Source: Halichondria panicea
Taxonomy: Eukaryota; Porifera; Demospongiae; Suberitida; Halichondriidae
Assembly: GCF_963675165.1 (NCBI RefSeq)
Contig: NC_087384.1
Location: 4,767,182 to 4,831,181, forward strand
Length of the DNA: 64,000 nt
Direction: 5' to 3'
The notes beneath the pieces were generated by a model, which saw nothing but the letters and a program-made list of their open reading frames with translations, had not been told where the DNA came from and made no database searches. Each line of letters begins with the position of its first letter. Within the stretch, counting starts at the first letter, position 1. The position numbers and the translations under genes are program-made. Shown piece after piece: positions 1-64,000 of this stretch.

Positions 1-3000
1 ACTCTGTCTGTGATGGACACCTGCTGCTGCACTTTGTCTCTCTTCTCCCCCTCCGTCTGACCAGACAACCAACTCACCACCCACGGGTAGAAATTGGCCG
101 TCACACCACTAAACCCGCTGCAAGGAGGTGATCAATGGGTCATACGTATGTAAAACACACAATCCTTAAAGAAGAGTGCAGAATGAATTAAGACAGGTAG
201 AAGTTTCACACTACAGTAGCTAATGCCCCCGTAAAAAAAACTAACAGCTAGCAATGAGGTCATTGTGTTGCTATTAAAGCAAACAATATGATTCAGCATG
301 ACACTATCAATTAATAGTGTGAGGAGACAATACTCCGTACAATACGAGTAGTGACTCACCCTCCTCCATTGTCTACACATGTACTGATAAACTGGGCCTT
401 GGCAGTGAAAAACCTGAGTGGAGAACAAATGTAATAAACTGCACACACATTGCTGGCCACGTAACAAATCTATATGCTTAAACTACAATGTAGTACTCAG
501 TACTTGAGAAAGTCGTACGTTCATGCAAAACGTTACTCAATGTGAGTACCTTGCATAAGAGCCATCCCATAAAATGATTAAGTAACTCTGGATTTTACGT
601 ACAGTACGTACTATTTTATACTCGAGTTTTTTCTTGCATGACAGTAAAAATAATCTGATAACCCACATAAACTAAACCTTTCCATCTTACATTAAAGTAT
701 CGATCAGTAACAAACCAGTTTTTGTTGGAGGGTTTATAATCACGTTATGTTGTCAAGGTTATAAGCGTGTAATAAAAGTCATACAGTGACAGTCCCTTCC
801 GTGTTAATTAAATGATCAGGGCATGATTTGGTAAGGGGTTGTCGTGATATAAAACACGTATATAATAGCATAATAATCCTTGTAATATACAGCCACAAGC
901 ACGAGGGCGAGTTGCTCTCATGCTATATCTATTACGTCTGAATGATTTTGGTAGAATGATGTGTTTTGAAAAGGATACACATGTGCATGTGGGAATAACT
1001 TCCACCAAGAGTCATTAACTTCCATACATTCCTTATTATAATAATAGTGGCTATACAATAATTATCAGAGCAGTATCAATGCAATAATGTGAGAAGTATT
1101 CGACAGAATGCCCGACCACTGATATACATACATGTACGTATAGCATCAGAGGGGTATGTACCGATTGAGTGTCAGAAAGAATTAATGTCCCTGACGGAAT
1201 ACTATCCCATGCCCAGCTAGAGAGTGGGCTATCAGATAAATTATAGACGTACAATGTACAGTATTAGGTTTCAGTGATTATTATGGAGCTAGTGACCCAC
1301 ACTAAATTTAGGATAAGGGGAAAAAACAATACACACAGTTAAAATGTGTGTCATATTGACTGGGAAAGAACCAATAGTACTACTGAATATGCTGATCAGA
1401 GGCTGCGGCTACAAATGTTTCATTTTCCTGAGAAGGCTACAATTCGACAGATTGAGGCCATTGTTCAAGAGAGGCATTTATTAAGCCCCAGCTAATTCAA
1501 CAACCTTTAGTTTGTCATCAAAAGTTATTTTCACCTGCACAAACTCGAACTCTACCATAAGAAAGTCTTTCATGTACATGTACATGTACCAGTATTGATA
1601 TGGTTGCCACGTGCAGAGACATAGCCACAAAGTTCACTGAGGCTACTATTTGAGAGCGGCTTCTATTGCACTAGCTGAAGATGGGCTGTAGGGAGGCTAC
1701 TATTTGAGTGTGACCTTCATACAAGAGCAGCCTCTGATCAAGCATATACGGTAGTTACTTTACATAAATGGTGTGTCACACAGGCTAACAATGTACACCC
1801 TATGTATAAGTGTTACTCACTTGAGTGGTGTGTTAGGCACAGACTGGGCAGCTCTGAGTTTCGAGAGCATAGTATCCACTTGGAGAGAGGTGTCTTTGTG
1901 GAACACAAACCTCCCAGTGCCTGCAACCCAGCGAATCATCTCCAGAGTAAGCCACCTGGAATAAACAATGACACAGTTCCATTGATACAGCATACCTACA
2001 TGTATGTATACATAACACTTTTGTGCACACACTAGTTTGAATTTGAAAAGTTAGGTCAGGTGATAAAAGTATGGGGTATAGACTCTAATGCACAAAACCC
2101 TTGCATGCTTCTAGAGCACCGCTTAAAAGAAGCCAGACAACAGGTGAGACACTACCTGTCAGCAAGCAGTTACTAGAGAAGGACTAGATTTACAAGAAGA
2201 GAAAGGGTTAGCTGTGAGAATGTAGAAGCGTTAAGACTCGGAAAAAGCCACCCACATAAGTTATACATAAAGAATAGCCGCTAATTTCATGGAACAAAAT
2301 TTCACGGTTTTCGCGGATTGACCTCTATCCTCGAAAATAATTTTGAGCAATCTATGAAATGTTTGCTCCTCAAAAATAAAACACTATACGGTATCCGTAT
2401 AACTACTGTAGTAGTGACATGCCTAAGAGGGATGAGTTTCGAAACAAACTAGCTGACACAAAGCTAACATTCTACAGGCTACAGCTTAGAGCTTACTTGA
2501 CGAGTGGCTCAAAATGACACATTGTAATTGTACATGCATGTACCTTGCTTGGGGTACTGGTGTCTCGTACAGTCCCAGTGGGAGGTCTCCAGTCACCTCC
2601 ATCAGCTTCTTGCAGTTTCCTAGCCACACTTCATCACTCTGTAAGGGTACACGCATGGGCAAATTAATAGCAAATGATTTTGACTAGAACCACAAGCAAT
2701 TTCTCATAAAACAATACCGACATCTGGAAAAAACTCTCACTGTCTACATGATCGACACTGTGTTTGCTGTTTAGAGCTACATGTGTACAATGGTAGATTT
2801 CACAATTCTTTCGTATATATATGTACTGTATTTACTTGATTAAACGCCCGGGTGTTTATTTCCTAGCAGCATCTGTAGAGGGGGCGTTTAAACGAGATGG
2901 GCGCTTATTCGAAAGGGGCGTTTATTGTTTTGTCTACTTCAAACTCTTGCTCATCAGCAGTTATTATGCTCTTTTTGGCTGCTACCACAGCTCTCAGCTT

Positions 3001-4154
3001 CAATCTTAAGTCGTAAGAGTGGTGTTTTTCCCTCTGTGTCCTCTCTGCCATCATAAATAGTATCTATTTATTCTATGCTGCCATTGTTTCAGCTGGTTCC
3101 ACGTGCTAATTCAGCTCCACCCATAGTGCCACGCCCCATACATGGGCGATTATTTAAGAGGGGCGTTTATTGATAGAGACAGCTTTTACCATGGGCGTTT
3201 AAACGAGATGGGCGTTTAATCAAGCAGGGCGTTTAATCAAGTAAATACAGTACATGTATACTAGTACACAAAGCTGACAAGCAATTTCTGTATTGTCTTT
3301 GAACCTAAAATGTACAGATTATCATGATACTCATAGTTGTGTTGTATTGATGCTGTACGTTCTGTACCTCATCCATTCGAGCAATCTGATTAGTGATTAT
3401 GACCACGACATCGACGAATTTCCCCATCTCATTCATCAGTCGAGCTTGTTCCTCCAGCCCACCCTCAAAGGTTGCCCCGGCCACCACAGGGACACGCCCA
3501 GCAGCCTTCTCAGCCACTCGCTTAGCTATTGCTACACGTTCTTCATTACTTAGCTGCAGGTGAGGTATAATTTTAATAAAATATGGGTAGTTACCATTAA
3601 TGCCCTACTTAAATCATGCAAGTGATTATTTAGTTTCTTGAAATTCTGAGACCATGGAGGCTAAAGAATTTTTAAATGTAACACACCCATAATTTTGATG
3701 CCTATTCGGTTTGTACCTCTCATGCACTCACTTGGAACATTTCACTGGAGAGACAGACGGAGAAGATACCACCGACTCCAGACCGTATGTACCACTCAGT
3801 CAGGACTGCACAGGGAGACAAAATATCATTTGGTGCATGCATGATATCCACTAGAATCTAAATAAAGTACTTGCAAGAATAATCAGCACTGCAAACATGA
3901 ACTTTTAAGAGGTCGCCGCGTTGCATACCTTAATTATAATACTCTCAATGCACATACTTTAATAGCTCAATACACAGTCGTGTCTTACTGTCCAAAGTGT
4001 CCCAATCTACAGACTTTTTTTCATCATCCAAGAAGGGGGTGATCATTGTGGGGTAGGCTCCACTCGGTAGCTGCTTGATACTCATGGCTCTGTATGCTAT
4101 TAGTGGAGCTCTGGCCGTGGGGAGAAGTCTTTTGCAGAGGAGAGGTAGCAGCAT
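1..4154 (-). CDS. DHDPS/NAL-family aldolase, 3' end outside window
   Basis: Class I (Schiff-base) aldolase family, related to dihydrodipicolinate synthase and N-acetylneuraminate lyase; the substrate is not predictable. Exons on the minus strand: 4154-3989, 3805-3732, 3553-3368, 2640-2544, 1955-1821, 117-1. All junctions are GT-AG and in frame, and the last exon runs off the left edge. The first 30 residues are Arg-rich and hydrophobic (LLCKRLLPTARAPL), like a mitochondrial presequence, with a second Met at AMSIKQLP. Then come AYPTMITPF (the family TPF motif), GRVPVVAGA, PLGLYETPVP (the conserved Tyr of the active site) and GRFVFHKDTS (the Schiff-base Lys). The final visible motif is GFSGVTANFYP. 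The usual TTGE segment is replaced by GIFSVCLSSEMF, so this is not an ordinary DapA, HOGA1 or NPL. It lies head to head with the adaptin gene. The fold is secure, the reaction is not. Confidence 0.85.
2821..3255. repeat. MITE with 29-bp perfect terminal inverted repeats
   Basis: Bases 2821-2849 and 3227-3255 are exact reverse complements (tgtactgtatttacttgatt...). The 435-bp interior carries repeated GGGCGTTTA motifs and no credible ORF. It is a non-autonomous DNA element inside the intron between aldolase exons 4 and 3. Confidence 0.8.
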
Positions 4155-4411
4155 GACTTTAGTGATTGGTAAAGATCGCTAAAAGGAGCAACGCCCTCTT
4201 TCTGGAGAGAGGGCGTGGCTGTTCAAAATTTCGGTTAATTAGAACATTTAGGTTCTTTGCAAAGATTTATAAAGCAAGGGTCTTCAAAACTGAGCTTTCT
4301 TTGGACTTGACTGTTTTTCTGTAGCTGGTAAGTAAAAACAAATCATGTGCGAGAGAACCTATGCTACTATTTCTGTCTGCAGTTGACGACACAGACATTT
4401 GAGCAGCCAGT
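4155..4411. promoter_or_regulatory. Divergent promoter, aldolase/beta-adaptin
   Basis: 257 bp separate the two start codons. On the plus side a 5' UTR exon appears to end at 4327 (agctg|gtaagt) and to resume at 4383 after a ctgcag acceptor, giving a 55-bp UTR intron. No TATA box is obvious. The shared promoter is inferred from geometry. Confidence 0.5.
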
Positions 4412-7400
4412 ATGACTGATGCCAAGTACTTCACTACCACCAAGAAGGGTACTACCTCTAAGACTCACTATACTCATAATTAGCCCCACTGATCATTAGG
4501 CTAGAAATCATTAAAAGATTTTTACACAACCAGGTCACAATAGTCTCCCTATTGATCTGAGAAATATTATTAAGGGTTGTGACGTACGTACGTACAGATT
4601 AGCCTCGATTCCAGGCAAACGGCCTAGTATGCATATGTGTCTCAATACCAAAATTTGTAGTGTATTTGTCCGTATTCTTATTCTACATTTAGATTTGTAA
4701 TCGGTCTAGTGAGGGTACCAGCCTCTTTAGGCCAGAGATTGTTTTTCATAAACCACTTCCCAGGCGGTCATTATTATCCGTTTCACTCATAATGATGTCA
4801 TTATACAAAAATAGTGCTAAATCTATTTACCTAGCTGCTACGCACTTGTTTTATGCTTTCTCTGATGTTGAGATCCACCATTTATATGGTGATCAGAGGA
4901 ACTAGGTCATCAATAAACGTGGAGAGCCAATTGTCCCACACTACAGTCTGCAGAAATGCACTTAGAAATAATTGACCTTAGGTACATGACGATGTTGTTT
5001 TTTTATATTTCGTGTACTAGATTACCTCTTTCTTTATAACTAACCACCACCCTGTTGCATGCTCAAGTTCTACAGAGAGTTTTACTTTACTATTGAGTAC
5101 ACACGTGTACAAATAGTGAATACTGGTTCCTCTTTTCGGGGATTGGAATCGAGGCTATCTACAGGTGTACAATGTAGATAGCATATCTAATGCTAGACGA
5201 GATACGAGATAATTTACCAAGGCTTATATTAAACAGAAATGTTTCCGCTGATTATGGCTTGCAATAAATCTGAAGCGTCGCTAACTCCTTTAAAACTTCA
5301 GAATATTGTCACGTACCGTATAGCGCAACATTTTCGAGGCACTTATATTTCGTGGAATGGCCTCTAAAAGCATCGTTGCACAATGTTCGTGGATTGACTG
5401 CTTACCGGAAGCCACGCCTTTAATCTTTGCACGTTATAGCAGATAATTCTAAAAATTTTGTGGACTTATTGCTGACCCACGAAATCAGCAAAAATTAAGC
5501 CCCTCAAAAATTTTGCGCTATACGGTATACTATTAATATTTGTTATTTCAGGTGAGCTCGCTGAGATGAAGGCAGACCTTCAGAGTGACAAGAAAGAGAA
5601 GAAAAAAGAGGCAGTCAAGAAGATCATTGCCAGTATGACTGTTGGCAAAGATGTCAGGTGAGCTGCCACTGTCAATTTGTGGTGTATGTTTACATGAGGG
5701 GAACATTTATAGTACACACGTATGTACATGCATGTAGTTTGTTTTGTTAACTACATGTATTAGGCATGCGGCAGATTTTGTGTTTGGTCTGAAAAAGAGC
5801 GTGTTGTTTTCATTATGTACCACATGTACACTGCACATGTGGCATGCAGTGATGTCTAGTGTAACTCTATAGGCTCTCAATTCCACTCTGATTATCCATT
5901 ACGCCCACCACAGGTCATGTGAGGCCTTATATTCATCACACTAAGAGTTTATGAATGTCCCTACCCACAAACACACACACACACAGTTCTCTATTCGCCG
6001 ACGTAGTCAACTGCATGCAAACGGATAACCTCGAGTTGAAGAAACTGGTGTACCTATACCTGATGAACTATGCCAAGACTCAACCAGACCTTGCCATTCT
6101 GGCTGTGAACACCTTCTCCAAGGACTGCGAGGACCCGAACCCTCTCATTAGGGCTCTGGCTGTGCGAACCATGGGCTGCATTAGGGTGGACAAAATCACC
6201 GAGTATCTCTGTGAGCCCCTCAGGAAATGTCTCAAGGTGAAGCTACATGTAGTAGGTGGTTAGCTAGCTGTACATGTATGGAACTGGATGGTGGGAATAC
6301 ACGTGCATGTACTAATTAGTATCTATGTACGGTTGCTGTGCTTCTTGCCCACAATAATGTGACAAACCTCAAGATTTCCCCCTCAAACTGTACAGTTTCA
6401 CCTTACTGTGTACATGTAATCTGTGTATAGACTACCTTATGCAATTATTATACCATTCAATTTTGTATCAGAAGGCCAGTATGATTACATGTGATTACTT
6501 CTTCCATGCCACAGGATGATGACCCCTATGTGCGTAAGACTGCAGCTGTGTGTGTGGCCAAGTTGCACGACATCAACAACCAGCTGGTGGAGGACCAAGG
6601 CTTTCTAGACCTGCTCAAGGACCTCCTATCAGACTCCACCCCCATGGTTGTTGCCAATGCCGTCGCTGCCCTTGCTGAGATTGGGGAGGTCTCCCCCACT
6701 GGTGAGTGCCTAGTGTTTGTACTGTTCCATCGCACAAACGTTACATTGTGTTAGTGTGAGTAAGGTAGTAGTGTTTAGTTGACAGCAAACTGATTTGTTA
6801 TTCTGTCATTCTTGTGTTTATATAACGCTATAAATGCATAACTTGTACGTTAGTATAATGTACGTTTACAGGACATTCTACATACTTTCTACTGGACGTA
6901 TACATAGCTCTATTTCTTTAATACATGTATACTTTGTACCCTTATTTGCTACAAAATGTACATGTGCTACTACTACAAACTCACCTCCTCCAGCTGCTGC
7001 CCTGACTGACCTGGACATGCCCACCATCAACAAGCTGCTCACTGCCCTCAATGAGTGCACAGAGTGGGGCCAAGTGTTCATCCTCGACTCTCTCTCTAAC
7101 TACTCACCAGAGAGTGAGCAGGAGGCCCAAAACGTTTGTGAACGTGTCACACCTCGCCTCTCACACGCCAATGCAGCTGTTGTCCTCTCTGCTGTTAAGG
7201 TACATGTACATATAGCCACTGTGAATGCATACTGATAGTAATGTGATTTAGTACTTGAGCTCAAGACTGTAGAAAGAGAACCATCTCATTCATAATTATA
7301 AGAGTGGCTCGATGTCTGTATTTGAGGTCTAACGTGTGCCATGCCATGCAGGTGCTCATGAGGTTCATGGAGGTTCTCTCTTCTGATTCCTCTTACTTCA

Positions 7401-10400
7401 CCCAATTGACTAAGAAGCTGGCTCCCCCACTTGTGACACTGCTCTCTGCTGAACCTGAAATCCAATTTGTTGCTCTCAGGAACATCAATTTGATTGTCCA
7501 AAAGAGGTAACAAAACTTGAAAAAATTATAACACAATGTGTAAAAAAAATTAACTGTGGAGAATCCGGGTATCGATCCCGGTACCTCTCGCATGCTAAGC
7601 GAGCGCTCTACCATTTGAGCTAATCCCCCAGTCATGTCTAAATGATTGCATTCACTGCATTTATCTTGTGCTACTCACTGCAGACCTGACATTCTGAAGG
7701 AGGACATCAAGGTTTTCTTTGTCAAGTACAATGACCCTATCTACGTGAAACTGGAGAAGTTGGACATCATGATTCGCCTAGCCACTCCTGCAAACATTGG
7801 CAATGTTTTGGCAGAGCTGAAAGAGTGAGTAGTACTATAATCGTAGTGTATCATGCAGCAGTATAGTTGTACAAGGTGATACTAGAGTGGATTGTGCCAT
7901 TTAGGCCACTTTTTAAAATATTCTGTTGAGCTTGAGCAGTATATCCCTACTAGCTGTTGGTATACCTCATCATAAGAAAATATTTACATTTATACGACAC
8001 ACACTAGGTATGCGGCCGAGGTGGATGTGGACTTTGTGCGTAAATCAGTGCGTGCGATTGGTCGATGTGCCATCAAGGTGGAGTCAGCCTCTGAGCGTTG
8101 TGTCAGCACCCTGGTGGAACTTATCCAGACAAAGGTGGGCGAGTAAAACATACACGTCAGGTTACCTTCTTGAGAAGGAAAGTGAAGTAGTTTAGTGTCA
8201 TGTTGTAATCTGTGTTCTTTGTGTACTATTCAAGGTAGATATGTAGTACATCAGCCAGGTGCAAAAACATACATACAAGTGTATCACATGATGTACTATA
8301 CAATAGTAAAAGTTTAACTGCTTTGTGCATTAACATGGGGGGTGATATCTACACTGTTCTTTTCCGTTGATACTCTTTTCTGTGAGTAGGTGACATATGT
8401 GGTTCAAGAAGCTGTGGTGGTGATAAAGGATATCTTCAGAAAGTATCCCAACAAGTATGAGAGCATCATCTCCACACTCTGTGAGAATCTGGACTCCCTC
8501 GATGAACCAGAGGCCAGGTTAGAGTTATAATTAATATAAATTATCATCATTCTGTATACTGTGCTTCTTTGTAAAAGACAAGACAATGTTTTGAATGTAC
8601 ATGGCCATTGTGTTGTGCCTTGAAATTAAACCTGTTTGGTTTACGTCCTTGGGGGTATACATGTACACGTACGTGTATGTCGTTTCAATTCTATCAGTCT
8701 ACACAAAATTAATGGAGTGTCTGTACATTACTGATGTGTGTACATGTTTGTACAGCTTCTGCTTTTGACTGTGTTATTGCTTTCTGCACAGAGCCTCCAT
8801 GATCTGGATCCTGGGTGAGTACTGCGACCGTATTGACAATGTCGATGAACTACTCAGCTCCTTCGTGGAGAACTTCCACGACGAGAACGCACAAGTCCAA
8901 CTGCAACTCCTCACTTCAACCGTCAAGCTCTTCCTCAAACGACCAGCTGACACCCAGGAGCTGGTACAGAGCGTGCTCAGCCTGGCCACGCAGGACAGTG
9001 ACAACCCTGACCTGCGAGACAGGGGCTACATCTACTGGAGACTGCTCTCCACTGATCCGGCAGCCGCTAAAGACGTGGTGCTGGCTGAGAAACCGACCAT
9101 CTCTGAGGAAACTGACCTTCTCGAGCCTGGCCTGTTGGACGAGCTCATCTGCCATATATCGACCCTTGCTTCAGTGTATCATAAGCCGCCATCTGCGTTT
9201 GTGGAGGGCAAGGTGCCTGTCAAGAGAATGACCCTCCAACCAAGAGCTGAGCCGTAAGTTGGTTATGTGTAACTGTTGCAAGTTGATGTTTGTAGTATTT
9301 TCATGTACGCATATTGGTACAGTACACATGCTTTTCAATCTTACTGTGTTTCTTACTGTGTTGTATATCTTCGCCCTCATGTACAGTGTATACATGTACA
9401 GTGTTAAATGTATATACTAGTTGCTGTACTACTGAGTTGTTAATGCACCTCTTCTTACATGTACCTCACCCTTTCCTCCAGTTCGTCTTCCCAGTCTACT
9501 GAGGAGCAAGCTCCTGCTGCGATACAGCCGACGGTGATCCAGGCCGATCAGGGAGGGGACAATCTGCTCATAGGAGACCTTCTCTCTCTGGACATTGGCT
9601 CCAATCCAGCAGCTCCTGTTGACCTAGGTGAGTATTTATTACTGGCTTTAGTGGCAGTGTACGATGGTTTGTAGTGGTAGTGTACGGGGGTTTGTAGTGG
9701 CGAGGTGGTTTGAAGTACGTACAATGCATGTAATTACAATTTTGAAAACTGTGCCACGCCCAATTTCATGGTGCATAATTGCGTGTGCAAACATTGTACA
9801 TATACACGTAGATCTCTATCTGTCGATGTATAGTACCGTATTACTAGAATGTTTTGCGAGCATCAAACATTTGCGAATTTTGCGAGGGTTGATCAATTTG
9901 CAACAATAAAATCCACAAAACCTAATTAAGTAAATCCTTGCCAGAACGGAATAGTTAGATCGCAAAGGGTCAAATTTTCTGCTGATTTGGCTCATTCGCA
10001 AAGGTTTTTCACCAGCAAAATATTCTAGTAATATTTACGGTACTGATCTTCATGTTTTCAGGTGGAGGAAGTCTTGCTGATCTTCTAAGTTCTGACCTGT
10101 CTGGACTACAGGTGGGTTCAGTACCTACCCGTACAACTGTACACATACATGTACTGTTAGTGTAGTAATATAAACCACAAATATCACGGATTTTCTATCT
10201 CCCAGTTTGATCCAATGGCGTCCACTGGCCTTGGTTTCCAGCCTCCTATGAGTATGGCTGCGCCTGTATCTAGTGGTGGGGGGCTGGACTTCCTGGGAGG
10301 TCTGGGAGGATTTGGAGGAATGGGAGGAATGGGTGTCGGCAGTAGCAGCGGACCCACATTCTACACCCCACCTAAAGAGGTAAGCTGAGTGTTGATACTA

Positions 10401-12574
10401 GCTGAGGCACGTACACTGTACAGTAGAACAAATTGAGGTGGAGCACTCCATTAAAAGAGCTGCATTTTATAGTCCTTGGAGACGTGTGTGTTGATGTGAA
10501 ATTCTATGGGAGCCTAACATCCCAAAGACAATTAACAGATGCGCTACATTGTATATACGTTACAGTAGCATCTGTTGTCTTTAATTTTCTATAGAAATAA
10601 ACATAGCCGTTTCTCTAGAACCATTTTAACTGTTCTGAAATGGGTACTATAAACATATCCATCTGTCTGTTACATGTGTGTAGAAAAAGAATGAAACTGT
10701 ACATGTACATAATTGAAATTACTCAACTGTCTTCTCCAGGTGTGGATTAATGCTCAGACTGGCAAGGGCATGGAAATCAGTGGGACATTCCGTCGTGCTG
10801 CTGGTCAGATATTTGCCGACATGACATTCACCAACAGGGCCCTCATGCCAATGGGAGACTTTGCCATCCAGTTTAACAAGAACAGGTAAGTGAGTTATAT
10901 GGCAGTCCAGAGTCCAGTAACTCTATCGGGCCATTACTGAAACAACTTTTTTTCAAGGGAGCCCTTCCTCTTACGTGCATGTACAGTATTTAGCTTTTTT
11001 GTTGTTTGTGTGTGTGTACGTATAGTGCAGATTATGTAGTATGTATATGCATGTACATTGTATATCACACGTATATGCTATATATCACAGGTATGTGATA
11101 TGTAGCACAGGTGGATTGCAAATTTGCAATACACCTGTGCTACATACAAGACATTTATGTCTTGTATGTAGCTGTGGCCCAGTACAGGAGAAACGTTTTA
11201 GGGAATATCCTTCCAATTAAAGTTTTTAAATTTTCGGCATTTCTATAGATGCCTAATTCCTGATAGGCAGGCTGAACATTTAGTCAACCAGTCGTTTCTT
11301 TTTTAGCCTTGCCTTACCTGTTTCTAAAAGATTCTTATATACTGAATGTACATGTACATGTACTCATTCTCTGCAGTTTTGGGCTGATAAACGGTGCTCC
11401 GTTGGTAGTCCAGACTCCATTGCTGCCCAACCAGCCTGCCAACACCAGTCTACTTATCAACCCTGGAGGAGGGGTCCAGAGAATGAACCCACTCACTCTG
11501 CTACAAGTGGCCATCAAGAATAACATTGGAGTGCACTATTTGGCCATTACTATGAATATGAACGTGCTCCTTCAGGAAGATGGGAAAATGGGTGAGTGAT
11601 CAATACTGTAGAACCCCCCTTGGTCCAGAGCCACGCCTAATTCTGTACGTAGTCCACCCACCCACTTAACTGATATACAGCTCCACAAATATACATGTAG
11701 GGCCCGTGATCATCTGTGCATACATGTATGTACACGTATATACATGTATATGAGAAATTACCAATGGTACTGGTCAATTACAATGTAGTCCATGTTGTAG
11801 AGAAAAAATTTATTGAGGTTCCAACTGTTATAATTGTGTAGATTCGTGTACATGTAGGAAGAAGGGGTATAATTGTACAAAGCACTTGACAATTGTGTGT
11901 TGTACATGTAGGTGATTCTGTCAAGTTCAAGCTATTGCCTTGTCTTGCATTCATTGATTAACCTTTAAAATGTCTACACAACGTACATGTACATACAGTT
12001 TACGTACATGTATTCGATAATGCACCTGTACTACTTCAAGTTATTCATTTTGTTGTCCTTTCCCAGAGAAAATGGAGTTCCTTGCCACCTGGAAGAACAT
12101 TCCAGCTCAGAACGAGTACCAATCCACCATCAACGTCTCTGCCAGCCCTGATGAGGTGGAGAAGAAACTAGAGGCTAACAATATCTTTAAGATAGCCAAT
12201 CGCGCTGTTGGTGACCAACAGCTCCTCTACATGTCCGCTAGCTTCATCAACAACATCAAGGTGTTGGCTGAGCTCAAGATATCTCCTGAAAATAGCATTC
12301 AGGTGAGAGATAGATGATTGTATATATCCATGTTTTGTGTTTCCCAATAAACAGACTGTATACATTTTAGAATTATTATGTACTGTATGTTTATGAATAT
12401 TCCAGGCAATTAGGACGTAAATTGTATTAAAACTGAACCTACTGTAGAAGCTTATTGTAGTTTAATCACAATTATTATGTTGTGTCTCCCGATTTTCAGC
12501 TTTCCCTGAAGACGGTAGTTGCTGATGTTGTGCCCGGCTTCCAGAAGATCATCAGCGACATCCTTAGTCAATAG
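4412..12574 (+). CDS. AP1B1/AP2B1: AP-1/AP-2 complex beta-adaptin
   Basis: Large beta subunit of clathrin adaptor complexes, which selects cargo and recruits clathrin at the trans-Golgi or plasma membrane. Coding exons: 4412-4448, 5552-5657, 5987-6236, 6515-6701, 6994-7199, 7352-7506, 7684-7824, 8008-8134, 8390-8517, 8792-9253, 9482-9627, 10062-10111, 10206-10379, 10740-10885, 11377-11591, 12067-12302, 12500-12574. They sum to 2841 nt, or 946 residues, close to the 937-951 of vertebrate proteins. The N-terminus [13 protein letters not shown] and the HEAT-repeat trunk to about residue 590 are strongly conserved ([32 protein letters not shown]). The hinge holds a clathrin box, DLLSLDI, then Gly-rich sequence, and the C-terminal third is the appendage domain. 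The AP-1 and AP-2 forms cannot be told apart here; invertebrates often share one. A 5' UTR intron precedes the ATG. A tRNA gene lies antisense in intron 6. Confidence 0.97.
4600..5157. repeat. Inverted-repeat element, 14-bp TIRs
   Basis: tagcctcgattcca at 4600-4613 is exactly inverted at 5144-5157, bounding 558 bp of adaptin intron 1 with no ORF. Related edge sequence (gattagcctcgat.ccaggc) recurs near 51154 and the reverse near 63872, so this is probably a dispersed family. Confidence 0.6.
5314..5527. repeat. Short MITE with 15-bp TIRs (taccgtatagcgcaa)
   Basis: taccgtatagcgcaa at 5314-5328 is exactly inverted at 5513-5527. The interior is rich in ATTTTCG/CGAAAAT motifs. Similar degenerate copies occur around 2275-2395, 15610-15805, 40425-40573 and 58160-58384. 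Confidence 0.75.
7557..7629 (-). tRNA. trnA-AGC: tRNA-Ala(AGC)
   Basis: A complete 73-nt cloverleaf on the minus strand. The acceptor arms GGGGGAT and ATTCTCC pair and include G3-U70, the identity element for alanyl-tRNA synthetase. The D arm is TAGCTCAAATGGTAGAGCG with the A-box (pol III promoter). The anticodon loop is CTTAGCATG with anticodon AGC. The T arm GGGATCGATACCC holds the B-box, and the discriminator base is A. There is no intron and no encoded CCA. It lies inside beta-adaptin intron 6 on the opposite strand. Confidence 0.96.
9834..10042. repeat. MITE, TIR taccgta..ttactagaat
   Basis: The left end taccgtattactagaat and the right end attctagtaatatttacggta are near-perfect inverted repeats around a 209-bp element in adaptin intron 11. 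A second copy lies in opposite orientation at 54645-54842 and a fragment at about 35963-36045 (ccagaacg.aatagtt.. and tttggctcattcgcaaagg). Confidence 0.75.
11102..11171. other. Two adjoining hairpins in an intron
   Basis: gtagcacaggtggattgcaa pairs with ttgcaatacacctgtgctac (one mismatch), and ctacatacaagacat pairs with atgtcttgtatgtag. The two hairpins share the ctac segment. They lie in the beta-adaptin intron between exons 14 and 15. Confidence 0.7.
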
Positions 12575-12826
12575 TTAAGCTTGTGGACTATTAGACTGAA
12601 AGAAACAGTGTACGTACGGCTACTTAGTATGCGATTTTGTATAGGGTTAGAGTTCATTTTGGGTTATACCGCATAGGTGTGTATTACTTTTATTATGACT
12701 AACAATTTTCTTCATGCTAAAAAATGCTATATAGTGTACAGTACTATAGTGCACATAAAACGGTATAAACACAGAGATCAACAGAAATCAACACAAGGTT
12801 TGTTTTTTGCTAACACGCAATCAATG

Positions 12827-15800
12827 TTAAACGTATCCTTCACCAAAGTCACGGCCACTGATTAGGGTCTCCCCCTTCTTGTAGTAGTAGTACTTCTGCT
12901 CCTGGCATTCCGGATCACAGTCAAAGTACATCCCATGATCAGCTCCGCCCTCTTCCTTTGGGCATTTGATTCGTTGGCACTCAGAGGAGGCGTAGTGAAA
13001 CTGAACACTGCGTCTCCTGCAGTTGGTATACATACGTACAGTCATAATCATAATTGCACTAGGAATTAATACTGTACTAGATTAGATCTAGCTGCTATAC
13101 CTTCTCGTAAAAGAATTGCTGAAATAGCGTGTATTGGTCTACATTCTAAATCAAACCTTGTTTCAGAGTTGTTAGGAGGAGTGTAATGAGCGAGGTGACT
13201 ATGAAACATCAGAGCATCTCCAGGGTTGAGAATAATGGGGACAACCTGCAATGACATCGTAACATTTTATCATGAACGGTGGAACGTACATCGCTTGGAT
13301 TAGGTCTGTCCACCATACCATACTCTATGTGAAAGTCAACATTAGCAGCATGCTTGTAAAACTGACCGTCTTCAGTATATGGCTGGGGAAGGATGTGCAT
13401 ACTGTGTGCATGCATGTGTGTGGAGTAAGCGTGAATGTGAAAATAGATATTCATTGAGTTGCACATGCGCAGTAGCTCAGAACACGCCCACATTTTACAT
13501 TGGCAGTAAATAATTAGTTTTTTGTGCTAAAGTTGTTATTTCTCTGCTGAAATTAAAAAGGTATGCCCCATTCCATTTTTTGGTGCTATATAATTTATCT
13601 GTGTATGTTGAATAATAGGCTGATATCAAGTGCGAAAAAATAATTTGAATTAATTAATAGGTGAACAAATTTGAATATTTGGGAAATGCAAATATCTACT
13701 CTGCACATGTGCAATTTTATAGACCATGTGAACAGCTCTGCATGGTAAACAAATCAAGCGCTGAGGTGACAGACTGATTTAACAGAGACATGGCTACAGG
13801 TACAGGTAGTGGAGACAGAGACAGAGACAGAGACAGCACATCCCCTCTTATTGCAGAGCTACTCGGCATGTACTACGACGTTGACAGTGATAGATCATCA
13901 TACAGTGATGACCATGGATGGATGTACTGTCCCCATGATCTACCGACGCATTCTAGTTATCAGTACAGTGATAACTCCTATAATCCCTTTGTTTCTGATG
14001 ATGATGTGCCCCCTCCTCAAACTATAGCAAGTGTCGAGGATGAAGAGCCTGGATATGACTACAAATTTGTGTGCAATGTTCCGGGAGCACTTGTATGTTT
14101 GATATGCACGGGAGTAGCCAGAAATGCTCAGCAAGTAGACTGTTGCGGCAAAATCTTCTGCAGGGTGTGTCTGCATAAGCTCAAGCTATCTCAGAATAAA
14201 GTCTGCCCAAACTGTCGACAGAAGAGGTGGCAGAACTTCCCTGACAAGAAAAGTAAGTAATTGCTAGTTATAGCCCCCCTTCCCCCATAATTATATTTTT
14301 CTCTTATTATAATTTATAGGCGTATTAATAATTATAGACCCCTAAGGCGTGTTATTACATCTTTTTCGCCTACGCACACTGCAAGTACTGTGTGCCCGGA
14401 TGAACATTTTGTTGCATTAGCTGCATGCAAACTGAAAGAGTGGGTAATGATCGACCATGATTGTTCTTAAAAACGATCGATGCCAAAAGTTCTAGCCTAA
14501 AATCAATGGCTGCATCAGTAGAACCTTGCAGCTCTCTTCTCACTCTTGCAGCTATCAATAGCTAGCGTTCTAGTGCATCCAGAGCTAACTACAGTAGACT
14601 CTCGCTAATCCGGTCACCCTTGGGACCATGCAGCTTGGCCGGAATAGCGAGGTGGCTGTAGCTCAGGAAATAGCCACGGCTTAAAAACAACCTTACCTCG
14701 AATCTAATGACTACTTTTGCAGTTCTTGTCTCGAGGGATAATGAATCATTCTGTTCTCTATTTAAGTGTAATCCATTGCTAAACCACACCCAAACGTCAT
14801 ATCCGGCCGTAATAAATACGTATAAAATTACATTGAAAACCTTGTTTGGGACAGCCAGCACTGGCCGGTAAACGGAATAGCGAGTGGCCGTACTTCAGGG
14901 TAGTTTTGTGCAGTAAACATATAGCTAGCATTCCGTGCCAAGCCAAATGGCCGGTATATCGAGGTGGCCGTACTTCAGAGAGCCGGAGTAGCGAGAGTCT
15001 ACTGTACTAAGTAGAGTAGCAACACTCGGTGAACAGGTTTTTCTACGCACTCTTCTTAAAAGGCTGCAATGGCATTCCAAGTAAGCTAAACTAGGCATAA
15101 CTCGAGAACGAAGCATTATTTTGCAAATCCACGAATTAAAATCCAAGAAAACATGACTAGAAGCCTATAGAAACTCTTACTTACACTTCATTGATCCTTG
15201 AGCAGTTATAGCAGTCTACACAGACACAGACACACACACACTATACCGTATACCTCGCTTGCGCATGCGCACCGAGGCATAATTATATATAACTTCCTAG
15301 TACTATAAAGAAGTGGCTTGCCCCAGCCTTCCCGCTTGTTTTTGTGTTGTTGCAAGCAGGATGAGTCACGCAGCTCTAGACATCCTGTGTGGAATAGTGC
15401 TGCACTGGCTAAGCTAGCTGAATATGGTGCAGAAAGTAAGAAGGAGGTCATTGCCTGAGCCCCAGTGTGATTGATACGAAGGCAGATCTAAATAGTTCCC
15501 AGACTGGTGTATCGTGCCAATATGAAAACTCTCAATGAAGAAAACAAACTGATCTGTGACCTATACATGCAGCCAATCGACTTTTTGAATGGTTCAAAGA
15601 CATGGATATAGTGCATTATAGCGCGAAAGTTTCGCTGTTTTCGTAGGTTAACAATCCTCAATGAAAATTAGGTCAACGAAATGCTTAACTAACGGAAGAC
15701 ACAACGGCGTTTGACCAAATAGCGCGATATTATTTTATTCAATGGTTTTAGAGGCCGTTCCACGAAAATTTAAGTGCCATAAAAATTTCACTCAATACGA

Positions 15801-18633
15801 TATATGTACTCACAATAACATGATAGTGTGATTTTAGTATTCCAAAGAAATGTATACATGCACGAAGTGAAGGTCTATTTGTGCTGTTGTATGCAGTGGT
15901 ATTAATTATTGGATGTGTACACCAACATGGCATGGCAGTCACTTTAAGCCTCGCCTTTTGCAAGGAGTCTATATGTGTTCAACAAGAGATATGCGTGTGT
16001 GCACATGTCTCAGGTTGAGCTAAATGTTCTGTGTAACTGCATGTATTTGTACAGGTAATCGAGACATTGAGGCTCTAATTGTGAAGTGTAGCAACGAGGT
16101 ACATGGCTGCAAATGGGAGGGAGAACTTCGGAAGATAGGGGCCCATCTCAATGAATGCACCAATGGTGTGCTACTTTGCAAGTACTCGTCCATCGGTTGC
16201 AATATAAAGGCTTCAAGTGACGATATGAGTGCACACGAGAAAATCTGTGCTGAGGAGCATCTGAAAATGGCTGTCCAGAAGGTGAATTTGCTAGAACTAC
16301 AACTGGCTGAAATGAAAGCACAGCTTGGTACGAAATGAATCTCCCTCCAGTAGTGTTCAAGATGACTAGTTTTGAACTGTACCGTAGTTCTAGAAATGCT
16401 TGGTCGAGCCCTCCCTTCTACACTCATTCTAAAGGGTACAAGTTGTACATTAGGATTACTATCGTCAGTCGTTCTGGTGGGCACACCGTTTCTGTCAAAG
16501 CTTGCCTCTGTCACGGGGAGAATGATGACAACTTGGTATGGCCATTTGCTGGTATTGTGTACTTTAGCATTCTGAATCAGACGAGTGACATCAACCATGT
16601 CCCAGGATGTGCAAAGTTCCAGGAGAGAAGAGAAAGTGACAAAAATAAAAGAGTCAGCGCAGCTGAAGGAAAGAGCACTGTTGGATGGGGAGAGCCTTGT
16701 CTACTTCACTGTCATCAAAGTGACTTTGGAAATTTTGTGCAGAATGATCGTCTCTTCTTGATGGTCAACAAAGTGGAAATATCTGCCACCAACAAGCCGT
16801 GGTTGATTTAGACTCTGAACGTACATTTGCTGAACTGGATTATCAATTATCACTTACAATTGTATATACGTACACTCGTGTTATTACTGTTGGATCATGA
16901 ATACTATAATAATATACATATACTGGAATACGTAGCTAAGAATCCAAGACACTAACATTCCTTGGTGCAGAGGTGGTAATTACGAGCAAAATAATAATAA
17001 AAGATGTTGAACCATAGATATACATGTAAAGGAAAGATAAAGCATTTCCAAAGGAGATAATTATTGTCGTAGTCCTAGGATTGATCAGTGGAAGTAATGT
17101 TTGACTCTATCAGAGATAAGAAATCATGAGGCGAGTATGCAATTTAATGTACAAAACATAGGTCATTATAAATAATTATGTCTCTGTTGCAGGCTGCAAG
17201 GTGCATATGGCCAATAGCCGTCGATTACTATCCATTACTATTACTGTTGTAATTCGTGAACATTAAATTTTGGCACTCGAATATTACCTATTACCAGTGC
17301 TAGAAATAGGAGCATAAAATTACGCGTTTTGGGGCTACGAAAACATGTCATGCGATCAATTTATTTCATGCCGCGATTTCAATGGGGATTGTATACAGGC
17401 CTCGAATAAGTGCAAATGTATGCAACATTAAGTTAGTATCACCCAGAAAATGTTTAGCACTACACCGGGTACATTAAGTATAATAATTACTATTCTTGCA
17501 TCTATACATGTAAACCGGCAGCTTACCACCCGTTGGCACAGTTGGCAGGGTCCAGTGCTATCCACACTCCCTACAGTGCAGAGCATTGTAGAGTTTAATG
17601 TTGTCTTCGAAGTGCATACATTGTGCAAAAATAAATATAGGCCTGTATAATTCAATAATTATGGGTGCATGTACTGTGTAGGGTAATGTAACCCTCACCA
17701 TAATTCTTGATGGGTTCAAACGGAAATATCCATTATCCTGATGCCACATTTTCTCTGAAGCACCTGCATCATTTGTTACGCGTGTTCAAGAGCTTGAGGA
17801 CATTGTGTATGCCGTTACCTGGTGGCTTGAGCAAAGCCATGGATTGAAGCAACTTGATGTCATTTCCAATGAGTTTAGACACAGTTGAGACAATCTGCAA
17901 GTAATTAAAGGTACTAAACTATACATGTAGGTAATATATTTACAATAAGTCGTAATTGATATAGACTTGCGACTTTACATAAACTTTTTTTATATCTAAA
18001 ACTTGTGATTTAGATTCTTAACACTGAATAATGGAGCGATAATAAGAGACTGCATGTTTAGTACCAAATCACCTCCATATCGTACCTTCTCATGTTTCGC
18101 TATCCTATCAAAGAGCTGGCTTTCTAGGGTCATCCTATACAGTCTACGGAACCCGAGCTCAATGTCAGCAGGCTTATCAGATGCTGGCTGCCACCTGCCC
18201 TCCTTCCAGGCTGGCTCCCGATTGGCTGCTGTCTCCCAGTCGTTGCCGTCCATCCCAGTTTCCAGCCACTGTGTATACCATTTGGCCACGATCGCACTGA
18301 TCTCAGACTTGATGCTCTCCACTTCCTCAGATGTGAGTAGCTGCCTGTGTAAGTAAAATACATAATTCAAAATGATTTTAACTGCACACATAATTAAATG
18401 TAGATACCAAAAAGAGTAGTATTGATTATTATACGTAGACCACTGTAGTGTCGTTTCATTCCATTTTGACATAATAAATAGGACCACAGTTTTAGCAATT
18501 GCTTATTTGACCTCACAACAAAGTAGCCATGTTCTTGGAACAGTTTTACAGGGTCTCCTCCATCTTGCAGAGTTGGATAGCTTACAGGCAGACTGGAGTT
18601 GTCACTCTTCTGTTGGCAGATGCATTTAGCCAT
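12827..18633 (-). CDS. Phytanoyl-CoA dioxygenase (PhyH)-like protein
   Basis: Fe(II)/2-oxoglutarate oxygenase fold; the substrate is unknown. Exons: 18633-18512, 18344-18086, 17894-17819, 17754-17699, 17570-17527, 13401-13290, 13245-13157, 13016-12827. They total 948 nt, or 315 residues, with all phases matching; the donor at 13156 (gtttga) is weak. The start matches GYFVVR and LLTSEEVESI of the family N-terminus. LLQSMALLKPP then WHQD gives metal ligands His157 and Asp159; AHYTPPNNSETR gives the distal His243 and the 2OG-binding Arg253. VWIALDPANCANGC matches the family's W-x-A-L-D-x3-x-x-N-G-C strand, but the following PGSH is replaced by PQPY. The tail is Cys- and Tyr-rich and unlike the family. 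There is no PTS1 or obvious PTS2, so peroxisomal location is unsupported. Intron 5 (17526-13402) contains the whole TRAF gene on the other strand. Confidence 0.88.
13790..16811 (+). CDS. RING/TRAF-type protein, frame broken before the MATH domain
   Basis: TRAF-like signalling adaptor or E3 ligase. Exon 1 is 13790-14252, exon 2 starts at 16055; the junction A|GT is in frame. Exon 1 opens with a low-complexity (GACAGA)n stretch encoding DRDRDRD, then an acidic region, then a RING (CLIC, CCGKIFCRVC, CPNCR). Exon 2 encodes TRAF-type zinc fingers (KCSNEVHGCKWEG...HLNEC, CKYSSIGC...H...C) and a short coiled coil, and stops at 16336-16338. Overlapping that stop by ATGA, the -1 frame opens at 16335 and encodes a full TRAF/MATH domain to 16811 (PPVVFKM, PPFYTHSKGYKLYI, DNLVWPF, ILNQTSD). 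One missing A in the AAATGA run would restore a single product of about 406 residues. It could be an assembly error, a recent lesion or programmed frameshifting. Confidence 0.8.
14592..15004. repeat. Tc1/pogo-like MITE flanked by TA
   Basis: cagtagactctcgctaatccgg at the left and its near inverse, ccggagtagcgagagtctactg, at the right bound 413 bp with TA on both sides, as in Tc1/mariner/pogo insertions. The interior repeats ccggaatagcgagtggccgtacttcag. It lies in the TRAF gene intron. Truncated relatives are at 37950-38035 and 49003-49165. Confidence 0.85.
15045..15290. repeat. Dispersed repeat, (ttgagcagtta.agcag + acacagac + cctcg..cgagg) family
   Basis: The order actcgagaacgaagc, ttgagcagttatagcag, acacagacacagac, ataccgtatacctcg...cgaggcataatta recurs in parts at 44570-44770, 46455-46540, 54018-54055 and 57100-57245. 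There is no ORF. The type is unknown, and the boundaries given are approximate. Confidence 0.45.
15610..15805. repeat. Degenerate copy of the tagcgcgaaa/ttttcg MITE family
   Basis: It begins atagcgcgaaagtttcgctgttttcg and holds the same interior phrases as the 5314-5527 element (ggaagac/gccac, agaggccgttccacgaaaattt). It lies in the TRAF intron. Its ends are eroded. Confidence 0.5.
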
Positions 18634-18988
18634 GATAGAGCTAGTATATTATGTTTATAGTACTGCTGTCGACACGTACCTAATTGACCTAATTGTAGAT
18701 ATGACCACAAATACAAGAGCTGAACAAGATCAAAGGTGACTCTCTTGGAAGTATTGGGCGTGGCTAATCGCACGTGACCTCTTTAGCCTCATTTTGCATT
18801 TTGTGCCGGCGATTATGTTGAGGTTCCATAGCTCTATTTTCTACGCCTCTCTATAATACAATAGCCTATTTTATGTGTGAAGATTAAAGAGTGTGGTCGA
18901 GTGTTACTGAAGGAAGCGAGGAAACTGTTTTACCACTCATCAGTGTTGGGCATATCAAGCCACCCTACTGTGCTGAGGGAGTGTAAAT
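18634..18988. promoter_or_regulatory. Divergent promoter, PhyH-like/TAOK
   Basis: 355 bp lie between the PhyH-like ATG (-) and the TAOK ATG (+). The region contains CACGTG (ggcgtggctaatcgcacgtgacc, about 18757-18779), an E-box-like site. No TATA box is evident. The bidirectional role is inferred from position. Confidence 0.45.
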
Positions 18989-19750
18989 ATGCCTACAAAC
19001 AAAAAAGACACTCTGAAGTTACCAGGGAAGCACTCTGAGTTAGCTCAATACTTTTCATTTGATGACCCAGAACCCTTGTTCCTGGACCAAAGAGAGATAG
19101 GTCATGGAAGCTTTGGTGCTGTTTTCTATGTGAGTGAACACACTTGTTATTTTAATCTGTGATGCACCCCATAATTATTGACTACTAAGACATTGTAGCT
19201 AGCTAGCTTGTACATAAGCCATCCCATTGAAGTACTTGTTCGTACACGTATCACCTTTGTTACGATTCTGTGTTAACTTGTAGCTGTGATTCAGGTTTTA
19301 AGAATGTGTTGGCCTCGTTCTCAATGCAATGTACTGTGTAGGTGCACCAAAGTAGCTAGTGCAAGTGGTTACCTCAGCTCTCTATACACAACATTGCTTT
19401 GATGTGGGTTTTAGTCACCTATTACAAAACCTCCTGTTCTGAAGGTCAGCGTCAACGATATAACTGTACAAAGGGTCCTTTAGAGGCGTACCACCAAAAG
19501 CTGGGTCGTTTTTAATGTTTCAAATTTTTCAAAGTTAGCTTGTTTTCATACACCCCAGAAGTTATGTTAGGAACTAAAACCATCAGCAGCGTCTGCCTCT
19601 TTGTAAACGTATGTACACTAGCTGTTCTACACCATTCCTGTTGTGTTGTATTCTTACCGCCGTCTTCTGTGTACAAATTGTATGTATTATCAGTTTAGTA
19701 GTCGAAAACCCAGCAGTATACAATAATGTTGTGTGCATAATTATGATGCC

Positions 19751-19824
<74 letters not shown>

Positions 19825-22800
19825 CACATGTGTGTCCTTAGGGGTGGTAGACTGACTGCCGTTGCTGTCCGGTGTTTAATACTCCCCCTGATTGATTTTA
19901 AATTCTATGGATGACAACCTGTACTCTGTACGTACATTTATACATACCCACTCTAGCTAGCCCATGGAGTCAGTATTATGATGGTCCTTGTACTGTCACA
20001 GTGTAAATTCCCTATAGTTTCCTGCATGTGTTATACGTGTAACTTCCACTTGCGTGAGCGTGTGTTGTGTACACATTTTTGGTTTTCAATGTGCTGTACT
20101 TTGTAGCTCTGTATGTATGTCTATATGCAGTACCTATTCTTGTTGGTATTCTTGTGGGCTGTGTGGCCCAAAACTTGCACCTAAGAAAAATGTGAGATTT
20201 TCCGTGTCAATCGTAATACTTTCTGTTTGTTTCACAGGCCAAGAACGCTGTCACTAACGAGGTGGTGGCTATAAAGAAGATGAATTTCTCTGGAAAACAG
20301 TCTACTGAGGTGACGACTCACTGGCTTGTCTGCTTATCATTGTACTGATAGTAAATATAGTCTGTCTATAAATAGACTTGCTGGAAGTATTGCATTGTTA
20401 TGGTCTTGCTGAGTGAGTATAGTGAAATCCTGTTTACTTACTCCAGAGTGCTAGTGTTTGTTTCCTACAGGTGTAGTAAAGCTATATATGAAGACATGAA
20501 CTGACAGTGCAGTGTGTGCATTGTGTAGGCAAATGTGATAATTGATTTTGTTTTGATGGTGCATTTTTGGTGTTTTCTAATTAGCTGTTCCTTATCAGTC
20601 TGGTTCAATGGTGTAGGTATTAATCAATCAGGGCGGCATGCATTGTACAGAAGTTTTTTATGCTACATGTAAACTCTAAAAGTATAGTTGGTGTAGGGTG
20701 TAGCTACTGTGTAAACCTTGTGCAATCGAATGTACTTCACTTGTATTTTGTGTGCCTTTTGTTAACTGTCTCCACACACATACACAATCAATTTAGAAAT
20801 GGCAAGACATTGTACGTGAGGTGAAATTCCTCAAATCCTGTGACCACGATCACTGTATACACTACAAAGGAGGCTATATCAAGGACCAGACAGTCTGGGT
20901 GAGTCTCAGTATTTGACCAATCTAGCTGTCAGTTTAGAAACCTTTCAAAGTTATAGTCTTCCTTTTTCACTATTGTACGCAAAACCTCAAGAATGTCATC
21001 TATTGGCTATGTGAACAGTATAATAATGTATACAAAGGATAAAGATCTCTACCATTCCTACTAACCTCAAGGTCCTAATATGTGTAGTGGGTCTTTGATG
21101 TCTGGGCAGGTAACAAGTAAGCCCTCGGAGTGAGTTTTGGAAACCATTTGCAAGTTTATTTACTCTTCTTTGCATTGAGAAGAAGTGAAACACACTGTCC
21201 TGCCCAAAACTATCTCTTGATACGTACTATTCAATACATGCGAGGTGTACCTAATATTACACTGTTATCTTTACAGCTGGTGATGGAGTACTGTCTTGGA
21301 TCAGCCTCTGACATTGTAGAAGGTATTTTCTACTTACCCTAAACTCTAATCTTGTTGCCAATTTAGACTTTCTATGTATATGCATGCTCTATGTGTGGCA
21401 CTTATGGTTAGTGTTTTTATAATATATGTAAGTGTGAGCAATCATGCATTTCAAATGTGTACATAGAGTGAAATCATTCCATTGGTCCATCGTGTAAAGC
21501 TTGTGTCTAACAGTGGCTCCCCTTTGCTACTACAGTGCACAAGTCATCGCTAGAGGAGGACGAGATACGGGCCATTGTCCAAGGTGCTGTAATGGTGAGT
21601 GGCTCGATCTCATTGCATGTTACACATATTAGGATTTTTATATATATACCTTTATTTCACTAGTGTAGTGTAATAGTTATGCCTCTACAGTACATTATTG
21701 CTAAACTGGGAAACTAGCGCTCTCTGTCAGGTGTGTTACTTACACAATAACTGTAAGCCTGGATAGTCCCTTTCAAGTCCTACACATTTGCTCATGATGT
21801 GTATTTATATTGATGGAATGTAGCTGTGTAGTTTGTCATTGTTGGCTCAGTGGGACAGCTGTCTAGTCACCCAAGGTCTTGATATGTGTGTGTATGGTAA
21901 GCTCAGTCTAGTCTGTTGCCAAGTTTAAAGCCTCTATGGTCTGTCTCTGTAGCTGAAACAGCAGTGAAGCTTGTGGTTGATTTCTTGTATAGTACTTCAT
22001 CACAAGTATGCGTAACATTGCCTTATACACTTACACTATTTCACTGTTGACTTGCAGGGGTTGGTATACCTTCACTCTCGAGGGAGAATCCATCGCGACA
22101 TCAAGGCGGGAAACATCCTGCTCACCTCCAAGGGACTCGTCAAATTGGCAGACTTTGGTTCAGCCTCTCTGCGCAGTCCCTGCAACTCATTCGTGGGAAC
22201 TCCTTTCTGGTGAGTTTGTTGGCACTCCTATTATAAGCATTCCCATTGTGTATATAGGGAATTGTTATTATAACTGTATGTTCACACAGTTGCTTGGCAG
22301 CCTACGTTTTAAAGGTGCCTACATGAACATGTAATATATCTTGAGATGTATTTGTGCATGTAGGTGGTAGAGGTGCTCATGAAGTAGCTACAGGGTGGGT
22401 ACGCCAGCAATAGACTGCATAAGATCACAGCATGAGATGCATGGTCAAATGCAGCTATTATGTGTACGCTATTACACAATCATGTAGGAAGCATCTTGTG
22501 CCTGTACAAAACAAACCATATGGCAGTACATGTGATTCAGTTTGTCCTCTCACAGCTTTAGCAACCTGCTTCGGGAAAACTGTACTTTCTATGATGAACT
22601 GATATATGTATGTGAATACATGTACATGTACATACTGTATGTGTCTAGTTGGCAGCAATATTTCCATGCTAGACTATTGGTCTTGTTTTCAACACACAGC
22701 ACACTAGTATTACAGTGTGATGTGTCACTCCCAGGCTACATGTGTATTCATACACTCACAGTCACTGTATGATGTCTGTTGAATAACTACACTGTGTGTG

Positions 22801-24871
22801 TTTTGTAGGATGGCTCCTGAAGTGATACTGGCCATGGATGAAGGCATGTACGATGGCAAGGTAAGCTGTAAAGGTGCTAAATCACCTGGATTAGGGACTG
22901 CAAAATTACTTGTAACAGTGCATACATGTAGGTGATAACAACAGTCACTATGCCTCAGTGTCTGCATGGGCAGCAAGGTATACAGTAGTGTGTTTGTGTG
23001 TCAGTCTGTCTGTGTGTATAGACTGCTATAGCTGCTCTATGCTGATGAAGTGCAAGCAAACTATAGGCTTCTAGTCATGGATTACAATTAATTTTGTGGA
23101 ATTGCAAAATAATGCTTTGTTCTCAAGTTATAAATATGTACTTAGAAAGGGTGTACTTGATTGAATGCCATTGCAGCCTTTTTAGAATAGTGCGTAGCAA
23201 AATTGTCCATGGAGCGTTGCTACTCTACGCATTTAGTACTAAGTAGTTAGCTCTGCACTAAACGCTAGCTATTGGTAGCTTCAGGAGCGAGGAAAGAGCT
23301 ACATAGCTGCACTGTTTCAGATCATGAGCCATTAATTAATACGTACTTCAAACTTTTGGCATCCTCTTAGCAACCATCATGGTCGATCATTTCCTTGAAC
23401 CATTGCATTCCTTTCATGCAAAGTATCAATTGTGATTCAGAATTCATATGTCATAAAGGCTTTGCGCCTCCACTGAGGCATCAGTACCGGCTGTGCTTTC
23501 CTTCTCTTCTGTCTTTTATATATTGCACAACTATGTACTGCCTGCCTTTTTTGTTAGCCTATGATTGCACCCAAGAATGTCGTTGTTGAATGGGTGCCAT
23601 GGTGACTAGTAATTGTGTGTGTGAAGTGAGTGTTTAGGTTTTGTCTGTGGGTCAGCTGGAATGTGCCAGTTGTAAGGACAGCTGCACTAGCCTCGCAGCG
23701 GCTTTAGTAAACTGGCAACTTTAGCATCTTTCAATAATTCAAAGACACACGCACTGTACAATTACAGTGTACATGTACATGTAGGAGAGATAGGTTTTGT
23801 TGACACTACTAACTAAACTGGTCACTTAATTACTGCCAGCCAGGTTATTCAATTGTCTATTATAAATTATGTGAATGATGTTTTACAAGTAAATTCTGTT
23901 GTCCCGAAATCAGTCACTTCATACCTGTAGTTTAAGTCCTTGTGATAACAGAGTAGATGAGGGGGAAGGGGTTGACATTGTATTCACCCTAGTTTCTGTT
24001 TGTGTGTGCTACAGGTGGATGTCTGGTCTATAGGAATCACTTCAATTGAGTTAGGTAAGCAATTACAGCAGCTTGTGCATGTACAACAATGGATTCTACT
24101 GTTGTCATTAATATTGTTTATGTCTGTGTGCAAGGACTGCTTCTGCCCCTACTGTGTGTGTGTGTGTGTGTGTGTGCGTGTGCGTGTGCGTGTGCGTGAA
24201 GGCTACATCGATCCTGTACAGTAGGAGGCATTTGTGCTCACTTTGATATGGTCACAGTTTAATGAGCTGTAATAATTAGATATTCTCTGCATGTACGTGT
24301 ACAGTGTACAGTGTATAATGTGCAAACACAGACAATTAACTCCTCCCTCCCCCCACACAGCCGAGAGAAAGCCTCCCCTCTTCCACATGAATGCCATGAG
24401 TGCCCTTTACCACATCGCTCAGAATGATCCCCCTAAACTCAAGTTCCCTGAGAAATGGTCGGAGACATTCCAACAGTTTGTCTCCCAGTGTCTTCATAAA
24501 GAACCTGAGGACAGACTCACTGCTGCCCAGTTACTAGAGGTGTGTGATGTGACTTGCTTGGTGTGAATAGGATGCCTGTGTACAAGGACTGCTTCTACCC
24601 CTACTGTGTGTGTGTGTGTGTGTGTAGTTGGCAGCAATATTTCCATGCTAGACTATTGGCCTTGTGTTGAACACACAGCACACTAGTATTACAGTGTGAT
24701 GTGTCACTCCCAAGGCTACATGTCACACTGTGCTGACAATTTAATAAGCATGAAGTCATGGGTACATTTAGTGCAATAAGTACATGCATACATTACAGCT
24801 GCAGTACAATAACAGAACTTTCAAGTAGAGAGTGTTGAAGTGTTGATCCTCTGACACTGTAATCAATACTC

Positions 24872-24931
<60 letters not shown>

Positions 24932-27900
24932 CACGATTTCCTCCGTACTACGTCACAGAGACATCACGAAATCCTAGTCCTACTGATTCAAAGGACACAG
25001 GAAGCTGTGCGTCGTCAAGACAACCAGAGCTTTGCTCGCAACCGTAAGATGCTCATGAACAACCTGGACGAGGATGAAGACAGTCAGAAGGACGAGACAG
25101 AGATAGAGTCTGAGCCTCCAAGGTGAGCGGGGGGGGGGTTCTCTGTGGTGGATCCATCATTGTGGAGGTTAGGTCTAGGCATTTAATATTTATGGCAGTT
25201 CCCTGTTTTCTGTTGATAGTGCACAATACTTACACTGAGTGTAGGTACACGCTTGTTATTTCATTATTTCAACCAGTAGGTTGCCGCTGGTTATATGTCA
25301 TGTAGTAGTCGCTAATAATGCTGATGTGATTCTGTACAATGATGATAATAATACATGTAATCTTATTATACTTGTAGTGTGCATACATGTAAGTGTACCC
25401 GTTATGTTCATGTACACCCCACTTGCAGTGATGCTGGCGACCTTGAGCCAAGTCCCCCGATCTCCTCCCCCTCTCCCACGAATGATAACACTCTCACGTC
25501 CCCCCTCGACATGCTCCTCCCCACTCTGACCTGTGCAGAAGACCCCGTCACAGGAGGCAAGAGCCCGGCACATTCACGGAAGAAGAGACCTAGCGATGTG
25601 AGTATTCCTCACATGTGTACAGTGCAACACATAATTATATTCACAATTTTGTAAGTACCCGACTTACATTCATCTACAGTACAGTGTTCATGCTGGACAT
25701 ACTTCATGTATACATGTACATGTACTTAACAATTTATCGTGTGTACATTACTCCCCTAACTCATACAGGCTATGCCGGTCTCCACTGGAGGTATCAACAA
25801 CCATCACATAGCACGGGGCAGTATAGGAACAGCAAAAGCATCTGTTAGTCCCGCTAGACTGCCTGTGAGTCGCACAAAAAGTGAAGGCTCTGCACTGCTC
25901 ATTGGGAGCACAGAGTCTGGTGACACCGCCCTCAGCCTGTCTGGTCGGGCCACAAAGTCTCCCCCAGCTACTGGGGTGAGAGGAGCCTCAAAGTCTTCCA
26001 AGGAGAAAGCTGAAGAGGTGGCTAGGAAAGTGGTAAGTCCCTACACTATACGTACACATGCAGGCATGCTATTCCTAGATGTACACGTACATCAGTGACA
26101 ATGTACATGTATATTCATGGATTAGTTTTAGTTTGCAGGGATTAAAGTTTGGGAGGAAAGGTTAGTGCGCCGCAAACCATACCCATTTTTATTGGCCACA
26201 CCCCTTATTACATCCTGAAGGCATCACAGTAGTTACACATCATAGACAGTAGATTCTACCCTATGATTGGTGGTTGTAGTTGAATGCGATGATGTCATGT
26301 AGTTCACCCCTGCCCCCCACCCCCCCCCCCTGGATAAAACCCTGGTTTGTAACACATACGTCGTGTATCATCACTCAGTTAGTTCTTACTCTCAGCTTGT
26401 GTCATGCTATGTTTTGAGTCTGTTGCTGTAACATTCTCATAATAGTATACACTCATTATCCCATTCCTCTCCCTTCAGGCTGGTAACAGTGACGGATTTT
26501 CCACTCTCCGCTCATCCAAGATGGTCTCCAAGCAGGCCGCAGAGTGGCAGATCCAGTCTGAGCTCAGGGAGCAGATGCAAGGCTACAAGAGAATGAGGCA
26601 ACAGCACAAAGCTCAGGTAGGCTGGACATTTTTGAAATTGTACAGTATTATATACATACTCAAATGTACTCAATACAAACTCTCACATACTGTACATGTA
26701 GAAAATGAATGTACAAAACATGTCTGGTGGTCCATGGTAATTCTGGAGTTTGTGTTCAGTGTGCATTACTGTAACAGTACATGCAAAGTGGTACGTGTAC
26801 ATATGTTACATGTATTTTATCCCCTCCTCCTGGTCACACAGATGCAACAACTGGAGTCCAAACACAAAAGTGATCTCGCTGCCCACTTCAAGAGTCAGGA
26901 GAAAGAGGTAGAGCAGCTATGGGCCATCTACGAGAGGGACCTGGAGAAACTCAGGTCCAGACACAAAACAGAGAACGATCAGAAGGTAAGCACAGTACTA
27001 GCAATCTGGTCCTTGGCTGTTGTCACACTGTATATACATTGTACTACAAAGCATACAAGTGTAGCATGTTAACACTTTACACTGTTTTGAAGTGCTACTG
27101 CCCACCTAGTTCAATTTGTACAACATTGAACCTATGTATATGCGGTGTACATTGCGCAATTGTAAATCTTTATAACAATCGCATGTTTTTGTAGGCTATC
27201 ACTCTACTACTGTTGTTTCCTTTACCTCTCAGAACAAGCAGCGTTCCAATGATGAAAAGAAGTTCCAGAAGGGTCTCAAAGAACACCAGGATTCAGACAT
27301 GAAGCAGTTCTTGGCCCAACAAAAGTCCGACCTTAAAACCACGAAAGCCACTTACAAACGAGTGCTAGATGAGGACCCGAATCTGACTAGTGCTCAGCGG
27401 AAACAGATGCTTGAGGAGAGGAAGAAAGAGGTGCAGGCACAACTGAAAGGGAATGAAGAGGAACACTTGGGGAACTTGAAGTCTGTTGCTGGAGAAGAGT
27501 TGGTGGGCTATCGGCAGTCTCTGATGCATGAGAGGCAGACCTTGGAGAAGGGCCTCCTGCAAGAGGTGAGCCGTGGTTGCAATGTGCTTATATGCTTGTG
27601 AATGTTTATGGTGCTATCAACTGAGTTCCAAAAATTCGGTGAAATGTTCTGTCACCCGCTTGTAGCAAGTAAATTTCCTACTTGCACCTTGTCAATTACC
27701 CAGCTTATAGTTGGAAGCCACATTTTCACCCACTTGTGTAAAATCCTGAAAGAAACCCTGCAAGTGCACTTGCATGCATGTACATGTATTATATAAAGTT
27801 CAAACACTTGTGTAAATAAACTGTAAAACATCACCGTTTCCATGCACCCACCCACACACACACACAGGACCTTAATCTAATGCAGACACATAAGGACCAA

Positions 27901-29406
27901 TCTCAAGACCTCCGACGCAAACATCTCTCCAACACGATTGAGCTTCAGTACTACCAGTTAAAGTCGTTGCACGAAGTGAGGAACGAACACCTGGCACGAC
28001 AGCACGCCTCTGAATGGGACAACCAGATCGCCTACAGCAAGAAAGCTGAGAGGGAGCTGAGGAAGAAACACGTTCTGGAGCTCAAGGAACACCCAAAGAG
28101 CATGAAAGTAAGTGTGGTTCGAGTACATGTACACTGTGCTGTTAATTACACTTATCAAAACTGCATGTACTGTATACATTGTACCTCTAGTTTTCCATTT
28201 TTCTTGTCCTTATCCCTCTCGATGTAGCATACAGTGTAAATCACACACAAACCATTCTGTTCACTCATTGTACTCTCTCTCTCTGGCTTTAGAGTAAAGA
28301 GACACAAATCAAGAAGCAGTACAATGATACAGTTCGTATCCAGACCCGACAGTACAAAGTCCTCCAGAAACAGATGATAGCCAGCCTCCCTAAGGAGAGA
28401 CGGAGGGAGATACTCAGACAGACCAAAGAGGAGCAGCTAAGGAAGACTCACATGCTCACTCTACAGTATGAGAAGACCATTTCCGACATGTCCCAGCATG
28501 AAGCTGTAAGTTATACACTTGTATGGAATTCACACACACCTATTGTACACATAATTTTGTATATTTACAGCATTTACTTACAAGCATAATTGTTACTTTG
28601 TGTGTACTTATAGTTTATGGCTCCTTCCAACCCCTCTCCAGGTGAGGCTGGACGAAGCACAAGAGTCTGAGCATGAGGCCCTGAGGAATCAGCTTACACA
28701 GGAGCAGGAACTACTCGACAAGTTCCAGGAAAGTCAGAAAGCCAAACTGACGGCCCAGCACGAGAGGGAAAAGCAGGCTCTCGATGAGAAGGTGGAGAGC
28801 ACCAAAAAAGAACTTGAGAAAGAGGTACACGTTGCTTGTGTGTGTGTGTGTGTGTGTGCTGCTAAGTAAAAAGCTTACGAATTGTAGGTAATGATCATCT
28901 TTGTTTGCGTAAGTTATATTCCACAATGAGTTGCTGGGGTACAAGGTACATACATCTGTAATTGTGTAGCATTATCACTTATGGACACTTGAATACATTG
29001 TGAGTAAACTGAATGTTGTTAAGTAGTAATTACTAGTTGTTGATTGAGTGTAGCTTCCGCTACATGTACACGTATAGGTATCGTTTCGTTCACTGCATGT
29101 ACAGTATATGATTGCTGGTATAGTTATTGTTTCTGTGTGTATAATTATCCTCACAGTGTCTGTTCTCAATGTTCACTTTTCCCCTCACTGCAGTTACTTG
29201 AGGAGAGCACCAGGTTGCAAACCATACGCCTGGAGAGACAACAAGAGCTACAGAAAAAACACCTCGCTGAGGTCAAAGAGTTCTCAGAGAAGTTTACCAA
29301 TCACAGAGTGAGGGATACATCAACCTCCTCTGACTATGGGTCGCTTAGCTCTCAGCAGAGTAACACTATAAACACTCCTATCGGTTTAAAAACATCCTCT
29401 GTATAG
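18989..29406 (+). CDS. TAOK: TAO kinase (STE20-family MAP3K)
   Basis: Ser/Thr kinase of the thousand-and-one family, upstream of p38/JNK and Hippo signalling in other animals. Exons: 18989-19129, 20238-20309, 20797-20898, 21277-21322, 21536-21594, 22058-22209, 22809-22860, 24015-24054, 24361-24539, 24932-25122, 25429-25597, 25769-26032, 26479-26616, 26842-26985, 27233-27565, 27868-28107, 28293-28505, 28642-28824, 29194-29406. They total 2931 nt, or 976 residues (human TAOK1 has 1001). The kinase domain covers about residues 30-290: GHGSFGAV (38-45), VAIKK with Lys60, HRDIKAGN with Asp153, DFG at 171, GTPFWMAPE, and [21 protein letters not shown] Ser/Thr/Pro-rich linker follows to about 500, then a long charged coiled coil rich in Gln, Lys and Glu. 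All catalytic residues are present. Introns carry several (TG/CA)n tracts and duplicated segments. Confidence 0.97.
19753..19821. repeat. (TG)n microsatellite
   Basis: About 34 uninterrupted TG units in TAOK intron 1. Cys-Val repeats read here are an artefact of the repeat. Confidence 0.95.
22647..22742. repeat. Intronic duplicated segment, source copy
   Basis: Begins agttggcagcaatatttcca. A copy about 96% identical sits at 24626-24723. This copy lies in TAOK intron 6. Confidence 0.85.
24580..24723. repeat. Mosaic of two other TAOK intron segments
   Basis: 24580-24610 repeats the intron 8 phrase found at 24127-24160 (caaggactgcttct.cccct). It is followed through a TG run by the intron 6 segment of 22647-22742. 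It lies in TAOK intron 9. Confidence 0.8.
24875..24930. repeat. (CA)n tract abutting a 3' splice site
   Basis: About 28 CA units end directly in the acceptor cacag|CACGATTT of TAOK exon 10, replacing the usual pyrimidine tract. Confidence 0.9.
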
Positions 29407-29776
29407 ATTGATCACTATTTTTATGTATTAGAATAATTATGTATTTAGAAATTTACGTAGTTTTAAATCTTGGATGGCTTTAACATATAAAGTTTTGTGT
29501 GTAAAGGTGCGTACATGTTACATAAACAACAGTCTAACGTTGAGCTGTTGTGTTAGATTTTTTATTTCATTTTCCATACGTTCATCTTCAGATGTGGTTA
29601 ATAATGTCTAAGCACTTTTATTGTTCTCTGCAGGCTTTTAATATAATTATGAAATGGCCTCAAGTGAAATCTTTGCTTTCACACACAGACAAAAATGTAA
29701 TCTGTACATACATTATATATACATGGATTTTAAAAAAGTTTTGAGAGAAAGCGAAAATTAATTAAGCTATATACAG

Positions 29777-30516
29777 TCACTTTCCTCGGCTTGATGCACT
29801 GAAACTTTTACTGAGTGACGAGGAAGTTTTCTTTTTGCCCAAACCAGAAATCATAGATGGGTTCTTTGCTATTGATCGCACTCTCCTCATTTTTTCAGCT
29901 GCAGCAGCTTTTGGATTAGATAGAGAGTCTAACTTAACTGTAAACTCTTTGTCCACATTGTCCAGTAGCGGGTGGTACTTGGGTGGACCACTGTCTCGCT
30001 CTGCACAAATTGATAGTGGTTTTAATCTATACAGTTACTTATAGGTTGCTTAGCGTAATAATATAAAGCTACACCCCTTTTATCTATATATAGGTCTTTC
30101 GAAATGGTGGGTGTATTTAGCTAAAAAAAGTGGGTCATTAGACTTACTGATAATAGCTAGGAGTATGTACACTCCTCTTTTGGTAAACAGAGATACACAG
30201 GAACTCATTTCATTGCTCTGCTCAGAGAGGTTGATTATTGTGAACTTTTCTGCTTCTGCATCTGCAAGTCCTACGGAGGCTGCATGAATAAATAAACTCA
30301 TGCAGTCATCTAATTAATTAGTATGAAATAGTTCGAACCTCCATTGATGTTAGGGAAATTGCATCTCTTTTTGATACTGTCAACCAGAAGCTTCAAGCTA
30401 CAGTCAGGATTGAATAAGGCTTCTTCATCAGCTGCAGAATGTTCCTGAGAAACTAGATCTAACTGTACTATAGCTCTGTAATACTCACCTCCGTGTTTCA
30501 CTGTGAAAAACGTCAT
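29777..30516 (-). CDS. CXorf65: CXorf65-like small protein
   Basis: Three exons, 30516-30339, 30279-30148 and 30000-29777, give 534 nt and 177 residues with matching phases. FFTVKHGG at the N-terminus, FNPDCSLKLLVDSIKKRCNFP, VGLADA, INLSEQ and GVYILLAII follow the pattern of the uncharacterised CXorf65 family (V-K-H-G, N-x2-C, DL-DE, NLSE, YVLL), from memory. This looks like a small beta-grasp-like domain of about 105 residues. The C-terminal third is Ser/Lys-rich and probably disordered (KYHPLLDNVDKEF, then GLGKKKTSSSLSKSFSAS). Function is unknown. It is convergent with TAOK (370 bp apart) and divergent from the site-2 protease. Confidence 0.75.
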
Positions 30517-30889
30517 ATTTGCATGCTAAAAGAGCTTGTTTACAAAAAAATAATAGGAGACGTGCCCCACCCCCCTTCTGTGCAGTGGGAGTGGTTTACA
30601 TAATGGTGCGCATTAAATTAAACCTATAATCTTGAAACTCGGCGAAGACTAATGAAAATGAATGCATGGACATCATTATTAGTGTGCACACTCCACACTC
30701 TTGACTGAAGTGGTGAGATCCTAGTATAGATAGATAGATATGGCACTGATGGAGCTGCCAGAGGTAGATCTAAAGCCTTCAGTTAGTGTTCCGGCTTTAT
30801 GATATTAAACAAGACAACCCATTATTCTGGACTTTTCGCCAATGCAATGTAATGTATGTCATTATTAAAAGCTTATTTTTCTTTTTTAG
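30517..30889. promoter_or_regulatory. Divergent promoter, CXorf65-like/S2P, with possible short first exon
   Basis: An in-frame ATG at 30740 could start a mini-exon 30740-30763 (MALMELPE) ending in GAG|gtagat, joined after a 126-bp intron to the tttcttttttag acceptor just before the ATG at 30890. If spliced, the protease gains eight N-terminal residues; otherwise this is a 5' UTR exon. Confidence 0.4.
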
Positions 30890-32368
30890 ATGACTTTGTT
30901 GATCACGATTGGTACTCTCTCTTCATTCTGGGCTGTTCTGTTCCTCCTAGACCAGCTCATAAGAAGATACAGACCATGGAAATCGGCCTACCTTCAACGT
31001 CTTGAAGATTGCGGTCTCAGTCTCTCCTTCGCTCATGTTAAGTGCTACACTACCAAGTTTAATAAATTCTTTCACACCATTGGGAACAGTAGCAGGACTG
31101 CTTGTCGTCTATGGTTTGGACTAGGCGTGCTGACGGGAGTGTTGCTCATGATAACGTCAGTTGCCGTCCTCATGTACACTCTGTTTCAATTCATATTCAG
31201 TAAAGTCTCAGAAGATGGAACTCACTCACATCAAGTCTTAACTCCTGTGATGCCCGGTGTTAATCTACCATGGAACGATATCGCTTACTACCTATTTACC
31301 CTGACTGTGTGCGGTGTGTTTCACGAGGCTGGCCATGCTTTGGCTGCTTCGACAGAACAAGTCACTGTGACTGGTTTTGGTGTGTTTGTGCTCTTCCTCT
31401 ACCCTGGTGCATTTGTGGATCTTCATTCCGATCATCTGAGTGTGATTTCACCTAAAAGGCAATTGAGAATCTACTGTGCAGGAGTTTGGCATAATACAAT
31501 ACTTGTACTGTGTGCACTCGGTTTGTTATGGTGTATGCCCTATATACTCTCTCCATTGTACATGTCTGGTATTGGAGCTGTTGTGACATCACTTCCCGAA
31601 GACAGTGTTTTGGCTGGGAAAATTCGACCGGGAAGCGTGATCACTCGAGTCAACTCATGTCTTGTTACTACTGATGAAGGTTGGTATAGTTGTATTATGG
31701 ATATTGCAAACAGACCACAAAGAGGATACTGTGTACCCAATGAAATGTTAACTGGCAGAGAAGCTTATGGGGTGAACGAGACAACGGTTGCTGACGATGG
31801 AACGATTGAATGTTGTAAAGAACATTTAGACTCTGATATCTGTTTTCACATATTCTACAGCAAAGGACGACATAGTCAATACAAGTGTTTAACAGCAAGG
31901 GCTGTATCAGCGAGAGAAATGTGTGGGAGTTCAAGAGACTGTCACGGTGTCTATGAATACGCCTGTGTCTTCCCAGCTATATCCTCTCCAAGTAAACTAA
32001 TAAGAATTTCACATACTGAGGACAAAGATGTATTATTCCTCGGAGATCCATCTGCTCTTCCTTACATTGTATCAACGAGCAGCTTTGTTCCAAGAGTATC
32101 TGTCGCTCCATTGTGGCTACCAGGACTCATGAAGACTCTTTGCACGTACTTTATTTCTCTCTCCAGTGCACTGGCGCTGTTGAACATGGTACCTGCCTAT
32201 TTCCTCGATGGGCAATGGACTCTCTCTGTGTTGATGGAACTTTACTTTGAAAAAAAAATACCAGATGCTCATAAACGACATTTTATTTTAAACTGTGTTT
32301 TAATATTTGGAAGTGTTTTGTTAGGGTTAAATATTTGCTTGGGAATTTGGACACTAATCAATTGGTAA
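30890..32368 (+). CDS. MBTPS2: Membrane-bound transcription factor site-2 protease
   Basis: Intramembrane zinc metalloprotease (M50) of the Golgi, which in animals releases SREBP and ATF6 after site-1 cleavage. A single exon encodes 492 residues (human 519; this protein lacks its long Ser run). The N-terminal membrane segment MTLLITIGTLSSFWAVLFLL matches the human start. The catalytic HEAGH is at 145-149 within a membrane helix, followed by FLYPGAFVDL and QLRIYCAGVWHN. A Cys-rich lumenal, PDZ-like region follows (SVITRVNSCLVTT, ECCKEHL), then LNMVPAYFLDGQW near residue 440, which supplies the third ligand Asp. All catalytic residues are present. The lack of introns is unusual in this window. 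The ATG directly follows a strong splice acceptor, so a UTR or tiny coding exon lies upstream. Confidence 0.95.
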   Translation: MTLLITIGTLSSFWAVLFLLDQLIRRYRPWKSAYLQRLEDCGLSLSFAHVKCYTTKFNKFFHTIGNSSRTACRLWFGLGVLTGVLLMITSVAVLMYTLFQFIFSKVSEDGTHSHQVLTPVMPGVNLPWNDIAYYLFTLTVCGVFHEAGHALAASTEQVTVTGFGVFVLFLYPGAFVDLHSDHLSVISPKRQLRIYCAGVWHNTILVLCALGLLWCMPYILSPLYMSGIGAVVTSLPEDSVLAGKIRPGSVITRVNSCLVTTDEGWYSCIMDIANRPQRGYCVPNEMLTGREAYGVNETTVADDGTIECCKEHLDSDICFHIFYSKGRHSQYKCLTARAVSAREMCGSSRDCHGVYEYACVFPAISSPSKLIRISHTEDKDVLFLGDPSALPYIVSTSSFVPRVSVAPLWLPGLMKTLCTYFISLSSALALLNMVPAYFLDGQWTLSVLMELYFEKKIPDAHKRHFILNCVLIFGSVLLGLNICLGIWTLINW

Positions 32369-32509
32369 ATTATGTTTTAATTCTCTTTAACATGAATTGT
32401 GGACATAACTGAAAAACTGCAACTGACAACATTCACATGCAAAAAAGGTTATCACTTATATAGATTCACTATCGTTAAGAGTTCATTTGAACTCTTGCTA
32501 TCATGTAGC

Positions 32510-32650
32510 TATTACTTAGTTACTACTATCCACTATGATCCTAGTTACTATATTCACTATATCCGATATTGATCACTGTCTATATCCACTATCCTTTATT
32601 GTTCGCTAGATCTATTATAGGATCCACTATATCCTATCATCTTATTGTTT
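32510..32650. repeat. Degenerate tatccacta-type tandem repeat
   Basis: Imperfect repeats of about 9-13 bp (ctatccactat, atattcactatatcc, atccactatatcc) lie between the convergent S2P and GGT 3' ends. No gene is seen in 32369-32669. Confidence 0.5.
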
Positions 32651-34070
32651 ACTTAGTATTGTTTGCTGGTTAGTATCCATCTGGTATTCCGCCCTTTCTG
32701 GGATCACTAGTAGCATGCAGCAGACCATCCACCACGTTTATTCCCTGGACCACTGCAGAGGAAGTGCTCACTTGTACTATGTGCCCTCTCGACTCCAGAC
32801 TGCTGGTGATGTCTTCAGAGAAATCAGTCTCCACTGATACAGAGTTCGGGATTAGCCTATGATGTAGTCGCCTGCGATAGATGGCCTCGTTTAGAGGGAG
32901 AGAAAACCCGAGCACATTAAGGATTACCTGCAAAATAATAATTATGATAAAACTAAACCGTTTAGCTTTTAAGTTGATATCTAAAATTGCCTATACATGT
33001 TCACACTGTCGAAACATACTAGTTTCTTGCCACATAAGTTAAATATTTCATGCTCACAGAGTCACCTGTGCTACACTTGTAGTAATACGAGATCCTCCGG
33101 ATGCACCCACCACCATCTTAACTCCATCGTTAGTGAGTATCACCGTTGGCGTCATTGAAGAGAGAGGTCTCTTCTTTGGCTCAACATAGTTAACTGATAT
33201 CTCATTGAATGAATCACTTCTACCAGGAATATTGAAGTCTGTCATCTGGTTGTTAAACACTATTCCACTAGTGGAGGAGCGATCTTTGGAGCCAAAGCTG
33301 CAAGAGTACGTTGAATTGAGTTAGAGAAGATGGGAATTACACACATACGTGCGTCACGGCACCGTAGCAGACCACAATGCACCATGCACACGTATATATG
33401 CAGCACCTGCAACTGCTGCTAGAAATTGTCCAACTTACAAGTAGTTGACGGAATTTGTCATTGAAACAGCATCTCCATTCTCAGCAAGTACCGAAAGATG
33501 AGAGGTTCCACGATCATGAGCAACTTGCAGCGGACTAAACGGATCAATGTAATGATCAGAGGGATACGTCATGCTGTCATTGATTCTCCCCCTCAAATCC
33601 ACTGCGGTATTTTCATTCAGCATATACTGAACAGCCTGTAAATTTGTATTTAAAGTAGGTTTGTCTCAAAATTACGCCCACTCATAATCTGTCTGAGTCT
33701 GAGGCCTGCCAGCGCTTGAAATACAAGGAATACGTCAATATATACATTAACAATGCATGGGTAAAGTACCTACAGTGTAGGTACAAAAAAGTGAAGAGTC
33801 TGCAAGGTTGTTCCTTGTCAGGTATACAAGATGATAATATAATTTCACTCCGCAATATTTCAGTATATAGCTACCTCTATAACAAAACTAGTCTTGCAAC
33901 CATAATTTTTTAAACTGCGAGGAAACACAGACTAGATCTATATCACGAGGGTGCTCCCGTTTCCAATCCTGTTAAGGCTCACAGTAAAACAGTTTACAAA
34001 AAGTGTTTGTGACGTAGAGACAACAACGAATTTATATGGTGTGTATTGTAGTTGCTTACTCCCCTTCATG

Positions 34071-34724
34071 TTAGCCTCCTTCGCAGCCTTTCCTTTTTCT
34101 GTTCTTTGTCACAATACTTCAAAATACGGGACGAATAAATAAAGAAAAAGGAAAGCCTGCCTTGCTAAGTCGCATGACTATTGACAAGTAGTAGACAAGT
34201 GAAAATGAACGTGGGCAAACTAGCTGGGTGGAGCCTGACAGAGCAAAAGCCGGCTACAGCATGCCTACGCCGCGGCATTGCAAACTCTAACATAAAAGCT
34301 GTTAGCATCGATCCTAGACAGTACGCCAGAATCAAGTGTGGAGACATCGTAGACGAGGGCTTACCTAGTAAAGATTAGCTCAGTTTTTTTTCCTGAGTTC
34401 AGACTTACAGCAGTAGTCTACTTTCTAGTGTTTAATTTATACTTCCTCTACTGACTAAAGGTCTCACGAAGGCTGACTGTGCTGTTCATAAAAAGATAAT
34501 GATTATGTTCCTGGTAAATGCGCTCCAAGTACTATGTGGGAGGACAGTTATTGAGGTTTTCTCTCGCCCACACTCATTAAATTTTGTCTACATCAGTAGG
34601 GGATCACGCGACTTAGCAAGGCAGGCTCTCCTTTTTCTTTGTTGCTTCCTTCTTTTTTTATTTGTTCCTCCAATTTTTCTTTTGTGACAAAGAACAAAAA
34701 AAGGAGGGCCTGCGAAGGAGGCTA
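34071..34724. repeat. Long inverted-repeat element in GGT copy B intron 4
   Basis: Arms of about 100 nt: tagcctccttcgcag...gcctgccttgctaagtcgc (34071-34173) against gcgacttagcaaggcaggc...ctgcgaaggaggcta (34608-34724), imperfect in the A/T-rich middle. The loop of about 430 nt holds a 58-codon ORF (34205-34378, MNVGKLAGW...) without recognisable similarity. Intact copy A lacks it at this position. Confidence 0.7.
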
Positions 34725-36432
34725 CCTTCATGCACTGCTGCTCTCATGATCAGTGAGCCATGCACTTACTAGGTTAACTGTGTCATTAAAGGCAGGATCT
34801 CCCAGCTTTAGCCTCTGAGCGTAGGCGTACTTCATTGCTTCAACAATACGATGCGAGGATAAGCCATCCAATTCTCCCTCCTTGAAATCATAGCCTGCAG
34901 GTGATATAAGTGGATATTATAGCATTTGTAAGCTCTTAGTATAAGTTTGAAACCTTCCAGTGCGCATGCATGCATGCTCAGTATAAATATAAAACTAAAT
35001 CGGTAAATTATAGTGTAGAACAGTTACCATCGAGGATGTTTAGTATGAGCCCAAGGACAGGTCCGCCCCCGGGAGCCGAAATTCCCAGTACATCATATGC
35101 ATCGTAAGATGCCCTGGTGACAGGTCGCTCCTCCACACTGTATTCCTCAAAATCACGTGCAGTTATGATGGCACCAATTGCTTGTAGCTCACTGACCATC
35201 TGCTGCATAAATGCACCTTCGTAGAAGTAGTTGGCACCATTGTCGGCAATATTTCTGAGCGTTGAAGCCAGGAGGGGACGCTTCAGCATGTCACCTTCAA
35301 GTAGAATACTTCCTTCTGGAGCTAGCAACTCTCTGTAACAGTGGAATTCAACAGATTTGGAAAACGGTTTAATATATAAATTGTAAATTTAAAAAATCTA
35401 TTATGTTGCAGTTGCAAGTTAAGCAGTACTTACGCCAGTCCTGGAAACTTCCCAGAGAGGATACGCGGTTCTGAAGCTTTAATAGCTTTGGCCACAGCAT
35501 TGGAGATTAGAATGCCCTCAGTATAGCGATTCGAATAGCTGGCTCAAATAGCTCATTCCATTCTAATTTTCCAAATCTCTTCCAAGCAACATCATAGCCT
35601 CGAATCTCACCAGGAATAGCAATGGAGAGTCCACCTGTGTGTTCATAATTACTGATAACATTAATTTTGGGTAAACAGCTACATAATAATTATTAGAGGT
35701 GACCTCTGTTCAGTGGCTGTGTTGAACAATGTCATATATTATTATAGATCGTCCATTTGCTAGTATTTGCTGGATTTCTCCTTCCATGGTTATAATTATT
35801 ACAGTTGGTCTCTCTTTAAGATCATCCACTTCAGAAACTCAAAGAAGCATCCGTAACAGGAAGAACAAGGGATAGATATACACACCGTATTTCTGACTTT
35901 TCGAGTGCTAATCACTCCGTTAAAAGCGCAAAAACTTAAACTGGTACTGGTATGACACACAATCCTTGCCAGAACGCAATAGTTATATCACAAAGGTCTG
36001 CTAATTTGGCTCATTCGCAAAGGTTTCATCGCAAAATATTCAAGGTCGTATATATATAAAAGAGAAAAAGGGCATGCATGCAACAGCTTGTGAGCAGACT
36101 GTAAAATGCAAGTGGGCGGTAGAAAGTACAGCTGAGCCTCGATTATCCGATTATCTAAACACCTGCATGTCATATCCCCACCTTATTTGTATGGCTGAAA
36201 TATTCGAATAACAGAATGAGCCACGCCCCTCCAATAATTCAAGGGCATCAGCATGCTAACGATGCCCCAAAGCTCTTACAAATGTACTAGTCTTAGACAT
36301 AATGCAGTTGCCATGTTCAGTATATTATATAGACAGAACAAAATACCAAGTTATCTGCTAGGCTAAGCTAAAATGTTCAGCCGATCAGCAGAACATCAAA
36401 GCAGCTAAAACCATATAGCTTTCCACTTCAAT

Positions 36433-36518
36433 GTGGGAGTAAGTGTTTTTGTTATCATTAACATTTGCTGAATCTGTGGGAGTAAGTGTTTTTGTTATCA
36501 TTAACATTTGCTGAATCG
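36433..36518. repeat. 43-bp perfect tandem duplication
   Basis: gtgggagtaagtgtttttgt... is repeated exactly twice (36433-36475, 36476-36518) in intron 1 of GGT copy B. Confidence 0.9.
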
Positions 36519-37624
36519 TTCACCCGGATAAGAGTGATCAGGGTTGAAACTCAACTCTACATAAACACATGCAATAGAATGTTGTGTAAAGTACATAGTA
36601 TAGCACTGTAAATAGATCTCACAATTTTAATATGTATATATAGCGGGTTATTTTCGTATGGTGGAAATTTTAGCATATTGAGCATCATATGAAAATTACC
36701 GCAATAGCTTCAACATCACTATCCTGAGCTGCATGTAGGAATACGAAATACTTAGTTTATGAAAAATTGCACCAACGAAAATTCCCCGCTGTATAGTACA
36801 TATATATATACCTCTTATGTGACTGTCAGAAGCAGTGTTGTTGTACATGTATGTACTCGCATTCAGAGGGGCAACCTCTCGAAAATCCAGAGCGAATGAC
36901 TCTCCACTGGTGTGATTGTAGTAGACCATGAAGCCTCCTCCTCCAATTCCAGCAGAGTGAAAATTGACAACCCCCACACAAAGCTGACCGGCTATCGCAG
37001 CATCCACAGCACTCCCTCCTTTCTTGAGCATTTCCACTCCTGCTTTAGAGCAAGCTTCAGCATCAGCAGCTACAGCTGCATTGCTGTAAGTAGCACTGTC
37101 TTCAGCACTTGCACTGTTGGCATTGGAGACTCCGACACCCACACCAACACCAATACCAACTGCAATCACAATCACCAAGACTACAGCAATGCCTACACCA
37201 ACCAGGGCAAGGGTTTTTGTTGAAAGTGGGCTTTTGGCAGACTTCTCTTCATTTGCCATAGTTAGATCTATAGATTTACTCGAGTACTCTGTAGCTATAA
37301 AAAAAATTTTATGTAAATTATAGTGGGAGGCTTGATTTATATAATTATTAATTTTAGTGATGCGCATGCGCATAACAGGACCGGAGAGTAACCATGACAC
37401 ATTCCACATCCTCCACCAAGAAGCATCTGTTTCATCGCCTGGCCATTGCACTTTGGAGAGGAAATGCCTGCCTGTGGCTTCATCGCCAACAAACTTTATC
37501 TCCTTCAGCGGATGGTATCCGCTAAACTGTATGCCCCCCCTCTTATCTTTTGGTCTGTTGCTTTTGTACATTTGTACTGTTTGATATTACATGATAAAAA
37601 AAAAGTTTGTCGTGTGTACGTGTA

Positions 37625-38110
37625 ATTATATACTCGCATTCAGAGGAGCAACCTCTCAGCGAATGACTCTCAGTTGGTTTCATTGTAGTAGACCATGAAG
37701 CCTCCTCAGTCCTCCAATTCCAGCAGAGTAAAAATTGACACCCCCATGCACACAAAGATGAGCAGCTATCGCAAGGTCCACAGCACTCCCTCCTTTCTTT
37801 CGTAATTCCACTCCTGCTTTAGAACAAGCTTCAGCATCAGCAACTAAAGCTGTAAGTAGCACTGTCTTCAGCACTTGCACTGTTGGCATTGGAGACTCCG
37901 ACACCCACACGTAGCCGGTCTACATACACTAATACCAACTGCAATCATATACAGTAGACTATATTCCGGCTCTCTGAAGAACGGCCACCTCGATATACCG
38001 GCCATTTGGCTTGGCACGGAATGCTAGCTAGAGTACATTTAATCACCAAGACTACAGCAACGCTTGCACCAACCATGCAGGGCAAGAGTTTTATTTGAGA
38101 GTGGGCTCTT
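37625..38110 (-). pseudogene. Relic of GGT exon 1, interrupted by a transposon fragment
   Basis: Reads as a decayed copy of GGT exon 1: ADAEACSKAGVE, KKGGSAVDLAIAAHLCV and NFYSAGIGG are recognisable, with small deletions, frame changes (GGLRRLHGLLQ instead of GGGGFMVYY) and about 90 bp of inserted MITE sequence splitting the membrane-anchor region. No other GGT exons follow, so it arose by partial tandem duplication upstream of copy B. Confidence 0.85.
37950..38035. repeat. MITE fragment inside the GGT relic
   Basis: tacagtagactatattccgg...ccggccatttggcttggcacggaatgctagct matches the right half of the 14592-15004 element. AATCA occurs on both sides (gcaatca / taatcacc) and may be a target duplication. 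Confidence 0.7.
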
Positions 38111-39330
38111 GGCATATACTTAATTTCTCTTGGTAATTTTCATTCCCCATATTTTAAAGCTAGATCTAGCTATATAGTATTTTGCAAAAATAAAGAGTGA
38201 TGTACTATTTAGTTATGGCATGCGCATGCATGCGCTGACAACTGTATACATGCATGTTTGTTTGTACATGTACTAGTCTCGTGATACCCTCATTATAGCG
38301 TAGGAGAAACAACCGGTTACTGGATGCAGAAAACGAATGCTTAATAAGCTTCCTCCCCCCCTTTAGGGCTGGGGACCAGAGGAGGTCCGACACATGTACC
38401 TCGATTAAATTTACTAGTGCAAAAATTCTACGGTAAAGTCATTGCAGTGTGACCAATTACTAGCCTAATCGAGGTACTCGTGTCGGGACTCTGGCTGTGG
38501 ACGCGCCATCCCATCTAGAGTAAATTACCAAAGATTGGCGACCACATACAATCGATCACTGCTACCAGCGTTGTTAAGGACAACTACGGACTCTTTTGCT
38601 TATCAAAATGTAGCTCTTTCCTAACTCTATATATGCTGTAAGTTGGATCAGTAACTAACTAACTGCGTCATGTTATGGGCGATAGTAGAGCGACTAAGAG
38701 TGACAACCGACGCTCACCTATGTGAGCGTCCAGGGTTGACCCGGACGATCCTCATCTGGTTCCATCAAGTGAAGTAATGCTGCTATTCAACACTGTCCAG
38801 ATATAGATCTAGTCTAGATTCAATAAAGTAAATTTGCCCAATATAATTATAGGCTAACAGAGTTAGTCAGGTCAAGCATTGTGAAAACAACAAACAACTG
38901 ATTTCCTCATTTGCTTCGACTAGCCCTGCAACAGGGGAGTTCGCGCCTCGCAAAATGACATTTGACACCTATAACATAGATAGTAAACTTTACTATCTAT
39001 GCCTATAATTTATAAGCATAATTTATCAGGGCCTATATACAAGACATGCAGACATAAAATCTACGTTGTGGAGAATTAAACGTACAAAATGACAAATCAT
39101 GCAAAATATAAACGCAACAAAGTTATTCCTTCTCAATTGTACATGCATATGTACGTACGTACTGTTGATCTACTGTATAATGGGTTTTGCACAAATTTAA
39201 ACGTATTCAATAAGTAAAAAAAACTGTAAGAGATGATGTTAACACAAATGTATCACAATAATATCCTATTCAGTGTTACTAAAAGGTTTATTGCTATATC
39301 TACTATCAAGACATAAGTATTGTTTGCTAG
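38111..39330. other. GGT intergenic stretch, small foldback only
   Basis: No exon seen. ggtccgacacatgtacctcgatta (about 38385-38407) is nearly inverted at taatcgaggtactcgtgtcgggac (about 38466-38489), a 100-bp foldback. cgctcacctatgtgagcg at 38713 is a minor hairpin. Confidence 0.5.
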
Positions 39331-42300
39331 TTAGTATCCATCTGGTTTTCCGCCCTTTCTGGGATCACTAGTAGCATGCAGCACACCATCCACCACGTTT
39401 ATTCCCTGGACCACTGCAGAGGAATTGCTCACTTGTACTATGTGCCCTCTCGACTCCAGACTGCTGGTGATGTCTTCAGGGAAATCAGTCTCCACTGATA
39501 CAGAGTTCGGGATCAGCTGGTGATGTAGTCGCCTGCGATAGATGGCCTCGTTTAGGGGAAGAGAAAATCCGAGCACATTAAGGATTACCTGCATGAAAAT
39601 TGAGGTAAATTATGCAACATTTAATTCTTTAGCTTTAAGAATTTAATCTATAGTTGTCTATAGGTCTAATGTCTTTTCCAAACATAATTTTAGCTTCTTG
39701 TAACCGTAAGTATCACCTGTGCTACACTTGTAGTAATACGAGATCCTCCGGATGCACCCACCACCATCTTAATTCCATCGTCACCGAGTAACACTGTCGG
39801 CGTCATTGAAGAGAGAGGTCTCTTTTTCGGCTCAATATAGTTAACGGTTTTCTCGTTGAATGAATCACTTCTACCAGGAATGTTGAAGTCTGTCATCTGG
39901 TTGTTAAACACTATTCCACTAGTGGAGGAGCGAACTTTGGAGCCAAAGCTGCAAGAGGTGAGTTAGAGTAGGGTGAATATTTTTACAGTATAAGGGTATA
40001 AAATATGTGAACGTATATAGCAGGCCACAATTCACCATGCATACACACATGCAGTATACCAAAAACACATGGCAACTGCCAATAGAAATTTTCCAACCTA
40101 CTAGTAGTTGATGGAATTTGTCATTGAAACAGCATCTCCATTCTCAGCAAGTACCGAAAGATGAGAGGTTCCATGATCATGAGCAACTTGTAGTGGACTA
40201 AACGGATCAATGTAATGATCAGGAGGATACGTCATGCTGTCATTGATTCTCCCCCTCATATCCTCTGCAGTACTTTCATTTAGCATATACTGAACAGCCT
40301 GCAATTGTTTGAACTTTATTAGCCTCGGTATACCACTCTAATTTTAACCAAGATAATGTTTATCGGCACGACATGAAACGGAAGCGAATCACGTAAATAA
40401 TTGCTCAAGATACCTAGCTGGTTATTTTCGAGGTTTTTGATGATTGGTTTACATCCGGTATATATTGAAACTTCTCTACTGTAGGGGTGTGGTGATTTGA
40501 ACCTCTATCCTCGATTTTTGGTTTGGACAATCCGCAAAAACTTAGTGCATCGAAAATAACTTGCTATACAGTATACCATGCATATATAGCGCTTTATTTT
40601 CGAGAAGCTTAAAATTAATGTCATGGTCTATAATTAATACAGCACAAAAGCACGTCTATAGCAATTACGCCACTCACCATGCACAGACACCACTGTACTG
40701 GTTCTACTTTTGCGCATGCTAGAACACATCCTCAATTAAACCGCGGGGAAATACGGACTGTATACCACAGGGCGCTTTGCTTTTAATCCTTTTTTCTGTT
40801 ATCTGACAATCAATGAGCCACGTACTTGGTTAACTGTGTCGTTAAAGGCAGGGTCTCCCAGCTTCAGCCTCTGAGCGTAGGCGTACTTCATTGCTTCAAC
40901 AATACGATGCGAGGATAAGCCATCCAATTCCCCCTCCTTGAAATCATAGCCTGCAGGTGATAAGTGGACAGGGGAATCGGTTAATTATCATGCATGTGTT
41001 TGTTTACTAGTCAATGCAACATTTATAAGTGCTTAGTATATCCAGTGCAGTACATGCACGTCACTTGCTCGGATATTATAGCAATATTGATTAACTCTGC
41101 ATTATGGACTGTTGGAGTTACCATCAAGAATATTTAGTATGAGCCCAAGGACAGATCCTCCCCCAGGAGCGGAAATTCCCAGTACATCGTACTTATCGTA
41201 AAATGCCCGGGTGACGAGTCGCTCCTCCACACTGTAATCCATGAAATCACTTGCATTTATGATGGCACCATTTGCTTGTAGCTCACTGACCATCTGCTCC
41301 ATAAATGTATCTTCATAGAAGTAATTGGCACCATTGTCGGCAATCTTACTGAGCGTTTCAGCCAGGAGGGGACGCTTCAGCATGTCACCTTCAAGTAGAA
41401 TACTTCCTTCTGGAGCTAGCAACTCTCTGTAGCAAAACAGTTCTTACACAAGCGCATGCATACTGCGGAAACAAACAGATTGAAATAACGCTTCGTATAG
41501 CTATTATAGTCTGCTGCAGTTGCGGTTTAATGCTACTTACTCCAGTCCTAAATAATTTCCAGAGAGGATGTACTCTTCTTCAAATGCAATGGCTTTAGCC
41601 ACAGCATTGGAGATTGCAATGCCATCAGTAGCGATTCGAATAGCTGGCTGAAATAGATCTTTCCATTCTAGCTTTCCAAATCTCTCCCAAGCAGCTTCAA
41701 AGCCTCGAATCTCACCAGGAATCGCAATAGAGAGACCACCTGTATATAGATGAGATTAATGACCCTGATATTCATGAGTATATTCTCTCTATACTCACAA
41801 AAATGCTGTGAATAATAATGTAAATGCCTCTAATGAAAGTCACATAGCTATAAAGCCTGGGAAAAGTACGTATTCATAATTACAGTGCAACCCTTTTTTT
41901 AAACATAATTGGAAACAATGTTTGGCATGCATAATAAAGCTCAGTTTAGAGGTAACTATATAGTGACGAGTTGTGTGTGTGTAGGGGGGGGGGACATAGT
42001 AAGGAGTACACAGAGACACATTAGAATTGTAGTTAGAATGATCTGAATGTGCACTCACTCATAATAATTATAAAGTGATACTTATACCATACTTAATGCA
42101 CCGTTTAGAGTTGGTCGAGTGGTGCATGAGCTTCTCGAACACTTCCGCTCGGTCAATAATATCCACAGAGTGTGCCATGTTAAAACGGTGCATACTGGCT
42201 TGTATATATAGTTTGCTGCTTCTTAGCTACCAATATATAGCTATTGCTCTAGTGTAGAGCTAACACCATCTGCTTCTAAGCTTTCAGAAAGCATAAAATC

Positions 42301-43379
42301 GTTGAAGTTGGACCACTATACTTGCTTGCTAGATATAACATTGCTGAGCAGCTCTTATGGAATCACTTAGCTGTATTCCATTGCAACCATGCATGGAGCA
42401 GTTGTATATAATTAAATTCGATGCTTCAAGAACTTCCGCAATAATGAATTATTTTGACCACCAACCGTGCTCTAACTACCCCGTGCAGCCATTCTCTAAA
42501 TACCAAGCCGTGCTTTTTATTCCAACCACAGAATAAGAGCACAGTAGTCTATGGAATTTGTTAGCATAGTTTTTCCCATGGCTTCCATACTATACAACTT
42601 TATCTGCAGGATTGTGATGTACCTCAAGGCTTAGAGAGAGACAACAGGCTTGACATTTAATTGCAATGGTGACAAACTAAATAATAATAATACTAAAAAT
42701 GGTGCGCTTCAGTTAACTTTCTCTGTGTTCCTGTCGGGGTTGTTACTTCTAAAGTGGCTGTTTTGAACATGCAATGTCATAAACCTATAGACTATACAAT
42801 TGTATAATTTCCCTATGGTCTTTATAATTACGAATCATGCAGTCAGCCTCTCTTTAAGCATGGCCATTTATACATAAGCAATGGATAAAGCTATTATGCT
42901 AGCTGTTATGTACCTCTTATGTGACTGTCAGAAGCAGTGTTATTGTACATGTTTGTACTCGCATTCATAGGGGCAACCTCTCTAAAGTCCAGAGCAAATG
43001 TCTCTCCGCTGGTGTCATTATAGTAGACCATGAAGCCTCCTCCTCCAATTCCAGTAGAGTGGAGATTGACAACCCCCACACAAAGATGAGCAGCTATCGC
43101 AGCATCCACAGCACTCCCTCCTTTCTTAAGCATTTCCACTCCTGCTTTAGAGCAAACCTCAGCATCAGCAGCTACAGCTGCATTGCTATAAGTGGCACTG
43201 TCTTCAGCACGGTTGGCATTTATTGAGACTCCCACACCAACACCAACTGCAATTACTAAAACTATAGCAACACTTGCACCAAGTAGGGCAAGGGTTTTTG
43301 TTGAGATTCGGCTCTTTGTAGACTTCTCTTGATGGATGAGAAGTTCACTCCTCTCATGTGTATCAGGTTGACTGGCCAT
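39331..43379 (-). CDS. GGT: Gamma-glutamyltransferase, intact copy A
   Basis: Cell-surface N-terminal-nucleophile hydrolase that removes the gamma-glutamyl group from glutathione. Seven exons: 43379-42914, 41739-41541, 41426-41122, 40950-40826, 40298-40102, 39948-39717, 39588-39331. They give 1782 nt and 593 residues (human GGT1 569). A short cytosolic head is followed by a signal anchor (LALLGASVAIVLVIAVG), giving type II topology. KKGGSAVDAAIAAHLCVGVVN and GIGGGGFMVYY precede REVAP. Cleavage before Thr409 in GTSHLSVLAENGDAVSMT would expose the catalytic Thr. FGSKVRSSTSGIVFNNQM, PLSSMTPT and GASGGSRI carry the substrate-binding Ser and Gly residues. It ends DPRKGGKPDGY as in human GGT (SDSRKGGEPAGY). 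It is head to head with the Ig receptor. Confidence 0.95.
42096..42194. repeat. 99-bp inverted-repeat-bounded insert in GGT intron 1
   Basis: atgcaccgttt is inverted as aaacggtgcat at the other end. The minus strand between them is open (MAHSVDIIDRAEVFEKL...). Copy B lacks it. It could be a MITE or a captured exon; the GGT alignment shows no gap here that it would fill. Confidence 0.5.
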
Positions 43380-43714
43380 TATAGCTAGCTATTTAGTCTT
43401 GACTAAGCTTGTTGCAAAAATTAATAGAAGGGAGGGGCTGGTTATACATTTTAGTGCGCATGCGCTGATAACTAAGTGCAGAGCCAGAGAGCAACAACGG
43501 TGGAATGTGGTACTAACTGGTGCTGGATTTGAGCAAATTCCATTCCATCCCTGGCAACGTGGATAGAGAAGTGGCTGGAAACCACCTTCCTTGAGGTAAA
43601 CAACTCTTCAGTCAATTGCTGCATCCACCTACAATTGGCCAGTTAATCTATACATCTGAGTTTTAAGAACACCCTCATCTGTTGCAGTATCATTGGACAC
43701 TACATCTTACTATC
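43380..43714. promoter_or_regulatory. Divergent promoter, GGT/Ig receptor, with NRF-1-like site
   Basis: gtgcgcatgcgctg at about 43454-43467 fits the palindromic NRF-1 consensus (YGCGCAYGCGCR) about 80 bp upstream of the GGT ATG. A similar gatgcgcatgcgcataa lies about 100 bp upstream of GGT copy B (37359-37375). Confidence 0.5.
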
Positions 43715-46700
43715 ATGTCTAACACAGCAGTTCTATCAGTCATCATTTTTTTTACAGCCTTCGTTAGCAGAGGTAAACCTTACAGACTAGATCTAGCCTA
43801 TACTAGTCTAGATTAATTCCTCCGTTGCGAGCAATACTAATTATAAACTTATCAAGTTTTTTAATCTTTACTGTAGGTATCAGTATACCGACGTCCCGAC
43901 CAAGAATCTGCTCTTCCTCAGAAACTCTCATCTTTAGACACGGGGAAACTCTTCGGCTCGAGTGTGGCAGTTATTGCTCCAGTCTCTCCGCTGATGACAG
44001 CTCTCTTCAATTCAACTGGACTAAGAAAGTGAGTTGCCTTCCTAGCATACCGCGAGTGTTTCATTTTCAGCCTTCTTTACAACTACAGCTATGACCAATT
44101 ATTATAACATTTCCCGCTTAGGTTCTACTTGGTGGTAACCCAATTAAGCTTGAAGCGACCACTGGACCGGTGTTCACTATGGAGAATGCCATGTTTCGTA
44201 ACGGGGGAGAGTATGGGTGTCAGTGTTCTGAGGGAGGACAAGAGTGCTCATACAATGTATCAGGTGAACTGCATGTAATGTACTGTAGTAGAACTACCTC
44301 GAATAAAAGCCATTTGGGGGCATTGGAACTTAATTGACCAGGCCGTTTGATGACAGAAAGAATACCTGGTTTCGGGGCTATGATATACAGTGGAATCTCC
44401 AAATGAAATACACTTCGGGAGCAGAGATACACTTTAGTCTATCCATAACTGAGAAGAAAAGACTTATGCATATCTAGTAATGTTTTGTGGCTTACCGACC
44501 TCAAGAAAGAAGATAATTGATTCTGCCAAGGAGGACTGGGATTCTCTCACACATGGGATGAGCACGCATGCAACCGTTGAGCAGTTACTACAGCGGAATA
44601 CACACACACACACACACACACATACAGTTAGCTTTACCGTATAACCCTCGTGCGGCTACGCCTCGAGGTATAATTACAATGGTTAACCTCCACACAATGA
44701 CAACAATTCATATTTTGACGTTGAGGCTTCGTTGTCCTGTAAAATAGAGCAAAAGCTAAGAAAATTGACTTGCACGTTGCTTAGCTAGTTGTAAGTGTAT
44801 GGTTTTGATTCGACACTTCATTATACACATGCGCATAAAGCATCGTTTTCTTCAGCCTTCTTTGCTGACTCCAGTGGCGCAGCTTACTTGCCAAGGATTG
44901 TTCACAGTTGATAATTACTTGTTATAGCCTTGTAACTTAGGTCCAGCAAGAAACAGTATTGTGATATTATCTCCTTCCTCCTAACCTTGCTCCTCCTGTT
45001 AGTTTGTCAGACACACCTTTCCCCATGCTGTGTAAAATGTTGGGCCATATTGATAACTTTCACTACGTTTCACTCTTAAGCTATCTCATTGTTGGATGCA
45101 AATTCGGGGTTAGAACAGTTCAAGAAAGGCTGCTTCGTTAAATGAGCCGGTCTTGCATGCTGATTTCTGGGCTGGAGCTATCACCATCGTAAAGCAAGCA
45201 ATAGCCTAAAAGTGCAACTGCGTAGACCATATTTATGGTGCAACTACACACTACGACTGAAATGCGTTCTCACATGTACTTGAGTCCAGAGTTGTTGCTT
45301 TTTGTGATAACCTTGTTCCTCCTGTTAAGCTGTACACCCAGTTCTTTTAGCATATCCTGTGCCATCTAGTGTCCTTTAATACAGAGATAAAATATGCTCG
45401 TTCTCTTAATTCTGTATAATGCAATTGTTTGCAATTGTTTGCAATTGTCAAAGTAGCTATATTCCTTTGTCTGTTACACCTTTACTGTGTGCACTTTCTT
45501 TCTCCAGTTCTTCCGTTAATGACATTCAAAGCCAGTGACGATTTTATTCACCATGGAGACACTTTTGACCTTACGTGCATCATATCTGGGTTCCCCTCCA
45601 ACTTTAGTCGTATCACGTCCAAACAGACAGGAAACCAGCTGTCCCACCATGTACACAAACGACTCAACGAGAGCACAACTCGGTCCTATGTACCCGTGTT
45701 TCATCCTGAGGGCAACGTCTATGTGTGTGAAGCCGAGAGCTACTTTGACGGGAAACTGGTGGCCCAGTTGAGAGAGGAAGTCACAGTCGATGTGTACGGT
45801 GAGTGTGTGTGTGTGTGTGTGATTATACAACATCAATCAAATAATTATGTATATACAACATCAATCAAATAATTATAGGAAGCACAGGGCCTGCATGGTT
45901 ACGCCCCTGGAGCAACTACATGCAATTAAGGTACAATTTATAAATGTCTCGCTACAAATCCCAAATGCTTAATGCCTTGATAGGAAGCATCGAAATGTAG
46001 ACATTGTACATTAATTTTGTACGTGTGTGAAGCTGAGACGTAGTTTAACGGGAAACTGCATGGTGGCCCGCATTGTGGCCCAGTTGAGAGAGGAAGAAAT
46101 TAAGGTTCACAATGGCTGCGCTGCTTCTGGCAGTGTACAGCTTTGCATCTCTTTTCTCATTCCTAACAAATTAACTAGCGCCGTTTAGTGTAAAATAGGC
46201 CCTGGTAAATTATACAATTATTTTTATTATCCTCTTTAGACATGCACCTATTTATGCTAAAATTATTTTGAGCATAATTTACCAGAGCCTATAGTGCAAG
46301 GCTAATAAACTCATAAGTTGAATAGAAACTTTGTGAGATCATAATTATGATGCTGCACATAATTTGCTGAAATAGCCATAACTCAAGAAAAAAGCTTTAG
46401 TTAGTAAATCCATGCACGGAATCAGAATCCAGGGGATCGAACCTGTTAATCATTGCATTGTAACCGTTGAGCAACTGTTATATAGCAGACACACAGACAG
46501 TCACATTCTTCATATAATGGCTATATGCCTCAAGGCATAATTTTGATTATACAGTAGAACCTCATAGAGCCGGACCAGACCCAATCCGAAATTTCCCGAT
46601 TAACGAGTGTCATTAATTGATTATGATTAACGAAGACACTGTGTATATGTAATAATATGATATTAATTACTGTGGCCAGAAGGGAAGCTGCTAGCTACAA

Positions 46701-47487
46701 TAGTCTTAGCTTTTATCTCGACTTTCTCTCCAATACAGGAGTCTTAATTGTGAGTTCTCTTCGTTTTCTTTCAGTGCAGTGGCCATTGTATAGAGCAGTT
46801 TATTATTGCTGATTCAGCAAAGAAAGTTAGAGTATGCATGCGCAGTAGTCTATTCTATTGACAGCCCCTCCTCTTTTTCAGTTTGCCATTTTGTCTGGAT
46901 TTGCGAGGTTTCAGACTAAAGGGGTCTGGATTAGCGAGGTTCTACGGTATATGGAGCCTTTTATATTTTGAATTTTGTAAACACGTAGAATGATGCTCTT
47001 TTTGTCTCTCTCTCTCACACACACACACTATAGATCCACCCTCCATCATCTATACCACTGAGTTCATCATTTCAAAGAAGGAGGAGTTTGGAAAGAGTGG
47101 ACAACTAACATGCACTGTCCAAAAGTCTTCAGATACAAGCAGCTTTGTCAGTTGGTTCGCTAAAGGCGTGGAGATAACTAACAACACAAAGTACTCTGCC
47201 ATCATTCTTCCTGTTGAAGAAGAGGACATTATCAGATATCAACTCACTGTTTCAGACTTGCAGGAGACTGATATTGGTTCGTATTTATGCCGTCTCAGCT
47301 CAACGTATGGTATTGAGGACATGCAAGAAGCTTGGATACAAGTGGATTACAGAAAAGGTGAGTTTTTGTAGGCTGTACCATGACCGCCATTTGTAATATA
47401 TTTATGCACAGACTCATGCACATGCACACGAACGCGCACATGCACACGAACGCGCACATGCACACACACACATACACACACGCGCGC

Positions 47488-47530
<43 letters not shown>

Positions 47531-47932
47531 TGCTCTCCTAAAGATGCCGAAGCTATTTCGGAACAGGGAAGTACACATTCCCATGGAATTACCCATGACA
47601 AGGTTTTTGGTAGGTTGACCATAATTTCCAGTAGCGAAATAATTCCTCCCTCGTTTTCACAGCTGGTCAAACATCAGGCCAAAACAACATCCTCTTCTTC
47701 GCATTTTGTGGGCTCTTGGTTCTAGTTGCCATGGTTATCCTCTGGAAGATGTCTACAGGTCAAGGGCATAAAGCTCTCAAGAAAAGACCAAGTCCACCTG
47801 GCAATCTGTAAGTTGGCTACTACAGCAGACCAGTATATTCAGTTTTTAACACGATGCAGGTATCGACATGGGAACGAGGATGCACTCAGCCCGACACAGA
47901 ATACAACTAGTTCGCCTAGGAAACATTGTTGA
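43715..47932 (+). CDS. Single-pass receptor with three Ig-like domains
   Basis: Exons: 43715-43772, 43877-44028, 44122-44263, 45508-45798, 47034-47357, 47544-47609, 47663-47807, 47860-47932. They total 1251 nt, or 416 residues, all phases consistent. Exon 1 is a signal peptide (MSNTAVLSVIIFFTAFVSRG). Ig1 spans exons 2-3 (LRLECGSYC ... GGEYGCQC). Ig2 is exon 4 (FDLTCIIS ... NVYVCEAES). Ig3 is exon 5 (GQLTCTVQ ... DIGSYLCRLSS), each with the paired Cys and, in Ig3, the D-x-G-x-Y-x-C motif. A short His/Ser stalk (exon 6) precedes the membrane helix FFAFCGLLVLVAMVILW and a basic cytoplasmic tail of about 50 residues without a kinase domain or ITAM/ITIM. Phase-1 Ig exons fit exon shuffling. It is probably an adhesion or recognition receptor; no orthologue is recognised. 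Introns 3 and 4 hold repeats. Confidence 0.88.
46552..46947. repeat. Tc1/pogo-like MITE flanked by TA
   Basis: cagtagaacctcatagagccgga at the left and ctggattagcgaggttctacgg at the right are imperfect inverted TIRs with TA on each side. It lies in intron 4 of the Ig receptor and contains no ORF. Confidence 0.75.
47417..47529. repeat. (CA)n-rich tract with CG interruptions
   Basis: Alternating CA/CG dinucleotides, potential Z-DNA, in Ig receptor intron 5. It ends about 14 bp before an exon. The Cys-Val-rich minus-strand frames are repeat artefacts. Confidence 0.9.
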
Positions 47933-48175
47933 TGTACTTGCATGTACATATTTATATCTAGTCATATCACCGAGTCTTATATGCAATACTCAGAAGGTGC
48001 GATAAATTTTTTACTTGAGTCTTGGTGTTCACGAGAACTAGTGAAAGGATGACAACGGCATGAATGTATTATTATAGTGCTAGTATATAACTTATGACAA
48101 TAATGATATACATGTAGACTATCTGCTGATTTGGAGGTGGCCAAACCCGTTACTGCGTATAAAAAAATTTCTATT

Positions 48176-48625
48176 TCATGTCACTTTCCTACGTTGGCGG
48201 CCACTCCCTTTAGATCTAACTTTTGGCGAATCTGTTTCAGTATCCCCATCATCAATTGGTTTCAAGCGCTTCTCCCTTCGACAGCATTTGCAAACTACAC
48301 ATGCGACAAAAACAATTGTCACGGCAACGATAAGTGCTGTAACGATTGTAGCTAGTAGTATGGAGTTGGAGGGACCATCAACCGCTTCTTCTACAGGAGA
48401 TCTCAAATCTGGGTAAGTGGATCTTTAATAACGACACAACTAGAGGTGGATCAGCTAGACACCCTATAAGCGTATTTACAAAAATAACGGATAGATATAC
48501 AGATTTATTAGTAATACCAGCACTCCTATAACATTCTCACCAGGATCATTGTAAGCTTCTAAGGGTAACAGAGCAGGTATGATTACCAGAAGTCCCAAAC
48601 AAACTGTCCATGGTGTTTTTCTCAT
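48176..48625 (-). CDS. Small type I membrane protein, 105 residues
   Basis: Exons 48625-48541 and 48408-48176 (318 nt) join in phase 1. The N-terminal signal peptide (MRKTPWTVCLGLLVIIPALL) is followed by only about 30 extracellular, acidic residues, then a membrane helix (LLATIVTALIVAVTIVFVACVV). The tail is Cys- and Lys/Arg-rich (CKCCRREKRLK), with an acidic DDGDTETDS patch and a basic end. No family is recognised; it could be an accessory or regulatory subunit, which is inference only. It is tail to tail with the Ig receptor (243 bp apart) and head to head with the next gene. Confidence 0.65.
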
Positions 48626-48801
48626 GCTGATCGATCATAGACTGGCAGGACACACCTATTGAGGTCCTCCCCCATTAAATGGGGGAGGGATGCACCAATG
48701 CGAGAGGCGGGGCTCACAAAGTTCAGTATATAATCTGCAGTGATGTGAGATTCTTTGTACAACAGTACTGTAGCGTTACGGTAGGTGAGCTGAAGCTTAA
48801 G
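48626..48801. promoter_or_regulatory. Short divergent promoter
   Basis: 176 bp between two opposed start codons. agtatataatc at about 48724-48734 is a TATA-like box on the plus side; cccccattaaatggggga at 48669-48686 is a perfect 18-bp palindrome. Confidence 0.45.
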
Positions 48802-49428
48802 ATGGCTACTCCTGATCCTTTGACTCCGCCTGTCCAGCAGATTCCTGCGGAAGTTGCAGCCATTAGTACTGGAGAAAATGAGCAAGAAGAAAGGCAGCAA
48901 GAAGGTAATAATACATGTGCATTTTATACATGCATGATTATACTATTTTGACATGCAGAATTTACTGAATGTTATTAAACGCCAACATTAAAGCTATACA
49001 TGTACAGTCTATTCCGGCTCTCTAGCTGAAGTACGGCCACCTGGATATACCGTATTATTTTGGCTTTGCACGGATTGCTAGCTATTATAATTAAGTTACT
49101 GTAGAAAACTCGCCCTGAAATGCGGCCACTCGCTATTCCGTATACTGGCCAGTACTGGCTGAGGGGTGGATCTATAGGGAAAATCACAAAACATTTTTTA
49201 AAAAAAAGGTCAACTGTTTTTCAATGCTCTGTACGTGTAGCTAGCTATTAGTAAAACCAGTAGGTTTTACATAGGATTGGCAGTGGGTTTGCCCGTGTTT
49301 AGCAATATTTCAATTATTTTGACTCATGTTCAAACTGTTCTATCTCTGCAGGGAAAGGTCACATCAAGGAACTGGCTAGACAGATAGTTTATTTAGCCTT
49401 TTCTCTCTTTGTATCTCTCATTTCATAA
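48802..49428 (+). CDS. Putative 59-residue tail-anchored protein, or alternative first exon
   Basis: Exon 48802-48904 (MATPDPLTPPVQQIP..., acidic ENEQEERQQE) ends GAA G|gtaata. Splicing to 49352-49428 after a ctctgcag acceptor adds a basic stretch (GKGHIKELARQ) and a C-terminal hydrophobic end (IVYLAFSLFVSLIS), the layout of a tail-anchored protein. The same donor is also in phase with the acceptor at 57632, which would make this the N-terminus of the CARD-like/metallopeptidase gene. No homologue is recognised. The sequence alone does not settle which is used. Confidence 0.45.
49003..49165. repeat. Truncated pogo-like MITE
   Basis: tacagtctattccggctctct, acggccacctggatata and cactcgctattccg match the 14592-15004 family. 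Confidence 0.7.
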
Positions 49429-50063
49429 TCCATGAACATTTTAATGAATGAATATTGTCATTTTAAAAATTGCACTATTTCTACGTTTCACCGCTCTTTG
49501 TCTGACTGACTAAGTAAGTAAGTAAGTAAGTAAGTAAGTTTCTTGCCCAGCATTTGCTCCAAGTACAGCCATCTCCAGGACATTCTGCACAGGGTTTCCA
49601 AACGACTACAACCTGGATTACAAAGCGCTTCTTCAGATTTGCGATTGCTTCCACGAGGCAGATGACCTCTCAGTCTCTATTTCTCTTATACCTAGACAAT
49701 TCCGCCATCTTTGTGGCCAATTAATAATAGATAGGCGTGGCTAATAAACCGTGCGCCTAAAATCAGTGCAGCAGTGCTTTTCCAGAGCCTGAGGTGTTGC
49801 TTTTCTTCACACTGTTCCTCTAGCTCCCTTTCTCTGACAGGCATGCTATATGCACTGGCTAGATATCATGCTCTTAAAATGGCTGTCATTTAATTAATAC
49901 TGATTCGCAAATTCAACATATCAAGCAATAATATTATTACTCATTACTATATTCGAGAAGATATCTGATTAGTCCTGTCTTCTCTTCTTGAACTTCTGTA
50001 CTGCCTCTTGACGTTCCACTTATGCATGTCATGATACGTAAACTGTACTGAAAAAGAAAGGGA

Positions 50064-50611
50064 ATCCGACTAGAAAAACATTTGCAATGTGAAAAATTGC
50101 TAGGATTGGCCAGGGGAACCACAAAAAAGCGTGGGAACAAGAAATCAGACGAGAGCATAACTCCAATCCGTTACAACGTCATGAACATGTACAATACATA
50201 GTATATTAAATAATAGACTGTGTTCCAGATCCATCTATCAGCTTCCATCCACCACATCATTCCATGCAGGTCACCAGTACGGTCCGTGCATGTTACTATA
50301 TACGCATGGATGGACTGTGTGTATACATGTGCTCAACACTGCATGTATTAGGAACATCAATTCATCACAAATCGCCCCACATTCCAAAATGGATGTATAA
50401 TAAATATATATAGGGATTGGTCATCACTCCACCAGTAAAAATTGCGTGGCATATTGGCTGGGAAAACATGGGAAAACTACCAGTACATGTGATTGACGTT
50501 GTAACGGATTGGAGTTATGCTCTCGTCTGATTTCTTGTTCCCACGCTTTTTTGTGGTTCCCCTGGCCAATCCTAGCAATTTTTCACATTGCAAATGTTTT
50601 TCTAGTCGGAT
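50064..50611. repeat. Foldback element with about 128-nt near-perfect arms
   Basis: 50064-50191 is inverted at 50483-50611 (atccgactagaaaaacattt... / ...aaatgtttttctagtcggat), with a spacer of about 290 bp. A diverged single arm recurs at about 57467-57575 (ttgtaacagacctata, ccggccaatcctag.aattttt). Confidence 0.9.
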
Positions 50612-51610
50612 ATTTTTAAGTTCTGAGGTGATATGTATATGTATATAGATCTATTTTTGTGTTTCCTGCATGCATGACTCATTGAGAATTCTCAGTCATG
50701 CTCCAGAGGAGGTTCGACAGGGTCAAAATATCAAGGATAATGACACTAGAAAATTATTGCGTACTGCTTCCTGACCTTTGGAGCACTTAACACACATAAC
50801 ACTATTTTTTTATCCGTTTGAAGAAATTAAACAAGTTGCACTTGTTGCACTCGGAAATCTGTCTCCAAAATCAACTTTAACCCATTAGGCACCCATTACC
50901 AGTAAAAACAATGTACTTAAAAATTAATAACTAAGAGGCATTGGAGCATAGCCCCAATAAAAAATCAAAACAATGTATGGAAACTAAAGTCTGCACGCAC
51001 CTTGTATAAGAAGCTTTTTTTTATGTAAAAGATCTAAGCAACGTCTTTGAAGGCTGTTAATGCTTGTAAGCACTGCTATACTTCATGCGTTTCCTGAAAG
51101 CGTTGGTGAAAGGTGTAGAGTTCAAAAGAATTTTTTGCTTCCTACTGATTACGATTAGCCTCGATCCCAGGCCGAGTTTTCGCTTTTATAACAGTTAGGC
51201 GAACAACTAGGCCTGGTACTAGTGTCTACATGCGCATGCGTCAAATTTTCATTGTGTTTGTGGTCGGAAAAAATATCAATAATTGACACAGAATGAGTAC
51301 ACAAAAGATGCACATAGGGAGCTGCTTCACAAGGACCTGGGGAGTTGCCAGTTGTGCTGCAGCACGATTACAGTGACCCAGGGAAACTTCAGGATGATAG
51401 AACGCCTTTAAATTACGTTTTAAGAAGGTTTAGCATGCTGTTGGACCTCTCTGATTCTAGGTCCCAACTCGTAACTCAGGTAAATTTTGCTTGAGAAAAC
51501 ATAGATTCTTTTGATGGCTCTGAGCTACCCAGCAACACTCGAACGAGCAGATCATACTCCAGTCCTGTGAGTATAGGACAAGATTAAAAAGAAACCGAAG
51601 ACGGTTAAAC

Positions 51611-52440
51611 CATAGATTGAGTAGAGAGGGATTGGAAACGAGGTACCCTCGAAGTACCATCCGTGTTTCCACACGGTTTTAATCAAGGCTTACCCAACGT
51701 GGGGTCTAAACATGAATAATTCATGAGAATTGTTTTTGCTGTCTGCAAAAAGTCCACGAGCAGTTCTGCTGCTAAACGTCAACTTTATCAAATACTTGTG
51801 GCCATTTGGGACACAGCATACTACTTAGTGACACAACCTTAGCTATATCATAGTAGCTAAACTAACACAAGCATGAAAAATTGTTCTGTGTTAGACTAGC
51901 TACTTCACGACAATCAAGATTGTATTTTCACATGAACGAAGCCAACAACGAACTACTAGCTGGTTTTCTTTTTACTTGTGAGCTAGTTTTAATCATAGAT
52001 AGAGTAGAAAGGGATTGGAAACGGAAGTGATTCACGTGATGTTTTACAATGAAGTCTATACGTAGTGGTCTGGGACCATCCGTGTATCTCCTCATAACTC
52101 CCGCAAAAGCCCGAGAAACTTATTGTGTCCAATGCATACATCTCAGAGCTACCCCAGTACTGAATCACATACCCCCTGATAGTAGGTATCAATTGGAAAT
52201 ATAATCTCGATTGTTGGGAAGTAGCTATAGAGGTACACAGAGCTAGCTTTTTCATGTTCGTGTTCCTATAGAACCTACGATATAGCTAAGGCTGTGTAAC
52301 TAAAATAGTGTCCTGTGTCCCAAATGGCCTCAAGTATGAGATGAAAGTTGATGTTTAGCAGCAGAACTGCTCGTGGACTTCTTACAGAGAACAAAACAAT
52401 TCTCATGAATAATTCATGTTTAGCCCTCGTGTTAAAAAGT
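51611..52440. repeat. Related inverted repeat pair (gggattggaaacg family)
   Basis: The arm 51720-51850 (aacatgaataattcatgagaattgtttt, cacgagcagttctgctgctaaacgtcaact) is inverted at about 52310-52430, and catagattgagtagagagggattgg recurs at 51996. It is the same family as 55623-56109. Confidence 0.65.
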
Positions 52441-52702
52441 AAAACCTCGATGGTTTAATAGACCTAGCAAACAAACAAGAGCAAATTGCAGCTGCATACA
52501 GTGGTGGGCGGGTCTGGTCAAAGTTCATGGCTTCCAGCTAGCTCATGTAACTCTACAGTACTACTGCTAGTTCTATACCTCTGTAACTGTTCTAACTGCA
52601 TAGTCTAAGGCTGTGAGAGCAAGCTAACTGTCTCCACTGAAGTTCAAATGACTGTTTTGCTGTTTTTGCAGTAAATAATTCAGTTGTTGACTGGTTGCCT
52701 AG

Positions 52703-52777
52703 TAATTATGGCTTATTAATAAACAACCTCAGCCTCGGGCTGCGCCCTCGGTATTGGTTGTTTATAAGCCATAATTA
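52703..52777. repeat. Hairpin, about 25-nt arms
   Basis: taattatggcttattaataaacaacc pairs imperfectly with ggttgtttataagccataatta around cctcagcctcgggctgcgccctcgg. Confidence 0.8.
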
Positions 52778-53507
52778 TTAGTCAACCAGTCAATAACTGT
52801 AACTTATATTATTATTATACTGGTCAAATATTATTGTTGTAAATTGTAAATTGTACAACAACAAGCTAGCTATGAGGGCCAGAGCGTGCTATCACTTATC
52901 GATATTGATATTGGATTCTGTGGTAGATCGGATATAGTGTCATGAATGTGATTATCCTTTAACCATTAATATTACCTGCCGAGTTATTCTTACACAAAAT
53001 TTCAATCTCTGCATGCTACCTAGCCACAGATTTTCTCAACAAGCTCGCACCCAATTTTGGCCTTTTTTCCACATTGGTAACCCAACCCAGACACACCCAG
53101 AACCCTAGTCAAACTCCTCCTCTTTTGCAAACAATGGTTGGGACGTGCTGAGAATCCTTGATGGTTTTCGACAACCTCAAAGTAGTTGTGGAACTGCAGG
53201 ACACTTATATCAGAAAATGATGAGGTTGGACCAAATTTAGTGTATACATCAGCTACTCACCAAACGACGTCTCGATCGGGGGTACGGAAACCTTAACAGT
53301 GCCGTACAGGGTTAATATTTCCCATACACGTTTCGGTGTTGGTACACGCTAAAACACAGGTGAAAAATCGCTTTACTATACATGCGTCGATTTTAGCAAT
53401 AATTTTTTGTACGCTGTCTGTGACCTTTCTGATGGACCAGTGCTTGTCCACGCGTTTATGACTCAAAATCGAGTCAATGCGTTGTGGGGTTAACAATAAT
53501 TATATTG

Positions 53508-53800
53508 AGCAGATGGTCAAATCTCCACTATATATTATATAGGAATGGAGTGTATGCATGCAAGTATGGTGTGTCGTGTGAAGCCATCAAAGGACACCAT
53601 GCTTGCATGCATGCATATACAGAGAGAGAGTGCATCCATGCCTGCAGCAAATTGATGCATGCATGCATTGTTTTAAATATATGGCACACCTGTTGTTTGT
53701 GCCACTGCATGAATATCAACACAATAATCATATCTGATCCACCCCTTTTGAAGCTGAGCCGTCACCAGTATGGGGTGATTATCATGCATTGACACACTTG
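53508..53800. repeat. Dispersed direct repeat, copy 1
   Basis: Shares gagcaga.ggtcaaatctccactata, ggcacacctgttgtttgtgccactgcatgaatatcaacac and gatccacccctttt with 55025-55315; it also has gcatgcatgc runs. Confidence 0.8.
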
Positions 53801-54644
53801 GTATGAATAGTAAAAAAAATGTTCCCCCCTTTAAATAGTGGAGTTGCAGAAGTTGAGAGTACATGTACATGCATGCATGTTATTACTATATACGTCTATA
53901 CCGGTATGTGTCACTACACGTATATATGTCACTATATATAAAGCTGCCGTATATATGTCACTATATATAAAGCTGCATGGGGCTGCATACTATAATTATA
54001 ATGCTATATATAATAATTATGCCTCGAGGCGTAGCCGCACGAGGACTGTCTGTGTGCATGTTGTCTGTCTTTGCAGATCCACCCCTTTTTTTATTTATTG
54101 ACAGGAAATGCAAAATATTTATTTTAAACTTCGATCTACATTGTTCATTGTCAACAATTGCAAACAACATAACATTATACAAAGCAAACTAATTACCTAC
54201 ATCTACAACACTCTTGAGCGAAAGCAAAACATGGCGAGAGGCATTATCACTCGTCATGCCTCAATTCCAGGTCACTCTTAATTAGGGGCTGAAATCGAGG
54301 GTGAAACCCATACATACATACTTACTGGTATTGCATGGCATCAGGAATATATATGCATGAAGGGGAGTATGATTTATACACACCATAATCATACACACCA
54401 TTATACACACCATATAAATTTGTTGTTGTCTCTCTAGCTATAGGTCACAAACACTTGTATAGTATTAACGTAAACTGTGTGGTTTGACATGACAATGTAT
54501 GGCTAAGGTAGGCTATACAATCAGAAACATGTGCTTGCGCAATACATATAAATTAACCACACTGTTTTGATTGCGGTTGTACAACAGCCACTTGAGATGT
54601 GGGCATTTTACACACAAGTATGACAGAGTCAGATACCATGCATA

Positions 54645-54842
54645 TTACTAGAATATTTTGCGGGTGAAAAACCTTTGCGAATGAGCCAAATCAGCAGAAA
54701 ATTTGACCCTTTGCGATCTAACTATTGCGTTCTGGAAAGGATCATGTGTATTTACTAGTAATATTTTAGGTTTTGCGGATTTTATTGTTGCGAATTGATC
54801 AACCCTCGCAAAGTTTGATGCTCTTAAAAACATTCTACAGTA
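54645..54842. repeat. MITE, second copy of the 9834-10042 family
   Basis: Opposite orientation to the first copy: ttactagaatattttgcggg, aatgagccaaatcagcagaaaatttgaccctttgcgatc. Confidence 0.85.
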
Positions 54843-55024
54843 ACAACACATTTGTATGGGCTGTATAATATTATAGTAGTTGCTTTACTCCCCTTCATGT
54901 ACTCCTGATGGCATGCATGCATGGTTATATACTTGTCCGCGTGCCAGCCATGAACTCATGACTTGCATTGCAATAGCTTGATGGCAATGAACACTATTGT
55001 CACGTGTCAGAGTTTATAACTTGA

Positions 55025-55315
55025 ATAATGAGCAGACGGTCAAATCTCCACTATAATTATATAGAACTGAGTGCATGCATGCATGGTCTGTGGTGTGCTA
55101 AAGCCCATTAAAGCACACGCATGCACACAAACATCTGAAAACTGTTCCATGCATGCAGAGGGAGTGCAGCTAATTTTGATGGTTATAAGATTATGGCACA
55201 CCTGTTGTTTGTGCCACTGCATGAATATCAACACATTCACTATAACGTTTGATCCACCCCTTTTTGAAGCTGAACTGTCACCATAATATGGGGATGAATT
55301 GATTATCATTGCACT
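55025..55315. repeat. Dispersed direct repeat, copy 2
   Basis: Second copy of the 53508-53800 repeat, same orientation, 1.5 kb away, with a diverged middle. Confidence 0.8.
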
Positions 55316-55439
55316 TGCAGGGCCTTAGCCACCAGTCTGGTCAGACCACTTTTTTGAGACAAATAGGCAATGGTGGTGGTCACTATACTGTAAACACATA
55401 ATGGACAAAAGGGGCGGGGCTGCCCACATGCCACACTCA

Positions 55440-55498
55440 CACTCTCATCACTGGCATCACTCTCATTACTGGCGTTACTCTCATCGCTGGCGTCAAGC
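55440..55498. repeat. 15-bp minisatellite, four units
   Basis: Units of actctcatcactggc with small changes. The minus-strand DASDESNASNES reading is a by-product. Confidence 0.75.
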
Positions 55499-55532
55499 AC
55501 CGACAATCCCACATGTATACACGTGATTATAA

Positions 55533-55610
55533 TAATGCCTCATGTAATGTGGATCCAAGAAAGTAATATATTATATTACTTTCTTGAATCCACTTTTCAT
55601 GAGGCATTAA
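55533..55610. repeat. Near-perfect 78-bp palindrome
   Basis: taatgcctcatg..gtggatccaagaaagtaata mirrors tattactttcttgaatccac..catgaggcatta with almost no loop; it could form a cruciform. Confidence 0.85.
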
Positions 55611-55622
55611 TCATGCATATAT

Positions 55623-56109
55623 ATAGATTGAAGGGAGAGGGATTGGCAACGGAGGCAGTTCACGTGATGCTTTTACGTTGAGTGTACACAGATGGGCCTG
55701 AAACCTCTAAAACTCCCGCGAAAACCCGGTAAACTTATGCATGCTTCTCAAAGACCCCTCCAAAACTTAAACAAATGCCCCCGATGGTAGGCACGGTATC
55801 ATTTGGAAAACATAATCATGATTGTCGTGAATTAAGTAGCTAGAGGTACACAAAGCACGTTTTCATGCTATACCACCTATGATATAGCTAAGGTTGTGTT
55901 GCTAAGTAGTGTGCTGTGTCCCAAATGGCCATAAGCATGCGATTAAGTTTAACAGCAAAACTGCTCGTAGACTTTTTACAGACAGCAATGTTCATGAATT
56001 TTTATGTTTAGACTCCCACGTTAGGAGTACGCCTAGATTAAAACCGCGGGGGAAACACGGATGGCACCGGTAGTGCACCCCGCTGCCAATCCCTCTCTCT
56101 TCAATCTAT
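55623..56109. repeat. MITE with about 28-bp TIRs
   Basis: atagattgaagggagaggga at the left is inverted as tccctctctcttcaatctat at the right. The interior matches the 51611-52440 family (gctgtgtcccaaatggcc, actgctcgtagac). Confidence 0.85.
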
Positions 56110-56120
56110 GCATTAACCAT

Positions 56121-56530
56121 GTACCTGAGTATATTGCTCATCTTTTGAGCTTCAATGGAAGTCTGGGCTACTAGTAAGTTCTGAGAAATACTGCATTTTA
56201 TTGTTTTTTGGTGGCAAATATGCTAGGAATACAACTTTCGATTTTATGCTAGTTAAGGTCTGATTTTTGAGAAGGATGTACTACAATAGTCATTTGAACT
56301 AACTTACAGGAGCTAAACAAGCCCCAAAAGTCATAAAAAGCACTGTTTTTGACAAGATGCTAGATTGCTAGATAAGATGCTAGATTGCTCTAGCAAAGAA
56401 GAGGCTAGCCTAACTCCTGTAAGTTAGTACAGATGAAAACAAAAAACAACAAAAATGCAGTATTTCTCAGAACTTACTAGTAGCCCAGACTTCCGTTGAA
56501 GCTCAAAAGATGAGCAATATACTCAGGTAC
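56121..56530. repeat. Foldback element with about 90-nt arms
   Basis: gtacctgagtatattgctca...cttactagtagccc: the left arm 56121-56205 is inverted at 56446-56530, with inner pair taacttacaggag / ctcctgtaagtta. Confidence 0.9.
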
Positions 56531-56851
56531 ATACACAACAAATTTCAGATCTTAACTCAAACAAATAAGCTACTTCTATTCCTAACATATTTTCGGAAGT
56601 ACACATCTTCAGACAGCAATTTTATACTGATGATGTCATGTGATGTAACAGGTGGTGGTCCAATGGAAGCGCCAATAGTTGAACTTTCAGTACCTACACT
56701 CAAATAGATCATATCACTTTTACTTTAGAAGATATGCCACAAAATGTAAAAAATGTGTACCAAAAAAATTCTACTCTCTTTGGTTGTTGCACTGTAGTAT
56801 TCCGTTGTCAAGTAATTGTAGTGTAGTCAAGCGGTTTGCGCATGCACACTA

Positions 56852-56982
56852 GTCTAGACACTGTTTTGTCAGTGTCCATGTGATTTAGAAGCCTCAGGTA
56901 CTACCCTCGCTACACTCGGGATACTAAATCAGTGCCTTTGGGCTTCTAAATCCCATAGACACCCTCCAAAACAGTGTCTAAC
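56852..56982. repeat. Imperfect foldback
   Basis: tagacactgttttgtcagtgtc..gatttagaagcc is inverted as ggcttctaaatc..gacaccctccaaaacagtgtcta, around gctacactcgggat. Confidence 0.7.
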
Positions 56983-57648
56983 TCTATTGTATAGAACATT
57001 GAAGTGCAAACCCTCGGTGTTAATTTGAGGTTTGCGAGTCTACAGCCTCGAGTCAAAGCCGTGTGTACATCTAGGCCAATGCAGGTTCGAGCTTTTTAGC
57101 TTCTTAGCTTTTGCTCGCTTTTACTCGAAAACGAAGCTTTAATCAAAATATGCCAAATTTAAAACTACTACCACAGTATAAACACAGACAGGTGAGTAGA
57201 CTCAGAATACACAGACACACTATAACCCGTGGCGCCACGTGTTAATTAATGGTTCTGCATGCATGTTCTGTAACATGGGGCAATCGTTTTAATGTTAACT
57301 TGAAGTTGTTTAACTAGCTTTATGCTCACAGCATTGTAGTTGCTCTGCAACATATACTGTAATCGACTGTATATACATGCATGTGTATAGGGAAGAGAAC
57401 ATCACCCTATACCAGCAATGTGTTAATGAAAAAACTACCAGCGAAAAAATTTTAACGTACATATGAATGACGTTGTAACAGACCTATACTCTTGTCCGCT
57501 TTCTTGTTTCTACGCTTTTTAGTGTTTCCCCCGGCCAATCCTAGTAATTTTTCACATTGTAAAGGTTTTTGTGGGTTAACTAATACATTGTATAACATTA
57601 ATGTGATAACATATAATTTTCTGCTTTTTAGCACCTGTAGCCAAGGTA

Positions 57649-60600
57649 ATGGATTGTGAGGAGGAAAGCAAAAGTAACGAGGTACTCACCACTACTAGCA
57701 CACATCCCCATCATAACAGTGCAGATTTAGGAGAGTCTACCGAGTACCGCACTTTACGTAATTGCTACCCAGAATTGGTAGAGCATGTCAAGCTGCAGCT
57801 AACAACAATTTCTTCTGCCCTTTTTTCGAAAAGCTACATACCAAATAATATCCATGAGGACTCAACCAGTGATGGAGTATCAGATGAAAAGAAAGCTAAA
57901 AAATTACTGGATGCAGTGCTAGCGAAAGTAAAGCTCAACCCTGATACTTATCATGGCTTTGTTGATATTCTTGGGAGAGAGGGACCCTGGGCAGATGATA
58001 TCATCAAGCATTTAAAGGACCATTTTCACTCTATCAAATCCGAGATGAAGCAAACCCAACACAAAGGTGAGTATAGACATGCACCTCTGTAAGTGTATGC
58101 TCTAAACTTTATCTCTTAGCGAAAACAGAGTTACAGTTTTATGTAATTGGGGAAGCATGCCACAGTGTAATGCGGGGTAGATTTTCGTGGAAGAGGTTTT
58201 CGTGGAGGTTAGCTTACCCACAAAAGTAACGAATATTTACTCGATGAAAATTATGACCACACCCATACAGTAGAGAGTTTCAATACCGAATGTAAACCAA
58301 TTTCCGAGGCACTAAATTTTCGTGTTTTACGGTCAATCCTCGAAAAACTCAAAAATGTCGTGCCTCGAAAATAACCAGCTACACGGGGGGAAATTCAAAA
58401 TTGTTGGTAACTTTCACAATCTTGCACAGCAAGAACGTGAAAGTGGGCTACGTGTTATGTGCAAGCCATAAACGTGCGTATGCGTTAGTCCCTTTATATA
58501 GAACATAATTATCTTCTTCCCAAATTTTTTGGCTATACCACATTATATACTTTATACTCCTGAAGCCATGCAGGAAAATATTTATACACAATAAATCACA
58601 CGTATCTTACAATTGTCCACAAAAACAATCTCATCATGGCTCGTATGAGCGATTATACGCCCTTGCATGTAAACATAGATTGCTTATTACAGAGGCGCAC
58701 ATGATCATGTGATGCGTGTTCTACCTCTTCTGGTCCCAGCTAAACCAGATTTTTAATGTACTTTGATACGTATCTGGCCGGATATCATATATATAGAATA
58801 TGAAAGAAAAAAATGGATTCAGAAAGCATAATGTGAAATGTAGCCACTTTATATACCATTGCATGGGGCCAAATTCGGCACTGTCCCAATTTAGGGTGAT
58901 CGGATTACTGTATATAGTACTTTCTCCCATGTATAGGCCTGGTTGAGAGAGCAAGTGACACTAAACGAGTGCTTGTCACTGTTGACAATCGTGAAGATAG
59001 CAAAGAAAGACTGTACATCACTGAAAACATTCAAACTCTCCAAAATCTCACCGAAGAAATTCGTCAGATGTTTCAGCTGGACGGGCACTGTATCATCACA
59101 CTTCAAATATGGGATGCCAGCTTCAATGACTTTGTGTCTATCAAAGACATGAATGAGATACAGGACTGTTGCAAGATCAATGTAAGTTTAGTCTTCAGAT
59201 ATTCTTGCATAATTATATAATTTACCATAATTATTGTACAGATCAAACGAGAGTTAAAAAAGTTAAACGCTATAATAACAAGTCGCTCGCGAGGACCTCG
59301 TGTACCAGCAGGCGTTTTTAGAACTTGCAGCAGGGGGGTTCTCAAATTCCTAAAAAATGTCAATTGAGACTCCGTCTGTGTATAAACTGCTGATTGCGCA
59401 TGCTCAATGGGACGTGGTCATGACTAGTAACACGAGCCAATGTACTTTCATTTGCTTAATTAAGAGAATTCGAGACAATTGCTCAGCTAGCTAGACCAGT
59501 ACTAATAGCTAGATTGCATAGTTGCCTGGAAGGGCAGGGGGTGGTGCTCAAGCTCCCAAAGTCTCTCGTTAGACACGCCACTGGGTCATGAGTGGTCAGT
59601 GAAGCACACCCGAGTACTGACAGAGGTCTCCAGAGTATCTATACACCATGCACAATGACATACTCGATTTATCATATAATGCAGTGGTATATAGGTAAGT
59701 CAGTTTTGATAGTTGTACTAGCTGTATTATACATTAAAACTCATATCAGTGCAGCTATGATGCAAACAGAGCTAAAAACACTCTTCAGTCTACAGCATGC
59801 AGTATCATAAAGAGAAACAGAGCTATAGAGAGACACAAAATCTCCAGGGCTTTAGAGAACTACACAGCCTTGCACAAAGAAGAGCTATATATAATTCTGA
59901 CCTCTACCTATAGAGGATGGCCTCATTGACTTATGTCTTTGCAGTTAAGACTTATACACTCGTAACTATATATAGTTAGGTACTACTCACATGATCGTGG
60001 GCAATATACCGTGACCTCGCGAGCACAAAAACTTCAATCGTGAGTATAATAACCTCGATTACCGAGCGACTCGTCACTCGCATTTAACTGTCGTCTGATC
60101 TGTACTGTACTCTCATAATTTGTAAGATGCCTGCATGTGACATCAATATGTTTTGAATGTATAGGCTGCCACCAGGAAGCAAGCACAGACACCTCAGATT
60201 CAGACTCAAGTACGTAATTATCCGAGCTATATCTAAGCGGGGGTTATTAATTATCATCAAATAAACCTTTTTGACTAAATGATTACATCAGTGTTGTGTG
60301 AATCCTGTTCCAATCAATGTCACAGCAAGCTTATAATTTCTTTTCAGGTGGTCTACTGTGGTACTAATATATTCTTGGGCCAATCCAACATGCCTGCGAA
60401 TGTAAATCCTCGTAGGCAAAGCAACACATTTCCTCGTAGCCGAGGAGCTCTTGGTGCTTACATTGTTTATAACAAACTTTGGAAGGAAAGAGAGGTACTG
60501 AAAGTGTTCTTCAAGAATCCCGAAGTAATTCGAAAGTGGAAGTGCAGAAACGAGCCGATGACAACTACCAACATCCTTGCTTGGGCAGCTGTTTGGAATC

Positions 60601-63600
60601 ATCCTTTCCACAGCAATATTATTCCGACGCTCGAAATAACAGAAAATATTGAAAATTCTGACATAAGAGTGCAGTTTCTTGGTATGTAGATTTGACGAGC
60701 ATATAGCGAGTCTATAATAATTATATTTAGTGCTCAACATTGCATTTTGTCTGTAATAGTATATATATATATATATGTATGCATGGACCGGCACAATATT
60801 TTAGAGAGTTTGAGTGTTCTTTATGCTTGTGCTTGGTTCCAGCAGGAGCCGTAATTATTATAGTCAGGAGCCCACAAATAAGAGAAGGAGCGGCTAACTT
60901 CAATGTATACTCGGGGATCATGTTTCGTAATTGCCGGTGAAACTGCATTTCTTTTTATATGGAAGCGACTATAAGTGCTTGCAAACCACAGCCATTGCGT
61001 ATAACACGTGTATAGGGATTCAACTACTTAAGTGACTCGGAAATTAAATGCGGTCATAGTCACTTACGAAATGTGATCCCCATAGTCAGCCGCTCTTTTT
61101 TTTTTTATGGGCTCCTTTTGTAGTCTTGTAATCTTTAAGCAGTGCACTCAAGACCTTCAGAAGTCAGCATTAGGCAAATGGCAGCCCCAGAGCTTAAACG
61201 AGACACAGACACTCCTGAGGCCAGGCAGGCACGTATTTAGCTTACTAATAGATCTACGAGACGCAGACACTGTCATTTAAAATTAATTTTAACTCATAAT
61301 TATCATAGAACAGGGACCTGATATGAATGAACAACTATTATCGTAATAAACGCGGTAACGTACTCTCGCACCCCATGTTATAAATTCTCTGCTAAAATAT
61401 ATGGAACAGTGGTATGGCATCCAACAGTACACGATATCTATTTTACCATGAGCTTCAGTTTTCCCTTTTAAAACAGAGGAATCGAGTGGTTGCTGGTCGA
61501 TGGTGGGCACAAATGCTTCGGGGAAGGACATTACTATGGTACTGGATCTCAGCCGTCACCCTCCTAATGTGCAAAGAAGTCTGGTCATCCACGAGTTTGG
61601 ACATGCCCTGGGGCTCGAGCACGAACACCAGCGCTCAGATTTTTGGGATATTGTCGGAAAGCACATTGATCTTGAGAAAATGAGGAAAGATGCACCGGTG
61701 CAGAGAGCTCCTGAATCTGACGATGAGCAGGGGGGGGTAGGTTTTGAGAAAGACTGGGAGGCAAAAATAGGAGGGGGTGAAGAGGAGTACACCGCTGTCA
61801 AGTCTGAGTATGATTCGAAAAGTATTATGCATTACCGGTGAGTTTAGTTCACCGTTATTTCATGTTAAATTGAAGTACGTATTCTATAGCTTTGATGTCA
61901 AATGGCTCAAAGATGGTGTTTCTACATTGGCTGACATTGAGACACACCCGGATCTGTCTAACAAAGAAAAGAAGTACCTCAAAGCAATCCTCCAGCGAAG
62001 TGGTATTGGGCCACTACCAAAGGAACCATCAAAATTGGACATTCAGGAATTGGTGAAAGCATATGGTATGTTTTTGTAAAAATTATACGGATCTCTTTGT
62101 GCCGGACCAGTTTACACATACTTTTATTTTCAGAGACAACTGGACGTCGTCAGAAACCCCCTCTAGAAATGACAAAAACTTTTCAGAATCCCACTAGCAA
62201 CGAACACGTCACATTGGATGATGCTCACATGGAGGAGAAAGACACTCAAGAGCCCAAAATCTGGACGGGGAGGTCTGTACTGAAAGTATACTTCATGAAT
62301 CCCGAAATTCTTGAGGAGTGGGCAAATGGGACGAGAATCGACAACATCATGACGTGGGCATCTTCTTGGAATTCTCCCTTATACGATCAAATTCCAAGGT
62401 TTGAGGAAACCAAAGACGATTTAACTGCCGACATCCGTGTCAGGTTTTCAGGTGTGCGTGCATGAATGCATTTAGCACTGTTAGTGTAAAATTGTTTCAA
62501 TTTTGATTTTCTGGATGGATCTCATCCAGTGGCGGATCCAGAGGGGGTTCTTTGGTTCAATTGAACCCCCTTTGAGAAAGAAGTGAGTGGGAGGCTCAAG
62601 CAACTAGTTAGCAAGTTGTTCCTTTCTTACTAGCTTTCACATGCACTTCTCACTAACCTTTAGTCCTTGTTAGCCTTGCGAAGCTTTGTCTGTGCAGTTT
62701 CAGTGACTATGAAGGCTAAAAACTCTCCAGCGTAGTGCATGCAGATTGCTTATGAAAAGTGATAACCTTTTTTTTAGGAAAAAATTCGGTGTTTAATGCG
62801 CATGCTCACTGTTTCGAAGAAGTGACGACCTTTTTTTGTAAAATAACAGTCCTTGACCCGCTCAGAGCCCTGGAACCCCGGCCCCCTTTCAAGAATCCTA
62901 GATCCGCCACTGTCATCTATATATTTTCTTTCATGCAGATTCATCTGGTAGCTGGTCTGCAGTGGGTACTGATGTCCAAAAAGTAAAAAAGATGAAGCCG
63001 ACTATGATGTTGGATCTAAAAAGCTATAATCGCTACTTTCAGAGGTACCTTGTCATTCACCAGTTTGGACATGCCCTGGGACTCGAGCATGAACACCAGC
63101 GCATGGACTTTTGGGATGGTATCAGGAAGCACATTGATACAGAGAAGATGGGAAACGACAAAAGCACAGGGAACTACAGTTCGGTGTCATCGAAGGCTTT
63201 CAAAAGAGATTGGCTGGAATTGGGGGTGAAAGCACACAGGGAAAGTGTTATTCCCTATGACCCACAGAGCATCATGCACTGGTGGTAAGACTAATAAATT
63301 CACTTTTGGTTGTTGTGATAATTATATATGCGACTCATGTGAGCATCATACACTTAATTAAAAGTGTCTCGTAAAATGTAAAAAGACTTAATGTAATATT
63401 ATTATACTTGCCATTTTTCTAATCTGTGCGAAATGCCTAAATTATGCATGCATGCATAGGTTTGCCGTCGAATGGCTCAAAGACCCTAAATATCATAAGC
63501 TAGAGAATATCAAGAGTGACTCAAGCCTAACAGATGATGAGAAGAGGTTTCTGGAGGCTATTCATGCAAGGAACAGGAAGTATGTACTAGCCCCCTCGAA

Positions 63601-63644
63601 AAGCGACTTTGAGTACCTTGGAGAGGTTTACAGCCGACTCGGAG
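57649..63644 (+). CDS. CARD-like/UBL protein with tandem astacin-like metallopeptidase domains (3' partial)
   Basis: Exons: 57649-58066, 58937-59181, 60165-60209, 60348-60681, 61477-61837, 61890-62065, 62134-62451, 62939-63284, 63460-63644; the last donor points beyond the window. All junctions are in phase; the 45-nt exon is the least certain. Order: acidic N-terminus; helical death-fold/CARD-like domain (YPELVEHVKLQL ... KKLLDAVLAKVKLNPDTYHGFVDIL); ubiquitin/PB1-like domain (KRVLVTVDN ... ITLQIWDASFNDFVSI); metzincin 1 (LKVFFKNPEV, SDIRVQF, HEFGHALGLEH, Met-turn SIMHY); linker FDVKWLKDG; metzincin 2 (LKVYFMNPEI, ADIRVRF, HQFGHALGLEH, SIMHW); linker FAVEWLKD. No signal peptide or membrane segment, so probably cytosolic, unlike most astacins. 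Metzincin 1 keeps every catalytic feature. Metzincin 2 lacks the catalytic Glu and the Met-turn Tyr. Exon 57632 is open upstream of the ATG, so coding may begin earlier. Substrate unknown. Confidence 0.82.
58160..58384. repeat. Diverged ttttcg/cgaaaa MITE
   Basis: gattttcgtggaa and tttcgtggaggtt at the left; cctcgaaaataaccagcta at the right resembles the inverse of ctggttattttcgagg at 40430. It lies in the intron after the CARD-like exon. Confidence 0.5.
62527..62912. repeat. MITE with cagtggcggatc TIRs
   Basis: cagtggcggatccagaggggg at 62527 is inverted as cccccttt...ctagatccgccactg ending at 62912, flanked on both sides by TCATC. It lies in the intron before metzincin 2. hAT-like elements with this TIR are widespread in animals. 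Confidence 0.85.
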
Positions 63645-64000
63645 GTATATATTTGGGCCTCATAATCAGCGAATCAGCTCAGTTATATAGATGCATGCCC
63701 CAGTATTATACATTATGACTTCATGCATGCATGTTGCTTTTAAAAATTGCCAAAATATGAGGCTATAATTATTAATTGATTTAAGGCGACACTTTATATA
63801 CAATTATTGGTTGAAGTGGTGTCACATGCATTTAATTGCGGGACGCACTTAAATACTTTTTTGTGACATGGAATCGAGGCCAGGTGTGACTACAACTGAC
63901 GTCCAGCTTTAGGACGCGGCACACTATTAGAACTCGAAGGTGTTGCATATTTAGAGGCTCGCCTTATATCAATTATTCTATATAGGTATATTATACGGTA
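63645..64000. other. Right edge, intron of the metallopeptidase gene
   Basis: No further exon is visible. gaatcgaggccagg at about 63872 resembles the edge of the 4600-5157 repeat, and attatacggta at the end resembles a MITE terminus. Confidence 0.4.

Follow-up and report, generated by a model that had tools for sequence, protein, structure and literature searches.

At the core of apoptosis and of inflammasomes, a protease is recruited through death-fold domains; the initiator caspases (caspase-9, caspase-1 and caspase-8) are recruited by a CARD or a DED. To our knowledge, the proteases that take part in death-fold recruitment are caspases, or others such as the trypsin-like peptidases of bacterial death-like systems. 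Astacin-type metalloproteases are known mainly from secreted enzymes. A locus in the genome of the sponge Halichondria panicea raises the question of whether a CARD-like domain, a beta-grasp domain and two metzincin domains are joined in one protein, and whether that protein would act inside the cell. The window, by which we mean the whole stretch of 64,000 nucleotides that was analyzed, corresponds to C8:4767182-4831181 of a 131-Mb genome in 39 contigs.

Gene model and N-terminal domains

The gene model comprises 11 exons bounded by GT-AG introns and open in frame over 879 aa from ATG to stop codon, with nine exons inside the window and two past its end. The domain order is CARD-like, beta-grasp (UBL/PB1-like), metzincin D1, metzincin D2 and a short tail, and the features are as follows.

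57617..57631, + strand: acceptor-like site (ttttctgctttttag/CACC), 17 bases 5' of the start codon; identified by eye, frame open back to the site
57649..58066, + strand: CARD-like exon that also holds the predicted start codon (domain match 57745-58017); donor phase 1; gene model, paralogs, structure model with pLDDT 86.5
58937..59181, + strand: UBL/PB1-like beta-grasp exon, without a start codon of its own; paralogs, PB1 E 0.0036 and 0.005 (under the cut-off), beta-beta-alpha-beta-beta model with pLDDT 67
60165..60209, + strand: short exon encoding a linker of 15 aa; GT-AG, both junctions in phase 0; acceptor rank 1/83
60348..60681, + strand: metzincin D1, N-terminal lobe; gene model
61477..61837, + strand: metzincin D1 catalytic exon, HEFGHALGLEHEHQR and SIMHY; Pfam Astacin 50.2 bits, cut-off 22.5
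61890..62065, + strand: metzincin D1, C-terminal exon; gene model
62134..62451, + strand: linker and metzincin D2 N-terminal lobe; gene model
62939..63284, + strand: metzincin D2 catalytic exon, HQFGHALGLEHEHQR and SIMHW (other residues in place of the catalytic Glu and the Met-turn Tyr); Astacin 29.0 bits; dN/dS 0.05 versus the neighbour copy
63460..63644, + strand: metzincin D2, C-terminal exon; gene model
L058:389-469 and 582-712 (64107-64187 and 64300-64430 in window numbering): last two exons, with the stop codon; gene model

The four junctions named in the original prediction proved canonical and in phase (58066^58937, phase 1; 59181^60165, phase 0; 60209^60348, phase 0; 62065^62134, phase 1), and the remaining introns in the window are 60681^61477, 61837^61890, 62451^62939 and 63284^63460. 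The reading of the exons at 57649-63644 as a single in-frame gene model was confirmed by GT-AG borders and matching phases, but position 63644 is not the end of the gene, since two more exons and a stop codon follow. Splice sites were ranked with matrices built from homologous introns (18 distinct donors and 24 acceptors, the window's own included). By this measure, the UBL acceptor ranked first among 58 nearby AG sites, the acceptors at 60165 and 60348 first among 83 and 28, and the donor at 60210 first among nine. The near-consensus CARD donor ranked third among 66 GT sites, and the UBL donor was weaker, reaching only rank 9 of 74. The C-terminal tail (70 aa) had no Pfam match over the cut-off and no second copy among the ORFs of the loci examined. 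Exon order and domain architecture are well supported. Because a strong-looking acceptor precedes the ATG by 17 bases and the frame is open back to it, a further 5' exon, coding or non-coding, is likely; no such exon was found upstream of 57649.

Neither the CARD nor the UBL exon of the window gave a Pfam match over any cut-off. The CARD exon did, however, match 150 scored of 210 candidates in this genome at E values up to 0.27 (best paralog 5e-20). An AlphaFold2 model of the window copy had a mean pLDDT of 86.5 and a pTM of 0.76, with helices at residues 10-17, 19-28, 30-39, 45-51, 58-75, 78-89 and 92-116, the first helix being split. As modelled, the window copy has the six-helix bundle with a kinked first helix of a CARD, the kinked H1 being a mark of this fold. 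Among the 30 members of the CARD alignment, which includes the window copy, seven matched Pfam CARD at E up to 1 (best 2.2e-5), while the next family matched two. A profile search of the PDB returned ICEBERG (E 9e-4) and the caspase-1 CARD (0.5), both below an unrelated top match. The predicted CARD-like helical domain is supported by a confident model and by the paralog L061, which lies narrowly above the Pfam CARD (PF00619) cut-off (24.0 versus 23.9 bits), but the window copy itself misses that cut-off and has no Pfam CARD match. The dN/dS ratios of the CARD in three paralog pairs, based on few changes, ranged from 0.41 to 1.48; those of the C7 pair (1.48) and the C1 pair (0.98) could reflect either diversification or relaxed constraint.

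The beta-grasp exon was first searched as a single sequence, which revealed six other places genome-wide (E 0.6 for one of them); a profile iterated over the loci fetched raised the number of other UBL copies to nine. Each of the ten UBL places is followed, 0.7 to 2.5 kb downstream and in the same orientation, by the catalytic exon of a metzincin. Three of the ten came only from loci fetched for their metzincin, so that the unbiased test consists of the six other places of the genome-wide search, and all six stand just upstream of a metzincin of the same family. The assignment as a UBL/PB1-like domain is tentative. The model, built from ten sequences, is beta-beta-alpha-beta-beta but weak (pLDDT 67), and the window exon scored 17.7 and 17.2 bits against PB1 (PF00564), short of the 23.6-bit cut-off; one of the ten members matched PB1 at E up to 1. 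The PDB profile search returned UBL5 (E 0.007) and BILBO1 (0.011), both below an unrelated top match. The dN/dS ratios of the UBL in two paralog pairs were 0.61 and 2.89, again on few changes.

The start of the UBL exon bears on the extent of the gene. All nine other copies have an ATG of their own where the domain begins or close by, in four of them one codon past a stop. The UBL exon of the window lacks an in-frame Met and opens at the acceptor; an exon upstream is hence required, and the phase of the CARD exon suits this place. The CARD is absent from nine of the ten UBL genes within the flanks of about 1.5 kb examined and is therefore not obligatory.

Recurrent joining of death-fold domains and metzincins

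We counted 48 metzincin places in the genome after dropping ten C-terminal pieces, the decayed copy D3 next to the window gene and one match to a canonical astacin. A CARD exon is found at most 4 kb upstream on the same strand at five of these 48 places, namely the window D1, two places on C7 and two on C1, forming three clusters. When the 130 listed CARD places on metzincin-bearing contigs were shifted at random (the other 20 of 150 being on contigs without metzincins), the mean was 0.14 and the maximum 4, and none of 5000 shifts reached five. The CARD exons of the window, L013 and L061 end in phase 1, the latter two as judged by eye. The CARD at C3:1367491 was not counted as a fusion, being 5 kb from the metzincin.

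Death domains were sought with a profile, for which 150 of 503 candidates were scored. Among the matches scored, a DEATH domain stands behind the metzincin at two places on C3. At the first (L024), a Death domain (PF00531) of 38.4 bits, over the cut-off of 22.6, shares a 222-aa frame with the C-terminal part of the metzincin. Its twin L025 has a DEATH match of 44.2 bits (C3:1436356) in a frame whose stop codon lies about 1 kb past the catalytic exon. The stretch that is one frame in L024 is split over three frames in L025, and for this reason introns may be read through in the L024 frame. DEATH places on C1 and C2 were not counted as fusions, as they lie 4.2 to 7 kb behind the metzincins. On C7, L013 has the order 2A-like leader, CARD, Death-like exon (17.2 bits, under the 22.6 cut-off) and metzincin. 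The C7 paralogs carry MVKLQLLQLAGDVETNPGP, a canonical 2A, upstream of the CARD; it is in frame in L013, and in the near twin L059 the frame is broken between 2A and CARD.

Taken together, the central claim of the original prediction, that death-fold, beta-grasp and metzincin domains are combined in one protein, is well supported, and the combination recurs among paralogs (CARD on C8, C7 and C1, UBL at ten places, DEATH at two places on C3). To judge from these sequences, the metzincin family appears to join CARD, DEATH, UBL or 2A leaders in varied combinations, which suggests the pattern expected of death-fold-recruited effectors.

Metzincin domains and their kinship

Both metzincin domains pass the cut-off of Pfam Astacin (PF01400), so that the two predicted modules are present, but only D1 keeps the catalytic residues. 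In D1 the zinc motif with the catalytic Glu, HEFGHALGLEHE (HEFGHALGLEH), and the Met-turn SIMHY are intact. D2 has HQFGH and SIMHW instead of HEXXH and SIMHY: the Glu is changed to Gln and the Met-turn Tyr is replaced, while the zinc histidines are kept. D2 is probably catalytically dead. The motifs were read in 33 metzincin units, comprising 32 of the 48 places plus the frame-shifted D3. The catalytic position reads HE in 28 of these 33 units and HQ in the other five; S[IV]MHY is kept in 31, the exceptions being the window D2 and D3 (SIMHS).

A second tandem of HE followed by HQ is located at C3:3.07 Mb, with the same phase-1 junction (by eye). Tree tests rejected a single clade of all HQ domains (p-AU 2e-7) as well as a clade uniting the HQ pair at C3:1.36/1.39 Mb with the window D2 and D3 (p-AU 4e-6). 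Grouping the HQ domain at C3:3.07 Mb with the window D2 and D3 was compatible with the data (p-AU 0.216). On these topologies, the window D2 and the pair at C3:1.36 and 1.39 Mb acquired HQ independently, and the two HE-HQ tandems (window and C3:3.07 Mb) may share one origin.

Between the catalytic exons of D2 and D3, dN was 0.037 and dS 0.753 over 63 codons, a ratio of 0.05. The N-lobe and C-terminal exons gave ratios of 0.25 and 0.27, with dS uneven across the exons (0.75, 0.79 and 0.20). These ratios speak for constraint on a Glu-less domain, though D3 itself is now broken. Such constraint is not general, because the other HQ pair (L044/L048) had a dN/dS of 1.78. Across the catalytic exons of eight paralog pairs the ratio ranged from 0.27 to 1.78, on few changes.

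The label astacin-type fits the metzincins by Pfam score, but by kinship the family stands apart. We built an unrooted tree from 16 members of the family (of 33), 21 bacterial sequences (of 80 loci kept) and seven canonical astacins of this genome (of eight; L003 was missed by the motif). The family forms one clade (100/100) and the seven canonical astacins another (100/100), so that in this unrooted tree the family does not group with the canonical animal astacins of the same genome. By score it is nearer to the bacterial enzyme myroilysin, the best match of the family profile in the PDB (69.7 bits, versus 28.6 for BMP1). The canonical animal astacins (M12A; BMP1, tolloid and meprin) share with it the HExxHxxGxxH motif, the Met-turn and a PF01400 score over the cut-off, and differ from it in this separate clade and lower profile score, and in that the window model shows no signal peptide or prodomain. 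The bacterial astacin-like metzincins (myroilysin and homologues in Pseudomonas and Bacteroidota) include the best PDB match, but the sponge family is a clade of its own in the unrooted tree.

Bacterial and archaeal genomes yielded at least 591 pattern matches, of which 213 of those listed were confirmed, the search pattern favouring HEFGH; the bacterial relatives share 24-49% identity over parts (80 loci kept). NCBIfam models all scored far under their cut-offs, including LegP with 32.9 bits for D1 and the beta-glucuronidase AbsR1 model with 40.0 for D2. A bacterial origin of the metzincin was considered, and no direction is claimed, given an unrooted tree and retrieval patterns biased towards HEFGH. 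Phage records contained no match at E 1e-5. As a separate observation, 12 relatives were found among 161 pattern matches in viral contigs.

Localization, mode of action and significance

The original prediction also held that the protein has no signal peptide, and this agrees with what we observed: none is visible where the start is clear. The N-terminus of the window protein contains no signal-like stretch, and the nine other UBL copies have a Met at or near the start of the UBL. Hydropathy was assessed by a simple count over 11 residues rather than by a trained predictor; its maximum was about 2.0 in nine UBL-first and two CARD-first paralogs (L028 2.02, L037 1.94). It reached 2.39 in the 2A-led C7 copy, in keeping with a dual targeting of the kind described in sea urchins. 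There, the 2A leaders of NLRs are reported to split the product between the exocytic route and the cytoplasm (Roulston 2016, PMC4981915). The likeness is that C7 paralogs have a canonical 2A before the CARD; the differences are that the C7 cargo is CARD-DEATH-like-metzincin and not an NLR, and that the window lacks a 2A match. The 2A pattern D[VIL]ExNPGP occurs in none of the six frames of the window, a search in which an intron-split motif would be missed. From the absence of a signal-like stretch, we infer a cytosolic location for the window protein.

The reading that we favour, and consider rather probable on the basis of the domains and motifs, is that of a cytosolic multidomain metalloprotease docked via its CARD to death-fold complexes, with an active D1 and D2 as a pseudopeptidase. 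The N-terminal CARD, and perhaps the beta-grasp domain too, would dock the protease like-with-like onto a signalling complex built from the CARD and DEATH proteins of the genome, which are very numerous. Docking would concentrate the active D1, which could then cleave cytosolic substrates, and D2, with its zinc histidines but without the catalytic Glu, may act as a pseudopeptidase that holds the substrate or restrains D1. CARD polymerisation, proximity control, the nature of the substrates and a part in immunity or cell death are all presumed in this proposal.

Other readings of the locus have to be weighed against this one. The stretch could instead hold two neighbouring genes, a CARD-only protein at 57649-58092 (a decoy or adaptor) and a metzincin gene that begins no earlier than the UBL exon. 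Left unspliced, the CARD frame is closed by a stop at 58092, coding seems to begin with the UBL exon in the nine other copies, and many CARD exons in this CARD-rich genome stand away from metzincins. Set against this are the missing in-frame Met of the window UBL exon with its top-ranked acceptor, a CARD donor that is near-consensus and in phase, and the CARD-metzincin pairs found again on C7 and C1, with phase-1 CARD donors there too (by eye), and we consider two genes improbable. We also think it unlikely that the protease is secreted or dually targeted, and so partly extracellular, through a signal sequence or 2A leader encoded in a hidden 5' exon. Such an exon would suit the acceptor-like site just 5' of the start codon, but no 2A pattern was matched in the six window frames, the UBL-first paralogs start at or near the UBL, and CARD, DEATH and UBL domains are by general knowledge intracellular modules. 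The 2A leaders before the CARD of the C7 paralogs also speak for this reading, since such leaders are reported to split sea urchin NLR products (PMC4981915).

Finally, the family could be a fast-evolving exon expansion with little function left, and the window gene a chance assembly of exons turning into a pseudogene. The frame-shifted D3, the several paralog metzincin places that are fragmentary or carry stops, the frame break of L059 and dN/dS ratios near or over 1 in some paralog pairs all go in this direction. The window copy, however, is intact over 879 aa, the differences between the D2 and D3 catalytic exons are mostly silent and HE is retained in 28 of the 33 units read, so that we regard decay as very unlikely.

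The docked metalloprotease that we favour resembles the initiator caspases in having an N-terminal death-fold and a C-terminal protease in one chain, with a cytosolic location and homotypic contact presumed here. It differs in that the protease is a zinc metzincin and not a cysteine protease, and in the extra beta-grasp and the probably inactive second protease domain. A further comparison is offered by the Death-TRADD-N effectors of Amphimedon. Kaur et al. 2021 describe 357 Amphimedon TRADD-N proteins, mostly behind death-like domains and with variable C-termini, and also bacterial systems with inactive zincin-like domains and trypsin-like peptidases (PMC8195603). Their section 10 gives caspase, PNPase and HD as enzymatic effectors and names no metzincin (PMC8195603). 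Both sets share a large lineage-specific expansion, N-terminal death-like domains and variable C-terminal effectors; here, however, the effector is a metzincin, and TRADD-N had no Pfam match in the four window pieces or the four long CARD frames scanned (Pfam only). The Dysidea avara genome paper reports 39 CARD and 128 DEATH genes, and the words protease and peptidase are absent from its main text (PMC12909245). Among the matches listed in a literature search, which covered few subscription journals, none described a metzincin fused to a CARD or DEATH domain.

In this family, a metzincin, a protease mostly known as secreted, takes the place of the caspase, linked on more than one occasion to CARD, DEATH and beta-grasp modules. 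A wider reading, which we put forward as tentative and on balance doubtful, is that animals plug cytosolic zinc proteases into CARD/DEATH filaments, either alongside caspases or in their stead. The tandem pseudopeptidase would then be a regulator, the 2A leaders of some members would switch targeting, and the proteases would serve as executioners in immunity or allorecognition. If active, the metzincin would provide a second chemistry for death-fold signalling, one that caspase inhibitors should not block, and this can be tested with purified domains. The HE-HQ tandem, present at two loci, is a natural test case for pseudopeptidase control. The gene family as a whole suggests a metal-dependent counterpart to caspases.

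Metzincin domain copies and canonical astacins

A short way past the window, on the same contig (C8), metzincin domain 2 occurs in a third, decayed copy, in which the motif is HQFGH too and frame shifts were found in both the N-lobe exon and the catalytic exon. On contig C3, canonical astacin matches form a large cluster, in which about 20 have E < 1e-20 and which is apart from the metzincin family studied.

L058:1511-2796, metzincin domain 2, third copy (decayed)
C3:4783703-5010224, canonical astacin cluster

Other peptidase-like frames in the window

Two further frames were recognized by eye, the former looking like a site-2 protease candidate and the latter like the start of a candidate membrane-anchored gamma-glutamyltranspeptidase.

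30890-32368 (+), open 492-aa frame with HEAGH
36696-37586 (-), frame resembling the start of gamma-glutamyltranspeptidase

2A-like leaders and death-fold exons

The canonical 2A-like leader MVKLQLLQLAGDVETNPGP precedes CARD-metzincin paralogs at two places on contig C7. The 20 leader matches listed at E up to 10 were in their majority weak, and some lie no more than a few kb from DEATH-domain places on contigs C10 and C15. Dense clusters of DEATH and CARD exons were detected on contig C12.

L013:1390-1446 (C7:4930631), 2A-like leader
C7:4954408, 2A-like leader
C12:1.04-1.67 Mb, DEATH exons
C12:5.83-6.17 Mb, CARD exons

Long open frames of 376-465 aa at five loci (L010, L012, L014, L015, and L016) encode a CARD of the window gene's kind followed by a conserved-looking region. 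A Pfam scan of four of these frames (L010, L012, L014, and L016) returned no matches over the cut-off. By its look, the region behind the CARD may be a TRADD-N domain.
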